This document shows positions 1 through 64,000 of a stretch of DNA of 64,000 bases, piece by piece; the first letter of the stretch is position 1; each line of letters starts with the position of its first letter. Where the stretch lies: contig OY282444.1 in the NCBI GenBank assembly GCA_958296125.1, positions 2,885,623 through 2,949,622 of the forward strand, read 5' to 3'. The DNA is from an uncultured Poribacteria bacterium (lineage in GTDB: Bacteria > Poribacteria > WGA-4E > PCPOR2b). Below the pieces are notes generated by a model. It was not told where the DNA came from and made no database searches. It saw nothing but the letters and a program-made list of their open reading frames with translations. Both the position numbers and the translations under genes were made by a program.

Positions 1-446
1 TTGCCCAAAACGGCTTTGATGTCACAGGTGTAGACATTTCCGAGGTCGCTATCGAAAAATGTAACAAGCTGGCGAAAGAAAGAAACACAACGGTCAATGC
101 TGTTGTCGCTGATCTGACTGACTATGACATGGGCGAAGCGCAGTTTGACCTAATCACAAAATTCTACTACTACGAGCCATCAATCTTCCCACAGGTCATT
201 GATGCACTCAAACCGGGCGGCATCTTTATCCTCGAGCAGTTCTCAATTGACCACCTTAAGTACAGGGAAACCAGCCGCTTTGGTCCGAGAAATCCTGACT
301 ATCTCATAAAGCCCAACGAACTTTTGGAACACTTCAAGTCGTTACGGATACTCTACTATGAAGACACCGTCGTGGAGCTGGATGAAGGGATGCACAAAGG
401 AACGGCGGCAGTCGTTCGACTCATCGCACAGAAAGTTGATAAGTGA
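1..446 (+). CDS. Class I SAM-dependent methyltransferase, 5'-truncated
   Basis: The reading frame is open to the first base of the window, so the N-terminus and probably the glycine-rich SAM loop lie outside. The visible part has a beta2-like segment ending in GVDIS, the acidic residue that usually contacts the SAM ribose, then a VVADLTDYD segment and QFDLITKFYYY, which is the usual motif IV/post-motif position. This order fits a TehB/UbiE-like small-molecule methyltransferase. The substrate cannot be inferred. The next gene is on the same strand but about 190 bp away, so it is probably a separate unit. Confidence 0.7.
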   Translation, partial: AQNGFDVTGVDISEVAIEKCNKLAKERNTTVNAVVADLTDYDMGEAQFDLITKFYYYEPSIFPQVIDALKPGGIFILEQFSIDHLKYRETSRFGPRNPDYLIKPNELLEHFKSLRILYYEDTVVELDEGMHKGTAAVVRLIAQKVDK

Positions 447-548
447 GTGCTGTCTAACCACAGGTGATATGCTTTATTTAACCTTATCATAAATTCAATC
501 TTCAAGCTGAGTTCAGGAAGAAAACATGAAATGGTTCAGTCTTATGAA

Positions 549-597
549 CCCATGATTTTCACGTTTCACGCGTTTTGCACTTTCTTTTTACATGATC
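549..597 (+). repeat. Partial copy of the 55.5-kb MITE-like repeat
   Basis: This stretch matches, in reverse orientation, the left part of the element at 55504-55633 with only one or two differences. Shared features include CATGATTTTCACGTTTCACG and a CTTTCTTTTTACATGA end. Only one terminal end is recognisable, so it is a fragment. It lies in the leader of the oxidoreductase gene and creates a spurious upstream in-frame extension. Confidence 0.65.
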
Positions 598-638
598 CAA
601 AATCAAAAGTTTGCACAAATAGGATCGGAGGAAATTGG

Positions 639-1694
639 ATGACAGCTAACAATAAAGTACGAGTTGCGGTTGTTGGTATGGGCATCGGCAGACCCAATGG
701 ACGCGCATTGTCAGCGAACCCGCGTGGACAGGTCGTTGCGCTCTGTGATCTGTTAGAAGAGCGTATGCAGGAATTTGCAAAGGAGTTGCCGGAAGAAGTT
801 AAATTTTACACCAACTACAAGCAGATGTGCAAAGACCCGGAAATCGATGCTGTCTTTGTAGGGACACCGAATCAGTGGCATGTGCCTGTTGCGTTGGAGG
901 CTGTGCGAAATGGGAAGCATGTGCTGGTGACCAAGCCGCTCGCTGACTCAGAAGCGGCAGCGAAGGAACTGGTTGCTGAAGCGGAGGCGGCAGGTATCGT
1001 AAACATGATGTCTCTTTCCACCCGCTTTGGGCCCGATTGTCAATATCTTGGAAATCTCCAACAGGAGGGATATTTTGGTGAACTCTACTACGCCAGAGCC
1101 CGCAGCGTCCGAAGAAACGGGATTCCAACTTGGAGCTTGGGGTTCATTCAGAAGGGCGGTGGTGCCTTTCGGGATATGGGCGTACATGTTCTCGACGCTG
1201 TGTGGTGGGTGCTGGGTATGCCAAAACCCGTTGGCGTGTTAGGCGCTGCCGGAGCGAAGTTTGGTCCCTACGGATTGGGCTATTCGACCGGCACCCCTCC
1301 ACCTAAATCGTTCTACGAGCAGTACGCATCGGACGATTATGGAGGCGGTTTCATTCGCTTTGAGGACGGCACCGGTCTACAGGTTGAGAGTTTTTGGGCA
1401 TCACACCAACCGGGTGAGTTTCAAATGGAGTTGTTTGGCACGGAAGCGGGTGCTAGACTCAGTCCACTCACGCTCTACCGCATGGAAAACGGCGCAGCCC
1501 ACGACATTAACGTTGAGCCTCCCCAAGGGCTCCAATCTTGGGATAACATCGCCGCGCATTTTATCGACAGTATCTTAGATGGTAAACCGTGTGCAGCCCC
1601 ACTCCGCCACGGGCTTATCGTGCAACAGATGATGGAAGCCCTACTCCTGAGCGCGCACACAGGGAAGGAAGTGCGGATTGAGGTTGATGAGTAA
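639..1694 (+). CDS. Gfo/Idh/MocA family NAD(P)-dependent oxidoreductase
   Basis: The N-terminal Rossmann fold begins with VAVVGMGIGRPNG, a GxGxxG-type dinucleotide loop, and continues through GTPNQWHVPVALEA. The usual catalytic EKP is TKP here (VTKPLADSEAA), within the range of family variants. The C-terminal half has the GGGAFRDMGVHVLDAVWW segment with the conserved His of the substrate domain. The reading frame could start at 531, but ATG at 639 is preceded by GGAGGA at good spacing, and the upstream 36 codons come from a repeat. The protein is 351 residues, normal for the family. It probably oxidises or reduces a sugar or inositol derivative in the cytoplasm. The exact substrate is unknown. 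Confidence 0.85.
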   Translation: MTANNKVRVAVVGMGIGRPNGRALSANPRGQVVALCDLLEERMQEFAKELPEEVKFYTNYKQMCKDPEIDAVFVGTPNQWHVPVALEAVRNGKHVLVTKPLADSEAAAKELVAEAEAAGIVNMMSLSTRFGPDCQYLGNLQQEGYFGELYYARARSVRRNGIPTWSLGFIQKGGGAFRDMGVHVLDAVWWVLGMPKPVGVLGAAGAKFGPYGLGYSTGTPPPKSFYEQYASDDYGGGFIRFEDGTGLQVESFWASHQPGEFQMELFGTEAGARLSPLTLYRMENGAAHDINVEPPQGLQSWDNIAAHFIDSILDGKPCAAPLRHGLIVQQMMEALLLSAHTGKEVRIEVDE

Positions 1695-1837
1695 CGGAAA
1701 CCGATTTTGAGGGGCTGCCAATTTATTGTGGGGAACGCAGCTCCCGATACCGTTGCGTCGTTCTGTGCTATGCGCCGAATTTGACCTCACGGCTACCGAG
1801 TCCTGCCAATTTCCCTGCCCCAGTTCCCAATCCTCAT

Positions 1838-1867
1838 TTGCAAATTTCTATGGAACTGTGGTATAAT
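1838..1867 (+). promoter_or_regulatory. Sigma-70-like promoter for the ferredoxin-fusion gene
   Basis: TTGCAA and a perfect TATAAT are separated by 18 bp. The start codon at 1936 lies about 70 bp downstream of the -10 box. Confidence 0.6.
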
Positions 1868-1935
1868 TTGCGTGTACAAATTTTCCGAAATCGTAGACAA
1901 CCGAAAAGATTAGATGTGCCCGAGGAGAGATAGAA

Positions 1936-3171
1936 ATGGCTTACGTGATTGCCGAACCTTGCATTGATGTTATGGATACGGCGTGCGTTGATGTGTGTCC
2001 GGTCGATTGTATTCATACGAAAGATGGGGAAAAGCAGCTTTATATTAACCCCGCCGAATGTATTGATTGCGCCGCATGTGAACCCGCGTGTCCGGTCACC
2101 GCAATTTTCATACTTGACGATGTACCAGAGCAGTGGACCCCTTATATTGAATTAAATGAGAAATTCTTTGAGGATTTTGTTAAACCGACAAAAGCAGGGG
2201 CAGCAGCAGGAGAAGATGGCGCAGCTGCAGCAGACGAAGATAGGATTGGAATCGAAGAATTTGTGCAAACGATCGAGTCTCCCCAGTCTTCGATTCGTCC
2301 TGTATTGCGCCCGTTTGTTATGCTCTCCCAGCTTGTGCTAGGTGCCTTCGATGCAAAATTTAAGCGTGAACTTGAGGAGATGGCTCAGAACCCGGTCATC
2401 TTCAGTGCAGCAATCTCAACAGGAATTAACAGCCTCGTTAATTTAACACTCTATCCATTAGTGCTCTTCCTGCTTTTTGCCGGTGGGAATTTAGAATCTG
2501 CCCTGTTTACCGGCAAAGGAAACTTTGCGATTTTCCTCGGTGTCGCCTTGGCAGTACTTGAGGGTCTCTATCGATTTAGAGATGATCTCGCCACAACGGA
2601 CAGAGAAGAACCCTCTCGATATGGGGCTTCTATATACGGCTGGGTCCCATCGCTGCTCGCTCGCCTATTGTTGCCAGCGTTGCGACCGGTGATTGCAACC
2701 GAACCCGCTTCCCTGCGTTCAACCATGCCGGGTGCTGTCCTCACCGATGGGCCCATTTATCAAGAAGATGTCCGTGAACGCTATCGCCGTTACGGGATGC
2801 TAAACCGGATGGAAGAAAAAGTAGACCGTTACATCATCGAAATTGAGTTCCCTCGCTGGGTGCCTGATTCTGCATACAAGCAGAAGTATAATCTCCCAGA
2901 TCGGATGCCGGATTACACATATCAGGTGAGCTTCGGAGAAGGCACGGTTGATGTAGCAGCCAAGCTGGAGGAGCCCCGGTTTACCGAAGTCGCGGGGCGC
3001 ACCAGTTCGTTCCCCCTCGGATTCAATAATGTGTTTCGCATCGAAGGGCAACCCGAAAACTTTCAGGCAATGTTGCGGGATAAGGTGCTTCAGATCATCG
3101 TTCCGAAATCAGGCAGGGTCGAAAATCTCGTTATTGAGCGTCCAGTCCACTATGCAAAAATTAAGGGATAG
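1936..3171 (+). CDS. 7Fe-type ferredoxin fused to a membrane segment and an alpha-crystallin-like domain
   Basis: Residues 1-75 are a bacterial 7Fe ferredoxin: Cys9, Cys17, Cys21 and Cys25 form the first group and Cys42, Cys45, Cys48 and Cys52 the second (CIDCAACEPACP). The Cys normally three residues after Cys9 is Val, typical of a [3Fe-4S] plus [4Fe-4S] arrangement. An acidic, Ala-rich linker follows, then two likely membrane segments near residues 160-182 and 192-212. The C-terminal 120 residues resemble the Hsp20 core, with FPLGFNNVFRIEG and DKVLQIIVPKSG matching the end of that fold. The start has GAGGAG upstream. The role is unknown. A membrane-anchored electron carrier with a chaperone-like module is an inference from the domains. 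Confidence 0.75.
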   Translation: MAYVIAEPCIDVMDTACVDVCPVDCIHTKDGEKQLYINPAECIDCAACEPACPVTAIFILDDVPEQWTPYIELNEKFFEDFVKPTKAGAAAGEDGAAAADEDRIGIEEFVQTIESPQSSIRPVLRPFVMLSQLVLGAFDAKFKRELEEMAQNPVIFSAAISTGINSLVNLTLYPLVLFLLFAGGNLESALFTGKGNFAIFLGVALAVLEGLYRFRDDLATTDREEPSRYGASIYGWVPSLLARLLLPALRPVIATEPASLRSTMPGAVLTDGPIYQEDVRERYRRYGMLNRMEEKVDRYIIEIEFPRWVPDSAYKQKYNLPDRMPDYTYQVSFGEGTVDVAAKLEEPRFTEVAGRTSSFPLGFNNVFRIEGQPENFQAMLRDKVLQIIVPKSGRVENLVIERPVHYAKIKG

Positions 3172-3194
3172 TTGCAATAATTCCGAACCCACGA

Positions 3195-3236
3195 AGCGGA
3201 ATCTGGAGTAACCCTCTAGATTCCGCTTTTTTATTT
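3195..3236 (+). terminator. Rho-independent terminator
   Basis: An inverted repeat AGCGGAATCT / AGATTCCGCT closes on a short loop and is followed directly by a T-rich run. It lies 24 bp after the ferredoxin-fusion stop codon. Confidence 0.85.
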
Positions 3237-3325
3237 TTGGGAAGAGAACACCATACCAACGATCGAAACAAAATTGCTCATTATACCTTGGAAACCGATG
3301 GGGATATTTCCACTTGAATTGCGAC

Positions 3326-4603
3326 ATGCCTAAACCCTACAAAACCCCCGAGTGGGAAACAGCAGGGTTCAACCATATCTGGTTGCCCTACACGCAGATG
3401 CAGACCGCGCCGTTGCCGCTGCCGGTCAGCTCTGCCAGCGGTGTCAGGATAACCCTAGCCGATGGCAGCGAGTTGATTGACGGCATCGCGTCATGGTGGT
3501 GTGCCTGTCATGGATACCAACATCCCCATCTGACAAAACAGATCTCAAGACAGCTTGATACACTGTCACATATCATGTTTGCAGGGCTTGCCCATGAACA
3601 GGCTTACACACTTGCCCGCCGCCTCGTTTCCATCACGCCAAAGGGGTTAAGTCGCGCCTTCTTTTCTGACTCTGGCTCAACAGCCGTTGAAGTGGCGATG
3701 AAAATGGCGGTACAGTTTTGGTCTAACCGACAGGAGCCGGACAAGCGCAAGTTTATCTGTTTTCGTAACGGTTATCACGGCGACACTATGGGCGGCATGT
3801 CACTCGCCGACCCTGAAACGGGGATGCACCGGGCGTTGAATCGCTACGTCCCCAAGCAGTATGTTTTCGACATCCCTAACAACGGGACAGATCTGGCTGC
3901 GCTTGCAAAATCACTAAAGGAGATCAGAGAAACGGTGGCAGGGCTCGTTATCGAACCACTAATTCAAGCAGCAGGGGGCATGAAGTTCCATTCCCCCCAA
4001 ATGCTTGCTGAAATCCACCGGCTTTGTAAGCAGCACCGTATCCTGTTTATCGCCGATGAAATTGCCACCGGGTTCGGTCGCACCGGTGCCATGTTTGCCT
4101 GCTTGGAAGCCGACATCACACCCGATATGATGTGTCTGGGCAAGGCACTCACCGGCGGCATGATAGGATTGGCTGCGACGTTAGCCACGGAGGAGGTGTT
4201 TGCAGGCTTCCTTTCAGATCGGCTAGAAACTGCGCTGATGCACGGTCCCACATTTATGGCGAATCCACTCGCATGTGCCGCTGCCAATGCTTCGCTCGAT
4301 CTGTTTGAACAGGAACCCCGAATCGCACAGATCCGAGCGATTGAAACGCAATTACAGGAAGAACTGAGACCGTGTCATAGACTGAAGAATGTCGCCGATG
4401 TGAGAGTGAAGGGGGCTATCGGTGTCGTTCAGTTGTCCAACGCAAGTGGGGAATATATACTTGCACTCCGGCAGCGGTTTATAGAGGAGGGGGTGTGGCT
4501 CAGACCGTTTAGCGATGTCGTTTATATCATGCCCGCTTTTACGATTGCGACAGCAGAATTAACGCGATTGACCGATGCCGTGTTTAAGGCGTTAGCAGCA
4601 TGA
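3326..4603 (+). CDS. bioA: Adenosylmethionine-8-amino-7-oxononanoate aminotransferase
   Basis: PLP-dependent class III aminotransferase making 7,8-diaminopelargonate in biotin synthesis, using SAM as amino donor. The BioA-specific N-terminal HIWLPYTQM motif is present, followed by DGIASWWCACHGYQHP. The PLP region has FIADEIATGFGRTG and the Schiff-base lysine lies in CLGKALTGGMIGL. The protein is 425 residues from the ATG at 3326; a TTG at 3314 would add four. No clear Shine-Dalgarno sequence is visible. No other bio gene is in the window, so the biotin pathway is scattered or partial here. Confidence 0.92.
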   Translation: MPKPYKTPEWETAGFNHIWLPYTQMQTAPLPLPVSSASGVRITLADGSELIDGIASWWCACHGYQHPHLTKQISRQLDTLSHIMFAGLAHEQAYTLARRLVSITPKGLSRAFFSDSGSTAVEVAMKMAVQFWSNRQEPDKRKFICFRNGYHGDTMGGMSLADPETGMHRALNRYVPKQYVFDIPNNGTDLAALAKSLKEIRETVAGLVIEPLIQAAGGMKFHSPQMLAEIHRLCKQHRILFIADEIATGFGRTGAMFACLEADITPDMMCLGKALTGGMIGLAATLATEEVFAGFLSDRLETALMHGPTFMANPLACAAANASLDLFEQEPRIAQIRAIETQLQEELRPCHRLKNVADVRVKGAIGVVQLSNASGEYILALRQRFIEEGVWLRPFSDVVYIMPAFTIATAELTRLTDAVFKALAA

Positions 4604-4869
4604 CTTTTGTATAGGCGGAACCACTTCGCCCCTATCCGATACGGAGACTTTATATCGGGTCATCCGCTGCGTGTTGGCTTCTGCGGTATCCCTTGCCAAA
4701 GTGGGGCTTCGGTTGTGGATATATGTGAAATAATGGCTATCTGTTAGGTTTCTTAATCCCGATTTTTCGATCCGAAACAAGGGACTGCGCGATTGGGGCT
4801 TTTCCTAAATGCCGCCCTTTTTCTGTTTTCAGGTCTAAAGGTTGGATTGACAAATGAGGAGGGAGGGCG

Positions 4870-5802
4870 ATGAAACCTGTGTTTGACGTGCTCCGTCAAC
4901 CTTTGGTTATCGGTACGTTTGTATTAAGTGCTCTCATTGTTGTGGGGTTCTATTTCGGCAGCCACTGGTACTATGGCGATGTTGATCCGGTGCCAGAAGA
5001 TTTATTGCGCTATACTCCAACGCCTACTGTGAGCCGTGGGGTGCCTGAGGTATTTAAGGGAAGCTTGCCACGGAACGATGGCTCGACAACAGGGAGCGTA
5101 TCGGACAACAATGAAGGGACGGTTGACAAATCCCTTGACGATTCCTCTGTCTCATCACGGGTGGAATATTTTGCAGACGGGCCACGGGTGCCGGACCACC
5201 TGCTGATTCCTGATAAGTGGTTAGATCTCCATATGGAGGATTTTGATGCTTTGGATCCACAAGAGTTGGCGGAACTTGAGGCGCACGGGAGGCGAGTCTT
5301 AGAAGAGGTGCTCGCCAATCACAACCCGAACCGTCCTATCGGTGAAATCTGGGATGCGTATATCGATATGGAACGGGCCCGCAAAGCTGAAGATGAGGCT
5401 GCGGGCAAAAATTGGTTAAGTGGTGGTAATCTAGGCCACACGTTCTTTAGAATCTACAATTTTCCAGAGATTGTTCAACTCAAACTATCTTCCGGTATCG
5501 AAGGTGAACGGTTTCACGATATGTACATGGTGGATATGGGGGTATTCGACCCGGATTGGAATCTCCAAAGACTTCCCGATGGACGCCCATTTCGCACAGA
5601 GAGTGGGTATCTGTATGAATTCCATCTCAGCGCATTTGACGAGGAAGATATTGCAATCAACAGTAGAACATTTAGGGTTGGACACTCTGGCACCGATGCA
5701 CAACTGGTTGTTGTTGATTTAAGTGAAACCTCCGACGAAGAACTAGAACGGCTCGGGGGCTGGAACTACAACGATCACCTTTATAAAGGGGAAGGAAGAT
5801 GA
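4870..5802 (+). CDS. Hypothetical membrane-anchored protein
   Basis: Starts after GAGGAGGGAGGGCG, an unusually strong ribosome binding site. Residues 13-32 form one membrane segment, followed by a low-complexity Ser/Thr/Asp-rich stretch (about residues 60-95) and an acidic 200-residue extracytoplasmic domain. That domain contains GNLGHTFFRIYNFPEIVQ and FDPDWNLQRLPDGRPF. I do not recognise the family. Its stop overlaps the next start (ATGA), so the two genes are translationally coupled. Confidence 0.7.
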   Translation: MKPVFDVLRQPLVIGTFVLSALIVVGFYFGSHWYYGDVDPVPEDLLRYTPTPTVSRGVPEVFKGSLPRNDGSTTGSVSDNNEGTVDKSLDDSSVSSRVEYFADGPRVPDHLLIPDKWLDLHMEDFDALDPQELAELEAHGRRVLEEVLANHNPNRPIGEIWDAYIDMERARKAEDEAAGKNWLSGGNLGHTFFRIYNFPEIVQLKLSSGIEGERFHDMYMVDMGVFDPDWNLQRLPDGRPFRTESGYLYEFHLSAFDEEDIAINSRTFRVGHSGTDAQLVVVDLSETSDEELERLGGWNYNDHLYKGEGR

Positions 5803-6011
5803 TAACACAGATTCACACAACGCCGAATATGAGGAAAATAGTGCAAAGCGTTATCCCCTTGCCTTATATCTCTCTTTTGTTGCTGTTAGTGATTCGCATA
5901 TTATCAACCCCTGCAGCGGCGCAATCCGTAGACATCGTACCGTACAACGAAATAAAAAAGTATGATACGGAACTGTATGGTTATATCACTGCTACGGTGG
6001 GTCATTCCTGA
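5799..6011 (+). CDS. Small secreted hypothetical protein, possibly truncated
   Basis: This 70-residue frame starts inside the stop of the preceding gene (ATGA overlap). It has a hydrophobic signal-like segment ending in PAAAQS, a plausible signal peptidase I site, which leaves only about 28 mature residues. The short mature part suggests a truncated gene. The family is unknown. Coupling to the upstream membrane-anchored protein supports that it is, or was, expressed. Confidence 0.5.
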   Translation: MITQIHTTPNMRKIVQSVIPLPYISLLLLLVIRILSTPAAAQSVDIVPYNEIKKYDTELYGYITATVGHS

Positions 6012-6090
6012 TGAATACTATTTCTGCTGCCTGTAGCGGGCAGGGGTGTCATTGCATTCAGGGGTAAAAATGAATCGCCGATACAACGAA

Positions 6091-7779
6091 TCACGGGGGG
6101 CCTACCCACAAATCCCCGAAGAACAAATCAAAGTGAGCGAGGCATGCAGCGTCCGGATGCTCGACACCATAAGCGTTCGCTGTAATCCCCAATTGCAACG
6201 CCGGGTATTCCCGATGCAGATGATCAGCAAAGTCAAAAAGCCATCGATAAATCACATCAATCGACTCAGCGCGTGTATAATGCTGATGCCCCAGTGCATT
6301 GCAGCCCTTTAAGAGGTTGTCCTGCATCCCCAAAATCGAGCGATCCAAGATAAGCAGATCCGCCGCTGTTTCTTCAAGCAACGCTTTTACAGCCTGTGTA
6401 AGGTAGTAACCGTAATCACTCAAAACACAATAAACCACCGGGGCTCCCTCGTAAGTTGTGGACTGCTGCGCTTCCTCTTCTCCTTGCTCCCCTTCTTTTG
6501 CCGCACTGCGATTTTTCGGTGCTGCTTTCCACCGCTGCACCAGAACCGGTGCCAATCGCCACTCCGGACGATCTAAAACCGCTGTGTGCATCTCCGCAAT
6601 GGGGAGACGAATCCCGAATCTGCCTCTACCTTCATGTACCTGTTGACTTATCTGTTTTAGTGTTTGCAGGGCTTCGATGTTCCAGTCATAATCGAGGGCA
6701 ATTAAAGCTCCGGGGCGCATTGATTCTATTGATACCTTCCATTCAGTTTCCGGTGGTATCCACTGAATTTCTGGGATTTGTGGCCTCACACCTTTAGAAT
6801 ATGGGAAGGCATACGCTAGAACATCTTGAGTAACCTTCTCAATCGAAGTTTGGAGATCCCCTTCAAAGAGCATCGTCCAAACTTTGGGGCTATCCACCGA
6901 CTGCGCTGACGGCACCCGGATTTCAGTCCCATTGATAGCCGTTGTCGGCATTAAACCAATCGACACAGTCTCTCGATTTGAATAGACCGCGCAGTATTTG
7001 AGGAGACCGGCACTTTCATTTCCCAACACCACGCCGCTATCGATACCGGCATCACCCACTATAATAAACGCCTCCGATGCGCCCCCTTCCCAAGGCGTTG
7101 GCAGCGGATCTTCCAGTGCTCCCGAAATTCCGCACCGCCAGATTTGAAGCCTGTCTGCTCGTCCCGCGAACAAAGGTAGAGATTCAATTACTATATCCTC
7201 CACAAAAAAGGTTGAATCCGTCAGATTCTGAATCGTCATCCATTTGCGAATCACCGGCAGATCTGGATAAATTTCGTAGTGCAACCACAGATAAAAAGCC
7301 GGTTGTGCTTCCTCGGCGGCAGTATATGTGAATTGAATCGTAACTCGCTTGCCTCCGCCAATTTTTTGGACAATCTGATAATCGTTGTAATTCAGCAGGT
7401 CGTTATCCCCAGAAAAGACAATCTCCCCAATCCGAAACCGAAATTCCTCGCTCGGTTTATCTATGTAGTTTTGTCTCGAAGGTTTGCGAGCGTAGCGGAT
7501 GGTCTGAATCTTGTGTGCCCCCTGATCCAAGCGTAGCCAGCGTTCTATGAAGTCATTTCCCATGTAAAGCACGTGGGCTTTTAGATCGAAACCGGCATAG
7601 GTGCCAATTCGTCTCAATGGCTGGAGCTGCGCCCGCAGATCGGCAGCCGAAACTGTATGTTGATTGCTACTCCCGGCGCATCCGATACAGGTCAGAACGA
7701 TGGGTATGTAACCTAACCACTTTATACGTGAAACATGAGATATACGAATTCTTGGGAAGTGGGAAGTTAGAAGAGTCAC
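6091..7779 (-). CDS. Secreted alpha-galactosidase-like (GH36-type) protein, C-terminally short
   Basis: The N-terminus has a membrane segment ending near VLTCIGCAGSS, a possible lipoprotein site although the lipobox is weak. Residues 60-330 look like the beta-sandwich that precedes GH36/GH-D catalytic barrels, with LPVIRKWMTIQNLTD typical of it. IALDYDWNIEAL and ADLLILDRSIL sit where barrel strands and the catalytic Asp would be. The protein stops at GDLWVGPP, earlier than full-length GH36 enzymes of about 700 residues, so part of the barrel and the C-terminal domain seem missing. It is last in a minus-strand set with the two preceding genes. Activity is uncertain. Confidence 0.5.
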   Translation of the reverse strand: MTLLTSHFPRIRISHVSRIKWLGYIPIVLTCIGCAGSSNQHTVSAADLRAQLQPLRRIGTYAGFDLKAHVLYMGNDFIERWLRLDQGAHKIQTIRYARKPSRQNYIDKPSEEFRFRIGEIVFSGDNDLLNYNDYQIVQKIGGGKRVTIQFTYTAAEEAQPAFYLWLHYEIYPDLPVIRKWMTIQNLTDSTFFVEDIVIESLPLFAGRADRLQIWRCGISGALEDPLPTPWEGGASEAFIIVGDAGIDSGVVLGNESAGLLKYCAVYSNRETVSIGLMPTTAINGTEIRVPSAQSVDSPKVWTMLFEGDLQTSIEKVTQDVLAYAFPYSKGVRPQIPEIQWIPPETEWKVSIESMRPGALIALDYDWNIEALQTLKQISQQVHEGRGRFGIRLPIAEMHTAVLDRPEWRLAPVLVQRWKAAPKNRSAAKEGEQGEEEAQQSTTYEGAPVVYCVLSDYGYYLTQAVKALLEETAADLLILDRSILGMQDNLLKGCNALGHQHYTRAESIDVIYRWLFDFADHLHREYPALQLGITANAYGVEHPDAACLAHFDLFFGDLWVGPP

Positions 7780-7894
7780 GCCATTTTTGCTCAGTAGATT
7801 TCAAAAGGGTGGGATTATGCAATTTCTGGTTGAAAGCAAAACGTTATCGCCCATACAGGTTACAGGTTTTGGCTGTTATGGCTCTAGCAGCGCA

Positions 7895-8872
7895 CTAGCT
7901 CAAAGCCTCCGTGATGAGAGAATATAGATTCGGAATAGTGCGATCAAAATCTCCGGGAATATGGTAACTTTCGCCGCCATCTTTCACGGTGCGGACAAGG
8001 ATTGTCTTCTTGGGACGGTGGTAGTAGTGGGCATCTGTCGCACTGCCTTCCTCCCGAAAATCGGAGAATTCGATTAGATCAAAGTTAGCTGTGGTGAAAT
8101 ATCGGATCTCCTCCCCGTGTTGCGTGGCGATGTTTCGCGCCATCGACAGGCTCTTGAGATAAACCTCCGGCCCCATCACCGCAGACCCTAAGTTCAGAAG
8201 CACGCCCTCCTCCAATTTCGAGACACTGTGGGCAAAGCGCAGAAAGTCCTCGCCGGTTGTGTAGCCCATCGCGGCATAATCGGCGGCGGGGTGTTGGTCG
8301 ATGATGTCGTAGCCGATCCCTTTATGCACAGTCATCGGAACGCCCAAACGATATGCCGCCGCAAACATACTGATCGCTCGGTGTGGAAACTTGACACCGC
8401 ACTCCCCATTTTGAATGAACCGCCCAATTGCCTCACCGAAGCCGATTTTGTCGTGATAGCCGCGAATGATTGCATCGTTGAGGTAACGTCCGGTCTCCTC
8501 CCAGTTACCAAACTTTCCATCCCAGATATACCGTTCGACATCCTCCAGCGTCGCGCCGATTAGGGCGAGTTCAAAATCGTGGATGGCACCGGCACCGTTT
8601 GTTGCCAGATGCGTTAGGATGCCGCGTTCCATCAGGTCGATAATATAACGCGAATTGCCCCGCCGCATGACGTGTGCACCCATCATCCATATCACCTGTT
8701 TCCCTCCGCTATGAGCTTGAATCACCCGATCTGCCACTATCCGCAAATCATCGTTTTCGTACGGCGGTGTCTCCGCATCCAACGGGTAGAGGTCCGCGAC
8801 CGTCATTTTATGTTCCCGTTCAGCCAACGGTAGAATCTTTAATAGACTCCGATCTAACTTTGAATAAACCAC
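7895..8872 (-). CDS. Deoxyhypusine-synthase-like Rossmann protein
   Basis: The segment VIWMMGAHVMRRG, then LTHLATNGAGAIHDFELAL, resembles the NAD-binding region of deoxyhypusine-synthase-like proteins. Bacteria lack hypusinated eIF5A, so these homologues have other, mostly unknown roles. Candidates include homospermidine-type chemistry or sugar-phosphate handling. The GTG at 8872 is used as start; ATG at 8806 (MTVADLYPLD) is an alternative. It begins 21 bp after the 2-hydroxyacid dehydrogenase stop on the same strand, so the two are probably cotranscribed. Fold assignment is moderate; function is not known. Confidence 0.5.
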   Translation of the reverse strand: MVYSKLDRSLLKILPLAEREHKMTVADLYPLDAETPPYENDDLRIVADRVIQAHSGGKQVIWMMGAHVMRRGNSRYIIDLMERGILTHLATNGAGAIHDFELALIGATLEDVERYIWDGKFGNWEETGRYLNDAIIRGYHDKIGFGEAIGRFIQNGECGVKFPHRAISMFAAAYRLGVPMTVHKGIGYDIIDQHPAADYAAMGYTTGEDFLRFAHSVSKLEEGVLLNLGSAVMGPEVYLKSLSMARNIATQHGEEIRYFTTANFDLIEFSDFREEGSATDAHYYHRPKKTILVRTVKDGGESYHIPGDFDRTIPNLYSLITEALS

Positions 8873-8893
8873 AAGTCGTAAATCTCCCTGATT

Positions 8894-9850
8894 TTAGCCA
8901 AACACAGAATAGGGCAGCGGCTCCCCTTTTAACCCAGCCAGCAAGTTCTCAGCGGCCATCGTCGCCATCCGCGTGCGGGTCTGTAAGGTCGAACTACCAA
9001 GATGTGGAAAGATCAAAGCATTGTCGAGCGTCAGCAGCGGGTCGTCCGTCGGGATGGGTTCTGGCTCTGTCACATCGAGTGCAGCGCGTGCGATTTCCCC
9101 CGTCTTTAACGCCTCGTACAGGGCCGCCGGATCCACCACCGGTCCCCGCGCAATATTCACAAGGATTGCTGTAGGCTTCATCTTTTGAAACTCTGCCTTG
9201 CCAATCAGGTGATGGGTCTCTGGTGTCATCGGAACATGCAGGGTTATAAAGTCAGATTCTTCGAGCAAGCGATCAAAGCTGGCATATTCAATCCCCAACT
9301 CCGTCTCCCAGTCCTCGCGGCGATTCCGTTTGTAATACAGAACCCGCATATCGAATCCCAACGCTCTTTTGGCGACCTCATAACCAATTCTGCCCATGCC
9401 GATGATGCCGAGCGTTGCGTGATGCACGTCGTATCCGTGGAAGATATTCGGATCGTAGCATGTCCAGCACTTTTCCTGAACGTAGATACTGGCGGGGATG
9501 AGGTGTCGCGCCGCCGCAAGGAGTTGCGCGAAAGTCGTATCGGCGGTGGTTTCGCTCAGCACGTCGGGCGTATTGCCAACCGCAACGCCCTGTACCTTCG
9601 CTGCCGCTGCGTCAATGTGATTATATCCAACACCGACGTTAGAAATTACCCTAAGATTGGGTGCACTAGCGATCATCTCTGCTGTTATTGGTTCATGACT
9701 ATAAGTCACTAGACCATCAAGCCCCGGCAGCCTTTCCGCGGTCGGGGGCAGAATTTCACTCGTAGGCCATATATCAACTTCACATTCCGCCTCAATCATT
9801 GCTAAGGCTTTTTCTGGGATCGGACGGGTAATAAAAATTTTCGGCTTCAA
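8894..9850 (-). CDS. D-isomer-specific 2-hydroxyacid dehydrogenase (glyoxylate/hydroxypyruvate reductase type)
   Basis: A 318-residue NAD(P)-dependent dehydrogenase. The nucleotide loop is LGIIGMGRIGYEVAKRALGF, followed by the family signature LHVPMTPETHHLIG and VNIARGPVVDPAAL. The catalytic Arg lies in NIARG, the Glu in TEPEPIP and the His in FPHLGSST. A TTG start at 9850 is chosen because AGGAGG lies 8 bp upstream. The open frame extends further but has no better site. It probably reduces glyoxylate or hydroxypyruvate. It heads a minus-strand set with the two following genes and diverges from the DUF6785 gene. Confidence 0.88.
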   Translation of the reverse strand: MKPKIFITRPIPEKALAMIEAECEVDIWPTSEILPPTAERLPGLDGLVTYSHEPITAEMIASAPNLRVISNVGVGYNHIDAAAAKVQGVAVGNTPDVLSETTADTTFAQLLAAARHLIPASIYVQEKCWTCYDPNIFHGYDVHHATLGIIGMGRIGYEVAKRALGFDMRVLYYKRNRREDWETELGIEYASFDRLLEESDFITLHVPMTPETHHLIGKAEFQKMKPTAILVNIARGPVVDPAALYEALKTGEIARAALDVTEPEPIPTDDPLLTLDNALIFPHLGSSTLQTRTRMATMAAENLLAGLKGEPLPYSVFG

Positions 9851-9961
9851 TGACGATACCTCCTGCGTGAAACGTAATGAGTGAAACAAAATAACTGACT
9901 TTAGTTTCTGTAACTTCGGGTCTATCAAATTTCTGAGATCTGACAGGCCTCGTGTAAAATG

Positions 9962-9989
9962 TTGACAATGCAAGAGAAACAGCTATAAT
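9962..9989 (+). promoter_or_regulatory. Promoter for the DUF6785-type gene
   Basis: TTGACA and TATAAT are both perfect and separated by 16 bp. This leaves a leader of about 135 bases before the TTG start at 10130. Confidence 0.6.
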
Positions 9990-10129
9990 ATAGCCTAGAG
10001 GACTCAGCGCAGTCTTCGCTCGCTGATCACATCGGATATTATAATCCACAGGGAACGTATTCTCAAGAGGTTTCTGCCTCCGATAGAAACCCGCCCACGA
10101 GAAATGATATAAGTCCAAGAGAAATCGCA

Positions 10130-12100
10130 TTGAACCCCCAAGCCAAATATTCGACACCCCCATCCCAACAACCACAGATTCGTTGGAGCACAATCTGGAT
10201 CGGTCTAGGCCTCATCCTTATCAACAACTACTGGTTATTTGCGATGTTGCGGTGGGAACAGGGGCTCCCAACGACCATGTCGCTCTTCTTCAATGTGATT
10301 TTCATGTTCGTGTTTGTGGTGGTAGTGAACTTTTGGCTCACTCGGTTTGTGCCACACTTAGCATTGACACAGGGCGAATTATTGACGCTCTATGCAATGC
10401 TCTCCGTCGCCTCTGCAATCGGCGGTCATGACCTGTTTCAAGTTGTTGTCACCAATATCGCCGTTGTCGGCTGGTTGGCAAACGAGGAAAACGAATGGGC
10501 GACGCTGTTTCACCATTACCTCCCCGATTGGTTGGCATTGACCGACAAAAACAGCATCACTCCGTATTTTGTTGGTGAAGCCAGTCTTTACCTCCCTGAA
10601 AATCTTCAGTTATGGTGGAAGCCTGTCCTTGCGTGGTCTGGGTTTATTATCGTCCTCCTTTTCACCGCTTTCTGCATCAACGCCATCCTGCGGAAACAGT
10701 GGATTGAAGCAGAACGGCTCAGTTATCCAATTATCGAGCTCCCACAGCAAATGACCACAACGGACTTTTTTCGGAATCGATTGATGTGGGCAGGACTCAT
10801 CCTCGCCGGGGGCATGGATCTTATCAACGGACTACATTTCCTATATCCCGTTATTCCAGGGCTTGGTGGCGAATTCTTTGACGTGCGCCCATTTTTTACC
10901 ACAAAACCGTGGAACGCTATCGGTTGGACACCGGTTGTTATCTTCCCCTTCGCCATTGGGATGGGATATTTTATACCCCTCGATCTCTCCTTCACCTTCT
11001 GGTTCTTCTACGTATTCTGGAAGTTTGAAATGATCATGGGGAGCATTCTCGGGCTTCAGCATGTCCCCGGCTTTCCCTTCATCTTTGATCAGTCATTTGG
11101 TGTCTGTGTTGGTGTACTGATCCTCACACTGTGGGGAGCGCGGCGTCATTTGCGAACCGTGCTCGTGAACGCATGGCGGGGCCCCTCTCCTCATAGGCTT
11201 CCTAGTTCCCAGAGGACGGGATTGGAACAGGAGGATTCGTCGAGCCGAGATATAGAAGCTAACGAACCCATCTCCTATCGCACTGCTGTGCTCGGACTGA
11301 TCATCGGCTTCATGCTATTGGTCGGTTTTTGGGCGGTAGCAGGTCTACCACTCTGGGTTGCCATTCTTGTTTTCGTCATCCACTTCACAACAGTAACCGT
11401 CATCACTCGCATCCGTGCGGAATTAGGACCACCCATCCACGACCTACGTGCGATGGGACCCGATGTGCTACTACCAAAGATGTTCGGTATGCGGCGACTA
11501 GGCGCAAGAAGTCTTACCCTGTTCTCGCTTGTATATTGCTTCAACCGTGCCTATCGGGGCAATGCCATGCCGCACCAGCTAGAAGCATTGAAACTCGCAG
11601 AGCGTACGGGGGTCTCGTCACGTCGTGTCGGATTCGCCATACTGCTTGCAGTCGTTCTCAGTCCATTGGCTTCGTTCTGGTTTTCGCTGCACATCGGCTA
11701 CAAGTCCGGCGCGTGGGAGGTTTGGTATGGGTCCATCTTCCGACGCACCCAAAGCTGGCTTACCAACCCGGCACCTGTCGATGTCCTGTCGATCTTAGCG
11801 ATGTGCTTCGGGATGGTCTTCACCTTTTTGCTCACCGCTGTGCGCACACGTTTTGTTTGGTGGCCCCTATATCCGGTCGGATACGGGATCTCCGGCACAT
11901 GGGCGGTTAATTTCTTCTGGTTCTCGGTGTTCATCAGTTGGGTGATTAAGTGGTGTATCCTGCGCTTTGGGGGATTAAGGACGTTTCGTAATCTAGCACC
12001 GTTCTTTCTCGGATTGATACTAGGCGAATTTCTCGTCGGCGGCATGTGGGCATTGATTGGTGTGTTGTTAGAAAAGCCGATGTATCGATTTATATGGTAA
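10130..12100 (+). CDS. Large polytopic membrane protein, DUF6785/DUF6784 family
   Basis: A 656-residue protein with about a dozen membrane segments. The N-terminal part has the family pattern WLTRFVPHLALTQGELLTLY and the polar SAIGGHDLFQ stretch. The C-terminal part has IRAELGPPIHDLRAMGPD and a FNRAYRGNAMPHQLEALKLA cytoplasmic segment. The layout recalls oligopeptide-transporter (OPT)-like carriers, but the substrate is unknown. The TTG at 10130 is the only plausible start before the first membrane helix. A central hydrophilic loop (about residues 350-375) separates the two halves. The gene is monocistronic behind its own promoter. Confidence 0.75.
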   Translation: MNPQAKYSTPPSQQPQIRWSTIWIGLGLILINNYWLFAMLRWEQGLPTTMSLFFNVIFMFVFVVVVNFWLTRFVPHLALTQGELLTLYAMLSVASAIGGHDLFQVVVTNIAVVGWLANEENEWATLFHHYLPDWLALTDKNSITPYFVGEASLYLPENLQLWWKPVLAWSGFIIVLLFTAFCINAILRKQWIEAERLSYPIIELPQQMTTTDFFRNRLMWAGLILAGGMDLINGLHFLYPVIPGLGGEFFDVRPFFTTKPWNAIGWTPVVIFPFAIGMGYFIPLDLSFTFWFFYVFWKFEMIMGSILGLQHVPGFPFIFDQSFGVCVGVLILTLWGARRHLRTVLVNAWRGPSPHRLPSSQRTGLEQEDSSSRDIEANEPISYRTAVLGLIIGFMLLVGFWAVAGLPLWVAILVFVIHFTTVTVITRIRAELGPPIHDLRAMGPDVLLPKMFGMRRLGARSLTLFSLVYCFNRAYRGNAMPHQLEALKLAERTGVSSRRVGFAILLAVVLSPLASFWFSLHIGYKSGAWEVWYGSIFRRTQSWLTNPAPVDVLSILAMCFGMVFTFLLTAVRTRFVWWPLYPVGYGISGTWAVNFFWFSVFISWVIKWCILRFGGLRTFRNLAPFFLGLILGEFLVGGMWALIGVLLEKPMYRFIW

Positions 12101-12184
12101 ATGGGAGGCCCGCCCCCTGCTCCCGTTGAATTTGGTAGTCCAGATCGAGCAGATCAGAAACTTCTATCGTTTATAACAAAACGA

Positions 12185-12213
12185 TTGCAATTCCAAAGAG
12201 CATACAGTATAAT
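12185..12213 (+). promoter_or_regulatory. Promoter for the tat operon
   Basis: TTGCAA and a perfect TATAAT are separated by 17 bp, about 90 bp upstream of tatA. Confidence 0.6.
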
Positions 12214-12299
12214 ATCGCTGTTTCAGTCGGAGTGGCTTAAAATAACGTGATGCCACAGACCTTCAGCGTCATAACCTTCATTATTTCGGAGGGATCACC

Positions 12300-12506
12300 A
12301 TGCCAATTGGCCCAATGGAACTGATTATTATTCTTGTCATTGCACTTGTAGTTTTCGGTCCGAAGCGTCTACCAGATATGGGTCGTTCACTTGGAAAGGC
12401 GATTCGGGAATTTAGGAACGCCGGCAAAGAGATTCAGAACGACATTGTCGAATCAATTGATAAAGATGACCGGGATTCGACCAAACCTGCAAATAAGACG
12501 GTTTAG
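12300..12506 (+). CDS. tatA: Twin-arginine translocase subunit TatA/E
   Basis: A 68-residue protein with one N-terminal membrane helix (MELIIILVIALVVFG), the FGPKRLPDMGRSLGKAIREF hinge and amphipathic helix, and a charged tail. These are the defining features of TatA/TatE, which oligomerises around TatC to move folded proteins across the membrane. GGAGG lies just upstream of the ATG. tatC follows after 8 bp. No TatB-like gene is adjacent, so a two-component TatAC system is likely. Confidence 0.95.
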   Translation: MPIGPMELIIILVIALVVFGPKRLPDMGRSLGKAIREFRNAGKEIQNDIVESIDKDDRDSTKPANKTV

Positions 12507-12514
12507 TTATCAGC

Positions 12515-13342
12515 ATGGCTTTTGATGCGTCAATGTCCTTTTTGGATCATCTTGAAGAGCTTCGCCGACGAATTATCATCGCCCTAATTGCGATTGCGAT
12601 ATGTATATTCATAAGCCTGTGGTTCCGGGACCTAGCTGTAGAAATCCTACAACGACCCGCTGACGTACCGCTCAATGCACAATTAGCGAATTGGATAGAT
12701 AGAAGTGTAAGCTCGGATGGCTCATTCATGGCGTTCCTGTCGATCACCCTGAGAGCAAAAGCAGCGAGCACGGTCCAGCTTAATAAAGCTGGACCCGGCG
12801 AAGCCATCATGGCTTTTCTCAAAATTGCGGTTACCTTTGGGGTATTGCTCGCATCGCCCGTTGTGCTCTATCAGGTTTGGGCGTTTATTTTTCCAGCCCT
12901 AACACAACAGGAGCGAAAGTTTGCACTCCCTCTATTTTTAACTATCGTTTTCTTTTTCCTTGTTGGGGCAGTTTTCGCCTACTGTATCGTCCTACCTGTT
13001 GTCGTCCAATTTGCCGCAGGTCTCTTCGCTGATGTGGGCGTTGGAAACCTATGGAGCATTGATAAGTATGTGGGTTTTGCAGCCGGGGTGATACTAGCCT
13101 TCGGCGTCGCGTTTGAACTCCCGATTGTCATGGCACTTCTGGCGCGCATTGGTGTCATTAATGCCCAAGGCTTCCGAGAGCGACAACGATATGCCGTTAT
13201 GTTTATCTTTGTTGCAGCGGCACTGTTGACACCGGCGGATGTATTGTCTATGTTATTAATGGCGATTCCACTTATTTTATTATATCAGTTGGGGATCTTC
13301 CTCGCCTTTCTTGCAGAACAGGAGCCTGAAAATTATGCCTAA
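12515..13342 (+). CDS. tatC: Sec-independent protein translocase TatC
   Basis: The cytoplasmic N-terminus has the signal-peptide-binding motif FLDHLEELRRR, followed by six predicted membrane helices. The loop GPGEAIMAFLKIAVTFG and WAFIFPALTQQERKF are conserved TatC segments. At 275 residues it is slightly long because the first periplasmic loop is extended (about residues 45-90). It is the receptor of the twin-arginine translocase. The last codons overlap the start of the zinc-ribbon gene, so the three genes form an operon. Confidence 0.95.
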   Translation: MAFDASMSFLDHLEELRRRIIIALIAIAICIFISLWFRDLAVEILQRPADVPLNAQLANWIDRSVSSDGSFMAFLSITLRAKAASTVQLNKAGPGEAIMAFLKIAVTFGVLLASPVVLYQVWAFIFPALTQQERKFALPLFLTIVFFFLVGAVFAYCIVLPVVVQFAAGLFADVGVGNLWSIDKYVGFAAGVILAFGVAFELPIVMALLARIGVINAQGFRERQRYAVMFIFVAAALLTPADVLSMLLMAIPLILLYQLGIFLAFLAEQEPENYA

Positions 13343-14108
13343 TCTCGACTTGCAGGAACAGTTACGGCTATTGTACGAATTTCAGCAGATTGATGCCGAA
13401 ATCTTGGCGTTGGATAATAAACTCAAGTCGGTTCCACTCAAGATTAGGAAGGCAGGTGAACAACTTCAGATCCATCAACAAAAGCTACAGGAGAAACAGG
13501 CACAACTGGTTGAGGCAGAAAAAGTGCAGCGGTCCAAAACGGCAGAACTTGAAATGGAGGGTGAGCAGCGCAGCAAGTACCAGGCGCAGTTGCGGGAGGT
13601 GAAGAGCAACAAAGAATACCAAGCACTAGATAAAGAGATTAGTTTTATCCAAGAGAAAGAAGCGGAAATAGAAGATGAAATTCTATTGGCAATGTTGCGA
13701 ATCGATCAACTCAACGAAGAACTTGTCCAGCAACAAAAGGAATTCGATGCCAATCAGGAAAAACATAACGCACAAAAAGCCGAATATGAGCAGGAAGCCA
13801 AAGATCTTAAAGCAGCAATTGTAACCTGGGGAGAGAAACGACAGGACTTCTTCCACCAGATTGATACGGGATTGATGGACCAATATCAAGCCTGGTTCAA
13901 GCGTTATCGCAAGGGACTGCTTTCATTAGTTGTTGAAAATGCGTGCGGGAATTGCCATCTCACGATACCACCGCAAACGCTACAGGAAGCACGTAAGTAT
14001 GGGCAATTCATCCGTTGTGGGAGTTGTAGACTCATTCTTTATATTCTACCTCCCGCCCCTGATAATGCCCTCGTTGAAGAACCTGCCTCTGGTTCAGGTC
14101 AGTCCTGA
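13335..14108 (+). CDS. Coiled-coil protein with C-terminal C4 zinc ribbon
   Basis: Residues 1-180 form a long charged coiled coil; the C-terminus has a CGNCHL - CGSCRL zinc ribbon. This is the CT398/HP0958-like architecture, in which an antiparallel coiled-coil hairpin carries a small ribbon. Homologues are linked to RNA or flagellar-protein handling in some bacteria, but the general role is unclear. ATG at 13335 is chosen because AGGAG lies 10 bp upstream within the end of tatC, giving an 8-bp gene overlap; a TTG at 13311 is less likely. It is cotranscribed with tatAC. Confidence 0.85.
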   Translation: MPNLDLQEQLRLLYEFQQIDAEILALDNKLKSVPLKIRKAGEQLQIHQQKLQEKQAQLVEAEKVQRSKTAELEMEGEQRSKYQAQLREVKSNKEYQALDKEISFIQEKEAEIEDEILLAMLRIDQLNEELVQQQKEFDANQEKHNAQKAEYEQEAKDLKAAIVTWGEKRQDFFHQIDTGLMDQYQAWFKRYRKGLLSLVVENACGNCHLTIPPQTLQEARKYGQFIRCGSCRLILYILPPAPDNALVEEPASGSGQS

Positions 14109-14531
14109 ATTTCCGTTGCCCTACATACCAAAATTCCTTTACCCACTGACATATAACGCAATAGTTCAGTCTGAACCCAACTCAATTCGGTATCGCATGA
14201 TTTGAGTTTCTTGATGTGCCGCCTCTACAAATGGAATAGTTGTATTTATAGCTACTAAAGTTTGTACAATTTGTGTGCTATTCAGGCAGCCTTATCAGGA
14301 GAGGGTGCCTACTCTCGCTCGAAAACCTGTTTAATATTCTGCGATTTTGTTTCCTAGGGACAACTCACAAAAAAAGGCATTGCGGCATCGTCAAGGGGGA
14401 CTTACGAACCGACTGCGTAAGTTCTGAAGCACTATTTTTTTATTCAGACATATTCTCATGAAACTGATCCGAGAACCTTACGTTTAGACAAAGCGTAGTA
14501 ATCTACCGAAGATTTTGCTTGGAGAGGACAA
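14109..14531 (+). other. Gene-free stretch with a 7-bp hairpin
   Basis: I see no credible coding frame. The region holds a hairpin ACTTACG / CGTAAGT at 14400-14422, a GAGAG / CTCTC hairpin near 14300-14318 and a GTTCAG / CTGAAC palindrome near 14164. A leader RNA for the amidase gene or an unknown small RNA is possible. It does not match RNase P, tmRNA or SRP signatures that I can recognise. Confidence 0.35.
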
Positions 14532-15359
14532 ATGACCGTAAAACAGCAATCGCTCATCCTTGCGGCGATGGTACTCTTGTCTGTGTTATCAGTAAGTGCG
14601 TCTAAATCCACCCAACCTACGAGTAAGATAAAATCTCCATTTCGCCTGACCACCATTGTGCTTGATGCTGGGCACGGCGGCAGAGACCCTGGCAATGTCG
14701 GTCCAGGTCGTGAAAATGAAAAAGACATCAACTTGGCAATTACACTCAAGCTAGCAGCACTGATTCGGGAGAAAACAGCGTATGACGTTCACCTCACCCG
14801 ATCAGCAGACCGTTGGATTTCATTAACAGATCGTGCCCATATTGCCAATCAATCCCCACCTAGTCAGACGTTGTTTATTAGCATCCACTGTAACTCACAT
14901 TCCAATTCTCATGTTCACGGATTGGAGAGTTATATCTTTAACTTACAAGCGACCGATAAATCCGCAGCAGAATTAGCCAAATGGGAAAATGACGAAGAGG
15001 TTGTCAATCCCGTCGATTTTATCATTAACAATCTATATAAGAGAAGCGTCGAAAAATATAGTTGGGAAGCCGCCCGTATCGTCCAATCCGTGCTTGTGTC
15101 CCACCTTGGATCGCGAAATCGGAATCGAAATGCTCCGGACAAAATGGTTAGGCGAGCACCCTTTCGTGTCCTCGTCAATGCCAAGGTGCCATCCCTTTTG
15201 GTCGAATTAGGATATTTATCAAACAAATCAGAGTACAAAAAACTCAGCTCAGCCACTTACCAAGACAAGGTGGCAAATGCGTTGTTGATGTCGATTCAGC
15301 GGTTTGATCAAGCGACAAGGGAATCTTTGACCAACCGCATTGAGGCGCGGTTACCCTAA
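14532..15359 (+). CDS. Secreted N-acetylmuramoyl-L-alanine amidase (Amidase_3)
   Basis: A signal peptide (about residues 1-23) precedes a zinc amidase domain. Zinc ligands lie in VLDAGHGGRDPGN (His and the nearby Glu of GRENEKD) and in LFISIHCNSH. The catalytic Glu lies in SLLVELGYLSN. It cleaves the bond between N-acetylmuramic acid and L-Ala of the stem peptide in the periplasm, as AmiA/B/C and LytC enzymes do. An insertion of about 45 residues follows IHCNSHSN, as in AmiC-type enzymes where a regulatory helix sits there. GGAGAGG precedes the ATG. Confidence 0.92.
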   Translation: MTVKQQSLILAAMVLLSVLSVSASKSTQPTSKIKSPFRLTTIVLDAGHGGRDPGNVGPGRENEKDINLAITLKLAALIREKTAYDVHLTRSADRWISLTDRAHIANQSPPSQTLFISIHCNSHSNSHVHGLESYIFNLQATDKSAAELAKWENDEEVVNPVDFIINNLYKRSVEKYSWEAARIVQSVLVSHLGSRNRNRNAPDKMVRRAPFRVLVNAKVPSLLVELGYLSNKSEYKKLSSATYQDKVANALLMSIQRFDQATRESLTNRIEARLP

Positions 15360-15381
15360 CACGAAGCTCGCTCATGCGAAG

Positions 15382-15405
15382 GTGTGAACACTTCACACGG
15401 TTTTT
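15382..15405 (+). terminator. Rho-independent terminator after the amidase gene
   Basis: GTGTGAA / TTCACAC forms a 7-bp stem with a 3-base loop, followed by GG and five T residues. It starts 23 bp after the amidase stop. The 160 bp between here and purM holds nothing else I can identify. Confidence 0.7.
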
Positions 15406-15571
15406 AGTGCGGACGGATTGGAAATTGGAGTTAAAGGGGAGTCACGATATTTTGGGCGACTGAGGGGGCGGTGGACGGAAGATCTTGTGGAGAAAAATTC
15501 GGAAGGTGTGTTGAAGCATCAGCAGAAAAACGGTGGGAGGAACATTACTTCAACCTTTAATCGAGGGATTT

Positions 15572-16603
15572 TCAGATAATTTGGACGCACTTTTCCCCAT
15601 GGATAATTTCACCAATTAGAAAAGGTGATTCACCGGACTCTCGGAGCGAGGCAATCGCCGTATCAATCTGATTCGACGGTAGTACGAGCACCATGCCTAC
15701 GCCCATGTTAAAAACATGGTACATTTCGGCTTCATCTACGCCCCCTCTCTCCTGAAGGAAGGGAAAGATTGGCGGTATTTCCCAGGTGCCCTTCCGAACC
15801 TCCGCGCAGCAATTCGGGGGAAGAATGCGGATGATGTTATCTGACAATCCGCCACCTGTGATGTGGGCAATGCCTTTAATATTGCAACGCTCCCGTAGGG
15901 CAAGAACGCTCTTCACGTAGCTCTTATGGTGTGCAAGTAACTCCGACCCAATCGTTGTGCCGAGTTCAGGGACATACTGATCGACTTCATAGCCGCAAAC
16001 CTCAAACACGATTCGCCGAGCAAGCGAAAAGCCGTTTGTGTGTAACCCGATTGAGCCCAAAGCAACCAAGCCATCCCCCGGCGTAATTCTGCTTCCCGTG
16101 ATTAATCGCGACTCCTCAACCACACCGACAATTGTACCCGCGAGGTCATACTCGCCCATCGTGTAGAGTTCCGACAGTTCTGCGATTTCCCCACCGATTA
16201 GCGCACAACCGATTTCCCGGCAGCCCTCTGCCACCCCACTCACAATCTGCTCAATGACTTCAGGGTGCAGCTTGCTTGTGCCGATGTAATCTAGGAAAAA
16301 GAGCGGCTCCGCCCCTTGGACAAGGATATCATTGCCGCAGTGCGCCACAATATCGAATCCGACCGTATCGTGCCGCCCTGTCATAAAAGCAACTTTGAGC
16401 TTTGTGCCAACGCTGTCGGTGCTAGACACTAGGACCGGCTTTTCGTATTCACCGAGTGCAAACAGTCCCCCGAAATTGCCGATCTCGCTCAAGACTTCAG
16501 GACGATGGGTTGATTGGAGGTGAGGTTTTAAGCGTTTTAGTGTGTCCTCCTTTGCGCTGAAGGAAACACCTGTGCTGGCGTATGTTAATCCTTGTTCAGC
16601 CAT
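15572..16603 (-). CDS. purM: Phosphoribosylformylglycinamidine cyclo-ligase
   Basis: AIR synthetase, the fifth step of purine synthesis (FGAM + ATP to AIR). It begins MAEQGLTYASTGV and has FGGLFALGEYEKPVLVSSTD, LVGT-type loops (DSVGTKLKVA), ALIGGEIAELSELY and HITGGGLSDNI, all PurM signatures. ATG at 16603 gives 343 residues, the normal length; the longer open frame reads back into the upstream gene. Its start overlaps the stop of the small membrane protein by 8 bp, so it is the last gene of the purF operon. Confidence 0.95.
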   Translation of the reverse strand: MAEQGLTYASTGVSFSAKEDTLKRLKPHLQSTHRPEVLSEIGNFGGLFALGEYEKPVLVSSTDSVGTKLKVAFMTGRHDTVGFDIVAHCGNDILVQGAEPLFFLDYIGTSKLHPEVIEQIVSGVAEGCREIGCALIGGEIAELSELYTMGEYDLAGTIVGVVEESRLITGSRITPGDGLVALGSIGLHTNGFSLARRIVFEVCGYEVDQYVPELGTTIGSELLAHHKSYVKSVLALRERCNIKGIAHITGGGLSDNIIRILPPNCCAEVRKGTWEIPPIFPFLQERGGVDEAEMYHVFNMGVGMVLVLPSNQIDTAIASLRESGESPFLIGEIIHGEKCVQII

Positions 16604-16952
16604 CGGAGTTGTCAGATTCCCTTCGTTTTGCCATGCGTTGATTGAAGGATTCCAAGCGTTGGTTGTCAATGAGAGCCATGATTCTATCCATTTTTAACAG
16701 GGAAGCAACTAATATCACAATACATAAGCCAACAGTGATTAACATTGCATTCTCTGCGGCGGCCTGTGGAGAGGCTGTTGGACTCAGTTTTTGAATCAAA
16801 AAGATAATCGGTTGATACGTCACCATGCCGAGAATCGCGCATAAGATAATGGCGTAAAAAGTGAATCGTCCCTGTGATGTGGATAGGCTTCGCCTGACGT
16901 TTTGAAAAGGGTGGGAGGCCCCAGCCCGCTCTCTTCTTAATCTGTTTTGCAT
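16596..16952 (-). CDS. Small membrane protein between purF and purM
   Basis: From the ATG at 16952 the product is 118 residues with two membrane helices: FTFYAIILCAILGMVTYQPI, and MLITVGLCIVILVASLL with a short periplasmic loop between. The C-terminal tail is basic and charged. An upstream start at 17063 would overlap purF by 80 bp, so the shorter form is preferred. I recognise no family. Tight packing (32 bp after purF, 8-bp overlap with purM) says it is cotranscribed with the purine genes. Confidence 0.65.
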   Translation of the reverse strand: MQNRLRRERAGASHPFQNVRRSLSTSQGRFTFYAIILCAILGMVTYQPIIFLIQKLSPTASPQAAAENAMLITVGLCIVILVASLLKMDRIMALIDNQRLESFNQRMAKRRESDNSDG

Positions 16953-16983
16953 TGTATTGTCTATTAAGCTCCCTCTGCAATCA

Positions 16984-18519
16984 TCAATCCCCCTCATTGA
17001 CAAAAGCAATGGGGAGTTGTGGTGTCGGTTGTCCACTAAATTCAACAGGATAGCTTCCGTCAAAACAAGCCGTGCAAAAATCTTTGGGTGACTTCATACA
17101 TTTGAGCATACCTTCAATGCTGAGGTATCCCAAACTATCTGCGCGGATGTATTTACGGGTTTCTTCGATGGTGTGTGAACTAGCGATTAGCTCTTTGCGG
17201 GTAGGTGTATCAATGCCGTAGAAACAAGGGAATTTATTGGGCGGAGAAGCGACACGGACATGAACCTGTGTCGCACCGCCCTGACGTAGCATCTTGACAA
17301 ACTGTCGACTCTCGGTTCCCCGCATAATCGAATCGTCAACTACCACAACGCGTTTGCCTTCAAGCACATCGTGAATCGGGTTTAATTTTACCTTGACCAT
17401 CAGGTCGCGAACTTCTTGCGAGGGGTTCATGAAAGCACGGCCCACATAAGAGTTTCGGTAGAGACCCACATCAAACGGAATACCCGATTCCTGTGAATAC
17501 CCTAATGCAGAAAGTGTCGCCGAATCCGGCACGGGGATGACAATATCTGCCACCACGGGACACTCACGCGCCAATTGTCTACCAAGTTCACGTCTCGGGC
17601 GGTTAACGAGCTCACCGAATACAACACTGTCTGGGCGCGAGAGGTAAATATACTCAAAGATACACTGCGATAGATGAGGTTGCGTCTGCCCAAACATAAA
17701 CGATTCCGGTTCTTTATCCGTCCCGGTAATAATAACCATTTCGCCGGGGCTAATCTCACGGATTGGCTCTGCTCCAATGACATCAAAGGCACACGTTTCA
17801 GAAGTGAGAACATAGGCATCGCCAGCGCGGCCCAACCAAAGTGGACGGAAACCGTAAATATCTCGCACGCCGATCAGGATGGATTTTCCCATGAAGGCAA
17901 GTGAATACGCACCGCGAATCTCTTTGAGGGCATCCAAGATACGGTCTTCCAGCAGCGTCTGCCGGGAACGAGCAATGAGGTGAGCGATAACCTCTGTATC
18001 GGCAGTCGTGCTAAAAATTGAGCCGGCATCCTCAAGGTCGTTGCGGATACGCTGGGCGTTAATAAGATTTCCATTGTGTGCAATCGCGAGGGTCCCGCGC
18101 TTGTATTCTCGAACCAGCGGCTGTGCGTTCTGAAGGGTGCTTTGTCCAGTTGTCGAATAACGGTTGTGTCCCAGCGCGAGGTCCCCTCCCAGCTTCGACA
18201 AGGTATCCGAATCAAAGATGGTTGCAACAAGCCCCATACCATGATGATATGCGAACGAATCGTCGTCTGCAGTGACAATCCCTGCACTCTCCTGACCACG
18301 GTGCTGAAGGGCGCGTAAACCCAAGTAAGTGAATTCAACCGCCTTGGGGTGTCCCAAAATCCCGAATATTCCACACTCACATCTTGGCTTATCATCAAAC
18401 GCATCGAAATATTCCATATTTGGATGATTCTCCAATTCATCGGGTGTTCCGCCCCACATCGGCACACTATTGTATAATGTCTGAAAATCTGGACGGTCTA
18501 GATTTGGGCTAGTGCTCAA
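16984..18519 (-). CDS. purF: Amidophosphoribosyltransferase
   Basis: Committing step of purine synthesis: PRPP + glutamine to 5-phosphoribosylamine. The N-terminal class II glutaminase starts at the catalytic Cys in CGIFGILGHP, preceded by an unusually long leader of about 48 residues that would be removed. LRALQHRGQESAGIV and HNRYSTTGQS follow. The PRTase domain carries VVVVDDSIMRGTES. Cys residues in SQCIFEY, FPCFYGID and DFCTACFDGSYP match the [4Fe-4S] ligands of the Bacillus-type enzyme. Its start overlaps the upstream membrane gene by 11 bp. Confidence 0.95.
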   Translation of the reverse strand: MSTSPNLDRPDFQTLYNSVPMWGGTPDELENHPNMEYFDAFDDKPRCECGIFGILGHPKAVEFTYLGLRALQHRGQESAGIVTADDDSFAYHHGMGLVATIFDSDTLSKLGGDLALGHNRYSTTGQSTLQNAQPLVREYKRGTLAIAHNGNLINAQRIRNDLEDAGSIFSTTADTEVIAHLIARSRQTLLEDRILDALKEIRGAYSLAFMGKSILIGVRDIYGFRPLWLGRAGDAYVLTSETCAFDVIGAEPIREISPGEMVIITGTDKEPESFMFGQTQPHLSQCIFEYIYLSRPDSVVFGELVNRPRRELGRQLARECPVVADIVIPVPDSATLSALGYSQESGIPFDVGLYRNSYVGRAFMNPSQEVRDLMVKVKLNPIHDVLEGKRVVVVDDSIMRGTESRQFVKMLRQGGATQVHVRVASPPNKFPCFYGIDTPTRKELIASSHTIEETRKYIRADSLGYLSIEGMLKCMKSPKDFCTACFDGSYPVEFSGQPTPQLPIAFVNEGD

Positions 18520-19051
18520 CTGACACTATCCGCCTTCGCTCCACACTAAGCCGGTAGCCAAGGATTGCGCCAATCGGTGCCGCAACGATGTACAAAAGCT
18601 CAGGAGGGCATTTTATCGCTAGCAAAATCCGCAGGGGTAGAGATATGATAACGGCAAGCAGGTGTGCTATATTTAGGAGCACGTAGAACAGCAAATTCGA
18701 GGCGACCAACGTTTCCCAGTGAATATTCAGCAGCGACATCAACGCAACTATCGCGGGAGCACCCAAGAAGGCACCCTGATATGTGCGCTTACGGTCTATG
18801 CTAACGCCAAAGCGGCGTCCGGCAAATATGACACCTTCAGCAACACCCGCGAGAGCACTCCCGTAGGTCACACCAAAGGAGATTAGCAGGAGTAAACCCA
18901 CCCAAGAACCGTGCTGAACACGGTCGCCGATTAAGCCTTTCCATAAAAGTAGTTCGACAATCAAGCGGCAAAGCCATCCGATCGCTAAACCGATAGAACC
19001 ACCTAAAACAATTTGACTTGCTGTTAAAGCAAGTGTTTTCTTTCGATGCAT
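18509..19051 (-). CDS. Polytopic membrane protein leading the purF operon
   Basis: 180 residues with about five membrane helices; Gly- and Ala-rich helices such as GVTYGSALAGVAEGVIFAG. There is a clear ribosome binding site (TAGGAGTG) before the ATG. It is the first gene behind a consensus promoter and overlaps purF by 11 bp. I do not recognise the family. A transport or regulatory role connected to purines is only an inference from the operon. Confidence 0.7.
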   Translation of the reverse strand: MHRKKTLALTASQIVLGGSIGLAIGWLCRLIVELLLWKGLIGDRVQHGSWVGLLLLISFGVTYGSALAGVAEGVIFAGRRFGVSIDRKRTYQGAFLGAPAIVALMSLLNIHWETLVASNLLFYVLLNIAHLLAVIISLPLRILLAIKCPPELLYIVAAPIGAILGYRLSVERRRIVSVEH

Positions 19052-19084
19052 ACCACACTCCTAAAAATCGGGTTTAATATAGAA

Positions 19085-19113
19085 ATTATATCACGGTGTC
19101 GCACCTCTGTCAA
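19085..19113 (-). promoter_or_regulatory. Consensus promoter of the purF operon
   Basis: On the minus strand TTGACA and TATAAT, both perfect, are 17 bp apart. The start codon of the first gene is about 35 bp from the -10 box, leaving a short leader and no room for a purine riboswitch. Confidence 0.8.
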
Positions 19114-19225
19114 CAGGAATGAGACGTGAAGATAGCATCTGCAATTCCTTCCAATGACATAGGACTAAGGCAAACGGACAACAAGGCAAAAATGTGACAG
19201 ACATTGAGATTTTTTTAACAGCTTC

Positions 19226-19254
19226 TTGACAGACTGTGCTCCATCCCCTACAAT
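19226..19254 (+). promoter_or_regulatory. Promoter of the SGNH hydrolase / aldolase unit
   Basis: TTGACA and TACAAT are 17 bp apart. It is divergent from the purF promoter; the two share the 310-bp gap at 19052-19361, which holds no gene. Confidence 0.75.
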
Positions 19255-19361
19255 ATGTATAGCGGAAGCTGCAAATAAGCCTGCACGCACTGCTGCAGCG
19301 AGCCCCTGGCTGAACCTTTATTTCCGCTACACAGGGGCTAAATTGAAGTGAGAGGAAACCT

Positions 19362-19997
19362 ATGAGCAACCTACTGTTCCAATCGGGTGAAAAGGTGCTT
19401 TTTATTGGTGACAGTATTACCGATTGCGGGTGTCGCGGCGACCACGCGCCACTTGGGAACGGTTATGTAAAAAAGATAACCGAGTTAATCACCGCAAAAT
19501 ATCCGGAGCGTCGAATCGAATACGTCAATAAAGGCATTGGAGGTGATATCGTCGAAGGGCTCGCAGCACGGTGGGATACAGATGTCATCGCCGAAAAGCC
19601 GGCTTGGCTGTCGGTAAAGATTGGCATCAATAATGCAGCACGGCAGTTTGGGGCGGGGCTTCCAAACGAAACATATCTCCCAGAGTGGGAGGCGTGCTAT
19701 CGACGAATCCTCACTCGTGCGAGAGATGAATTGGGCGTAGGCCTTTTCATGTTCGAGATTTTTTATATTGAGGAAGACGTTGTTCAACCGCGTCCGCTAG
19801 ATGTTGATGCCTATAATGAGGTTATCCATCGGCTCGCGGCCGAGTTTAACGCCCGATTGATACGCGTAAACGAAGCGTTTGATCGGGTTGTGGCTGCCCG
19901 GCCGGGGGCATTGTGGACAACGCAGGATGGCATCCACCCAAATCCGGGAGGACATACACTGATGGCGTTGGAGTTTCTCAAACAGGCGGGATGGTAA
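19362..19997 (+). CDS. SGNH/GDSL-family hydrolase
   Basis: 211 residues with the four SGNH blocks: block I VLFIGDSITD with the catalytic Ser, block II with Gly in GIGGDIVEG, block III IGINNAA with the oxyanion Asn, and block V DGIHPNPGGH with the catalytic Asp and His. No signal peptide is visible, so it is probably cytoplasmic. Such enzymes often remove acetyl groups from sugars, but the substrate is unknown. GAGAGGAAACCT precedes the ATG. A DapA-family aldolase follows after 38 bp, so a sugar-catabolic context is likely. Confidence 0.88.
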   Translation: MSNLLFQSGEKVLFIGDSITDCGCRGDHAPLGNGYVKKITELITAKYPERRIEYVNKGIGGDIVEGLAARWDTDVIAEKPAWLSVKIGINNAARQFGAGLPNETYLPEWEACYRRILTRARDELGVGLFMFEIFYIEEDVVQPRPLDVDAYNEVIHRLAAEFNARLIRVNEAFDRVVAARPGALWTTQDGIHPNPGGHTLMALEFLKQAGW

Positions 19998-20035
19998 AAA
20001 CATCTCATTGGTATATCTCTGCTGGAGGCTTAATC

Positions 20036-20959
20036 ATGGACAGAGCTGCACAAGTGTTAGAACGTATGAAAGGACCGGTGGTTCCCATCAATGTCTGTTT
20101 CAATGTAGATGGCACAATCAACTACGACGCTGTCGGAACGTATGTCAGTTGGCTGTGCGAAGAGAATACCCCTGTGCTTTTGCTGACTTACGGGAGCAGC
20201 GAATTTGCGAGCATCAGCGATGAAGAACTTTGGGAATTAACAGAAACCGTTGCTTCAGCCAACGCCGGACGCTCGCTCTGTATTACGTCTACCAGCTACT
20301 GGAAGCCAGCGAAAACTCGGAATTTTCTGAGACACGCTGATGCCGTTGGCGTTGATGCTGTCAAGGTGCAAATTAACCCGTGGCTGCCCAAGACACGGGA
20401 GGTATTAGTTAGATACTTTGACCTGATCGAAGATGCTTCCAACATACCGTTGTTGCTCTGGGGAGTTGCACCGCCGCCATTCCCTGTGGAGGTCGTAGCA
20501 GAATTGGCGCAACGTCCCAATATCGTTGGCATGAAGAACGACGCGCATCCCTTCTATGACTACTATGACTTGATTCGCGCTACACGGAATGAGGCCTTTG
20601 GCGTGGTCAGCGGTGGGCAAATGCGTAACTTCGTGTTCGGACACCAGATTGGCTCACCTGCTTACCTGTGTCCCATCGCGCCTTTCCGTCCCGATATCGC
20701 CTTGCAGTTTTATCAATTGCTGGTTGAAGGAAACTACGCTCAAGCGTGGGAAATGGTTTTTCGCTATGAAGAACCTTGGCTCAAATGGGCAATTGATAAA
20801 AACTGGTTGGCGGTAATGAAGTCAACGGTACAGCTTCAAGGGTTGTATCCCAACAATCTGCTCGGACCGCCGAATCTCCCACCAAGTCCAAGCCTGCTTA
20901 CCGAAGTGCAGGAGAAGCTAGAGGAACTCTTTGGTGTGTCACACACACGTTCAGCGTAA
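20036..20959 (+). CDS. DapA/NanA-family aldolase
   Basis: A (beta/alpha)8 class I aldolase of the dihydrodipicolinate synthase / N-acetylneuraminate lyase family, 307 residues. The Schiff-base lysine is in NIVGMKND. The usual GTTGE motif is replaced by LTYGSSEF, and the catalytic Tyr region reads VQINPW, so it is unlikely to be a true DapA. ATG at 20036 follows GGAGG at 7-bp spacing; the longer frame would read into the hydrolase. It probably cleaves or forms a 2-oxo acid from a sugar acid. Confidence 0.82.
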   Translation: MDRAAQVLERMKGPVVPINVCFNVDGTINYDAVGTYVSWLCEENTPVLLLTYGSSEFASISDEELWELTETVASANAGRSLCITSTSYWKPAKTRNFLRHADAVGVDAVKVQINPWLPKTREVLVRYFDLIEDASNIPLLLWGVAPPPFPVEVVAELAQRPNIVGMKNDAHPFYDYYDLIRATRNEAFGVVSGGQMRNFVFGHQIGSPAYLCPIAPFRPDIALQFYQLLVEGNYAQAWEMVFRYEEPWLKWAIDKNWLAVMKSTVQLQGLYPNNLLGPPNLPPSPSLLTEVQEKLEELFGVSHTRSA

Positions 20960-21081
20960 AGACTTGTCCTCCTGACTTTTGAAACCCTTTCCCGATCAAT
21001 CTGCCTGTCCCAATCTCTGATTCGTAGAGAAAGCCGAGAAAGGACAAAGCCTTTCACCATGATAGACAAGGAAGAAATAGA

Positions 21082-22497
21082 ATGAGTAGCCATGCAGCCG
21101 CACAACACCGTCAGGATACAGCTATGAGTGCTGAAGCGTTGGACGAATTGTGCAGTTTACTGGATAACCGCCTGACTACCGCGAAGGAAGTTCGGGAGGA
21201 TCATGCGAAGGATGTTTCTCATCACCTTCCCCATCTGCCCTATGCTGTCGCATTCCCTCACACTAATACAGAAGTTTCCCAGATTGTGAAAATCTGTGCC
21301 CAGTATTCCATGCCGATTGTCCCCTTCGGTACAGGGACCGGCGTTGAAGGAGCGGTTGTCGCTATTCACGGAGGTATCTGCGTTGATTTGACTCAGATGA
21401 ACCAAATTCTTCAGGTCAATCAGAACGATATGGACGCAACAGTGCAGGCAGGAGTCACACGGAACCAGCTCAACACCTATCTTTCTGGAACCGGGACGGG
21501 GCTTTACTTCCCTGTCGATCCGGGGGCAAATGCGTCGTTGGGCGGTATGGCAGCGACACGCGCATCAGGCAATGCTGCAGTGCGTTACGGCACCATGCGG
21601 GAGAACGTACTGGGATTGACAGTAGTAACCGCCGATGGGAACATTATCCGCACCGGAGGTCGCGCCCGTAAGTCCTCCGCCGGCTATGATTTGACGCGAT
21701 TATTTGTGGGTTCGGAAGGGACGCTCGGTGTTATCACAGAGTTGATATTGAAGTTGGCGAAGATACCGGAAGCTGTTTCAGCAGCAGTATGTACGTTTTC
21801 AGATGTCGCAGCAGCCGCAAACACAGCCATTAAAGTAATTGGAGCCGGCATTCCTGTGGCTCGACTGGAGTTGCTAGACGAAATCCAGATGGGTGCAGTT
21901 AATGCCTACTCCAGCTTGGATTACAAGGTCGCTCCAACGCTCCTTTTTGAATTTCACGGTTCAAAATCAGCGGTGGCCGAGCAAGCGCAAACTGTGGGCG
22001 CAATTTTCCGGGAGCATGATGGCGAAGGTTTTCAATGGGTGTCCGGGGAAGAAGAGCGCAACAGGCTTTGGCAGGCACGGTATGATAGCTATTATGCTTC
22101 ACTGGCACTTCGCCCCGGATCGGTTGGCTACGTCACGGATGTTTGCGTTCCCATCTCGCGTTTGGCGGATTGCATCCTGAAAGCCAAGCAGGAAATCCAA
22201 GCATCTGGTTTAATTGCACCCCTGCTTGGGCACGTAGGAGATGGCAATTTTCATGTGGTATTCCCCCTCGACCCGGACCGTCCTGAAGAGTTGAAGGAGG
22301 CACAACGGCTCAATCAACTTTTCGTTGAATACGCGCTCCAGATGGACGGCACATGCACCGGTGAACACGGCATCGGGTTGGGCAAGATCGATGCGCTCAA
22401 GCAGGAGCACGGACCGGGCGTTGGCGTGATGCACACCATCAAAAGGTCCCTAGACCCACAAAATATCATGAACCCTGGCAAAGTCATACCGCTCTAA
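21082..22497 (+). CDS. FAD-linked oxidase, GlcD / D-lactate dehydrogenase type
   Basis: 471 residues with the PCMH-type FAD domain: MPIVPFGTGTGVEGAVV, DPGANASLGGMAATRASG and FVGSEGTLGVITE. The C-terminal cap ends in GTCTGEHGIGLGK and NIMNPGKV, the FAD-oxidase C signature. This is the family of glycolate oxidase GlcD and D-lactate or D-2-hydroxyglutarate dehydrogenases. No GlcE/GlcF partners are adjacent, favouring a single-subunit D-2-hydroxyacid dehydrogenase. It lies 122 bp after the aldolase on the same strand and may oxidise a related hydroxyacid. Confidence 0.9.
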   Translation: MSSHAAAQHRQDTAMSAEALDELCSLLDNRLTTAKEVREDHAKDVSHHLPHLPYAVAFPHTNTEVSQIVKICAQYSMPIVPFGTGTGVEGAVVAIHGGICVDLTQMNQILQVNQNDMDATVQAGVTRNQLNTYLSGTGTGLYFPVDPGANASLGGMAATRASGNAAVRYGTMRENVLGLTVVTADGNIIRTGGRARKSSAGYDLTRLFVGSEGTLGVITELILKLAKIPEAVSAAVCTFSDVAAAANTAIKVIGAGIPVARLELLDEIQMGAVNAYSSLDYKVAPTLLFEFHGSKSAVAEQAQTVGAIFREHDGEGFQWVSGEEERNRLWQARYDSYYASLALRPGSVGYVTDVCVPISRLADCILKAKQEIQASGLIAPLLGHVGDGNFHVVFPLDPDRPEELKEAQRLNQLFVEYALQMDGTCTGEHGIGLGKIDALKQEHGPGVGVMHTIKRSLDPQNIMNPGKVIPL

Positions 22498-22502
22498 CTA
22501 AA

Positions 22503-22859
22503 ATGAAAACAGCATTCAAAAAAACGCTAATCGCTTTTTTAATTTTCATTCTAAGCCTCATCGGTATTCTAATCGGTGTTATCAAACACTGGTCGCAGAG
22601 TGGTTCTTTGATTGAAAGCATGATGATGGTTGACTTCACAGGACTTCTGATCGGTGTCTTAGGGGCATCAATTTTGATCCTGATTAGCGTTGCCCTAACC
22701 TTCTGGTTGGCGCGTGTTTGGTCAGTCGAACAACCCGCACTAGGAGAACAGATCATCCGGCTGGCAATGCTCGTGAGCATTCTACTGATTCTTGTCTTCG
22801 GCGGAATGGGAATCGGTTTAATGGTTTTACGCACACTCTGGACAGTTAATTATTTTTAG
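22503..22859 (+). CDS. Small three-helix membrane protein
   Basis: 118 residues with three hydrophobic segments and short polar loops (KHWSQSGSLIESMMM between the first two). It begins 5 bp after the oxidase stop, so it is translationally coupled. No family is recognised. An anchor or electron-transfer partner for the oxidase is possible but not shown. Confidence 0.6.
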   Translation: MKTAFKKTLIAFLIFILSLIGILIGVIKHWSQSGSLIESMMMVDFTGLLIGVLGASILILISVALTFWLARVWSVEQPALGEQIIRLAMLVSILLILVFGGMGIGLMVLRTLWTVNYF

Positions 22860-22904
22860 AGCGGAAACCATGCGCGAAATACACCAACGTCAGAGGATTT
22901 TCGC

Positions 22905-22934
22905 TTGCATTCACAGATTCGGATGTGCTAAAAT
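22905..22934 (+). promoter_or_regulatory. Promoter of the infC operon
   Basis: TTGCAT and TAAAAT are separated by 18 bp. The leader to infC would be about 165 bases, long enough for a translational control element. Confidence 0.55.
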
Positions 22935-23046
22935 AATTCAGGAGTGTACCATATTCAATAAAAAAACTTGCGCCGCGTGCTAAATCTGCGTAAGTCCTGT
23001 TTAAGTTATTTTATCGAAATCCCGGTTAGCAAATGGAATCCACTGT

Positions 23047-23075
23047 ATATTGTAGGGGGTCGATATCCACAATAT
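23047..23075 (+). promoter_or_regulatory. Hairpin in the infC leader
   Basis: ATATTGT pairs perfectly with ACAATAT, extended by GG/CC across a one-base bulge. The hairpin ends about 18 bases before the Shine-Dalgarno of infC. IF3 or L20 control of infC-rpmI-rplT is known in other bacteria. This hairpin is a candidate site, not a recognised motif. Confidence 0.4.
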
Positions 23076-23105
23076 GCACCAACAGATTGAGAAGGGGTGT
23101 CAAAG

Positions 23106-23660
23106 ATTCAAAGCAGAGGTCGCCGTTACCAGCAGAAAACGCAACAGCAACAAAACAGAGTGAATCGACAGATTCGGGCAAGGCAGGTTCTGTTGATCAC
23201 TGCCGAAAACGAAAAACTTGGACCAATGCCCGTTTATGAAGCACTGAACCGGGCGCAGACAGAAGGCCTTGATTTGGTGGAAGTCTCTCCAAATGCAGAT
23301 CCGCCGGTTTGCAAAATTATGGACTACGGTAAGTTCCAGTATGAAAAGAGCAAACGGGCGAAAGAGGCAAAAAAGAAGCAAGCCAAGGTTGTTCTGAAAG
23401 AGATTAAATTCAACTCTGTAAGAACCGCAGATCACGACTTTCAATTCAAGATGCGTCATGCCCACGAGTTTTTATCGAATGGTTGGAAGGTCAAAGCAAC
23501 GGTTAGATTCAGTGGACGTGAAATGCTGCACACCGATCTCGGGATGGAAATGCTGCGACGGTTTGCAGCAGATGTCGCGGATGTCGGCGAGATAGAGTTG
23601 CCCCCACGGATGGAGAGTCGCTCCATGTTTATGATCTTGACACCAAAGTCAGATAAGTAG
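23106..23660 (+). CDS. infC: Translation initiation factor IF-3
   Basis: IF-3 N- and C-domains are both clear: NRQIRARQVLLI, LDLVEVSPNADPPVCKIMDY, then KEIKFNSVRTADHDFQFK and GWKVKATVRFSGREM. It binds the 30S subunit and checks initiator tRNA and start codons. The preferred start is ATT at 23106: AAGGGG lies 8-11 bases upstream, and an AUU start with autoregulation is the known arrangement in E. coli. A GTG at 23097 in the same frame lacks a ribosome binding site. From ATT the product is 184 residues. rpmI and rplT follow in the classic order. Confidence 0.93.
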   Translation: MQSRGRRYQQKTQQQQNRVNRQIRARQVLLITAENEKLGPMPVYEALNRAQTEGLDLVEVSPNADPPVCKIMDYGKFQYEKSKRAKEAKKKQAKVVLKEIKFNSVRTADHDFQFKMRHAHEFLSNGWKVKATVRFSGREMLHTDLGMEMLRRFAADVADVGEIELPPRMESRSMFMILTPKSDK

Positions 23661-23675
23661 AGGAGCACCAGTCAC

Positions 23676-23870
23676 ATGCCGAAAATTAAGACGCATAAAG
23701 GCTCAGCCAAGCGTTTCAAATTCACAGGAAATGGGAAGATTCGCAGACGCAAGGCTTATTCTAACCACTTATTTATATCAAAAACGACGAAACAGAAGCG
23801 AAATCTCAGAAAAAGCGCGCTTGTGGATGAAACAAACAAGAAAAGGCTGCGTCGCTTGCTTCCCAACTAG
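23676..23870 (+). CDS. rpmI: 50S ribosomal protein L35
   Basis: 64 residues beginning [15 protein letters not shown], the L35 signature, and very basic throughout. It ends with KKRLRRLLP, as is usual. It starts 15 bp after infC with GAGGAG upstream. Its stop codon TAG is the first part of an inverted-repeat element at 23867-23942. Confidence 0.97.
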
Positions 23871-23942
23871 GGGGTGTCAGATTTTGTCTGATGGAGAAGA
23901 AACCATCAATTTGGGGTTCGCTTGAACTTGACAGACCCCTAG
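23867..23942 (+). repeat. 76-bp inverted-repeat element between rpmI and rplT
   Basis: The ends CTAGGGG and CCCCTAG are perfect inverted repeats, continued by imperfect TGTCAG / TTGACAG. An internal TCAGA / TCTGA hairpin is present at 23877-23891. The layout is that of a small palindromic or MITE-like insertion. It supplies the rpmI stop codon. Confidence 0.55.
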
Positions 23943-23967
23943 AGTCAATATCGTCGGGGAGATTGTA

Positions 23968-24315
23968 ATGCCAAAAGTAAAAACAGGTAGTGTCCGTCGC
24001 CAACGCCGCAAAAGAATCATGAAACATTCAAAGGGCTATCGCGGGGGCCGCAATAATTTGAAGCGGTCTGCGACAGAGGCTGTCGAAAAAGGCTGGAATT
24101 ATGCCTACGCCCACCGCCGAGCGCGGAAACGGGAATTCAGGCAGTTGTGGATTGCCCGTATCAATGCCGCCGCACGGATGCATGGCTTATCTTATAGCCG
24201 CTTTATGAACGGATTAAAAAAATCAGGAATTGACCTCAATCGTAAGGTTCTCGCTGACCTCGCTGTTCACGATGAGGCCGGATTTGCCCGTATTGCGGCA
24301 CTTGCGAAGGGTTGA
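23968..24315 (+). CDS. rplT: 50S ribosomal protein L20
   Basis: 115 residues, with [38 protein letters not shown] and [18 protein letters not shown], all L20 signatures. L20 starts large-subunit assembly and represses its own operon in several bacteria. It is separated from rpmI by 97 bp, most of it the inverted-repeat element. The T-box leader for pheS begins shortly after. Confidence 0.97.
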
Positions 24316-24354
24316 TAAAATTGAGTTTGCGTAAAAGCTGTGAAAGGACAAAGT

Positions 24355-24612
24355 AAGCGGTTCAATCTTCTGAGCAGAGAGGATGCGTCACCGGCTGAAA
24401 GCGCATCTTTAGAACGAGTCGCCGAATTTCATCCTGGAGCCGCCGAGTTGAACACCGATTTAGGCAAGTAGGCTCGTGCCGGAGGTTTCACCGTTATCGA
24501 AACGACCAATGAAGTGGGTAAATGCGATATTTGCCAATAAGGGTGGTACCGCGGAAGGTCTTGACGCCTGTCACTTTCGTCCCTTGGACGAGATGATAGG
24601 CGTTTTTTATTG
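24355..24612 (+). promoter_or_regulatory. T-box leader controlling pheST
   Basis: The T-box core AATAAGGGTGGTACCGCGG lies at 24536-24554. It contains UGGU, complementary to the ACCA end expected of tRNA-Phe. Upstream is a CCGTTATC segment typical of stem III/linker regions. A UUC codon followed by A at 24428-24430 is the best specifier candidate, matching phenylalanine. A strong terminator follows, then pheS 24 bp later. Uncharged tRNA-Phe should bind and favour the antiterminator. The 5' limit is approximate. Confidence 0.85.
24564..24612 (+). terminator. Terminator of the pheS T-box leader
   Basis: ACGCCT...CGTCC pairs with GGACG...AGGCGT across a TTG loop with a few mismatches, followed by a run of six T residues. 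It lies between the T-box core and pheS. Confidence 0.85.
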
Positions 24613-24635
24613 CTGCTATTTTACGGGAGATAAAC

Positions 24636-25652
24636 ATGCAGGAAGAATTGAAGCAAATCGAAACCAAAGCGTTGACAGACCTCAAAACTGTGATCGACTT
24701 GCGCGAACTTGAATCCCTACGGATTAAATACTTTGGACGCAAAGGTTTGCTCTCCGCAGTGATGCGAGGGATGGGTAAACTCTCCAAAGCAGAGCGGCCG
24801 GTTGTTGGTAAACTCGCGAATGAAGTGCGAACCAGCCTCACAGAAGCGTTTGATCAGGTCGAAGGGACCCTGAACCAACAAGCACGAGAACAACAACTTG
24901 CAGCGGAGGCTGTAGATATTACACTTCCCGGTCGACTGCCGCAGCTGGGGAAAAAGCATCCAGTGACACAAACCTTTGACCGAATTCAGGAGATCTTCCG
25001 AGGCATGGGATTCGAGATTGTTGAAGGCCCCGAGGTTGAGCATGAGTATTACAATTTTGATGCGTTAAACACACCCGCAGAACACCCCGCCCGAGATGCA
25101 CACGATACGTTTTATATCACTGATAGCTTATTGTTGCGGACACATACTTCACCGGTTCAAGTCCGCTATATGGAAAAACAGAAGCCGCCCATACGGATTA
25201 TCGTGCCGGGGCGAGTGTATCGCCGTGACTCCGATGCCTCCCACACACCGATGTTCCATCAGGTCGAAGGGTTGCTAGTTGCCCCTCACGTCACTTTCAG
25301 TGAGTTGAAGGGTGTATTATACGCTTTCGTTCAACAGATGTTCGGAGCGGGAACGCGGACTCGCTTCCGCCCCCATTTCTTTCCATTCACAGAACCGAGT
25401 GCAGAGGTCGATATCTCCTGCACAACTTGTCACGGTGGAGGGTGTCGCCTTTGTTCAGGCACCGGTTGGCTCGAAATCTTGGGGGCAGGCTCAGTGCATC
25501 CAAACGTCTTCCGTTATGTCAATTACGATCCGGAACAGGTTACCGGCTTTGCGTTTGGCATGGGGGTCGATCGGATTGCGACTCTGAAATACGGCATCCC
25601 AGACCTACGGTTGATGTTTGACAACGACATGCGGTTTGCCCGGCAGTTCTAA
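24636..25652 (+). CDS. pheS: Phenylalanyl-tRNA synthetase alpha subunit
   Basis: 338 residues: an N-terminal coiled coil for tRNA binding, then the class II catalytic core with HPARDAHDTFYI, VYRRDSDASHTPMFHQVEGL and the C-terminal GFAFGMGVDRIATLKYGI. A Cys-rich insert CTTCHGGGCRLCSGTGW (about residues 260-277) may bind zinc, as in many bacterial PheS. It forms an alpha2beta2 enzyme with PheT. The ATG follows CGGGAG, 24 bp after the T-box terminator. Confidence 0.97.
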   Translation: MQEELKQIETKALTDLKTVIDLRELESLRIKYFGRKGLLSAVMRGMGKLSKAERPVVGKLANEVRTSLTEAFDQVEGTLNQQAREQQLAAEAVDITLPGRLPQLGKKHPVTQTFDRIQEIFRGMGFEIVEGPEVEHEYYNFDALNTPAEHPARDAHDTFYITDSLLLRTHTSPVQVRYMEKQKPPIRIIVPGRVYRRDSDASHTPMFHQVEGLLVAPHVTFSELKGVLYAFVQQMFGAGTRTRFRPHFFPFTEPSAEVDISCTTCHGGGCRLCSGTGWLEILGAGSVHPNVFRYVNYDPEQVTGFAFGMGVDRIATLKYGIPDLRLMFDNDMRFARQF

Positions 25653-25668
25653 GAAAGGAAAATGAATC

Positions 25669-28089
25669 ATGAACGTAAGCATCAAGTGGTTGAAAGAATA
25701 TGTCGATTTCGAGCTATCTCCCGAAGGGCTAGCGGAGCGTTTACTGATGCTTGGTATGGAAATCGAATCGATTAAACAGCTTGGAGAGGGGCTGGATCGG
25801 GTAGTCGTTGGCAAAATCAACACCGTGGGGAGGCACCCGAAAGCGGACAAATTGGTGCTATGTAACGTTGATGTCGGATCGGGCCCAGACGCGCAAATCG
25901 TCTGTGGTGCCCCGAATGCACGTGAAGGGTTGGTTACTCCCGTCGCGCTCGTTGGCGCACAGTTACCCAACGGGTTGACGATCCAGCGGGCACAGATTCG
26001 GGGTGAGGAATCGCAAGGGATGCTCTGCTCGGAGCAGGAGTTGGCGATTTCCGATGAGGCATCAGGCTTGATGGAACTTCCCGACGATACGCAAATTGGT
26101 GCCCCGTTGGTCGAGGTTCTCGATTTGGACGATGTAGTGCTGGAACTTGAGATTACACCCAATCGCCCGGATTGCCTCAGCATGATTGGAGTCGCCAGAG
26201 AGATTAGCGTGACCACGGGAAATCCACTCAGGAGGCTTGAGGGGGATGTCAGTTACTTGCATCCCGATCTTGTCGGGGCGGAAATGACAGATATCCACAA
26301 TCTTACCGGCGTAACGATTGAGGCTCCAGACCTTTGTCCACGTTACGCAGCGCGGGTTATTCGCGGGATCCAAATCGCGCCTTCCCCCGCTTGGCTACAA
26401 CGTCGACTCGAAGCCATCGGCATCGGAACGATTAACAACATCGTTGATATTACCAATTACGTCCTTATGGAATACGGACACCCCTTGCACGCTTTCGATT
26501 ATCATCGACTGGCTGAGAACCGGATCGTTGTCCGCCGCGCCGAGCCGGGTGAGACGCTGAAGACGATCGATGCGGAAGAACGGGAGTTGACACCCGACAT
26601 GCTTGTCATTGCCGATGCGGAGAACCCGGTTGCGTTGGCTGGTGTGATGGGCGGATTCGATTCGGAGATTACCGACCAGACGGTTGATGTGCTGCTTGAG
26701 AGTGCATACTTCCACCCGCCAAGCATTCGGAAAACATCAAAGGCTTTGGGGATGCACACCGAAGCCTCTCACCGATTTGAACGTGGCGCAGACCCCGAAG
26801 GCATAATTCCAGCTATCAACCGTGCGGCACAACTCATCGCGGAAATCGCAGGTGGAGAGATCTGTGCGGGGATTATTGATGTCTACCCGGGTAAGCGAAA
26901 AGCTATCAATATTAAACTCCGTCCAGAGCGCATCAACTTTGTCCTAGGAACGGAGCTTGCGCCAGATGAAATGCGTGACATCCTGACTCGCCTTGGCTTT
27001 GTCGTGTCTGATGCGTTTGAAGTTACGGTGCCCACCTTCCGCCCCGATGTGGAACAGGAGGTTGATCTGGTTGAGGAAATTGCGCGTGTTTACGGCTTCG
27101 ATAACATTCCAACCACGCTGCCGAGAGGCGACATTCCGATTCCAAAGGCTGACCCGAAGGCGAATCTGCGTGAGGATGTAAAAACGTATCTCCTACAATG
27201 CGGTATGATGGAAGCGATGAACTATGCATTCTATCCTCCGGACGTTTTCGATCGTATCCGTCTCGCGTCAACAGACCCGCTCCGTCAGGCGATTCCAATT
27301 GTTAATCCATTGAGCGAAGATCAGTCGCTCATGCGGACAACCTTGCTGCCTAGCTTGCTTGCAAACGCCCAACACAACAGGAACCATCAGATCAACGATG
27401 TGCAATTCTTTGAGTGCAGCAAAGTCTTTATTCCAAACGAAATGGGTGAATACCCAAATGAACCTGAGTGTGTTGCAGGCATCATTGCAGGCAATCTCGG
27501 AGCGGGTGTATACGGCGATCCACTCCGTCCGGCTGACTTCTTCGACATCAAAGGGATTGTTGAAGGCTTGCTAGATCGATGCGGTTTCTCAGATTATACC
27601 ATTACCCGCACCGATCACCTGGCCTTCCATCCCGGATGTCGAGCGGAGATCCGCATCGAAGACAAAACGCTGTGTGTCTTCGGTGAAGCCCATCCGGAGG
27701 TGCTGGAAAATTACGACCTGCCCCATAAGGCTTATCTGTTTGAACTCGATTTCGAGCAGTTGGTCAACGTGGTAGAAACAACGAAACAATTTGAGCGCAT
27801 CCCAATCTACCCCAGCGTCAATCGGGACCTCGCCATTGTGCTAGATGTGGATACACCTGCCAGCTGTCCGACCCAAATCATTAAATCTACCGGGGGCGAG
27901 TTAGTCTCTTCGTTGCACCTATTCGATGTCTACACAGGCGAGCAGGTCCCCGAAGGGAAGAAAAGTTTGGCATTTGCAATTGAATATCGTTCGACAACGG
28001 AGACGCTCACGGATGAAATCGTCGATCGGGTTCACGAAGAGATTTTAGAACAGTTAGAACGGGAGTTGGGAGCAACCCTGCGTAGTTGA
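25669..28089 (+). CDS. pheT: Phenylalanyl-tRNA synthetase beta subunit
   Basis: 806 residues with the full bacterial order. A tRNA-binding EMAP-like domain comes first ([19 protein letters not shown]), then B3/B4 with the editing site ([27 protein letters not shown]), then B5 ([10 protein letters not shown]...). The catalytic-like domain ([18 protein letters not shown]) and the C-terminal FDX-ACB domain ([13 protein letters not shown]...[13 protein letters not shown]) follow. It starts 16 bp after pheS and shares the T-box-controlled transcript. Confidence 0.97.
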
Positions 28090-28091
28090 CC

Positions 28092-28115
28092 GGCACCGCA
28101 GCGTTTACCGGTGCC
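28092..28115. terminator. Hairpin between convergent pheT and TPR gene
   Basis: GGCACCG and CGGTGCC form a perfect 7-bp stem directly after pheT and overlapping the end of the opposing gene. There is no long T-run on either side, so termination is uncertain. Confidence 0.35.
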
Positions 28116-29136
28116 ACCATCTTCTCTTAGATTTAGCTTCCGGTAGGTGGGGTTGGAGGGATTTTTCGGAGCGTAAGGATTTGAGCAGGTTTGATATTTC
28201 CTTATTCCTTCTGTCGGTCTCTAAGAGCGTTTCGCATATTGCAACGGCGCGTTGTCCAACCACCGGATCGTGTGTCGCTTGATAGGCAACCCCGCAGATT
28301 GTCGCAGCGGCACCATTGTACTCTATCGGCTCGATCTCCTTCGGCGGTTCATCGGGAAGCCAATCGAGAAGTGCAAGCCCAGTCTTCCACGCCTGAGACT
28401 TCGCGGCGCAAATCAGCTGATGATACAGTAGCTCCGCCGACGAATCATCGAGCCAATATGCTTGTTCATAACAGGCAGCCGCTTCGTCATACGCTTCATT
28501 GGCAACGTGCAGTTTCGCCAACTCCGTATAAAACGCATACAATCCGCGATTGGTGATGGCATACACCTCGTGTTGCGTATTTGTCAACCACTCCCCTGCT
28601 TCCAAAAACTCGATCGCCGAATTTTTTTCATCCTCTGTAATAATAATGCCTGTGAGGAGATGCTTTGCCACCGCCGCATTCGGGTAAATTTTGGTGCGGC
28701 TCTTCATCAAAGGATACGCTTGTACCGCCTTGTCCATCTGAAGCAGCTTGAGTCCCGTTGCAATTCGGAAAAGCGAGATGATTGAATCGCTGTTTTTTCG
28801 CGCCCTCTCATCAAAAACCGACGTTTGATTATCAGCGATGTAGCGATTGAGGGACTCTAATTCCGATCGAATTGTTGGATCTGCCGGATCTATTTGGTGT
28901 GCCTTCACAAGGAACCTTTGGGCGGTAAACAGTTCATCCCACTCCCGATAGATCTGCCCAAGCGACAAATTCGTCTGCGCGAGAAGTGCCGGTGCAACGG
29001 CGACAGACGCAATGGTATCCCACGCTTGGATCGCCGTTGAAAGCTCCTTCGGGGCTGTCAACGTTTGGGCGTAATCAACAAATCGATCCAACTCCGCCCG
29101 GATTTTCGCTCTGTCAAATATGAAAATCTGGTCCAC
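28105..29136 (-). CDS. TPR-repeat protein
   Basis: 343 residues, mostly helical, with tetratricopeptide-like repeats. Clear examples are ALLAQTNLSLGQIYREWDEL near residue 55 and LHVANEAYDEAAACYEQAY near residue 215. No signal peptide or membrane helix is seen, so it is probably cytoplasmic. The C-terminal 30 residues are basic. It follows the 69-residue gene by 18 bp and may belong to the lipid-enzyme operon further upstream. Function unknown; TPR proteins usually mediate protein contacts. Confidence 0.7.
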   Translation of the reverse strand: MDQIFIFDRAKIRAELDRFVDYAQTLTAPKELSTAIQAWDTIASVAVAPALLAQTNLSLGQIYREWDELFTAQRFLVKAHQIDPADPTIRSELESLNRYIADNQTSVFDERARKNSDSIISLFRIATGLKLLQMDKAVQAYPLMKSRTKIYPNAAVAKHLLTGIIITEDEKNSAIEFLEAGEWLTNTQHEVYAITNRGLYAFYTELAKLHVANEAYDEAAACYEQAYWLDDSSAELLYHQLICAAKSQAWKTGLALLDWLPDEPPKEIEPIEYNGAAATICGVAYQATHDPVVGQRAVAICETLLETDRRNKEISNLLKSLRSEKSLQPHLPEAKSKRRWWHR

Positions 29137-29154
29137 TGGTGATCCTTTCAGATC

Positions 29155-29364
29155 TTAAGCATTAGCGGATACCCAATCCTCCGTGTTTGTCTCAAATTCA
29201 TTAGCAAGCTCATCGGAGATAGTATCCTTGATAACCGTGATCAGGTGGGCACGGAATTTTCCCCAATCGGCACCGCGCCCGGTAAAGCGGTATCGGTTGT
29301 CGATTTCGACAAACATGGTGTCATTTGGTTCTTGATGTGATTCAAGATAACGATTGACTTTCAT
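29155..29364 (-). CDS. Small hypothetical protein
   Basis: 69 residues from ATG at 29364, which follows GGAGAGG at good spacing; a TTG four codons earlier is less likely. The sequence is polar with FRAHLITVIKDTISDELANEF as a probable helix. No family recognised. It lies 18 bp before the TPR gene and is probably cotranscribed with it. Confidence 0.55.
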   Translation of the reverse strand: MKVNRYLESHQEPNDTMFVEIDNRYRFTGRGADWGKFRAHLITVIKDTISDELANEFETNTEDWVSANA

Positions 29365-29512
29365 GATCCTCTCCAATAATCAAGTGTTTCTCTATTGTAT
29401 TCTTTGGCTTAGTCTTACTCTACATTCATAAACGTGAAAACGAGGGCAGGGGTGCATTTGAACGAATGAACTCCTAAATCTCTTCGGTGTCCTGTTTTCG
29501 GGTTTGCCTCTA

Positions 29513-30220
29513 TTAGGTTTTGAGCGTCCATTCACCAATTTCCCACCCCGATTCTGTTGCGACCTGTCGTAACCCTTTGCTCGGATTGATGGCGACGGGG
29601 TTGCCAACGCATTGTAGCATGGGCAGGTCTGCGCGGCTATCGCCATAGGCATAGCTTGCGGCGAGGCCGACGTTATGCTGTTCGACGAAAGTTTGGATCG
29701 CACGAACCTTTTCCGCTTCACTCAGCGGCGGAGTTGTCAATTCCCCCGTAAATTTTCCATGGGCTTCCTCAAGTTGCACGGTCAAAGCAGCATCCGCTTG
29801 GAGATAATCGGCTAGGGGTTGGATGATAAAATCGAGGGAGCCGGTCACAAGCACAATCAGATGTCCTCGATTTTGGTGTTCGCGGATACAATCTAAGGCG
29901 GCGGGGAATAACTTTGAGCGCACATAAGTCTCGAACTGCTCACCGGCAAGCTGTTTGACGCTTTCAGCCTTCAGCCCTCGATAGTTGCGATAGAAAACTT
30001 GGTTGAATCTTGTGCGACTCACTTTATCTAGGAAAAAGTAGTAGACAACTTTCAACGCGAACCAGGCAAGCCAGAAGGGACGTAGAAAGGTAGGAAGCAG
30101 GTGGGAGCGGAATCGAACGTAATAGTGGACGATGGTTGTGCTCACGATGGTGCCATCAACATCGAAGAAGGCAGCCGTTTTTTTCCGCTTGGAATGAACG
30201 TATGTAAACTCGTTTACCAA
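29513..30220 (-). CDS. HAD-IB family phosphatase
   Basis: 235 residues. HAD motif I is FFDVDGT with nucleophile Asp20, motif II VLVTGS, the motif III Lys lies in SEAEKVRAI and motif IV is YGDSRADLPML. This is the SerB/HAD-IB type often found next to, or fused with, PlsC acyltransferases. A hydrophobic segment near residues 40-70 (cap region) may contact the membrane. The TTG start at 30220 follows GGAGGGAG. It begins 21 bp after the large lipid enzyme, suggesting dephosphorylation of a lipid phosphate made by that protein. Confidence 0.85.
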   Translation of the reverse strand: MVNEFTYVHSKRKKTAAFFDVDGTIVSTTIVHYYVRFRSHLLPTFLRPFWLAWFALKVVYYFFLDKVSRTRFNQVFYRNYRGLKAESVKQLAGEQFETYVRSKLFPAALDCIREHQNRGHLIVLVTGSLDFIIQPLADYLQADAALTVQLEEAHGKFTGELTTPPLSEAEKVRAIQTFVEQHNVGLAASYAYGDSRADLPMLQCVGNPVAINPSKGLRQVATESGWEIGEWTLKT

Positions 30221-30241
30221 GTGACTCCCTCCGTTGACATC

Positions 30242-33200
30242 TTACGTCTCACGCTTTACGCAATCTGCTCGCAATGCTTCAATCTCGGATCTGACGGTGT
30301 CGGCAAGTTTTCTGTAAGTTTCGTGCTCCAGTCCTGAAGCGGTGTCTACCTCCCCCATCTCGTGTCCGCTAGGCGGTGTGATGGGTTTGCCGAATATCAC
30401 CTGAATACGACTCTTACGCGGTAGGTTTTTGCCTTTGGGCAGCGCGTGATAGGTGCCGTCAATATAAGCGGGAATAATTGGAGATCCAGTTTCATAAGCC
30501 AACAGACCAAGCCCGGGTTTGAAGGGTTGAAGTTCCCCGGTGACAGAGCGGGTGCCTTCAGGGTAGATTAGCAAGCATTCGTTCTGTTTCAGTACCTCCT
30601 GCGAAATTCGGAGCCCCTGCAAGAAGTTGGCATGTCGATCGAACGGCACGAATTTAAGCAATTCGCCGGAGAACCATGATTTGAAGCGGGTGCTAAACCA
30701 GTAATCTTTTGCAGCGAGAACCCTCAAGCGTTTGGATTCGTCACCCAAAACAGTCATGACCGCGAGGGTGTCGAGGTGACTTGTGTGATTGGCGGCGATG
30801 ATATACGGTTGCCCACGCGGAAGGTTTTCCAGGCCAGCGCACTTAATCGAGAAGTAATACCGATAGATAGCCCGCACGCCGAATCGGAATAGCCCTGCGA
30901 GTTTGATGGATAAATATGAACTTTCAGATTGTTCAACATGGACAGCCATTTCCGCATCGATGGGGTGGTGGGCAGACTCAGATTGAAGCGTTTTGACTGT
31001 CTTCGTCACGTCGCCAACCGTCTGGATTTTGGCAATTAACTCATCGGGAATCGAGCGTTGTAGTCTGGATTCTAGCAATAGTAGCAATTCCACTCGTGCC
31101 AGTGAATCTAGTCCGAGCTCTGTCCCCAAATGACTGTTCAAATGGATCTGATCCACCGGCAGCCGCGCCAAACGACTGAGCTCAGAAATAATAACCTCTT
31201 CAACCTCCGAAGGCGTGTCGGTTGCCATGGTTGGCTTCAAGGTGTCCTCGTTTCCATCAGCATCCAGAGTGCCCCCGGCGGGATCGGGCTGCGGAGCCAC
31301 TTGTGTTTGTCGAGAGAATTGTTCTTGCAAGAGCGCCTTAACACGCTGACGATTTACCGCTGCATCTAATGTCTTGGGCAATTCAGTATCCCAAAAGTGC
31401 ACTGTGTGAATGTGCTGATATGTTGGCAAATCTTGGGCACGTTCCTGAATGTGCTGATGGATGACTTGCTCAACCTCAGCCCGGGCCCGATTATTGTCAC
31501 GAACTGGAACGATGACCGCATGCACTGTCTCAAACAGATTATCTGTGCTTATGCCAACGACGCAAATCTCTGAGATTAAGGAATTGTGCCGGTAGAGTGC
31601 TTCGAGCTCGACCGGGTAGATATTCTTACCGGCACCGGACACAATCAAATCTTTGCTGCGTCCGGTGAGATACAGATAACCTGCCTCATCAAAGTAACCC
31701 AAATCGCCCGTATAGAGCAGCCTGTCTCGAATGACCTGTTCTGTCGCGGCTTCATTCCGATAGTAGCCTTGCATCAGGCTTGGACTACTTGCGACAATCT
31801 CACCAATGCCGTCCTCGTCAGAGTTGATAATCTGGAGTTGTACTCCCTGAACCGCGGGCCCAACCGTCCCCCGCTTGCTCTTGTGGTGAGGATTTACACT
31901 CAAAACAGGAGAGGCTTCCGTCATGCCATAACCTTGATAGATTGTTAATCCAAACTCCATGAATCGATCGTACACTTCGTCCGGCAATGCGGCACCGCCG
32001 CTGACCAGAACGCGGATATGCCCTCCCAATGCAGTCCGAATCTCTTCAGCAACCTCCGGATCAAGTGGAGCTTCCATTGCCTCGGGAGACTGTACGACAT
32101 AGTGCTTAATTGTGTCGTAGAGCAGCTGGAACAGGCGCGGCACCCCAATGAGAACGGTGGTCTTGGTCTCCCGCATGAGTGCTAAAAGCGTGGTCGGTCT
32201 CAAACTATTAGTGTATGTAATGGTTGTACCGGCGTAAATCGACATCAAGAAATTGCAGGAGAACCCCAGAGCGTGATACAACGGCAGGACTGAAAGGAAT
32301 CGGTCTGTTTCTTCGGGAGGTAGGGCCTGTGAAACAGCCACAACGTTTGCAATAAAGCCCCTGTGCGAAAGCATTGCTCCCCGTGCATCTACGGTTGTGC
32401 CCATCGTGAAGATGATCGACGCAACTGTATCTGGATGAATGTCCACATCAGGGAAATTATCAGGAACCGTGGGAAGTTCCGCCTCCGTGGGAACAGCGGT
32501 CTCGGTCTGTCCACATTCAAAAGGTTGACAGAAACGGTTGATATTCAAGAACTTCAGTGAGGCGGATTCCGCATTGGGTTTTATCTGGATGTTGTGTAAA
32601 CGAGCGACACAGGTTTCAGAAGTCAAAATTGCCTTTGCTTCAGTGTACTCCGCAAGCGCGAAGATTTCTTCTTCAGCGGTCTGAGGGTCAATTGGAACTA
32701 CAATGATGCCAATCTGCACGGCAGCTAAATAAGCGATACCCCACTCCGGCTGATTCTCAGCAAAAAGGATTACTCGATCCCCTTTGCGATAACCGCGCTC
32801 CCACAGCGCAAAAGCAACCTGCCGCGAAACCTCATAGAGTTCGCGATAAGAATAGCGTACCCACTCGCCACCCCGTTTCATCTGCAACGCGATTTTATCC
32901 GGGATGGATTCTGCCTGTTGAGTAACCAAATCTATCATTGTCCGCGAATCACGCGAATCCATTCGCGGAGATTTGTAAAGATTCGTGGATGTTTTCCCGT
33001 TTTCTCGTTTTCCCGTTTTCTCGTTTTCTCCCTTCCAATGTTCGTCCGTCCTTGGTGTTTTGGAAGAATCCGCCGGTAATTCGTCGATCTGATCGGGGGT
33101 CGGTTCGCTGATTCTCTGACTTCCCGATTCGTCGCCTAGTTTGAGAAAGTGTCGTTTGATTCCCGGTATGTGTATTTCCTGGAGATAATGCCACCAATCA

Positions 33201-34729
33201 ATACGTGAAATGTCGAAGTTGAAGTGTTGTTGATCTGAAGGTGAAAGGGAGTGGTAGAGTTGTTCTGTTTTGCCGATTTCAAACTCAAAACTGAGGCGGA
33301 CATAGGGACCGTAAATCTGCACATAATGTAGCAGGGTTTCAATGGCGTTCTTTTTCACCCCGATTCGACGGTCTTTCCGTTTTGCCCATCTCAATGGAAT
33401 GCGACTGAGCCAACGACTAACTGTGTCGAGCAGGCGCAGCTTGTGACGCAGATCGCCCTGAAATTTTTCTTCATCTGGAAACTTCCATACAGGAACAGGT
33501 ATCGGCTTACCGTTATCCAACAGTGGCTGTCGCACAAAGTAGTCGTGAGTTATATTGACGATATCGCCAAAAGTCAGGGGATTGAGCGCGCCGCTCGCAA
33601 CGTGGTAAACCTCGATGCCCCGATTGTGATAGGTTCGCACAGTCGCCGCCAAAATAGCATTGACAACGAAATCAACAGGAATAATATCAAGGATACTATC
33701 CGGATCGCCGGGAAAGTCCGGTAAACGCCCCTTTCCAAAGCCGACAATAAGTGGATCCGCCATGCGAAGCGTCCCACCGAGCCACCCCGGCTCTGGGTCC
33801 TCAAGACTACTTTCCATAATCGATTGGCGAATAATTGCTGTCGGCAGATTGCCCCGCATCTTGGCAATCATCTGTTCGCCGAGGGCTTTCATATAGGTAT
33901 AGGTATCGTTCCAACCCCGCGCATGGGCATGTCTTAAACCTTCATCAATTAAACGCTGCTCAACCCACTTCTCCCTGGCAATATTAATCTGCCGTTTCAG
34001 TTTTTCTCCTGTTTCAACACCTAAATTTCGTAAGGTTTCACGCCGGAACTGATCCAGTTTCTCAGGTTGATCCGCTTCATTCCTGACCTGTTCACTCAGC
34101 CGCTGGATATCTTCGATTTCGGCATCGAGGGTTCCAGGGATTGATTCTCCCTTTTCCGCTTGATACTGTTCGGCATAAGTTTCGTAAGGTGGGTGTAATT
34201 CTTCGGGAACCTTTCCCGGTTGAATCCCACGGACATAAGCTGTCGATACGTGCAGAAAAACTGCATCGTTACAGCTTTTTGCCAGTTCAACTGCGTACTT
34301 TGCCCCGAGTACATTGCTCTGCAAGGACGCATCGATGGGTGGGTCGAATTTGACGAGACCGCCACTGTTAATGAAGACTTGCACTTCGCGATGCAACGTT
34401 TCATAAGCAGGATCGGAGAGACCGAGCCGCTCGTAAGCCAAATCACCTTCTACTGCGTGGACCTTTTCACGAATCCACTCGTCAAACCGCTCCCCATGAA
34501 TCTGTTTAAGTTTTGCAAAGGCACTCGACGCAAATACCTCATTTTCTAGCCGATCCGTTGCAGTACGCGTTTTTTCATTGGCTTCAGTCTGACTGCGGAT
34601 GAGCAGGTAGATCCGTTTTACATCGGGAATCGCAGTGAGAATTTTTGCTACAAGTGCTTGACCCAGAAATCCAGTCGCACCGGCAATCAATATCACTTTA
34701 CCATAAAAAAATTCAGGAATTGTCTGCAT
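30242..34729 (-). CDS. Four-domain lipid enzyme: fatty acyl reductase, acyl-CoA ligase, ACP, PlsC acyltransferase
   Basis: 1495 residues. Residues 8-400 are a fatty-acyl-reductase-type SDR (GATGFLG at 17-23, YTYMK at 277-281), followed by a FAR C-domain at 455-530. Residues 535-600 are a low-complexity linker. Residues 600-1135 form an ANL acyl-CoA/ACP ligase (YQGYGMTEASP, LYTGDLGYFDEAGYLYLTGR). Residues 1172-1248 are an acyl carrier domain with Ser1209 in GLDSL, the phosphopantetheine site. Residues 1285-1490 are a PlsC domain (NHTSHLD, YPEGTRS). The domain set recalls the Myxococcus ether-lipid protein ElbD, from memory. A role in making fatty alcohol or ether-linked phospholipids is inferred. 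Confidence 0.88.
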   Translation of the reverse strand: MQTIPEFFYGKVILIAGATGFLGQALVAKILTAIPDVKRIYLLIRSQTEANEKTRTATDRLENEVFASSAFAKLKQIHGERFDEWIREKVHAVEGDLAYERLGLSDPAYETLHREVQVFINSGGLVKFDPPIDASLQSNVLGAKYAVELAKSCNDAVFLHVSTAYVRGIQPGKVPEELHPPYETYAEQYQAEKGESIPGTLDAEIEDIQRLSEQVRNEADQPEKLDQFRRETLRNLGVETGEKLKRQINIAREKWVEQRLIDEGLRHAHARGWNDTYTYMKALGEQMIAKMRGNLPTAIIRQSIMESSLEDPEPGWLGGTLRMADPLIVGFGKGRLPDFPGDPDSILDIIPVDFVVNAILAATVRTYHNRGIEVYHVASGALNPLTFGDIVNITHDYFVRQPLLDNGKPIPVPVWKFPDEEKFQGDLRHKLRLLDTVSRWLSRIPLRWAKRKDRRIGVKKNAIETLLHYVQIYGPYVRLSFEFEIGKTEQLYHSLSPSDQQHFNFDISRIDWWHYLQEIHIPGIKRHFLKLGDESGSQRISEPTPDQIDELPADSSKTPRTDEHWKGENEKTGKRENGKTSTNLYKSPRMDSRDSRTMIDLVTQQAESIPDKIALQMKRGGEWVRYSYRELYEVSRQVAFALWERGYRKGDRVILFAENQPEWGIAYLAAVQIGIIVVPIDPQTAEEEIFALAEYTEAKAILTSETCVARLHNIQIKPNAESASLKFLNINRFCQPFECGQTETAVPTEAELPTVPDNFPDVDIHPDTVASIIFTMGTTVDARGAMLSHRGFIANVVAVSQALPPEETDRFLSVLPLYHALGFSCNFLMSIYAGTTITYTNSLRPTTLLALMRETKTTVLIGVPRLFQLLYDTIKHYVVQSPEAMEAPLDPEVAEEIRTALGGHIRVLVSGGAALPDEVYDRFMEFGLTIYQGYGMTEASPVLSVNPHHKSKRGTVGPAVQGVQLQIINSDEDGIGEIVASSPSLMQGYYRNEAATEQVIRDRLLYTGDLGYFDEAGYLYLTGRSKDLIVSGAGKNIYPVELEALYRHNSLISEICVVGISTDNLFETVHAVIVPVRDNNRARAEVEQVIHQHIQERAQDLPTYQHIHTVHFWDTELPKTLDAAVNRQRVKALLQEQFSRQTQVAPQPDPAGGTLDADGNEDTLKPTMATDTPSEVEEVIISELSRLARLPVDQIHLNSHLGTELGLDSLARVELLLLLESRLQRSIPDELIAKIQTVGDVTKTVKTLQSESAHHPIDAEMAVHVEQSESSYLSIKLAGLFRFGVRAIYRYYFSIKCAGLENLPRGQPYIIAANHTSHLDTLAVMTVLGDESKRLRVLAAKDYWFSTRFKSWFSGELLKFVPFDRHANFLQGLRISQEVLKQNECLLIYPEGTRSVTGELQPFKPGLGLLAYETGSPIIPAYIDGTYHALPKGKNLPRKSRIQVIFGKPITPPSGHEMGEVDTASGLEHETYRKLADTVRSEIEALRADCVKRET
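32941..33040 (-). repeat. Intergenic-type repeat DNA encoding the linker of the lipid enzyme
   Basis: A perfect 9-bp inverted repeat TCCGCGAAT / ATTCGCGGA lies at 32941-32969. Directly after it, 32994-33033 is a tandem array of alternating GTTTTCCC and GTTTTCTC units. Both are typical of non-coding repeat DNA, yet they are read in frame as a Lys/Glu/Gly/Asn-rich linker (about residues 564-597). Confidence 0.7.
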
Positions 34730-34804
34730 ATCGTCCTTTGTTTTCAGCCAAATTGGAGAATTTCACAATATTTCAGTAGCTAGGACTTTCGGTTTTTCTG
34801 ACAT

Positions 34805-34833
34805 TCTGTAATGTCCCCTCTCAAATCAGTCAA
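34805..34833 (-). promoter_or_regulatory. Possible promoter of the lipid-enzyme operon
   Basis: On the minus strand TTGACT and TACAGA are 17 bp apart, about 80 bp before the ATG at 34729. The 34730-35092 gap contains no other recognisable feature. Confidence 0.45.
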
Positions 34834-35092
34834 TCGGACAAAAGTTATCACGATTTTAGTTGCGTACCGAACGACGGGATTCGGCACCACGAGCGGGATA
34901 GCATACTTATACGGTTTTGAAGCAGGACAGGGAATAAGCCAGTGAGTCATTTCACCGATGAAGGTCATTTAGTATAAGCGATTAAACAGCTTTCTGTCAA
35001 TAACAAAAAAGGTGATGCGTGGAACGTGATATAAAAAGGTTGACCCTGTTAAGGCTTAATCCCTCTGCTCACCTGTATATTTCTATAACCAA

Positions 35093-35893
35093 TCAGAAAC
35101 TGACATATCCGCCACAAACAGGAATACACTGCCCCGTCACATAATCCGAGAGATTTGTGACGAGAAACTCAACGACCTTTGCACAATCCTCCGGCATCCC
35201 CATACGGCGTAGGGGGATTTGTGGCAACAGTTGTGCGCGTGTTTCGGAGCTATTTCTGCCGCCGGCGATGCCACGGGATGAAAGGATGTAGCCCGGCGCG
35301 ATGCAGTTCACATTAATCCCGTGTGGTCCCAATTCGGCGGCGAGGGTGCGGGTGTATTGTACGACCCCCGCTTTTGCAACTCTATACGGCATGCCTCCCC
35401 CACTCCAGCCGCTCCACAAACCCGCCTGCGAACTGACATTGACAATTCGACCGTAACTTGCTTTCTTCATTGGGGGGCTCACCGCCTGACAGCAGAAAAC
35501 CGCACTGCTGAGATTAATCGCCATAATATAGTTGTAATATTCCTCTTCAGCGTCGGAGGCCATTGAGGATTTCGGTTGGCCCAACGCCCCACCGGTGTTG
35601 TTGACGAGGATATCGATTCGCCCCAGTTTGTCCATAATCTCGTCAACCATCGCAAAGACAGCATCGCGTTGCGTGACATCAACTTCAAAGCCGAGTGACT
35701 GACACCCAAAATTCTCGACCTCCGCCATGACGGTTTCCGCTGTTAGTTCTTCATTATACTCTTTCGCTGCGTCAAGAGCGATGTCGTTAATGACAACATC
35801 CGCGCCCAACTGAGCGAGGTGGAGCGCGTAAGCTCTACCTAATCCGCGCGCCGCGCCGGTAACAAGTGCAACCTGTCCATCTAATTTACCCAT
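35093..35893 (-). CDS. SDR-family oxidoreductase (FabG-like)
   Basis: 266 residues with VTGAARGLGRAYA (TGxxxGxG cofactor loop), NNTGG, the catalytic Ser in VNVSSQAGLW and YRVAK (YxxxK). The normal NNAG is NNTGG. ATG at 35893 follows AGGGGG; the much longer open frame upstream overlaps another gene and is discarded. The substrate is unknown: it may be a 3-oxoacyl derivative or a sugar alcohol. A palindromic repeat shared with the region upstream of the M19 gene lies 52-81 bp before the start. Confidence 0.88.
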   Translation of the reverse strand: MGKLDGQVALVTGAARGLGRAYALHLAQLGADVVINDIALDAAKEYNEELTAETVMAEVENFGCQSLGFEVDVTQRDAVFAMVDEIMDKLGRIDILVNNTGGALGQPKSSMASDAEEEYYNYIMAINLSSAVFCCQAVSPPMKKASYGRIVNVSSQAGLWSGWSGGGMPYRVAKAGVVQYTRTLAAELGPHGINVNCIAPGYILSSRGIAGGRNSSETRAQLLPQIPLRRMGMPEDCAKVVEFLVTNLSDYVTGQCIPVCGGYVSF

Positions 35894-35944
35894 CGCAACC
35901 CCCTTTATGCGTGAAGGTGAAGTGTAGCTGTCCCACAGCTTGAT

Positions 35945-35974
35945 AGTAGTAGATATACTCCGTATGCCGTAATC
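35945..35974 (-). repeat. Dispersed palindromic motif, copy 1
   Basis: On the minus strand it reads GATTACGGCATACGGAGTAT. The GCATAC half is intact, but the second half is GTATAT instead of GTATGC. It matches 50771-50801 at about 25 of 30 positions and lies upstream of a minus-strand gene in both places. Confidence 0.5.
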
Positions 35975-36060
35975 TGTATGCAAATCTAGGTGTATAATAA
36001 TGCCGAATCCCTCAATACCCCAGCCCCAGCGAGGCGATATGTGATGTGTATAGTAATCGA

Positions 36061-38790
36061 CTACCGAACAACCGCAACCTTCCCTGACCGATGGACTATC
36101 TCGCCTTCCCGCTTCGCTTCCAAGCCGTAGATATAAACCCCGCCAGCGACAGGTCCACCCGCTTGATTTTCGCACTTCCAGGCGAAGGCTTCATCGAGTG
36201 ACGCTGACTGTTGACCAACGACATTGCGTAACATATCCGTATAGAGCAAACGCCCGGTGACATCATAAATCTTTAGTGTAACATCGGCAGATTTGGTGAG
36301 CCGGAATGTAATGGTGGCATTGTGCGATGTGGGGTTCGGATAAACGATAACCGGATCGGCAAAATCGAAAATATCCTGAGTAGAGAAATCCATCGTCTGT
36401 CGTGCTTCATTACCAGCTCGGTCTGTCGCGCGAACCGCAAGGGTATGCCTCCCCGCATCCAGATTACTCGGCAGGTAGGTCAAGCGTCCCGTCGTATCTT
36501 CGTAAAGGAATCGTACCGGCCGATTGTCCACCCACAACTGAATGGCATCAACGCCGGACCCTTCGTCGGTAATTTCATGCAGTATGAGAAAGCGTTTGGG
36601 AGGAACCGCTGTTGAATCTTCGGGAAAAACGGTGCTTATGATAGGTGGCATTCGGTCCACGAGCAGGGCATAGCTGGTGAACCGATCGACGGTGGCTTCA
36701 AACATGCCGCGCTGGTTTCTGAACCCATTCAGCGGCCTCCATTGCTGGAATTGGCCGTCCCACTGAAACATCGCAATCCCATTTCCGTTCTTATTTGGTC
36801 CTAGAGGAAGTGGAAGTGCAATCTGAAATGAAACATCTTCGGTCTCTACAGGGGATTCGATAACGTAGACGGGGTCCAGTATCGTCAACCCACGCGCCTT
36901 GGCGTTTTGTCGCTGGGCACGAATCGTATTTTGACCCAATCCGTCTTGGCTTCGCAAGGTCACTCGCAGTGCTGCGTCACCTTCAAGTAATCGAACGCTG
37001 GGGCCGCCATCAATAGAGAGGAGAATTGTCTCCAACGAAGAATCATCTCCTCGAATAAATCGTGGGAATTGAATATCTTCAAAAAGCCGATTCTGATCTG
37101 TGAAGTAGCCGCGTACAGGGAGCACCTCTCCGCTGAGAGAACGAACTCGGGTAGAAAGTGTGAATCCTGTTTGCGAGGAAGAGATCGGAAAATCAAGGGC
37201 ATATAGAAAGATTGAACCCTGATTTCCCACAGTCAAATCTGCGTTCAGTTCCTCATCCACGACGCTGAAATGATCGAGATTAGGCGTATACCCCAATCTC
37301 GCGCCAGATGGCAGAACTTCAACAACGGGAGTTGCTGCCAATCGCTTGGTCGTGGTTAACGTGATTCTGAGTGTATGATTTTCCCCTTCAATCCGTTTCG
37401 CTGAAATTGATGCTTGAAATGGTCGTGTGTCAATGGTAAAGGTAAAATTGATTGGTGCTGCCAAATTGCCTGTGGTATCCTGAACCTCCAATCTGAAGTG
37501 ATAAGTGCCGTCGATTAGTTTGGTCGGTGGGGTGTAGGTGAATTTGCCCGTCTCTGGTTGAAAATCAAAAAAACTCCCATCAAATTTAGCAGCTCCCGGC
37601 CTCCCATCAAAAACAAACGTCTCCTCACCGAAGTTGAAACGAATCGTCCGCGGATCTATCTCCATATCATCAATTAAGACCCCCGTGATTTTTACGTCCG
37701 ATCGATCAAGAAATGCGCCATCAGGCGGTAAAACTTCTGTTATCGCCGGTGGGTTGAGATCTATTCCAAGGAGCCGATCTTTCTTTTTATAGCTGATGCG
37801 TCGTAGTACCGTCGTTTTGCGGCCCAGCTGATCGATGGCGGTTACACGGATCAACTTGGGCACCTCCCCTCCGGCACCGTTAGTGAAATTTTCCTCCTTC
37901 AGTAGGAGTGTGCGCTCAAAGTGACCGTCCATCTTGAGTGGCATGACAGTCCCGTTAATTGAAAGCTGTGCATCGGGGTCATCGATCTGACCGGACACGG
38001 TGACATAAGGCACCTCAAGCAGAGCGAAATCGGGTGGGGAAGCCAGTACAATTATTGGCGGTTGGCTATCACGCACAACGGTTCGGATTACGCTCGTCTC
38101 CAAACCAATTGGGTTTGTCACTTGGATCTCGATTCGGTTTGGACCTTCACTCAGGGGCAACTGCACGACAAAACGGCCTTCTGAATCAACAGGTAAGGAC
38201 ATTTCCATCCGCCCGAATTTAAGAATAACGGTGTTTGATTTTTCTGTTCTCCCCCGCACTGTTATTTGTGTCTTTGAGGTCAACAGATCTTCAGGCAGAT
38301 CGAAGACCGCTAGGCGTGGGCGTTCGTTCTCAATAACAATATGGATTTGGTCATGTATTTCATCGCCTTGCGTCGAAATGACAACAAGCCGTATCAGGAA
38401 TTCTCCACGCAACCGTTGTGCATCCCATTGTCCGAGAAAACCGGTCTCCATCACTGGGGTTGTCGCTCTACCACCAATCTGACGCCATCTGGTCGAGACA
38501 GTGTTTCCCTTACCTGTAGAAATGGAGGTATATTCCAAACGATATTCTTTGAACATCGCGCCACGAGCCAACCCCAAGATGTCAACTTTACCACTCAGTT
38601 GTTCTCCTGTATGGGGGCGAGCGATTCTTGCTTCAATGGGCGAGGCATCGAGCGAAGTGGTAAAGCTGAATAACCAGAGCACAGATGTAAGGAAGATAAA
38701 GATAGGCAGAATTGAAGAATGGAAGGATGAAAGGGTGGAGAGAAAAGCAGGATTCGTTTGAGATTTCACAACTCTGTTCCGAGAGTCCAA
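36061..38790 (-). CDS. Large secreted protein with Ig-like repeats and FlgD/T9SS-like C-terminal domain
   Basis: About 909 residues. A hydrophobic signal segment (ILPIFIFLTSVLWLFSF) lies near residues 27-45. The exact start is uncertain: TTG 38790 and GTG 38769 are both possible and neither has a good ribosome binding site. Several beta-sandwich repeats follow, introduced by phrases such as DSQPPIIVLASPPD and PPAITEVLPPDGAFL. The last 90 residues contain VIVYPNPTSHNATITF, LKIYDVTGRLLY and GGVYIYGLEA, the pattern of FlgD-like Ig / type IX sorting domains. It is probably exported and surface-attached. Function unknown. Confidence 0.75.
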   Translation of the reverse strand: MDSRNRVVKSQTNPAFLSTLSSFHSSILPIFIFLTSVLWLFSFTTSLDASPIEARIARPHTGEQLSGKVDILGLARGAMFKEYRLEYTSISTGKGNTVSTRWRQIGGRATTPVMETGFLGQWDAQRLRGEFLIRLVVISTQGDEIHDQIHIVIENERPRLAVFDLPEDLLTSKTQITVRGRTEKSNTVILKFGRMEMSLPVDSEGRFVVQLPLSEGPNRIEIQVTNPIGLETSVIRTVVRDSQPPIIVLASPPDFALLEVPYVTVSGQIDDPDAQLSINGTVMPLKMDGHFERTLLLKEENFTNGAGGEVPKLIRVTAIDQLGRKTTVLRRISYKKKDRLLGIDLNPPAITEVLPPDGAFLDRSDVKITGVLIDDMEIDPRTIRFNFGEETFVFDGRPGAAKFDGSFFDFQPETGKFTYTPPTKLIDGTYHFRLEVQDTTGNLAAPINFTFTIDTRPFQASISAKRIEGENHTLRITLTTTKRLAATPVVEVLPSGARLGYTPNLDHFSVVDEELNADLTVGNQGSIFLYALDFPISSSQTGFTLSTRVRSLSGEVLPVRGYFTDQNRLFEDIQFPRFIRGDDSSLETILLSIDGGPSVRLLEGDAALRVTLRSQDGLGQNTIRAQRQNAKARGLTILDPVYVIESPVETEDVSFQIALPLPLGPNKNGNGIAMFQWDGQFQQWRPLNGFRNQRGMFEATVDRFTSYALLVDRMPPIISTVFPEDSTAVPPKRFLILHEITDEGSGVDAIQLWVDNRPVRFLYEDTTGRLTYLPSNLDAGRHTLAVRATDRAGNEARQTMDFSTQDIFDFADPVIVYPNPTSHNATITFRLTKSADVTLKIYDVTGRLLYTDMLRNVVGQQSASLDEAFAWKCENQAGGPVAGGVYIYGLEAKREGEIVHRSGKVAVVR

Positions 38791-38839
38791 GAGTCGGACC
38801 TGCAGATCTATTGGGGGTTCATGTTTTACGTTTCACGTT

Positions 38840-39448
38840 CTACATCTTGCGGAAAAGCCCGACAACCTTTCCCAAAATCTGTGCATCATCGACAATAATT
38901 GGAGACATCACCGCATTTTCAGGTTGCAGGCGAATTCGGTTTCCATCACGAAAGAATCGTTTCACCGTTGCTTCTTCGTCAAGTAACGCGACAACAATAT
39001 CCCCGGCATCCGCGTAATTCTGCGACCGCACAATCACGAGATCACCCTCAAAGATACCCGCCTCGATCATACTTTCCCCGTTGATACGCAACGCGAAACA
39101 GGTATCTTCCTTGACAACCTCCCGCGGCACGGGTAAAGTGCCTTCGACATTCTCAGAGGCGAGTACGGGCTCACCCGCAGCAACCCGCCCAACGATTGGG
39201 ACCTCGATTGCCGTTTGTGGTAGTTTTTTCGGCACAAATTCCAAAATTTCGATGGCGCGTGGCTTCTTAGGAACACGCCGTATATAACCCTTCTTCTCGA
39301 TCGCATTCAGGTGATCGTGGGCACCCTTCTCAGAAATGCCAAAGGTTGTCCCAATTTCGCGGACGGTCGGCGGGTAGCCTGTGTCTTGCACATGCTTCCG
39401 CACAAATTCAAAGATCCGGTTCTGTTTTTTGGTCAGTGATTTTCGCAC
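38840..39448 (-). CDS. lexA: LexA SOS repressor
   Basis: 202 residues. The N-terminal winged helix has GYPPTVREIGTTFGIS and AHDHLNAIEKKGYI. The self-cleavage site is Ala91-Gly92 (GRVAAGEP), with catalytic Ser126 (INGESMIEAG) and Lys163 (ATVKRF). Contact with activated RecA triggers cleavage and derepression. The GTG start at 39448 follows AGGAG. A promoter lies 33-61 bp upstream. I could not identify a GAAC-type or E. coli-type operator there, so its binding motif is probably phylum-specific. Confidence 0.95.
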   Translation of the reverse strand: MRKSLTKKQNRIFEFVRKHVQDTGYPPTVREIGTTFGISEKGAHDHLNAIEKKGYIRRVPKKPRAIEILEFVPKKLPQTAIEVPIVGRVAAGEPVLASENVEGTLPVPREVVKEDTCFALRINGESMIEAGIFEGDLVIVRSQNYADAGDIVVALLDEEATVKRFFRDGNRIRLQPENAVMSPIIVDDAQILGKVVGLFRKM

Positions 39449-39480
39449 GATTGTCTCCTCATATCCGTCTGGATGCCTTT

Positions 39481-39509
39481 AATATACTATACGCAGGTTA
39501 AGCCGTCAA
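39481..39509 (-). promoter_or_regulatory. Promoter of lexA
   Basis: On the minus strand TTGACG and TATATT are 17 bp apart. The near-palindrome TATAGTATA overlaps the -10 box and is a candidate autoregulatory site, without further support. Confidence 0.55.
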
Positions 39510-39553
39510 GGAAAAATCACTGCGCTTACACCGGTCTCCCCCTATTTTTGCTT

Positions 39554-39665
39554 GACTCATGTTAAGAAGTTGTGCAACAGAAACCGTAGGGGCAGGATCA
39601 CCCCGCCCGTAATTGACAAAAACCCGGTTTCTCTTTGCATGTGGCATTTTCCTTTAACATGAGTC
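39554..39665. mobile_element. MITE-like element, 112 bp
   Basis: Perfect 12-bp terminal inverted repeats GACTCATGTTAA / TTAACATGAGTC flank a non-coding core. The core includes AGAAGTTGTGCAACAGAAACC, also present in reverse in the element at 45714-45857. No clear target duplication is seen. It sits between the lexA promoter and a PhyH gene. Confidence 0.7.
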
Positions 39666-39758
39666 TCTTTCCCCAATCGGGGTTGCCAAATCCCGGGGGC
39701 CGTTGAGTTTGACAATCTGACAGGCGCATAGGGACGATAGCAAGGGCGGCGAGAACCG

Positions 39759-40634
39759 TCATCTGCTCGTTTTCCCATCGCTATCTTCGCGGTAATCATA
39801 GGGGCGATTCCGAAAAATATAGTCAATCGGCTCGTCGGTAAATTCAACATTTGGATCCATCTGGCTGTTTTCAAAAGCCTCCTCACAACCCTTGTTGAAC
39901 GGTACCCGTCTCCTGCGTCGGAACCAGTGGATATTGTGAACCATTGCAATCATCTGTCTTGGTCGATCGGAATAGTTGGGCATACCCCGGTGCCAAAGGC
40001 GCATATCCCTGATGAGGGCACTTCCCTTTTTCGTATTGCCACGCACCGGCGGCGCAATCTCTCGACGTGCTTCCACAATCCGCTCCTTGACCTTAATTGT
40101 TGCGTCAGCCAGAGCAACATTCGTATCTAGGTGGGATCCAGGCCAAAGCTCAATACTACCATTATGCTCGGTGACATCCATCGGTGCGATGTTGACCACC
40201 AAAGATACCGCTGGATGTGCCATTTTCAACCCTGACCATAATTGTCCAAGATCCACATGCACCGGCTGTGTGCCACTGCCGGGACAGTTTGTGTTGCCGG
40301 TGTAGCAGCTGTTAAATAACCCTTCACCAAGAACTTTTCGGGTCACCTGTATCACCCACGGATTGGCGACAATATCACGAAAAACATAAGACGCAAAGGG
40401 CGGTGGGTCTTGCTGGAGGTGTTGCCTGACGAAATTCACCGGGAGGACTGATGCCGTCATCAATGTGTGTAAATCGTCATCCATCTTTTCGCGGAGCAGA
40501 TCCAAGTGGCTGTGCGATATGATATCTGATAAGATAACATACCCCTCCTCCCGGATTGCGTGGACAGCTTGATCGAGATGGGTTTCGGACATCTTACCGT
40601 TGGCGAGTTCTTCGGGACTAATCGTGATCTCCAT
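39759..40634 (-). CDS. Phytanoyl-CoA dioxygenase (PhyH) family protein
   Basis: 291 residues of the Fe(II)/2-oxoglutarate-dependent PhyH family. The metal-binding HxD is in PVHVDLGQLW and the distal His in MRLWHRGMPNYSDRPRQM, whose Arg binds 2-oxoglutarate. Such enzymes hydroxylate diverse small molecules; the substrate is unknown. The ATG follows GAGGAAG. It has its own promoter at 40669-40697 and no clear operon partner. It is one of four PhyH proteins in the window. Confidence 0.88.
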   Translation of the reverse strand: MEITISPEELANGKMSETHLDQAVHAIREEGYVILSDIISHSHLDLLREKMDDDLHTLMTASVLPVNFVRQHLQQDPPPFASYVFRDIVANPWVIQVTRKVLGEGLFNSCYTGNTNCPGSGTQPVHVDLGQLWSGLKMAHPAVSLVVNIAPMDVTEHNGSIELWPGSHLDTNVALADATIKVKERIVEARREIAPPVRGNTKKGSALIRDMRLWHRGMPNYSDRPRQMIAMVHNIHWFRRRRRVPFNKGCEEAFENSQMDPNVEFTDEPIDYIFRNRPYDYREDSDGKTSR

Positions 40635-40668
40635 CGCTTCTTCCTCATGAGCTAATTATTTTGACAAA

Positions 40669-40697
40669 ATAGTATCAGACGCATACCAAACGGTCAA
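40669..40697 (-). promoter_or_regulatory. Promoter of PhyH gene 1
   Basis: On the minus strand TTGACC and TACTAT are 17 bp apart, 35 bp before the start codon. Confidence 0.6.
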
Positions 40698-40793
40698 GCG
40701 AAATATTTAGCCTAGCATTTGGGACTTTCAATCGGTAAGCAGATATGGGAATTTAGGCATGTGCCTTATCCATTCAATCTATGCTGTAATTTT

Positions 40794-40822
40794 TTGACAC
40801 GACTCCGAATGAATGCTATAAT
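40794..40822 (+). promoter_or_regulatory. Promoter of the DNA methyltransferase gene
   Basis: TTGACA and TATAAT, both perfect, are 17 bp apart, 56 bp before the ATG. Confidence 0.75.
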
Positions 40823-40878
40823 TTCATTATCGGATTTGCGTAAGATAAGTCAGCTAGGACCGCCAAAGGGATTTCACT

Positions 40879-42507
40879 ATGCCTACCCTCGATTTCAAAG
40901 GGAAACAACATATCTACGCCCACCATCTCACCGTTCCTTACCGTCCACTGAAACCGGACGAAAGCCGCTCCTGCAATCCCCCCGCCTGCGGGGGTCAAGA
41001 GGGGGGTGCCGACGATAACCTCATTATCCACGGCGATAACCTACACGCCCTCAAAGCATTACTGCCCCGCTACGCGAACCGTATCAAGTGCATCTACATT
41101 GACCCGCCCTACAACACCGGCAACGAGGAATGGTGCTATAATGACAACGTGAACAGTCCGCTTATGCAGCAATGGCTCACAAAGAACAGTCCTGTTGATA
41201 ATGAAGACCTTGAACGGCATGACAAATGGCTCTGTATGATGTGGCCACGGTTGCACCTACTCAAAGAACTGCTTGCCGACGATGGCATCATTTTTATCTC
41301 CATTGATGATAATGAACAACACCACCTGCGGATGCTGATGGATGAGATTTTTGGAGAAAGAAACTTTGTTGCTAATATCGTCTGGCACCACAGAAAATCC
41401 AGTCAGAATGATATAGATGTTTCACTTTCACATAACCACATACTTTGCTATGTGCTTGATAGCCCCTCCTTTTCCTTCAATGCTGGATATATTGATGAAA
41501 GCAAATTCTCCAACCCCGACAGTGATCCTCGTGGTCCATGGGTGGCAGATCCAATGGATGCGCCCAATATCAGGGAAAACTTGACTTACGAAATCGTCAA
41601 TCCCAACACAGGTAAAGTTTATCTTCCTCCTGCGGGTAGGCACTGGAGGTTCTCTAAGGAAAAGTACGAAGCCGCAGTGAAAGAAAAACGAATTCTGTTT
41701 GGAAAAAGAGGAATTTCTAAGCCTCAATACAAGCGATTTCTCAGTGAAGCGCGGGAGAAGGGAGTCAGCATCTTCACGATATGGAGTGATGTAGGTACTA
41801 CTACGGCTGCTACTAGGGAGCTTATTGGTATTTTTGGGCGCGGACAGTCTTTTGCAACCCCCAAGCCAACAGATTTAATAAAAAAAATAATCAGAGTATC
41901 CACGGATGAAAACGACATTGTTCTCGATGCTTTCGCTGGTAGCGGTACCACTGCCCATGCCGTACTCGCTTTGAACAAAGAAGATGGCGGCAATCGGAAG
42001 TTTATCCTCATTGAGTGCGAAGATTACGCCGATGCCATCACCGCCGAGCGGGTCCGCCGCGTCATAAACGGTGTTGATACTGCCAAAGATGAGGCACTTC
42101 AACAAGGTCTCGGTGGTGGCTTCACTTACTACACACTCGGCGAACCGATCGATGCTGAGGGGCTGCTCACCGGAGATACCTTACCGGCTTATGAAACTTT
42201 GGCAGATTATATCGCTTATGCTGCGACCGGCAGTTCGCTTGAGGATATCGAGTGTCGGGCAGATTACTTTTTTGGCGAAACAGATGCACACCTTTTTTAT
42301 CTAATTTATGAACCAAGTCTTGAATTTTTAGAGAGCAATCGGTCGGCACTAGATGGGAAACGTGCAACGCGGATAGCCAAACGCTGCAACTCAACAGGGA
42401 AAAAGGCGTATGTCTATGCGGCGCAGAAGTTTATGAGTCAAAAAGAGCTTACCACCATGGGTATCACCTTCTGCCAACTGCCCTATACCCTCCATATGTT
42501 TGCCTGA
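40879..42507 (+). CDS. Type III-like site-specific DNA methyltransferase (Mod)
   Basis: 542 residues in beta-type motif order: DPPYNTG at 75-81 (motif IV), then DAFAGSGTTAHAV near 350-362 (motif I, SAM binding). It should methylate adenine N6 (or cytosine N4) in DNA. The N-terminus has an unusual Cys/Gly/Pro-rich insert (about residues 31-43) encoded by a perfect palindrome, just before NLIIHGDNLHALKAL. The C-terminal 120 residues are the specificity/Res-contact region. The Res partner directly downstream is broken, so this looks like an orphan methyltransferase. Confidence 0.88.
   Translation: MPTLDFKGKQHIYAHHLTVPYRPLKPDESRSCNPPACGGQEGGADDNLIIHGDNLHALKALLPRYANRIKCIYIDPPYNTGNEEWCYNDNVNSPLMQQWLTKNSPVDNEDLERHDKWLCMMWPRLHLLKELLADDGIIFISIDDNEQHHLRMLMDEIFGERNFVANIVWHHRKSSQNDIDVSLSHNHILCYVLDSPSFSFNAGYIDESKFSNPDSDPRGPWVADPMDAPNIRENLTYEIVNPNTGKVYLPPAGRHWRFSKEKYEAAVKEKRILFGKRGISKPQYKRFLSEAREKGVSIFTIWSDVGTTTAATRELIGIFGRGQSFATPKPTDLIKKIIRVSTDENDIVLDAFAGSGTTAHAVLALNKEDGGNRKFILIECEDYADAITAERVRRVINGVDTAKDEALQQGLGGGFTYYTLGEPIDAEGLLTGDTLPAYETLADYIAYAATGSSLEDIECRADYFFGETDAHLFYLIYEPSLEFLESNRSALDGKRATRIAKRCNSTGKKAYVYAAQKFMSQKELTTMGITFCQLPYTLHMFA
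40979..40994. repeat. GC-rich palindrome inside the methyltransferase gene
   Basis: CCCCCGC / GCGGGGG with a 2-base loop. A related palindrome CCCCCGC / GCAGGGGG lies inside the MITE-like element at 45775-45791. The insertion keeps the methyltransferase reading frame. Confidence 0.5.
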
Positions 42508-42509
42508 AA

Positions 42510-43064
42510 GTGCCAACCGGTGGTGGAAAGACATTGTTAGGTGTAGAGGCAGTGCGTCGTCTCAAAATCGGTACAGGTTTTTTGCTGTGGCTTGTGCCCA
42601 CAAAAGCAATCTACACACAAACGTGGGACGCTTTTCGGAACCGAGAACATCCGTATCGTCAAATTCTGGAGCGCGCATCAGGGGGCCGGGTCAAACTGTT
42701 CCAATATGATAACCTACAAAGCCAAGGCTGTAGGCATCCTGTAGATAAGGAATCGGAGCGATATACCAGCCAAACCTGCCCTGCCTGTCGCAACCGTAAG
42801 AAACCTACGGGGCGTGTCTACTCATGCCCCAAGTGTGGATGGGAAGGGCATCGAGACGTTGTAGGTGCAAGTAATATCTGGACAAAGTATCAGGGGTGGG
42901 CGTTCACCCCTGTAGTGGTCCGTTCGTCCGTGCCGAGACCAGGCGGGACCAGGGGCGGTGTGGTATCGCCCGTAGGCGTGAGATTTAATGCACATCTATG
43001 TCACTTAGACTCGTGGTCACCCTTTCGGGGACTCATATCCAAGAAGCCTGTCAAGAACAGGTAA
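42510..43064 (+). pseudogene. Broken res helicase fragment joined in frame to a TnpB C-terminus
   Basis: The first 70 codons encode the Walker A region of a type III restriction helicase (VPTGGGKTLLGVEAV, then LWLVPTKAIYTQTWDAF). The res frame extends upstream past the methyltransferase stop, but the normal N-terminal part is absent. After about YDNLQSQ the product becomes a TnpB tail: SQTCPACRNRKKPTGRVYSC and CPKCGWEGHRDVVGASNI are the C4 zinc ribbon and RuvC-III-like region of IS1341/IS605 TnpB. Both halves are fragments, so the protein should be inactive in restriction and transposition. Confidence 0.85.
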
Positions 43065-43112
43065 GAAGCCCAAGCATTGTCCGTTCCGAGACCAGGTATG
43101 CTTGGAAGTATG
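43061..43112 (+). repeat. IS605-like right end
   Basis: GTAAGAAGC is followed by a hairpin CCAAGCAT / ATGCTTGG (43070-43105) and AAGTATGTCAA. It lies directly after the TnpB fragment, where the right end of an IS200/IS605 element should be. The same flanking words occur at 49047-49081. Confidence 0.65.
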
Positions 43113-43158
43113 TCAAAGTTTATCAGATTCTGTATCCAATACTTAGAGAGGTGTATAA

Positions 43159-44028
43159 ATGGCAAGAGTGAATCGGGCAATCGAACTGCTCGAACAGGGG
43201 CAACCAATTTATTATTCGGGTGCCGGAGAACTGAGCTACGAAGGGGGCGTGAAAGCCTCCCAGACGTGGGCGGATTATCTCGTGGTTGAGATGGAACATG
43301 GAATGTTTAACCTTGCAGGATTGGACGCATTTATGCAAGGGTTGGCGGCAAGCGGTTCCACGAAGAGCGGACACCACACACCAACGGTCATCACTACCCT
43401 GCCGACGGATGGCACTGACGAACACGTCATGCGTGCAAATGCATGGATGGTTAAACAGGTCCTTGCCAGAGGAGTCCACGGCATCCTGTTATGCCATGCG
43501 GAAACGCCCGGTGCTGTAAAGGTGTTCGTTGAATCTGCCCGCTATCCGTTCCAGACAATCGGCGTTGGGGAAGGGCTTGATGTGGGGCGTCGTGGTGCTG
43601 GTGGACAGGGCAGCGCGGCAGCGATTTGGGGCATATCCACAGAGGAATATATGAAACGCGCCGATGTTTGGCCCCTGAATCCAGAAGGTGAAATCTTTCT
43701 CGGCTTGAAGATCGAAAATAAGCGAGCATTGAGCAATGTTGAAGCGACAGCACGGGTCCCCGGTATCGCCTTTGCTGAATGGGGTCCGGGGGATATGGGA
43801 CTGTCACACGGTTATAGCGATGCACACGACCCGCCTTACGCGGAAGATATGGCAAACGCACGGGCACGTGTAAAGGCTGCCTGCGATGCTGAAAACATCG
43901 CGTTCCTAGACGGTGTCAATCCAGACAACATAGTTGAGCAAATCGCAAATGGTGTTCGGGTCGGTTCAGGCGGTGAGGAAGTTGCGAACATTGGTCGTAA
44001 ACATACCAACCGCACAATGCCGTGGTAA
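43159..44028 (+). CDS. HpcH/HpaI-family aldolase
   Basis: 289 residues of the class II, metal-dependent HpcH/HpaI aldolase family. YLVVEMEHGMFNLAGL carries the metal-region Glu and catalytic His. VHGILLCHAETPGAV matches the substrate-strand region and GIAFAEWGPGDMGLSHG the end of the barrel. Relatives cleave 2-keto-3-deoxy sugar acids or 4-hydroxy-2-oxoacids to pyruvate. GAGGTGTATAA precedes the ATG. It follows the IS remnant and stands alone, so the pathway is not clear. Confidence 0.85.
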   Translation: MARVNRAIELLEQGQPIYYSGAGELSYEGGVKASQTWADYLVVEMEHGMFNLAGLDAFMQGLAASGSTKSGHHTPTVITTLPTDGTDEHVMRANAWMVKQVLARGVHGILLCHAETPGAVKVFVESARYPFQTIGVGEGLDVGRRGAGGQGSAAAIWGISTEEYMKRADVWPLNPEGEIFLGLKIENKRALSNVEATARVPGIAFAEWGPGDMGLSHGYSDAHDPPYAEDMANARARVKAACDAENIAFLDGVNPDNIVEQIANGVRVGSGGEEVANIGRKHTNRTMPW

Positions 44029-44067
44029 GAATTCTGCTTCAAACGGAAGTCCGGAGCAGGCTAATGG

Positions 44068-45123
44068 CTAATCCTTGAAAAGCTGCCTGACCGCTGTTGC
44101 AGCAACCTGCGTGTCCTGTAACGGCTTGACGGGACTTTTATCCGCCAAGGCAGTCTCAAGGCTCGTTTCCAGAGAACCAACTCCAGCCCTTACCACTGAG
44201 GCATGGCGCATAATCTCTGAATAGACTTGGTGCCGCTTGGGACGGCGAGGGGTTTTGTGATCGACCTCCAAAATAATTACTCGCTTACCACTGCTTGCAG
44301 CTTCGCATACCATTGAGAAACTGTCCTCCGTAACGACAATCACGTCCGACAGGGCGAAAATTGTCCCGACTGGATCCGTGAGCGGCTTTTCACCATGTGC
44401 CAAAACAAGGATTGGACAGCGTTGGGCGTTTGAAAGTTGTTTGCTAATCAGGTTTTCAATAGGGAGCGGGGTTCGGCGCGAGGTGGTCAACAAAAGTTGA
44501 ATATCCCATCTCGTCGCAAACCGTTGCAGGACTTCGACGAGGCGAGCGGCGGTCATCTCCGTGATTGTATCGTATCGATCTTCGCCGCCAATCAGAACCC
44601 CAACGCGTCTCTGATCCGACAAATCTAAATCTATTTGGAGTTCCTTGCGTTGCGTCTCCAGTTTTTCTGGGCGCACTCGATTTGGAACACCGAGCGTCTT
44701 AGAAACGTTGCGTTTGTTGAGGCGGGACCAATACATTCGGGAAAGGATGGCACGATCAAAGTGATGAACGCCGACCGGCGAAGGACGACAGCAGGTAACT
44801 GTCTTTGCGTCGAGGAGTTGTCCGATGAGCAAGTTAGGCGCAGCGACAGAGGAACCAGTTGAGAGGATAAAATCAGGTGCAACGGCACAGATTTCATTCA
44901 ATGTGTCCCGCTGGAGTGCCATGCACAAGCATGCCTTGATGAACCGGCGCGGCAATCTGAACCTACCCAATATACACATTAACACCCGTATCAGATTATC
45001 TCGCCGCTTACTGCGAAACTTTACGTCAATCCAGTGATATTCGCACTCCGGCAGCTGTTCAATTACGCCTAAAGACTGGTTATAATGGCCAGGTTTCCCG
45101 TCGCTCAAGAGAATAGCTCGCAT
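44068..45123 (-). CDS. ELM1 (DUF1022)-family GT-B-like protein
   Basis: The domain begins MRAILLSDGKPGHYNQSLGV, the N-terminal signature of the mitochondrial-fission ELM1 family, which also has many bacterial members. GVLIGGEDRYDTITEM, LTTSRRTPLPIENLI and VVTEDSFSMVCEAASSGKRV are the conserved C-terminal blocks. The last resembles nucleotide-sugar-binding segments of GT-B glycosyltransferases. ATG at 45123 (351 residues) is used; an in-frame TTG at 45210 would add 29 residues without a better ribosome binding site. Bacterial function is unknown; an envelope glycan role is plausible. Confidence 0.75.
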   Translation of the reverse strand: MRAILLSDGKPGHYNQSLGVIEQLPECEYHWIDVKFRSKRRDNLIRVLMCILGRFRLPRRFIKACLCMALQRDTLNEICAVAPDFILSTGSSVAAPNLLIGQLLDAKTVTCCRPSPVGVHHFDRAILSRMYWSRLNKRNVSKTLGVPNRVRPEKLETQRKELQIDLDLSDQRRVGVLIGGEDRYDTITEMTAARLVEVLQRFATRWDIQLLLTTSRRTPLPIENLISKQLSNAQRCPILVLAHGEKPLTDPVGTIFALSDVIVVTEDSFSMVCEAASSGKRVIILEVDHKTPRRPKRHQVYSEIMRHASVVRAGVGSLETSLETALADKSPVKPLQDTQVAATAVRQLFKD

Positions 45124-45264
45124 AGAAGTGATTAGATCGTGTCTTGTTCGATGTGCAAAAGGCAACAATTCATCAGCAGATTTCTCGGATTCTTGAATAG
45201 ATGTGTTCAATAAACAATGATATTCATCAAGACAAAGTTGACAACAGACTATGGCTAATCCTCG

Positions 45265-45603
45265 TTAGAAATCTGCTAACGCTGTTTCCTCTGAAGCAAA
45301 GATTTTCATACTTTGGGATAGGCCAATCACATCGAAAGTCTGCCGTATTTGATCTGATGGATGGGCGACACGTAGGATCTGCCCTTTGCTGCGCGTTTTC
45401 CAAATCAGCTTGACAATGACACCAAATCCGCTGCTGGTGATAAAGCTTTGTTGATCAAAGTGAAGCAGAATTTTCGCCGAGTCGATACTTTGATTATAAG
45501 CCGCGTTCATTCCTTCTGCTGAGTCTTCCGTAAAGTAACCGGTGATGTCAAAAATTGAGATTTCTCCAATGTGCCTGACTGTTATTTGAGGTTTTGACCG
45601 CAT
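45265..45603 (-). CDS. STAS-domain anti-sigma factor antagonist
   Basis: 112 residues of SpoIIAA/RsbV type: ISIFDITGYFTEDSA at the N-terminus and ILLHFDQQSFITSSGFGVIV, in which the Ser before GFGV is the usual phosphorylation site. Such proteins release sigma factors by binding an anti-sigma kinase when unphosphorylated. No kinase or sigma gene is nearby. It precedes the ELM1 gene in transcription, about 140 bp upstream. Confidence 0.8.
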   Translation of the reverse strand: MRSKPQITVRHIGEISIFDITGYFTEDSAEGMNAAYNQSIDSAKILLHFDQQSFITSSGFGVIVKLIWKTRSKGQILRVAHPSDQIRQTFDVIGLSQSMKIFASEETALADF

Positions 45604-45713
45604 ATATTGTAACCCGTTCCCCTTTTAGCATTCGAGGCAGACAAAACTATCAAGTTATCTGCGGTGGAGATTTTAGCCGATTTGAGAAAATCTGTCAACA
45701 GGGTAGATAGAAG

Positions 45714-45857
45714 TGGACCATGTCAAAAGAAAGTGCAAAGCGCGCAGAGAAACGGCCTCCGTACCCCCCTTAATCCCCCGCAAGCAGGGGGAGAGTCATC
45801 CCTTGATAAATCGGGATGCAGGTGCCTGTGGTTTCTGTTGCACTAATTCTTTGCATG
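45714..45857 (+). mobile_element. MITE-like element, diverged copy
   Basis: The left end GGACCATGT and following AAAGAAAGTGCAAAGCGCG match the left part of the 55504 element. The right part GGTTTCTGTTGCAC...CATGAG matches the 39554 element in reverse. The core has a CCCCCGC / GCAGGGGG palindrome. The terminal repeats are degraded. The rest of the 45604-45981 gap holds nothing I recognise. Confidence 0.6.
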
Positions 45858-45981
45858 AGCGATAGAAGTTTACAATCAAGCAAGCGAGGGGATAGACGGA
45901 TTTAAGGGATGACATTTTAACGAATTTCCTCACAAGATTTCCGTTTTGTAAAGTCTCGTTATCGTGCTAAGGAGAGAACCG

Positions 45982-46788
45982 ATGACCACTGAAATTCAGC
46001 AGGGAAAACCATTTTCTGAGGAAGAAACACAACAGATCGTCGAACAGTTCAATCGTGACGGATACTATTTCTTTGGCGAGGTGTTTAGCCAAGAAGAAGC
46101 ATCTACGCTTAAAGCGTTAATGGAGCAAAAGTATAACGACCCGCGTATGCACGATGAGGCGGGCGACCATATTCGCGGCATCAGCATGATGCGCATGTTT
46201 GAATACGACAAGGCTTTCCGAGATCTCATCGTCCGAGAGCCTTATGTCAGCCTCGCCGAGGCAATTCTGGGTGAGGACTGTCACATGATGTCCCAAAATG
46301 CCTTACGTTACGCGCCCGGGCAGGGGGGTGGATGGCATAGTGACGACAGGCTCCATTTTCCGTTACCGGACGATGTGCCTCGACATGACCCTCGTATCAC
46401 GCTGCCCTGCTTCGTTATCAATGTGCTCATCCCGCTCATCGATATTGAAACGATAGACGACGGCCCGACGCAGGTCGTCCCCGGCAGCCATTATTCAGGA
46501 CGCAAACCACCCGCTGAAGAAAATCCAACGTTTGAAGGGAAGTGTCCCATCAGTTTCTTCACGAAGGCGGGCGGTGCCTATATGTTTAATAGCCAAGTCT
46601 GGCATCGTGGAACCCCCAACAATAGAAATCAGATTCGGTATGTTGCAGCCGTTACATATAGCCAGCGAATCATTGCACAACGGCTCTATCCGTTTATAGA
46701 CTACCGGATGCCTGAAGGTGTCTTTGAAGGGACGGACGAACGGTTACAACGGCTGTTGGGGCGGCACAATAAGGGAGCCTTCGGTTAA
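45982..46788 (+). CDS. Phytanoyl-CoA dioxygenase (PhyH) family protein
   Basis: 268 residues. The metal site HxD is in GGWHSDDRLHFP and the distal His in FNSQVWHRGTPNNRNQIRY, with the Arg for 2-oxoglutarate. ATG at 45982 follows AGGAG at 7-bp spacing. It directly precedes trmB (4 bp), so the two may be cotranscribed. The substrate is unknown. The short C-terminal extension (PFIDYRMPEGVFEG) is typical of bacterial PhyH proteins. Confidence 0.88.
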   Translation: MTTEIQQGKPFSEEETQQIVEQFNRDGYYFFGEVFSQEEASTLKALMEQKYNDPRMHDEAGDHIRGISMMRMFEYDKAFRDLIVREPYVSLAEAILGEDCHMMSQNALRYAPGQGGGWHSDDRLHFPLPDDVPRHDPRITLPCFVINVLIPLIDIETIDDGPTQVVPGSHYSGRKPPAEENPTFEGKCPISFFTKAGGAYMFNSQVWHRGTPNNRNQIRYVAAVTYSQRIIAQRLYPFIDYRMPEGVFEGTDERLQRLLGRHNKGAFG

Positions 46789-46792
46789 GTGT

Positions 46793-47470
46793 ATGAACGA
46801 ATCGTGCTATGGAAAATTCTTTGAGCTCATGGCGGAGAGAGCGGCTCTAATCAATCTCAGAGAAGATAAGCAAACCAATCTCACCGAAATCGCTCCCCCG
46901 ATTGATTGGCAGGCACTCTTCAGGAATGAGAATCCTGTTGAGATAGAAATCGGATGCGGTAAGGGGCGTTTTCTCCTTGAAACCTCAAAGCGACACCCGG
47001 AGATCAACTACGTTGGTGTCGAGCGAGCCCTGAAATATGTTCAACGGGCAAAGAAGCGATTGCTGAAAGGAAACGCTACGGGGGTTTTCCTTATTTGGAG
47101 CGATGCCGCTTACTTTGTTGATCGCTACATTAGGGCAGGCACCGTTGAGGCGTATCACGTCTACTTCCCGGATCCTTGGCCCAAGCAACGGCATCACAAG
47201 CGTCGGCTCTTTAGGAATAAAGTCTGGCTGCGCGGATTGACTCGAACGCTGAATCCAAGTATCGGGCGTATCCACATCGCTACCGACCATGCCGAGTATT
47301 TCTACGAAATCCACGACAGTCTGACCCATACGCCGCCGCTCGTCTACCTGCCGCCCGGAACGATTGAGATAGGGCATATCCCAACCAGTTTTGAGATGAA
47401 GTATCGAGCGGAGGGACGCAAGATTTACCGTGCGGTCTATCAGATGGACTCGGCTTCGTATAAAGCGTGA
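46793..47470 (+). CDS. trmB: tRNA (guanine-N7-)-methyltransferase
   Basis: 225 residues. The SAM loop is EIGCGKGRFLL, followed by YVGVERALKYVQRAKKRL and the catalytic/tRNA motif YFPDPWPKQRHHKRRLF; TDHAEYFYEI completes the TrmB set. It makes m7G46 in tRNA variable loops. ATG at 46793, just after the PhyH stop, is chosen; the ribosome binding site is weak, so translational coupling is likely. A repeat end abuts its stop codon. Confidence 0.93.
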   Translation: MNESCYGKFFELMAERAALINLREDKQTNLTEIAPPIDWQALFRNENPVEIEIGCGKGRFLLETSKRHPEINYVGVERALKYVQRAKKRLLKGNATGVFLIWSDAAYFVDRYIRAGTVEAYHVYFPDPWPKQRHHKRRLFRNKVWLRGLTRTLNPSIGRIHIATDHAEYFYEIHDSLTHTPPLVYLPPGTIEIGHIPTSFEMKYRAEGRKIYRAVYQMDSASYKA

Positions 47471-47486
47471 GGCTCATGTTAAGAAA
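47471..47486 (+). repeat. Solo end of the MITE-like family
   Basis: GGCTCATGTTAAGAAA matches the terminal sequence of the 55504-55633 and 39554-39665 elements. No second end is found nearby. It fills the gap between trmB and the convergent M81 gene. Confidence 0.5.
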
Positions 47487-47492
47487 TTTTTT

Positions 47493-48962
47493 CTATATTT
47501 CATCAAGCGGATACAACTTCCGACCCAGATTGTGGAACGCCAACTCTTTCCCCACCGGATCGTGCACACTCGGCTCGGACACCGCGTGAATTGCCCCTGC
47601 CCATGACTCAAAGCCTGCCCGAAAATGTACTGTGGATTTGACCCCGATGTAGCGCATCTGGCGTGGGTCTAAGCCCATGGTTCGTGAAAAAGCGGTGTCG
47701 AAAGGCTGCTCCCGCTCCGTTACCAGCAGCACATGAATCCCGTCCTGACGGATATATGCCGAGGGCCCCATGCTACTCGCCAAACCTGCATTCCTCGGCC
47801 CATCGTAACGAAAATGACCCTCTGAAAGCGCGACAACCTCCGCTGTCATGCGTATCGGTTGGCCCTGAAGAGGTGTTGATTTCGCGCCTACATCTAAGGT
47901 CAGCGTCGCTCCCACACCCGCCTCTTGGCAAGCGCGTACCGCTCCCGGATCAACGATATAAAGGATACAAGCATCTTCTAGCTCCGCTTCGATGAACGTC
48001 TGTAATATGCCGGTGCTATCCCCCGGCGAGCCGCCGCCGGTGTTATCATTTCGATCAGCAAAAATCACCGGAAATTTCCCCTCCGCCGTTGCTTGCGCTA
48101 GGGCTTCACGGGTTGGTGGCATTGGTGCCTGCCAGTCCGCGCGGCGTTCCCAAATCCATGCCGCCAGTTCATCCGCATATCCCTGCGCCAAGTCCGAATC
48201 ATTGTCGGTGACGATATAAACCGACGCGCCCATATCCGGGATGTCAGCTAACGGATAGCAGGTCGCGATCGAACCGCAAATCACGCCCGGTTGTGCCTCG
48301 ATTCTATGCAATTCAGCGATCGCTTCCCGCATCGGTGAGTGTGCTGTGACCTGATTCAATCCCCAGACCATCGGAATTTGGCGCAGTGCCATGGTAGGAC
48401 GCACCCCCTCTTGATGGATGCGGGCCAGAACATCAGCGCATTCACGGGCGCGTTCCGCCTGATCGATTTCCGGGTAGGTCTCTCTCCCAATTAGCACATC
48501 CGCCATCTCAACCATACGACGGGAAACGTTAGAATGGATGTCCAACTCCGCCAAGATAGGCACCTGTGGACCGACCAATTCTCGGACGGCTGTCAGAATA
48601 TGCCCTTCCCCATCGTCAATCCCCTCTGCTACCATTGCACCGTGTAGATCGAGGAGGACACCATCAATGGGCCCCGCTTCAGCGATTCGATCCAGCATAT
48701 CTCTCAGGATGGCATCGAAGATGTCTCGCGGTGTTGGTCCACTCGGATGCGCGTTGGCGTAAATCGTGGAAATGAGCTCAAATCCGTGCGCTTCCGCCCC
48801 TGCAATGTATCCGCCGATGGTCGTGTTGGTGCCGCGAAACTTGCTGATAATTTCGTTTCCAAGCAGATAGCCGAATCGCTGATTCCGGTAGCTCGCCCAA
48901 GTGGTGGCAACGGTAGTAAAAGTGCTAGTCTCATGACCGATTGCACCGGTAATGACTCTCAT
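47493..48962 (-). CDS. M81-family (MlrC-like) protein
   Basis: 489 residues. The N-terminal domain has the zinc-site region GAIGHETSTFTTV and DGVLLDLHGAMVAEGIDDGEG; the C-terminal MlrC domain includes ADRNDNTGGGSPGDSTGIL. The family is named after MlrC, which finishes microcystin-LR breakdown, but most members have other unknown substrates. Length and both domains are complete. It stands alone on the minus strand, convergent with trmB. Confidence 0.88.
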   Translation of the reverse strand: MRVITGAIGHETSTFTTVATTWASYRNQRFGYLLGNEIISKFRGTNTTIGGYIAGAEAHGFELISTIYANAHPSGPTPRDIFDAILRDMLDRIAEAGPIDGVLLDLHGAMVAEGIDDGEGHILTAVRELVGPQVPILAELDIHSNVSRRMVEMADVLIGRETYPEIDQAERARECADVLARIHQEGVRPTMALRQIPMVWGLNQVTAHSPMREAIAELHRIEAQPGVICGSIATCYPLADIPDMGASVYIVTDNDSDLAQGYADELAAWIWERRADWQAPMPPTREALAQATAEGKFPVIFADRNDNTGGGSPGDSTGILQTFIEAELEDACILYIVDPGAVRACQEAGVGATLTLDVGAKSTPLQGQPIRMTAEVVALSEGHFRYDGPRNAGLASSMGPSAYIRQDGIHVLLVTEREQPFDTAFSRTMGLDPRQMRYIGVKSTVHFRAGFESWAGAIHAVSEPSVHDPVGKELAFHNLGRKLYPLDEI

Positions 48963-49046
48963 TGGTTTCGTGCTCCTTTTCTAAAAAGAGAGCTATTCTT
49001 ACAGATAGTGGCTTTAGCCCGTAAAGCCCAAGTATTTACTAAAGGA

Positions 49047-49081
49047 TAAGAAGCCCAATCCTTTAGGTTTGGGAGTATGTC
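49047..49081 (+). repeat. Second IS605-like right end
   Basis: TAAGAAGCCCAA, a short hairpin (CCCAA / TTGGG) and GAGTATGTCAA match the right end at 43061-43112, with a different hairpin sequence. No transposase is adjacent. It overlaps the stop codon of the toxin pseudogene. Just upstream at 49014-49036 a GTAAA / TTTAC hairpin could mark the other end of a small non-autonomous element. Confidence 0.5.
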
Positions 49082-49325
49082 AACACACAGTTTCCACAAA
49101 TGCAGATGCTTGGATTACCAAATCGTTGGTAATTAGCTCCCGATTGAGCTGCCGTGCTGTAGCAGCAATTAAACATGCAATTCTGGAATGTCGGTAATTT
49201 CGACTGTGGACTGAATCACAGCAAAGTTTAACGAATATTCCTTGTAATTTGGGTGCTCCTTCAAATAATCTTCTATCTCATCTTGTGTCAGTGACGAACT
49301 CACTCGCGAGGGTAGCGTTTGTCAT
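49080..49325 (-). pseudogene. Decayed PIN-domain (VapC-like) toxin
   Basis: ATG at 49325 encodes MTNATLASEFVTDT, a plausible PIN start with the first acidic residue, then a stop. Fragments continue in other frames: DEIEDYLKEHPNY, then VEITDIPEL, then LIAATARQLNRELITND and ASAFVETVC up to TGA at 49080. The last two match the C-terminal acidic region of PIN nucleases. A large internal deletion and frameshifts make it nonfunctional. Its start overlaps the antitoxin remnant, as in vapBC operons. Confidence 0.55.
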
Positions 49326-49542
49326 AATCTGCAAATTCCTTTTCCTAATGTGCTGCTTCATCACGACTCAATTGGCGCAATTCGGTATTAAGCAGAGAAT
49401 GCTGTATCTCCTCCTCAAACGCTTGAGGCTGAAATGTCCGTTTGCGAAGGAAGAGGATAAAATCGGCAATTTCAGCAACCGTTTCCGGGGGCAGCCCTTT
49501 AATACTTTTGATAATAAGTTGTTAGTAGTCTTGTGTCATCAT
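49300..49542 (-). pseudogene. Decayed antitoxin (DUF2281-like) with two stop codons
   Basis: An 80-codon frame reads MMTQDY, then TAA, then QLIIKSIKGLPPETVAEIAD, continuing FILFLRKR, and after AAH a TAG before EKEFADYDKRYPRE and the final TGA. The KGLPPETVAEIADFI pattern is typical of DUF2281-like antitoxins. Codon 7 (TAA) and codon 67 (TAG) each look like single-base changes. It overlaps the PIN toxin remnant. Confidence 0.55.
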
Positions 49543-49605
49543 TGATTTTCTCCGCTTGGGTGTCATGTAAGTGCTCATACATTGGTAAATTGTGAGCAAG
49601 TTTCC

Positions 49606-50709
49606 TCATGCCGGCAACGCCTGCTCATAAAACCGCTGCCAATTGCGGTACATCACGTTGGCGATGTCTTCTTCGGCATAGCCGCGCTTATCGAGGATGT
49701 CGGCGATTTTCTGATAATCTGCCACGGTGTCAATTTCACACGGGGCACCGTCGTTGCCTCCCTGACCGTCCGTATCCCCGCCAATGGCAGCGTGCTGCGA
49801 GTTGCCTGCTAATTGGCAGACGTGATCCATGTGATCTACTAAATGCTCCAGCGTAACCGCTTCTCTTGGGAAAACGCTGCGACGTGGTGGAATATCCCCA
49901 CCCCAATTGATGCCCCCTTCTGCGTAGATCATCCACGTATCCATCGATGCGCCGATAACACCGCCGCGTTCGAGGAGAGCTTTGAGTTGCTCGTCGGAAA
50001 ACTGTCGCTCGCCGGGTGCTAATGCGCGGCAGTTCTGGTGACTTGCCATCACCGGCCCAGAGAATAGATCTAGTGCCTGCCAAAACGCTTCATCAGCGGT
50101 GTGGGTGAGGTCGAGAATTAGCCCCAACCCATCCATCTCGCGTAGCAGGGGTTTAGCGGGGGGTAACAGCCCGCCGGGCCTGCCCGTTCCGTGAGAATAG
50201 GTGCTGATGCCGTAATGCGCTAAGTTAATTGTGCGGAGCCCGCTTTCCCACCATTCGTGGACATGTTTGGGCCAAAGGATAGGGTCTGCCCCCTCCATGC
50301 CGAGAACCATGCCAACTGGCAGATTCTCATAGTTCGTGGCTTCCGACCAAGTTCGTACATGCTCGCTGAAATCTCCGCGGGTCCTCAAGATGCGCGCCTC
50401 GCCTTTAACTTCCAGAATCCGATAGTAGGCAAGGTGAGCTTGTGCTGCAGCATAGGCGATATCACCGCTCCTGTATCCCCAGATGGGGCTGTTTTCTCGT
50501 TGAATCCGTCCCGTTATTTTAACTAGTGCCGCCGCAATTTTTGCCCGTCGCATTTCCGGAAGCGAAGCCATGGTTCCAGCGGCGGGCCACCGGTCCTGTT
50601 CCTGGGATCCCGATTGAACAGCTCTCACCTTTTCAATCGGTTGGACCAGATCCCGATTCAGATCGATCGCACCATACGCCATCGGATAGTCGCCGTCAAA
50701 AATTAACAT
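49606..50709 (-). CDS. Peptidase M19 (membrane dipeptidase) family protein
   Basis: 367 residues. VLGMEGADPILWP, GLILDLTHTADEAFW, VMASHQNCRALAPGERQ and HAAIGGDTDGQGG are M19 barrel segments carrying the bridging Glu, the two His of the second zinc and the catalytic-region Asp. The N-terminal HxD of classical dipeptidases is not present: the segment reads FDGDYPMAYG. It may therefore bind metal differently. GGAGG precedes the ATG. No signal peptide is seen, so it is probably cytoplasmic. The substrate is unknown. Confidence 0.85.
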   Translation of the reverse strand: MLIFDGDYPMAYGAIDLNRDLVQPIEKVRAVQSGSQEQDRWPAAGTMASLPEMRRAKIAAALVKITGRIQRENSPIWGYRSGDIAYAAAQAHLAYYRILEVKGEARILRTRGDFSEHVRTWSEATNYENLPVGMVLGMEGADPILWPKHVHEWWESGLRTINLAHYGISTYSHGTGRPGGLLPPAKPLLREMDGLGLILDLTHTADEAFWQALDLFSGPVMASHQNCRALAPGERQFSDEQLKALLERGGVIGASMDTWMIYAEGGINWGGDIPPRRSVFPREAVTLEHLVDHMDHVCQLAGNSQHAAIGGDTDGQGGNDGAPCEIDTVADYQKIADILDKRGYAEEDIANVMYRNWQRFYEQALPA

Positions 50710-50770
50710 AATTTACCTCCGTCTTTCATCGCAATCCGCTGGAAAATCAATTAACGCAAGTTGCCACAAA

Positions 50771-50801
50771 GTAATAAGCATACTCTGTATGCCGTAATCG
50801 G
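50771..50801 (-). repeat. Dispersed palindromic motif, copy 2
   Basis: On the minus strand GCATACAGAGTATGC is a perfect 6+3+6 palindrome within GATTACGGCATACAGAGTAT. It matches 35945-35974. It lies 62-92 bp upstream of the M19 start. Confidence 0.5.
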
Positions 50802-50910
50802 TGTGTATACTAAGACACAACCGTAAATGGCAACAGAGTATAGAACTTAGGTTACTTTAAATGGTTGGAGCAGTGTGTACGCCAAGAAGCCGCGTTTTGT
50901 CAAGAGCGAA

Positions 50911-51636
50911 TCAGCCATGCAACTGATACGCAATCGCATAGGCACACTTATGAACGCCAGAGTTGTTAGGCTCGGAGCGATGCCACGTGTAATTAGTGAA
51001 AAACGCCGCATCTCCCGGCAACATAGGCAACAGCACTTCCCCGGAAAAATCGATCTCCGCTACCGGAATGCGCCAGCGCTTGAACGCTTCGCCGCTTCTG
51101 GCGTTGTGAAAACTCGGATCGTCATAGTAACCTTCGTGTTCAATCAGCGTCCACGATTGATGAGTGCCGGGCATGATTGCTAAAGCACATCCATCTACTC
51201 CCACCTCATCGAGCGAGATCCACGAATTACACCCTTGCTCAGGAGCTAAATGCCAGTAGAACGAATCTTGGTGGAAGAACGATTGACCGCTGATAGCGCG
51301 GTGCTTGATCAGTGCCTGATCGGTAAAGCGTTTGACGGGCCCGCCGAGCAGTTGTTCCATCACGTTTTGCAAGCTTGGGTGATCGGCTATTTCTTTGAAA
51401 ACCCCTTCCCGCATGGCAGGACGTTGTACGCCAATCGGAACGACCCCACCCTCGTTATTTCGGAATTTCGACGGATTAAGTACCTGAAAATGGGTGTCGG
51501 GCCAATCGTGGTTGCCAGATAGTAGATCCATGAGACGACTACGCACACGCCTGCCCTCTTCGGGTGAAATCAATCCACGCACGACAGTGTACCCGTCAGT
51601 TTTATATCGCTCCAGTTGTTCTCCAGTCAGTTGCAT
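50911..51636 (-). CDS. Phytanoyl-CoA dioxygenase (PhyH) family protein
   Basis: 241 residues from ATG at 51636 (MQLTGEQLERYKTDGYTVV), which follows GGGGGAGG. The metal HxD is in FFHQDSFYWHLAPEQG and the distal His in NYTWHRSEPNNSG. Upstream codons in the same frame belong to a truncated GNAT gene, so the longer frame is not the real protein. The substrate is unknown. The gene stands before the M19 gene on the same strand but about 200 bp apart. Confidence 0.87.
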   Translation of the reverse strand: MQLTGEQLERYKTDGYTVVRGLISPEEGRRVRSRLMDLLSGNHDWPDTHFQVLNPSKFRNNEGGVVPIGVQRPAMREGVFKEIADHPSLQNVMEQLLGGPVKRFTDQALIKHRAISGQSFFHQDSFYWHLAPEQGCNSWISLDEVGVDGCALAIMPGTHQSWTLIEHEGYYDDPSFHNARSGEAFKRWRIPVAEIDFSGEVLLPMLPGDAAFFTNYTWHRSEPNNSGVHKCAYAIAYQLHG

Positions 51637-51819
51637 GTCGCCTCCCCCAATTATACGAGTTGGTATGAGCCACACCTTAAGATCATCGAAGGTTTCCCGA
51701 ACAGCAGCGTTTATTTCAGCACCATCCCCCGGACGAGGGGCGCGGATGGTCAATCGGTCTGACTCAAATGATTCCGGAAAATCGAGCAGCAACGCATCCA
51801 TCAAGTTGTCTACGCTCAT
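51637..51819 (-). pseudogene. N-terminal fragment of a RimJ/RimL-type GNAT acetyltransferase
   Basis: About 52 codons (MSVDNLMDALL...ESDRLTIRAPRPGDG...FDDLKVWL) match the first strand and helix of RimL-like acetyltransferases, where PW would normally follow KVWL. The frame then runs through IPTRIIGGGD into the PhyH start without a stop. The acetyl-CoA site is missing, so the fragment cannot work as an acetyltransferase. Confidence 0.65.
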
Positions 51820-51895
51820 CTCCAATCCAGATCAAAATGACTATAAACGAAAGTATAGCAGATTGCAAACAGTTACGCTACATGAAAAAAATATG

Positions 51896-51924
51896 TTGAC
51901 ATCAACTTCAAATTGGTATAGATT
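51896..51924 (+). promoter_or_regulatory. Promoter of the second Gfo/Idh/MocA gene
   Basis: TTGACA is followed by TATAGATT. TATAGA gives a 15-bp spacer and TAGATT gives 17 bp. The start codon at 51993 is about 70 bp downstream. Confidence 0.5.
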
Positions 51925-51992
51925 ATTCAGACAAACAGTGAGTTGAACACGCTGCAAGGCAAAAAGAAAACAGGAATGTTCGGAGGCAAAAA

Positions 51993-53033
51993 ATGAGTGA
52001 TATGAATGTTGGTATTGTTGGGCTAGGTTGGGTCGCCGGGGCACACATCGAAACCTTTAAGGCGGTTCAGGGCGGAAATGTCACAGCAATCTGCTCCCGA
52101 CGCGAACATGATGAAGCGGAATTGGAGAAGGAATTTGGCACACCGCTGAAAGCCTATACGGACTATGAGGCGATGCTGGCGGATCCAGACGTGCATATCG
52201 TAGACATCTGCACTCCTCACCCGTTTCACGCGGATCAGGCGATCGCTGCTGCGGAAGCGGGGAAGCACCTAATCATCGAAAAGCCGATTTGCTTGACATA
52301 TCAGGATGCCAAACGGATGCGTGATGCAATACGAAAAGCAGGTGTGGGGGTATGTGTCTGCTTCGAGTGTCGGTACAGCGCACACTTCACGATGATCCGC
52401 TCAATTATTGATGAAGGCTTGCTTGGCGACCTGCACTACAGCGAGGTGGACTATTACCACGGCATTGGGCCCTGGTACGGTCAGTACGGTTGGAACATCA
52501 AAAAAGACTTCGCCGGCAGTAGCCTATTGACAGCAGGTTGCCACGCGCTTGATGCCCTGCTGTTCTTCATGGATGAGAAGGTCGAGGAGGTCACGAGCTA
52601 TCACACGCAATCACAGGGGAAGGATTTTGGCCCGTATGAATACGAGACAACCAGCGTCACAATCCTCAAATTTGAAGGTGGGAATAAAATTGCGAAGGTC
52701 ACTTCCTGTGTGGATTGCCTCCAACCCTACTACTTCCACATCCATCTGGTCGGCAGCGAAGGTAGTTTGTTAGACAACCGAATCTACTCAGCGAAATTGA
52801 AGGGCATGGATAAGAGCAGATGGAGTACACTTGAAACTTCGCTCATCGATTCGGGGGATGTGAGTGATCACCCGTATGAACCCCAGTTTCAGGCGTTTAT
52901 TGACAGCATCGGCACAGGCGAACCGATGCCTCTGACCGATTTCGACACCGCGTTTGAATCGCACCGCGTTGTTTTCGCCGCAGACCTCTCGGCGGTGGAA
53001 GGACGACCTGTCAAATTATCCGAATTTGATTAA
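51993..53033 (+). CDS. Gfo/Idh/MocA family NAD(P)-dependent oxidoreductase
   Basis: 346 residues. [17 protein letters not shown] is the cofactor loop and [15 protein letters not shown] carries the canonical catalytic EKP lysine. [21 protein letters not shown] is the C-terminal conserved block. The ATG follows GGAGG. The substrate is unknown; sugar or inositol derivatives are typical. It differs clearly from the paralogue at 639-1694, so the two are probably not redundant. Confidence 0.9.
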
Positions 53034-53045
53034 CGGGAAACTTTC

Positions 53046-53714
53046 ATGTTTATTCGATATCCACTTCTTTGTCTATTCTTAGTGGTAGCGGTTAGTGGAT
53101 GGGCGGATGAGAACAAATTTCAACTCAAACCGCTACAACCGAAACGAGCGACCTCCACAGCTCCTACCTGAAGCGCGTGACCCGGCGAAGGGGCACCGCT
53201 TCGGGGAGGCGGCATTCAGACAAAATGGGCGGCATCTTTGCGTTATGTGAATACGGAGAAGAAACGACCGCGCTGGCGAACGACGCTGAATTACCGATTA
53301 TTAAACAGACTTCAAATCGGTGTCGAGTATAATCCTACGGCTTCGGAGATATCGCCGCTTTTCAGCCTCTTCCTATTTACAGAAACGGATATCCGCCCTG
53401 CGTTATTTCTCGGAACAAGTTCCGACCGCATTGGCTCTCCCGCGGGCGAACAAGCCTACTTTTTAACTGCTACCAAACGGATACCGTATCTACCGCTCTC
53501 AGTGTACGGAACCGTGAGTTATTCTGAGTGGGATGGTGGATTCAACTTTCCTTTTGGTGCCACCGTTGAGTTTGGTCAAGGTTTTTCCGGGCGTGGGATG
53601 TATGACGGAAAAGAGCCCCACCTTATGTTCAACTATTTTTACAAACAACACGGTATCAGTCTGATGTACATCTGGCTCGAAACATTTGGAATCGCAATGT
53701 CCACAACGTTTTAA
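53046..53714 (+). pseudogene. Secreted beta-barrel-like protein interrupted by two in-frame UGA codons
   Basis: ATG at 53046 opens a good signal peptide (MFIRYPLLCLFLVVAVSGWA). After 41 codons there is UGA at 53169 and again at 53178. The same frame then stays open to 53714 and encodes alternating beta-strand-like sequence such as LNRLQIGVEYNP and PLSVYGTVSYSEWDGG, ending in an aromatic FGIAMSTTF typical of outer-membrane barrels. A hairpin (CGAAG / CTTCG) follows the second UGA. Other genes in the window stop with UGA, so a nonsense-mutated gene or sequence error is likelier than recoding. The family is not identified. Confidence 0.5.
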
Positions 53715-53808
53715 CCCGGTAACGCCCCAAGTGCACGAACATGGGGTGTAGTAATACAGATCATTCAATTACAGTACTTCAACTTAAAACGCACTTTTAA
53801 GGGTATAA

Positions 53809-55233
53809 TCAGCACACCGGAGGCCGGTGCTGTATCCACGGTTGGGCCCGCTCAAAGGCCGCCGACGCGGCAAGGACTGTCTCCTCATCCCCCTTTCTTC
53901 CCACAATATGGAGACCGATAGGCAAGCCGTTGGATGAGAAGCCCACGGGCACAGTGGCAGCGGGGTGTCCGATCACATTAATCGGTAACGTAAACGCGCC
54001 GTTCCAGTACTGATCTGGGAAGGTTCTATTAGGGGACCACTTGCCGGGATACTCGCCGTTGGGGAAAGCGGGGAAGCAGGCTGTCGGCGAAAGCAATAGG
54101 TCGTATTCCTCAAACAGGTCGGTCATACATGCCTTCAAGAGATCTATCTGACCGAGTGCCCTAGCATATTCTACTGTAGTGACCTTCGCACCGTATTCAA
54201 GGAGGAATACAGCAAATTCGGTCATCTGATCTCCATAGGTTTCCAGATACCTGCCTTGGCTAGCATACGAATCCGCCGCTATAATAGCACCGAAAGTGTT
54301 ATAGGGTGGGTCCATCACTAGGTCTGATTCCTCAACACGACAACCAATTTCCTCAAACAACTGCGCTGCCGTTGAGGTTACCTCCAAAACATCGGGGTCC
54401 ACGTCAGCGAACCCGAAGTCCGGGCTCCAAGCAATGTGCAGCCCTATGATCTCTCTGTCTACTGCAGCGATGAAGTCGGGCGAGGTTTCCCGGAGGGAGG
54501 TGGGATCTCTGCGATCGTGCCCGGCAAGCGTCTGGAGCAATAACGCTGAGTCCCGCACAGTGCGGCTCAGGGGACCGTTCTGGGAGAACATGTAGGGCAT
54601 TGCAGGACCTTGCAAACCGGTGTAGCCAGAGACTCGACCTTGCGTGGGTTTGATGCCGTAAACGCCGCATAAGTTGGCGGGTATGCGGATAGATCCGCCA
54701 CCATCGCTGCCGGTGGCAAGGGGACACAAATACGCTGCCAGTGCTGCCGCTGCGCCACCGCTAGACCCTCCCGGCGTAAGATCGGTGTTCCAAGGGTTGC
54801 GTCCGGGATCACCCAAGCTGTTCTCACAGGTACCGACCATACCGAACTCTGGAACATTGGTTTTGCCCAAGATGATGCCCCCAGCCCCCCGCACCCGTTC
54901 CACCACCGCTGAATCCCGCTCCGGTATCCGGTCCTTGTATACCACCGAACCCGAAGTCGTCCGTATCCCCTTGGTCATTTGAGTGTCCTTAATGGGGATG
55001 GGCAATCCGTGCAGTGCCCCAAGTTCGTCCCCACGGACAACTGCTGCCTCGGCAGCCTTGGCGGTTTCCATGGCCTCGTCGTAGGTCAAGATCAGGAATG
55101 CGTTTAGCTGTGAATCCAGTCTATCAATACGGTCAAAGTACAGTTCGGTCAGTTCTACCGGAGAAATCTGTTTTGTTGAGATCAACTCCAAAAGATCGGT
55201 CGCTGAGGCAAAAGCCAATTCGTTGTCTACCAT
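53809..55233 (-). CDS. Amidase signature family protein (GatA-like)
   Basis: 474 residues with the Ser-cisSer-Lys triad: Lys in GLPIPIKDTQ, cis-Ser in GSDGGGSIRIPA and Ser in TPGGSSGGAAAALAA. ATG at 55233 follows AAGGAGAT. It hydrolyses an amide; GatA-type activity in tRNA amidation is unlikely because no gatB or gatC is adjacent and the domain resembles stand-alone amidases. It is monocistronic, convergent with the UGA-interrupted gene and followed upstream by repeat DNA. Confidence 0.88.
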   Translation of the reverse strand: MVDNELAFASATDLLELISTKQISPVELTELYFDRIDRLDSQLNAFLILTYDEAMETAKAAEAAVVRGDELGALHGLPIPIKDTQMTKGIRTTSGSVVYKDRIPERDSAVVERVRGAGGIILGKTNVPEFGMVGTCENSLGDPGRNPWNTDLTPGGSSGGAAAALAAYLCPLATGSDGGGSIRIPANLCGVYGIKPTQGRVSGYTGLQGPAMPYMFSQNGPLSRTVRDSALLLQTLAGHDRRDPTSLRETSPDFIAAVDREIIGLHIAWSPDFGFADVDPDVLEVTSTAAQLFEEIGCRVEESDLVMDPPYNTFGAIIAADSYASQGRYLETYGDQMTEFAVFLLEYGAKVTTVEYARALGQIDLLKACMTDLFEEYDLLLSPTACFPAFPNGEYPGKWSPNRTFPDQYWNGAFTLPINVIGHPAATVPVGFSSNGLPIGLHIVGRKGDEETVLAASAAFERAQPWIQHRPPVC

Positions 55234-55309
55234 GATATCTCCTTTCACCGCGCATAGTAAGTATCCGGAGGTTTTTAATTCCCATAGATTGCAGAAGCGA
55301 TAATATTAA

Positions 55310-55492
55310 TAGGACTTACGCAGTTGAACGATCAAAGCCAACCCCCTGTCAAGGGGGCTCCGTGCCGAGAGCAGGCCGGGGGATTGGGGTCCCCCTTGAC
55401 ATTCCTCCTTATCAGGGGGTAGTTCGGCGATTTATCTCCCGTCCGAACGCGGGTTGAATTGTGCTACTACAGTCTGAAGGGCGTGAGTCCTA
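55310..55492. mobile_element. MITE-like element with GGACTTACGC ends
   Basis: TAGGACTTACGC and GCGTGAGTCCTA are near-perfect inverted terminal repeats, flanked by ATTAA on both sides, a possible 5-bp target duplication. The core has GC-rich palindromes (CCCCCTGTCAAGGGGG and others) but no gene. A lone TGCGTAAGTCCT end also occurs near 22987. Confidence 0.6.
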
Positions 55493-55503
55493 ATTAAAAT
55501 AAT

Positions 55504-55633
55504 GGCTCATGTAAAAAGAAAGCGCAAAACGCGTGAAACGTGAAAATCATGGTTTCATTGGTGCAGTCGGGCTGGGAAGCCCGACCTACGGGGCTCATAA
55601 AAAAATGCAAAATCCGATTTCTTAACATGAGCC
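55504..55633. mobile_element. MITE-like element with 8-bp target duplication
   Basis: Ends GGCTCATGT and ACATGAGCC are perfect 9-bp inverted repeats and the element is 130 bp. It is flanked by AAAATAAT at 55496-55503 and 55634-55641, a perfect 8-bp direct repeat. The core includes a GTCGGGCT / AGCCCGAC hairpin. It is the best-preserved copy of the family also seen at 549, 39554, 45714 and 47471. Confidence 0.8.
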
Positions 55634-55654
55634 AAAATAATTACGTCTAACTAT

Positions 55655-57076
55655 TTACCGGCTGAGACGAGTCTGAAATGGGACCTCGCTCCCTGGCATG
55701 ATGTAATGTTTCCCCTTTGTAACCGCGGTGACACGTTGCTGAAAATCCGCATGAAGTGTACCACCACCCAGAGAAGTTACGGCTCCACCCATTGGCGCGG
55801 TTCCCCCGATGATGTTGACCTGTGCGCCGATGTCACGGCAGACTGCGACTGCCCTTGCAGGTGTATATCCTTTTCCTGGTCCACTGGTCGTGAACTCATC
55901 AGTAACGACAAAAAGTACGAGCTTCCGATCGTCAGGCGTTTGGAGTTTGGGTACAGCCTCCATAATTGCGTCCAGCAGATGTTCATCACCCCGCTTGGGT
56001 CGCCGAAATATCTTCTTAATTTGCTCGGCAGTTAATGGCGGTTTCGTTGTCACAACCGAGCTTTCGCCGCCGCCCGACCTTGCCCAGAACCGGATAATTC
56101 CAAATCGATAATCTAATCCCTCGCTGTCCAGAATCCTGACCAATGTATCCAGTCCTGTGCAGATCTCATCCACTTTATTGTCCATGCTCAAACTGGAGTC
56201 AAAAACAAACACCAGATCGGCGGGTTGTTTCACTGTTGCAACGATATGTTGAGCGATCCGCCTGAAAACTCCGTCAACCTTGAGTATAGACTTATCTATT
56301 AAAGGCACACGGTTAACCTTGCGTTGATATTTATCGATCCCGTACCATTTGCCATCGGTCAGGTCGGCTAATTGCAGTTGTATCTCTTCGCTGATTCCGA
56401 TGACATTAATCCGAATCTTGTCTTGCTTACACCGATCCAGGATCTTCCCGATAACCTGATTGCTTCCGTCACCTCGTCCCCAAGACGTTTTCAGTTTTGA
56501 ATTTGTCACAACAACGAGGTGCTTTTCAGCATCTGACCGGAATTGTAAATCTTCAAGTCCTTCCATAATCGCGTCGAGCCCGTGTCCGGCAACATTGCCC
56601 TTAAATTTCGGCGGCGGCACCTTACGAAGGTTTTCCTCAATCTCAGTCAGCCCACCCCGCAACGGTTTGATCGTGATCCGTGATGTGTTACCGGCATTTT
56701 GAAACCAAACGAGCCCAAACTGATAATCAACCATCGATTCTTCAAAGGCACCGGCCATATCAACGATCCGTCCTTCAACTATTTTGCCTGGGCCCTTCAT
56801 CTCCACACTTCCATCAATAACAAACACCAAGTCAACCATCTGGTGGGTGCTTTGACGACTTGCGCGTTGGGCAATCTCCACGAGGCTTTTCCCAATATCA
56901 ACCGTTATCTCCTCCTTTTTTTGCAAGTCGTCTGGGCTGATCATCACTCGCCTTTTTCGACGGGGCGGCCGCACTTCCGCTTTTGTGATTATCGCCACTC
57001 CATCAAGGCAGATCCAAGCGACCAACATCATCAACGCAATTCGCCACTTCCAAACGTCATGTTTAGGTGATTTCAT
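55655..57076 (-). CDS. Secreted protein with two von Willebrand A domains
   Basis: 473 residues from ATG at 57076, which follows GGAG. A signal peptide (about residues 10-33) is followed by basic PPRRKRRVM. The first VWA domain (about 80-270) begins DLVFVIDGSVEM, with an incomplete MIDAS (DGSVE instead of DxSxS). The second (about 285-460) begins DLVFVFDSSLSM, a good MIDAS. VWA domains bind partners through a metal; tandem secreted copies suggest a surface adhesion or assembly role. It diverges from the helicase-like gene. Family otherwise unknown. Confidence 0.8.
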   Translation of the reverse strand: MKSPKHDVWKWRIALMMLVAWICLDGVAIITKAEVRPPRRKRRVMISPDDLQKKEEITVDIGKSLVEIAQRASRQSTHQMVDLVFVIDGSVEMKGPGKIVEGRIVDMAGAFEESMVDYQFGLVWFQNAGNTSRITIKPLRGGLTEIEENLRKVPPPKFKGNVAGHGLDAIMEGLEDLQFRSDAEKHLVVVTNSKLKTSWGRGDGSNQVIGKILDRCKQDKIRINVIGISEEIQLQLADLTDGKWYGIDKYQRKVNRVPLIDKSILKVDGVFRRIAQHIVATVKQPADLVFVFDSSLSMDNKVDEICTGLDTLVRILDSEGLDYRFGIIRFWARSGGGESSVVTTKPPLTAEQIKKIFRRPKRGDEHLLDAIMEAVPKLQTPDDRKLVLFVVTDEFTTSGPGKGYTPARAVAVCRDIGAQVNIIGGTAPMGGAVTSLGGGTLHADFQQRVTAVTKGKHYIMPGSEVPFQTRLSR

Positions 57077-57140
57077 TGATTTTCTCCATATATCTGCGAT
57101 AAAGCACAAAACGATGGCCTTGAACCGTCAGAAATAAGGC

Positions 57141-57168
57141 TTGTTTTGTTGTGCTGATATGCTATAAT
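57141..57168 (+). promoter_or_regulatory. Promoter of the helicase-like gene
   Basis: TTGTTT and a perfect TATAAT are 16 bp apart, about 45 bp before the ATG. Confidence 0.5.
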
Positions 57169-57211
57169 TTATTTTTCACCCAATCTCCGATTAGGAACAT
57201 TTGAGTACACA

Positions 57212-58774
57212 ATGAATTACAGAGATGTCCTTAAACACACCTCCAAAGCGTATTGTCAACGGGTTGCCCGCCGCATCGGATTAACTGACCGACTTCCCGC
57301 ATCGAAGCTGCGCCAGCAAATGGTTGAGACATTTCTGAGTCCAGCCTCTTTGAAGAACTTAGTGGCGCGTCTCAATCCTCACGAGCGTTTAGTGCTGATG
57401 GTCCTTACGTTTTCCTGCGGTGAAATGGGAGTTCCGTTTCACGCCTTCAATCGAAAGGTCAATCAAATGAGCCGCGACTGGTCAAGCCGAGATGTAGAAA
57501 TCTTGCAGGTGCTTGGCGAATCCGGGTTTATTTTCGCGCTTGTAGCAGACAACATGCAATATCACTATATTGTCCCTGAAGACCTTCGCTTGCTGCTGCA
57601 AGAAATTTTCGCGAAAGATATAAACGCGCCCCTTAAGTCCCCTAAAGAAAAACCCAAGAATGTTCGCGATGACGGTTTGGCCCTGATCCGAGATACTTTC
57701 ACTTTTCTCTGCTTTGCTTCCCAGCATGGAATACCGCAAACACAACAAGGCAGCATCTACAAACGCACACAAAAACATCTTTTCGGACGTTTTGAAGTGG
57801 CGAGCGATACACCAAAGGTCTACGACCGAATCAATCCAACGATGGAGAGTCCGGATCGTTTAGCTTTTATCCTTCAGTTTTGCTGGCACCAAAAACTCAT
57901 TCATCGAAAGGATTCCGACCTACTATGTAGTGAAGCCGGGCGGGAATGGATTCAAAAAACCGATCCGGAAAAGCTCTTGGACATATACAGCTACTGGCTG
58001 AAATACGGTATCTCGAAAGAGCCATCAGTTTCAACTGCGCTATCCATTGTGCACATTCTCTCGCCAGAACGGTGGATATTGCTTTCCTCGATTCAAGAGC
58101 AGGTTTCCAAATTTGCAGTAAACGCCACTTGGATGCAAACGCTTTATTCCCAGCTCGAACGTTCCTTTGTTAATCACCTGACCTATATGGGGGGAATTGC
58201 ATTTGCCCATCTGGGGGACGATGTTGCGATTCGGGTGACGGCTATCGGACAACGCCTTTTCTGTGGCGAACCGATTGCGGGTTACGAACCTGAATCGTCG
58301 TTTATTGTTCAACCTAATCACGAGGTCCTTGCCTCAAGCTACCTAGCACCTGAACTCCGTTGGAAACTCAATCATATTGCGGAACTGCATCAAGCGGATC
58401 AGATGTCCACCTACAAATTCTCCGCTGAATCAATCTATAAAGGCTTGCGTTCGGGCTGCTCCCTTGATGAAATATTGGCGTTTTTGAAAGCCCATTCCAA
58501 AACTGGCATTCCACAGAATGTTGAGGTATCAATTAAAGATTGGGCGGAACGGTATGGGCAGATCTACCTGATGGATGTGATGCTGCTACGTTGCAAAAAC
58601 GCACGTATCGCTCAAGAAATCAAAGCCTCCAAACAGATCGGGAGGTATATTCTCGGTGAGATTTCCCCGATGGATCTCGTGGTATCACGTCAGCAATCTA
58701 AGGACCTCCTCGCATTACTTGAAAAGCAAAACTATATGCCATTGCCGGAGGTCGTTACGCTTGAGAAAGGATAG
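57212..58774 (+). CDS. Helicase-associated (XPB/Ssl2-like, Helicase_C_3) domain protein
   Basis: 520 residues without Walker motifs. The C-terminal 170 residues have FIVQPNHEVLASSYLAPEL, YKFSAESIYKGLRSGCSLDE and SVKDW-like VSIKDWAERYGQIYL, matching the domain found N-terminal to XPB/Ssl2-type helicases in bacteria. The N-terminal half is helical and winged-helix-like (NPHERLVLMVLTF). With no helicase core it may be a DNA-binding or partner subunit. No helicase gene is adjacent. Confidence 0.65.
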   Translation: MNYRDVLKHTSKAYCQRVARRIGLTDRLPASKLRQQMVETFLSPASLKNLVARLNPHERLVLMVLTFSCGEMGVPFHAFNRKVNQMSRDWSSRDVEILQVLGESGFIFALVADNMQYHYIVPEDLRLLLQEIFAKDINAPLKSPKEKPKNVRDDGLALIRDTFTFLCFASQHGIPQTQQGSIYKRTQKHLFGRFEVASDTPKVYDRINPTMESPDRLAFILQFCWHQKLIHRKDSDLLCSEAGREWIQKTDPEKLLDIYSYWLKYGISKEPSVSTALSIVHILSPERWILLSSIQEQVSKFAVNATWMQTLYSQLERSFVNHLTYMGGIAFAHLGDDVAIRVTAIGQRLFCGEPIAGYEPESSFIVQPNHEVLASSYLAPELRWKLNHIAELHQADQMSTYKFSAESIYKGLRSGCSLDEILAFLKAHSKTGIPQNVEVSIKDWAERYGQIYLMDVMLLRCKNARIAQEIKASKQIGRYILGEISPMDLVVSRQQSKDLLALLEKQNYMPLPEVVTLEKG

Positions 58775-58851
58775 GATTACATACGCAAGAAATAACAATA
58801 CGAGCTCAACTATGTCCCTCTATGATTAAGGCTCAATGAAAGTGAAGCGTT

Positions 58852-59406
58852 ATGCCTAACAACAGCGTTATCGGCAATGCCAAAAGGTTGATGTCCGGCA
58901 ACATCATGGTCTTTTCCGTCTCAGCTTTATGGCCAATGGAGTGGCAAGTCCCTTCTGGGTGGTCTACGCCATAGAGCAGATTGGACTATCTTCATCGCGG
59001 TGGGGCTAATTTTGCTTTGTGAGGCGGCGTGCAGCTCTTGATACTCATCCCGGCAGGGGTTGTGGTCGATCGTTGGGGTCGGACGACTTCACTGCTGGCA
59101 GCCTTGCTTCTTTCGACAGTTCTTCTGATACGGGCCGCGGTCGCGGTGGCCTCTGCTATCACGATCCCTGCGTGCAGTGCGCTGATGGCCGACACCGCTC
59201 CATGGGCAATTCGGGGACGGGTGATGGCGGCATTGGGGCAAGGCGGAGTTATGATTGGTGCCGCAGGGGGTGGGACCGGTACGGGCTTTCTCATCACTCT
59301 GTCCTTAATGATAGCATCCCTTGCGGGAGGTTACCTCTATGCCCAAAAACCCATGACCCTTGCGATGATTGTACCACACGTTAAACTAGCACCAAAGGTC
59401 ATTTAA
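58852..59406 (+). pseudogene. Decayed MFS transporter (C-terminal half)
   Basis: Homologous segments appear in successive frames: GNIMVFSVSAL from the ATG at 58852, then FMANGVASPFWVVYAIEQIG, then VQLLILIPAGVVVDRWGRTT from a GTG near 59026. The last has the MFS loop motif DRWGR, and GRVMAALGQGG is a second conserved loop. The N-terminal half and the last helices are missing and at least two frameshifts are present. It cannot make a functional transporter. Confidence 0.7.
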
Positions 59407-59419
59407 TCAATCCCCACGA

Positions 59420-60190
59420 TTATCCATTCGATTCAACCCCCGGGATGCCCTCCATCATGCCTCGAATCCGCGTCCGATCGCTATTCACAAACGCCGCATT
59501 GGGCTTCAGGGCGTAGGGTGACCAACGCCGCAAAGAAGCCATGTGCGCGTCAGTTGTCGGCTTAGCGGCAAATTTCATGGCGATATAGCGACGGCCCGCC
59601 CAACCACCGAACATCCCATGCCACAGACAGTGATTGAAGAAAACGACATCGCCCGGCTGGGCTTCGATCGGAAAGCACGGCAGATTGGATCCGGAAACCC
59701 CGAAGGTCGTTGGGCTCGAATCCGCTTTCTGGGCGATAAGTGGTTGAAGATCTGTATGGAGCGGCAGCCGATGTGAACCGGGGATAACACGCAGGCAGCC
59801 CCGGTCCTTTGTCACTGGATCGAGATAGATCATCACCTTGATTCGTAGGTAATCAACCTCTGCCACACCTTGTCGGTCAGCATGCCATCGATGCTCGCTG
59901 TGGGCGGTAAGGTTCCCCTCGGAACCAGACCAGATAAACTCACCCGGCATTAACTGCTCAATAATCTTGTAGATACGGTCGTCTTCGACGAGTTGTGTAA
60001 AAAAGGAACTGTGCTCAACGATGGTTGTCGTACTTTGTTCTGCCCCGGTAAAGGGTTTGCCGCCGCGCTCTTCGGTCAGCACTTTGTCAAACTCATGAGT
60101 CATTTCGCTCATCGAGTCTGGCGAGAAGTGCTGCCGCATAAAAAGAAAACCGAAAGTGTCAAAATACGATTCCTGTTCTGCTGTTAACAT
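59420..60190 (-). CDS. Phytanoyl-CoA dioxygenase (PhyH) family protein
   Basis: 256 residues from ATG at 60190, which follows AAGGAGG; the frame extends upstream without a better site. It begins MLTAEQESYFDTFGFLFMRQ, a standard PhyH N-terminus. The metal HxD is in HRWHADRQGVAEV and the distal His in FFNHCLWHGMFGGWAGRR with the 2-oxoglutarate Arg. It lies 79 bp downstream of the galactonate-dehydratase-like gene on the same strand, so the two may act on related compounds. Confidence 0.88.
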   Translation of the reverse strand: MLTAEQESYFDTFGFLFMRQHFSPDSMSEMTHEFDKVLTEERGGKPFTGAEQSTTTIVEHSSFFTQLVEDDRIYKIIEQLMPGEFIWSGSEGNLTAHSEHRWHADRQGVAEVDYLRIKVMIYLDPVTKDRGCLRVIPGSHRLPLHTDLQPLIAQKADSSPTTFGVSGSNLPCFPIEAQPGDVVFFNHCLWHGMFGGWAGRRYIAMKFAAKPTTDAHMASLRRWSPYALKPNAAFVNSDRTRIRGMMEGIPGVESNG

Positions 60191-60269
60191 TGGGTGCCTC
60201 CTTAGTTTTGATTGGTTGTTTGTGTTAAGGATTGGCAACTCAATAAATCGGTCATTCAACCCACTCAAA

Positions 60270-61370
60270 CTACCAGTCGATCACTGATCCATCATCTGGA
60301 TCATAGGTCTGAGCATTCTGCCAGTCGTGGTCAATCTTATCAGCCATCGCATCTTCATCAAGCTCAATCCCCAAGCCAGGACCGGTCGGTAGCTCCACGA
60401 AGCCATCTTTGAAAACAAACGGGTTCTTAAGGTAACCTTCCCCTAACGTTGTATGCTCTTGCGCGAGGAAGTTGGGAATCGACGCATCTAACTGAATGCA
60501 AGCCGCAAGCGAAATTGGGCCTAATGGATTGTGAGGCGCAATGCCTGCGTAGTATGCTTCCGCCATGCCTGCAATCGTTCGGACTTCGCTGATTCCACCC
60601 GCATGACACAGGTCCGGTTGGAGGATAGAAGCGGCCCCTTTCTCCAAAATCTCACGGAAACCCCACTTGGTGAAAATCCGTTCCCCGGTCGCAATCGGCA
60701 AATGTGTGCCGCGCGCAATCTCCGCCATCACGTCCACGTTCTGGCACTGACACGGCTCCTCGACAAACATCGGTTGGTAAGGCTCCAGTGCACGAATCAG
60801 TAATTTCGCTGTCTGCGGACTGATTGCGCCGTGGAAGTCAATGCCAATATCGACATCAGGTCCAGCGGCTTCGCGCAATTCAGCAAATCGGTCAGCGGCC
60901 CGGTCTACAAATCCCTTCGATTCAATTAGCCGAGCAGGCCTCCCACCAGCGACCCCCGTCTTAAACGCCGTGAACCCCTTAGCAACCCATTCTTTGATGG
61001 TCTCCGGGTCACCGCCGCCTTTGTACAGACGGATACGGTCACGTGTCGGACCACCCAACAACTGATAGACAGGAACGCCGAGCGATTTCCCAGCAAGATC
61101 CCAGAGTGCTTGATCTACACCACTCAATGCACTTGTCATGATGGGACCGCCACGATAAAAGGCGTGGCGATACATTGCCTGCCAGTGGTGGACAACACGC
61201 CGTGGATCTTTTCCAATCAGATAGGGCGTAAGCTCGCCGACAGCCTGTGCACAGGTCTTGGCGCGGCCTTCGAGAATTGGTTCCCCAAGCCCCACCAAAC
61301 CCTCGTCGGTGTGAATTTTCAAAAAGAGCCAACGGGGTTTAACTAAAAATGTCTCGACCTTTGTGATTTT
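60270..61370 (-). CDS. Mandelate racemase/muconate lactonizing family protein, D-galactonate dehydratase type
   Basis: 366 residues of the enolase superfamily. Metal ligands lie in DIGIDFHGAIS (Asp), MFVEEPCQCQN (Glu) and PIATGERIFTKW (Glu). The His in DFHG and the His in IAPHNPLGPISLA are the acid/base residues of galactonate-dehydratase-like enzymes. ATG at 61370 follows GAGGAGAG. It should dehydrate an acid sugar to a 2-keto-3-deoxy acid, though the exact sugar acid needs testing. A PhyH gene follows in the same direction. Confidence 0.88.
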   Translation of the reverse strand, partial: KITKVETFLVKPRWLFLKIHTDEGLVGLGEPILEGRAKTCAQAVGELTPYLIGKDPRRVVHHWQAMYRHAFYRGGPIMTSALSGVDQALWDLAGKSLGVPVYQLLGGPTRDRIRLYKGGGDPETIKEWVAKGFTAFKTGVAGGRPARLIESKGFVDRAADRFAELREAAGPDVDIGIDFHGAISPQTAKLLIRALEPYQPMFVEEPCQCQNVDVMAEIARGTHLPIATGERIFTKWGFREILEKGAASILQPDLCHAGGISEVRTIAGMAEAYYAGIAPHNPLGPISLAACIQLDASIPNFLAQEHTTLGEGYLKNPFVFKDGFVELPTGPGLGIELDEDAMADKIDHDWQNAQTYDPDDGSVIDW

Positions 61371-61523
61371 CATCTGATAACTCTCCTCTAAAACGTCTGG
61401 CATGAATTAAATCTGGATGGTGAGGCGTTAATCAGTTGTTTTCGGTGTTCACCGGCTAAGGTGAAGGTCTCCGGTCCGACAACCCCACGTTTCAAGAAAC
61501 CCATACCCAGTGCTAAGTTGAAC

Positions 61524-62348
61524 CTATGGCGTGATAAATAACTCTTCAAAATTTCGTGTCGTCATCTCACCGATTTTCTCCAGCGAAATACCACGCAGTT
61601 CAGCAATCTTCTCCGCCGTGGCACGAACATACGCCGGTTCGTTGCGTCTCCCGCGTTGAAATTGTGGTGTTAGCCATGGACAATCCGTTTCCACCACCAA
61701 GGCATCCGCAGGCACTTTTCGAGCAACCTCCTGCAAAGCAGCTGATTTGCGGTAAGTCACCGGACCACCGATGCCGATGTAAAATCCGAGTGCCAGACTC
61801 TGGTGCATGATTTCAACATCACCCGAAAAGCAGTGCATCACACCGCGCACCTTGCCGCGCCGCGCCCGCAAAATTGGGAGGATGTCGTGGTAAGCTTCAC
61901 GGTTGTGGATAACAATCGGGAGGGCTAATTCCTCCGCCAGATCCAGTTGACGCTCAAACGCTTCCTTTTGAATCGGGCGGGGTGAGAGGTTACGGTAGTA
62001 ATCGAGACCCATTTCACCGAGTGCCAACACTTTGGGGTGGGCTGCAAGGTCACGAAAGATGCAAATGGTTTCGTCGTCTAAATCTTTCGCATCATGTGGG
62101 TGCATACCAACGGTCGCATAGATCTGGGGAGGCAAATTTTCCCACCTCTTATTTTTTTTATTTGTAGCGGAAATTTGCCTCTCATGTTTTTCCGCGAGTG
62201 CAATTGCCCTGCGGCTGGTCTCCAGATCGAATCCGATGACCAAAATCGCGTGCACCCCGGCTTCTTGAGCCCGTTCCAAAACGGCTTCCCGATCAGCATC
62301 AAATCTATCGAGTTGAATGTGGGCGTGCGAATCTATAAGCATGTTCAT
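61524..62348 (-). CDS. TatD-family metal-dependent hydrolase (DNase)
   Basis: 274 residues. Metal sites are in LIDSHAHIQLDRFD, LGEMGLDYYRN, LPIVIHNREAY, GVMHCFSGD and LVVETDCPWLTP, all TatD signatures. Relatives are 3'-5' exonucleases or D-aminoacyl-tRNA deacylase-like. An extra segment at about residues 57-74 (RQISATNKKNKRWENLPP) is absent from usual TatD proteins and is encoded by an inverted repeat. Its start overlaps the stop of the upstream TPR gene (ATGA). Confidence 0.9.
   Translation of the reverse strand: MNMLIDSHAHIQLDRFDADREAVLERAQEAGVHAILVIGFDLETSRRAIALAEKHERQISATNKKNKRWENLPPQIYATVGMHPHDAKDLDDETICIFRDLAAHPKVLALGEMGLDYYRNLSPRPIQKEAFERQLDLAEELALPIVIHNREAYHDILPILRARRGKVRGVMHCFSGDVEIMHQSLALGFYIGIGGPVTYRKSAALQEVARKVPADALVVETDCPWLTPQFQRGRRNEPAYVRATAEKIAELRGISLEKIGEMTTRNFEELFITP
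62129..62181. repeat. Palindromic element inserted in frame in tatD
   Basis: Arms GAGGCAAATTTTCC and GGAAATTTGCCTC are inverted repeats with one extra base, about 27 bp apart. The element encodes the Lys/Asn-rich extra segment of TatD and leaves the frame open. Confidence 0.65.
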
Positions 62349-63220
62349 TCCCCTTGCTTACCTTCCCCAAATTGGGTTGCTAAGGTTCGCAAAATTCTGT
62401 CGACGTGGCGACGATTTTCCCGGTCGTTGAACACCTGTGCTACTTCCGCTGCGCGATAGCGATTCCCTGCATAGTAACGGTGAAACAGAAAGAAGAACGA
62501 AAGTAACGCATCGTCATAGTCTCTTTCGATTGCAGCGTCGAGGGTAACATAACCGAGCACCCCATTGAGAAGTAGAGCATTCAGTCCACTTTTCCAGTCT
62601 TCAGCGTAAGTCTGTCCCAGCCCCGGCAGAAAGGTGGAAAGCAGCCGCGCTGCCTTTTCCGATTTTTGGGGCAGATTGAGTGCCTCCGAAAAGAGTGCGT
62701 CAATCTCGGCAGCAGCTTGTGCCGTGCCGGGAATCCTATCGAAATACGCCTGAAATACCGATCGTGCCTGTTCCCACTTGAACTGGTATAGATAAGCAAC
62801 CCCCCGCAAGAAACGGGCGCGTTGACGCAAGCGTGCCGATTGACTTTGCATATCAGCCTTGATGAGTTCAACTATCGCGAGATTATAAGCACCACTGGCA
62901 ATCAGCGTCACAGCGAGCTCAACCCGCCTTTCCGCCTGCAATTCGGTTTCCCTCGTCTGCTGGACAGCCGCAATCATCGCTTCAGCCGCTTCCGTCCACC
63001 ATTTCTGAGCGCGGTACGCTAAACCAATTTTGAATTGCGCCTCACTTGCTTGTGGATGGTCGGCATTGAAGAATAGAAACCGTTTGTATTCCGTAATTGC
63101 CGTTTCATAGTCACCCAACGCAAAGAGGTGCTCACCAAGGTCAAGCGCAGGATCGAAGGCGGAGACAGTGACAGCGGTGAAAAGCAGAAGTGTAAATGCT
63201 AGCATGGTGAAATAGCTCAT
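62345..63220 (-). CDS. Secreted TPR protein (BamD/YbgF-like helical repeats)
   Basis: 291 residues. A signal peptide (about residues 1-21, ending VTVSAFD) is followed by TPR-like repeats: GDYETAITEYKRFLFFNADH and QASEAQFKIGLAYRAQKWWT. The C-terminal third has hydrophobic stretches (GLNALLLNGVLGYVTLDAAI) that may touch the membrane, as in a known group of bacterial TPR proteins with this tail. It overlaps tatD by four bases. It is probably envelope-located; function unknown. Confidence 0.75.
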   Translation of the reverse strand: MSYFTMLAFTLLLFTAVTVSAFDPALDLGEHLFALGDYETAITEYKRFLFFNADHPQASEAQFKIGLAYRAQKWWTEAAEAMIAAVQQTRETELQAERRVELAVTLIASGAYNLAIVELIKADMQSQSARLRQRARFLRGVAYLYQFKWEQARSVFQAYFDRIPGTAQAAAEIDALFSEALNLPQKSEKAARLLSTFLPGLGQTYAEDWKSGLNALLLNGVLGYVTLDAAIERDYDDALLSFFFLFHRYYAGNRYRAAEVAQVFNDRENRRHVDRILRTLATQFGEGKQGE

Positions 63221-63283
63221 CAGCTAATTTTCTACGCTCCTTAAACACCATGTTATCAAATTGTGACGCTATATGCAAACAAT

Positions 63284-63316
63284 AAAAAAAGGGGCGAGCC
63301 TTTTCAGCTTCGCCCC
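63284..63316 (-). terminator. Rho-independent terminator after the LamG gene
   Basis: On the minus strand GGGGCGAAGC / GGCTCGCCCC forms a stem with small mismatches, followed by seven T residues. It lies 44 bp after the LamG stop and separates it from the TPR-tatD operon. Confidence 0.85.
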
Positions 63317-63359
63317 TCTCAAAATTGTTGAAGATGCGCGATACACGCATCACGCGCCT

Positions 63360-64000
63360 TTACCTTACCGCAACCGAACGTTGTTTAACGTGTCCCCACG
63401 TTGTTGACAACTTACCACCGGGTTGAACAGCGAAAGGCTCAAAAGGTTGGTCATCAACTTCCCACAACTCGACCGCCCCTTCAAGGACAGCATCTGGACA
63501 CGGTTTAGCATGGCCACCTTCTTTGGCAGCATTTACAATCGTAGCTGCCCCTTCAATTTCGTTGAGATGGTAGAGGGCCCTCGTATCTGCGTCCGGTGTC
63601 CACTCCTCTTTAGGCACATCGTAGTCGCCCTTGTAGCGGGCACCCGTCGATATACGAGCCTCATCAATCAGTCCATGGAAGATAGAGTGAGTCGCGCCGC
63701 CGCGCTCACGCCGCCCCATCTTGAAGGTATCTTCATGATTCCAAGCCAGTTCATTACCAGCATGTTCCCCTGCATCCCCTTCTTTGCCATTGAGAAACAT
63801 GTGGACTTTCGGCGGATCCCAGATAACTGCACCGTGGTTCCAAACATTAACCCCGACACCGAGACCACTGTTCTCCCAAGCCCAACCGTTATTTTTCCCA
63901 GCCTCGTTGGCACCTGCGATAGCAGATTGGAAGAGGCCATCCTTGTTAGCAAATTCCCAATGATCCTCTTTGTTGAGAATCATCCGTTCCCCTTGGGAGT
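63360..64000 (-). CDS. LamG/concanavalin-like domain protein, 5'-truncated by the window
   Basis: The frame is open to the end of the window, so the N-terminus is missing. The visible part has ILNKEDHWEFANKDGLFQSA, KVHMFLNGKEGDAGEHAGN and SIFHGLIDEARISTGARY, the strand pattern of LamG/LamGL domains that bind carbohydrate or mediate adhesion. A C-terminal 45-residue tail (PFAVQPGGKLSTTWGHVKQR) resembles the tail of similar Poribacterial proteins, from memory. It is probably secreted, but the signal peptide is not in view. Confidence 0.75.
   Translation of the reverse strand, partial: SQGERMILNKEDHWEFANKDGLFQSAIAGANEAGKNNGWAWENSGLGVGVNVWNHGAVIWDPPKVHMFLNGKEGDAGEHAGNELAWNHEDTFKMGRRERGGATHSIFHGLIDEARISTGARYKGDYDVPKEEWTPDADTRALYHLNEIEGAATIVNAAKEGGHAKPCPDAVLEGAVELWEVDDQPFEPFAVQPGGKLSTTWGHVKQRSVAVR

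Follow-up and report, generated by a model that had tools for sequence, protein, structure and literature searches.

A multienzyme of the ElbD type is encoded next to an ElbB-like HAD phosphatase in a marine Poribacteria bacterium, whose genome is a single contig of 5.16 Mb, and the acyl ligase domain of this multienzyme lacks residues that are required for adenylation. Judging from sequence comparisons, we consider it reasonably probable that the domain has become a conserved pseudo-ligase, which keeps its fold, probably serves in docking and no longer adenylates free fatty acids. According to the sections of PMC9426513 considered here, Lorenzen et al. 2014 had already observed elbD in Poribacteria, and the same sections describe elbD-type clusters of Poribacteria and Acidobacteriota from sponges in two clades. 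The gene itself is therefore not new and belongs to a known family. Its ligase's loss of the adenylation machinery appears to be the new point. In the literature searched, no paper was found to mention ElbD alongside both acyl-CoA synthetase and lysine.

The elbD homologue and its relation to ElbD

The following features were read in the window, i.e. the whole stretch of 64,000 nucleotides that was analysed:

30242..34729 (-): elbD homologue of 1495 aa, FAR - acyl ligase (ANL fold) - ACP - PlsC; architecture as in myxobacterial ElbD
33653..34687 (-): fatty acyl reductase (FAR) domain, NAD_binding_4, residues 15-359; Pfam E 4e-61; GATGFLG and Y277xxxK281 intact
33140..33340 (-): C-terminal 'Sterile' domain of the FAR, residues 464-530; Pfam E 3e-12
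31760..32923 (-): AMP-binding N-domain of the acyl ligase, residues 603-990; Pfam E 2e-76; ANL fold by AlphaFold, pLDDT 92
32378..32407 (-): degenerate A3 P-loop TMGTTVDARG by motif reading, residues 775-784 (canonical TSGTTGxPKG)
31370..31609 (-): AMP-binding_C, the C-terminal subdomain of the ligase, residues 1041-1120; Pfam E 8e-8
31358..31360 (-): codon 1124, position of the A10 catalytic lysine, here Ala; Lys in 0/48 of the order; entropy in the 99th percentile
31001..31195 (-): ACP (PP-binding), residues 1179-1243; phosphopantetheine Ser1209 intact; Pfam E 2e-8
30461..30847 (-): PlsC-type acyltransferase, residues 1295-1423; H1315xxxxD1320 and PEGTR 1390-1394 intact; Pfam E 3e-25
29513..30220 (-): HAD-IB phosphatase, ElbB-like, 235 aa; TIGR01490 match above its cut-off (E 9e-44); DxD and GDSRxD motifs can be seen
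28105..29136 (-): TPR-like protein downstream of the HAD gene, a possible further member; kept there in 13 loci of the order
34971..35000 (-): promoter-like TTGACA-18-TATACT, match 11/12, ~240 bp upstream of the elbD homologue; the region's count of such sites is not above chance

The preliminary description had claimed four lipid enzymes in one chain, followed 21 bp later by a HAD-IB phosphatase, and both statements were borne out. The elbD homologue is one uninterrupted ORF from its ATG with zero internal stops, and its Pfam domains run in the order NAD_binding_4, Sterile, AMP-binding, AMP-binding_C, PP-binding and Acyltransferase, with all six matches exceeding the curated cut-offs. The solved structure closest to its FAR domain is 7eoz, a fatty acyl-CoA reductase. 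The HAD gene lies downstream at a distance of exactly 21 bp. Elsewhere in the window, 36061-38790 (-) encodes a large, probably secreted protein with Ig-like domains and a FlgD_ig/Por_Secre_tail C-terminus, and in 39759-42507 a PhyH dioxygenase gene adjoins an N6/N4 DNA methylase gene.

The suggested resemblance to myxobacterial ElbD held as well. ElbD proteins of Citreicoccus and Corallococcus stood in for that of M. xanthus in our comparisons. The Poribacterial protein aligned end to end with Citreicoccus ElbD at 31% identity, and the FAR-ACS-ACP-AT order found in the HMM search is the same in both. Similarly, the HAD protein and its counterpart at the elbB position in the Citreicoccus elb operon share 37% identity. 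The gene row of Citreicoccus inhibens (epimerase, HAD, a 536-aa protein at the elbC position, ElbD, epimerase) agrees with the published elbA-elbE order (PMC9131029). The same architecture was seen in Acidobacteriota, Phycisphaerae, Myxococcota (where it is ElbD) and a Bradymonadaceae bacterium. A plasmid search returned FAR-less or partial homologues and no others.

A tree was built on the ligase-ACP-PlsC part with the A3 and A10 columns omitted; it is a quick tree without bootstrap, and its branching details are provisional. All full-length ElbDs split from the FAR-less acidobacterial homologues (SH-aLRT 98), and the Poribacterial protein fell on the full-length side. The Poribacteria (the order of the window organism plus the class-level outgroup family f7) and 15 acidobacterial ElbDs formed one clade (SH-aLRT 99), whose neighbours were Phycisphaerae that retain the A10 lysine. 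On this tree, the Lys and non-Lys states must have interchanged at least three times.

No linked ElbC (Lar_N) or ElbE (NAD epimerase/dehydratase) was found among the neighbouring genes scanned. The SDR at 35093-36175 was rejected as ElbE, for it stands at the locus in close relatives only and matches adh_short families best, not Epimerase. The best Lar_N match of the own genome is a distant gene, 32% identical to Citreicoccus ElbC; a linked Lar_N protein is present in family f7. The gene at the elbC position, labelled as of unknown function in PMC9131029, was seen to encode a Lar_N (PF09861, lactate-racemase N-domain) protein, and the domain was found in L087:6269-7861 (+) and L069:14313-15917 (+). 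The latter gene, from a split-elbD cluster of f7, is 46% identical to the elbC-position gene L088:6349-7959 (+). The elb-like clusters of f7 (L069:7880-18290 and L072:7660-19251) also contain a zinc alcohol dehydrogenase beside the Lar_N protein, and the L072 cluster adds a YegS-type lipid kinase and CstA; all of these may represent extra pathway steps.

Conservation across Poribacteria

The elbD homologue was detected in 71 of the 73 genomes of its order. The two others, G004 and G023, are 88% and 90% complete, so that their loss of the gene may be only apparent. In most genomes of the order elbD forms a single open frame, about 1420-1500 codons long, and in the genus it was fused wherever a complete copy was seen, the complete copies of sister genomes sharing the full-length frame at 82-84% identity. 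The HAD gene adjoins elbD in 17/20 loci examined in the order and in all five loci of family f7, where the reductase and ligase-ACP-PlsC are two neighbouring genes with the HAD beside them.

Several genomes of genus g8, which belongs to the order, also carry a two-gene elbD, its parts adjacent and followed by the same HAD. In three of the loci read (L059:3485-3491, L060:10112-10118 and L061:10676-10682), the split falls at an in-frame TAG; GGAGG stands just before this stop, and an ATG comes one codon after it. From its sequence, this arrangement looks like a secondary split of the fused gene, seemingly by a single stop, with reuse of the linker sequence.

An artefactual fusion, or a gene in decay, might be argued from these g8 relatives, several of them split by the TAG, and from the fast evolution of the linkers (dN/dS 0.3-0.7). 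This reading, to which we assign a negligible probability, is refuted by the conservation data: the frame is single and open in most of the order, dN/dS is low in every domain (about 0.04-0.18), and the catalytic residues outside the ligase are intact. An assembly error at the linker is ruled out by the shared frame of the sister genomes, the open frame across most of the order and the domain dN/dS. Nor were separate genes with unrelated neighbours, the other possible objection to the fusion, found in close relatives, since the gene is fused in the genus and the split copies remain adjacent with the same HAD.

Adenylation residues of the ligase domain

In class I adenylate-forming enzymes the A10 lysine is needed for adenylation, while the thioester step is little affected by its absence (PMC11255334). 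In the window protein the A10 position is occupied by Ala1124, and the P-loop departs from the canonical pattern as well. A census of 123 sequences in one alignment found the A10 lysine in 0/48 proteins of the order and in 2/5 of family f7. Among Acidobacteriota it was present in 2/15 of the related ElbDs and in 16/16 others; Myxococcota (16/16), Phycisphaerae (21/21) and the plasmid-borne FAR-less homologues (2/2) all had it. The loss is thus not absolute in the wider clade, as two acidobacterial ElbDs and two f7 proteins keep the residue. The adenylation residues found in all Myxococcota ElbDs seen are missing here, which marks the protein as a variant ElbD; their presence is not a published criterion for ElbD.

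Position 1124 holds twelve different residues in the order, with an entropy of 3.14 bits (99th percentile of the ligase columns) compared with 0 in the Lys-retaining groups. Those groups have 46 invariant ligase columns. The order keeps 36 of them at >=90%, and six are missing from most of its members, including P-loop Ser776 (lost in 45/48), A8 Arg1024 (lost in 35/48, though present in the window protein) and A10 Lys1124. The column comparison of the order with the Lys-retaining groups revealed no lysine gained elsewhere in the ligase, and a compensating lysine was rejected on this ground.

In the genome that contains the window, three other ligases retain the P-loop pattern and the A10 lysine. 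Meanwhile, nine Acidobacteriota genomes with a Lys-less ElbD also hold a FAR-less ACS-ACP-PlsC paralogue, which has the A10 lysine in 9/9 cases. This confines the loss to the FAR-fused gene and rules out misalignment as its cause. As both the A10 lysine and P-loop residues for acyl-adenylate formation are missing, the activation of a fatty acid by the protein's own ligase, which the preliminary description had put first in its reaction series, is unlikely.

The domain is nevertheless maintained. Within the genus and family, its N part has a dN/dS of 0.075-0.106 and its C part one of 0.10-0.165, near the values of the reductase, somewhat above those of PlsC (0.05-0.08) and below those of the linkers. 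Its predicted ANL fold is normal. The model fits thioester-forming structures better (TM 0.77 versus about 0.62); this conformation was set aside as uninformative because the Lys-containing Citreicoccus control behaves likewise. Throughout the census alignment, ACP Ser1209, the PlsC H/D/E/G/R residues, the TGD Asp and the Thr-Glu of YGxTE are invariant. The invariant Asp and Thr-Glu, together with the Arg1024 that the window protein retains, leave room for some nucleotide binding. Slow adenylation could persist without the A10 lysine.

These observations might also be taken to indicate a working fatty acid:ACP ligase with an altered active site, so that the enzyme would perform the full series of activation, loading, reduction and acylation. 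The apparently intact fold of the model, the invariant TGD Asp and Thr-Glu, purifying selection on the domain and the nearby Lys1119, kept in 47/48 of the order, are in its favor. We nevertheless regard a working ligase as quite unlikely, because the A10 position is unconstrained, the P-loop Ser and A8 Arg are widely lost, no lysine was gained elsewhere, and a published domain without the A10 lysine is inactive (PMC7966384). That domain belongs to CysK module 3 of cystobactamid synthesis, which does not load its own carrier; the carrier is charged in trans. By this parallel, the ACP here is probably charged from outside as well.

For the favored pseudo-ligase, the following sequence of steps may be proposed. 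An acyl group that is already activated, whether as acyl-CoA, as FAS acyl-ACP or by a separate ligase, would reach the phosphopantetheine of Ser1209 in trans. The FAR, with its intact catalytic motifs, would then reduce the thioester to an aldehyde or alcohol. By the chemistry of their families, PlsC would acylate a glycerol backbone and the HAD phosphatase would remove a phosphate from a lipid intermediate.

Possible products and comparison with known systems

In M. xanthus, loss of ElbD cuts ether lipids and loss of AGPS hardly matters, the AGPS-independent ElbD route being the main one (PMC9131029). In the window's own genome, AGPS gave no match at E<=1e-60, and no CarF/TMEM189 desaturase (PF10520) was found, with Corallococcus as the positive control (E 1.4e-60). 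The FAD oxidase at 21082-22497 of the window was considered as a nearby AGPS and rejected as GlcD/D-LDH-like. Hence any ether bond in this organism needs another route, for example the AGPS-independent ElbD route. Across 85 Poribacteria genomes AGPS was present in three, which are all three of family f4. In one of these, Poribacterium G016, it directly follows elbD and is itself followed by an overlapping SDR (L051:12368-14936 (+)). This AGPS matches the mammalian AGPS structure with E 1.7e-147, and the SDR is by sequence a candidate alkyl-DHAP reductase. The linkage speaks for an ether-lipid context in that family; it gives no direct support for one in the window organism.

By homology, the product is likely to be an alkyl ether glycerolipid. 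It would arise by the AGPS-independent route of ElbD, for which the genetic evidence comes from Myxococcus xanthus. The protein might instead make fatty alcohols, aldehydes or wax-like esters, with PlsC and HAD serving ordinary phospholipid or neutral lipid synthesis, a reading that concerns the product and is compatible with a working or a dead ligase. FAR and PlsC chemistry would be enough for it, and the genome lacks AGPS and CarF. Moreover, Pontiella has elbD homologues and ether lipids were not detected there (PMC11868695), so the gene alone does not prove the lipid. Orthology with an ElbD whose loss cuts the ether lipids of M. xanthus (PMC9131029), together with elbD followed by AGPS and SDR in G016, speaks against this alternative, and we consider it somewhat unlikely.

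Returning to the ether lipid reading, we tentatively advance a broader proposal, which we hold to be possible rather than probable: the ligase of the Poribacterial and related acidobacterial proteins may have turned non-adenylating with a new conserved role, for example docking or acyl transfer from acyl-CoA or acyl-ACP to the built-in ACP. Alkyl ether lipids would then arise from the activated acyl pool, with neither AGPS nor a built-in free-fatty-acid ligase being necessary.

The main genetic lead on how bacteria form the ether bond without AGPS is ElbD. A clade in nature with one of the four ElbD domains stripped of key catalytic residues and the rest kept separates this question into parts; the prediction from it is that ElbD can function without activating free fatty acids. 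Such a clade is also a warning that substrate prediction from ligase sequences, as applied to sponge gene clusters, may be meaningless for Lys-less ElbDs. The linked AGPS of one relative and the Lar_N identity of ElbC are further testable leads.

Fusions of related domains occur in Aas acyl-ACP synthetase / phospholipid acyltransferase (ligase plus acyltransferase) and in carboxylic acid reductases (ligase, carrier and reductase). Their domain order differs from that of ElbD, as Aas has no FAR and the reductase of carboxylic acid reductases is C-terminal. The peroxisomal FAR1/GNPAT/AGPS route resembles the present system in its FAR and acyltransferase chemistry, whereas the window genome has no AGPS.

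With the ElbD of Myxococcus xanthus and other myxobacteria (Lorenzen et al. 2014, reviewed in PMC9131029), the Poribacterial protein shares FAR-ACS-ACP-AT in one chain, end-to-end homology and a linked HAD (ElbB). In contrast, its ligase is without the A10 Lys and the P-loop Ser, the HAD gene lies downstream instead of upstream, elbC and elbE are not linked, and the genome is without AGPS and CarF. The sponge poribacterial and acidobacterial elbD gene cluster families comprise the same gene, phyla and architecture in the considered sections of PMC9426513, which treat the ligase as an adenylation domain with a predicted substrate class and make no mention of missing catalytic residues. CysK module 3 (PMC7966384) is an amino-acid NRPS module with a known shuttle (CysB), whereas no shuttle is known for the Poribacterial protein; what the two have in common is a natural adenylation domain that has no A10 lysine and sits beside a live carrier domain in a working multienzyme.
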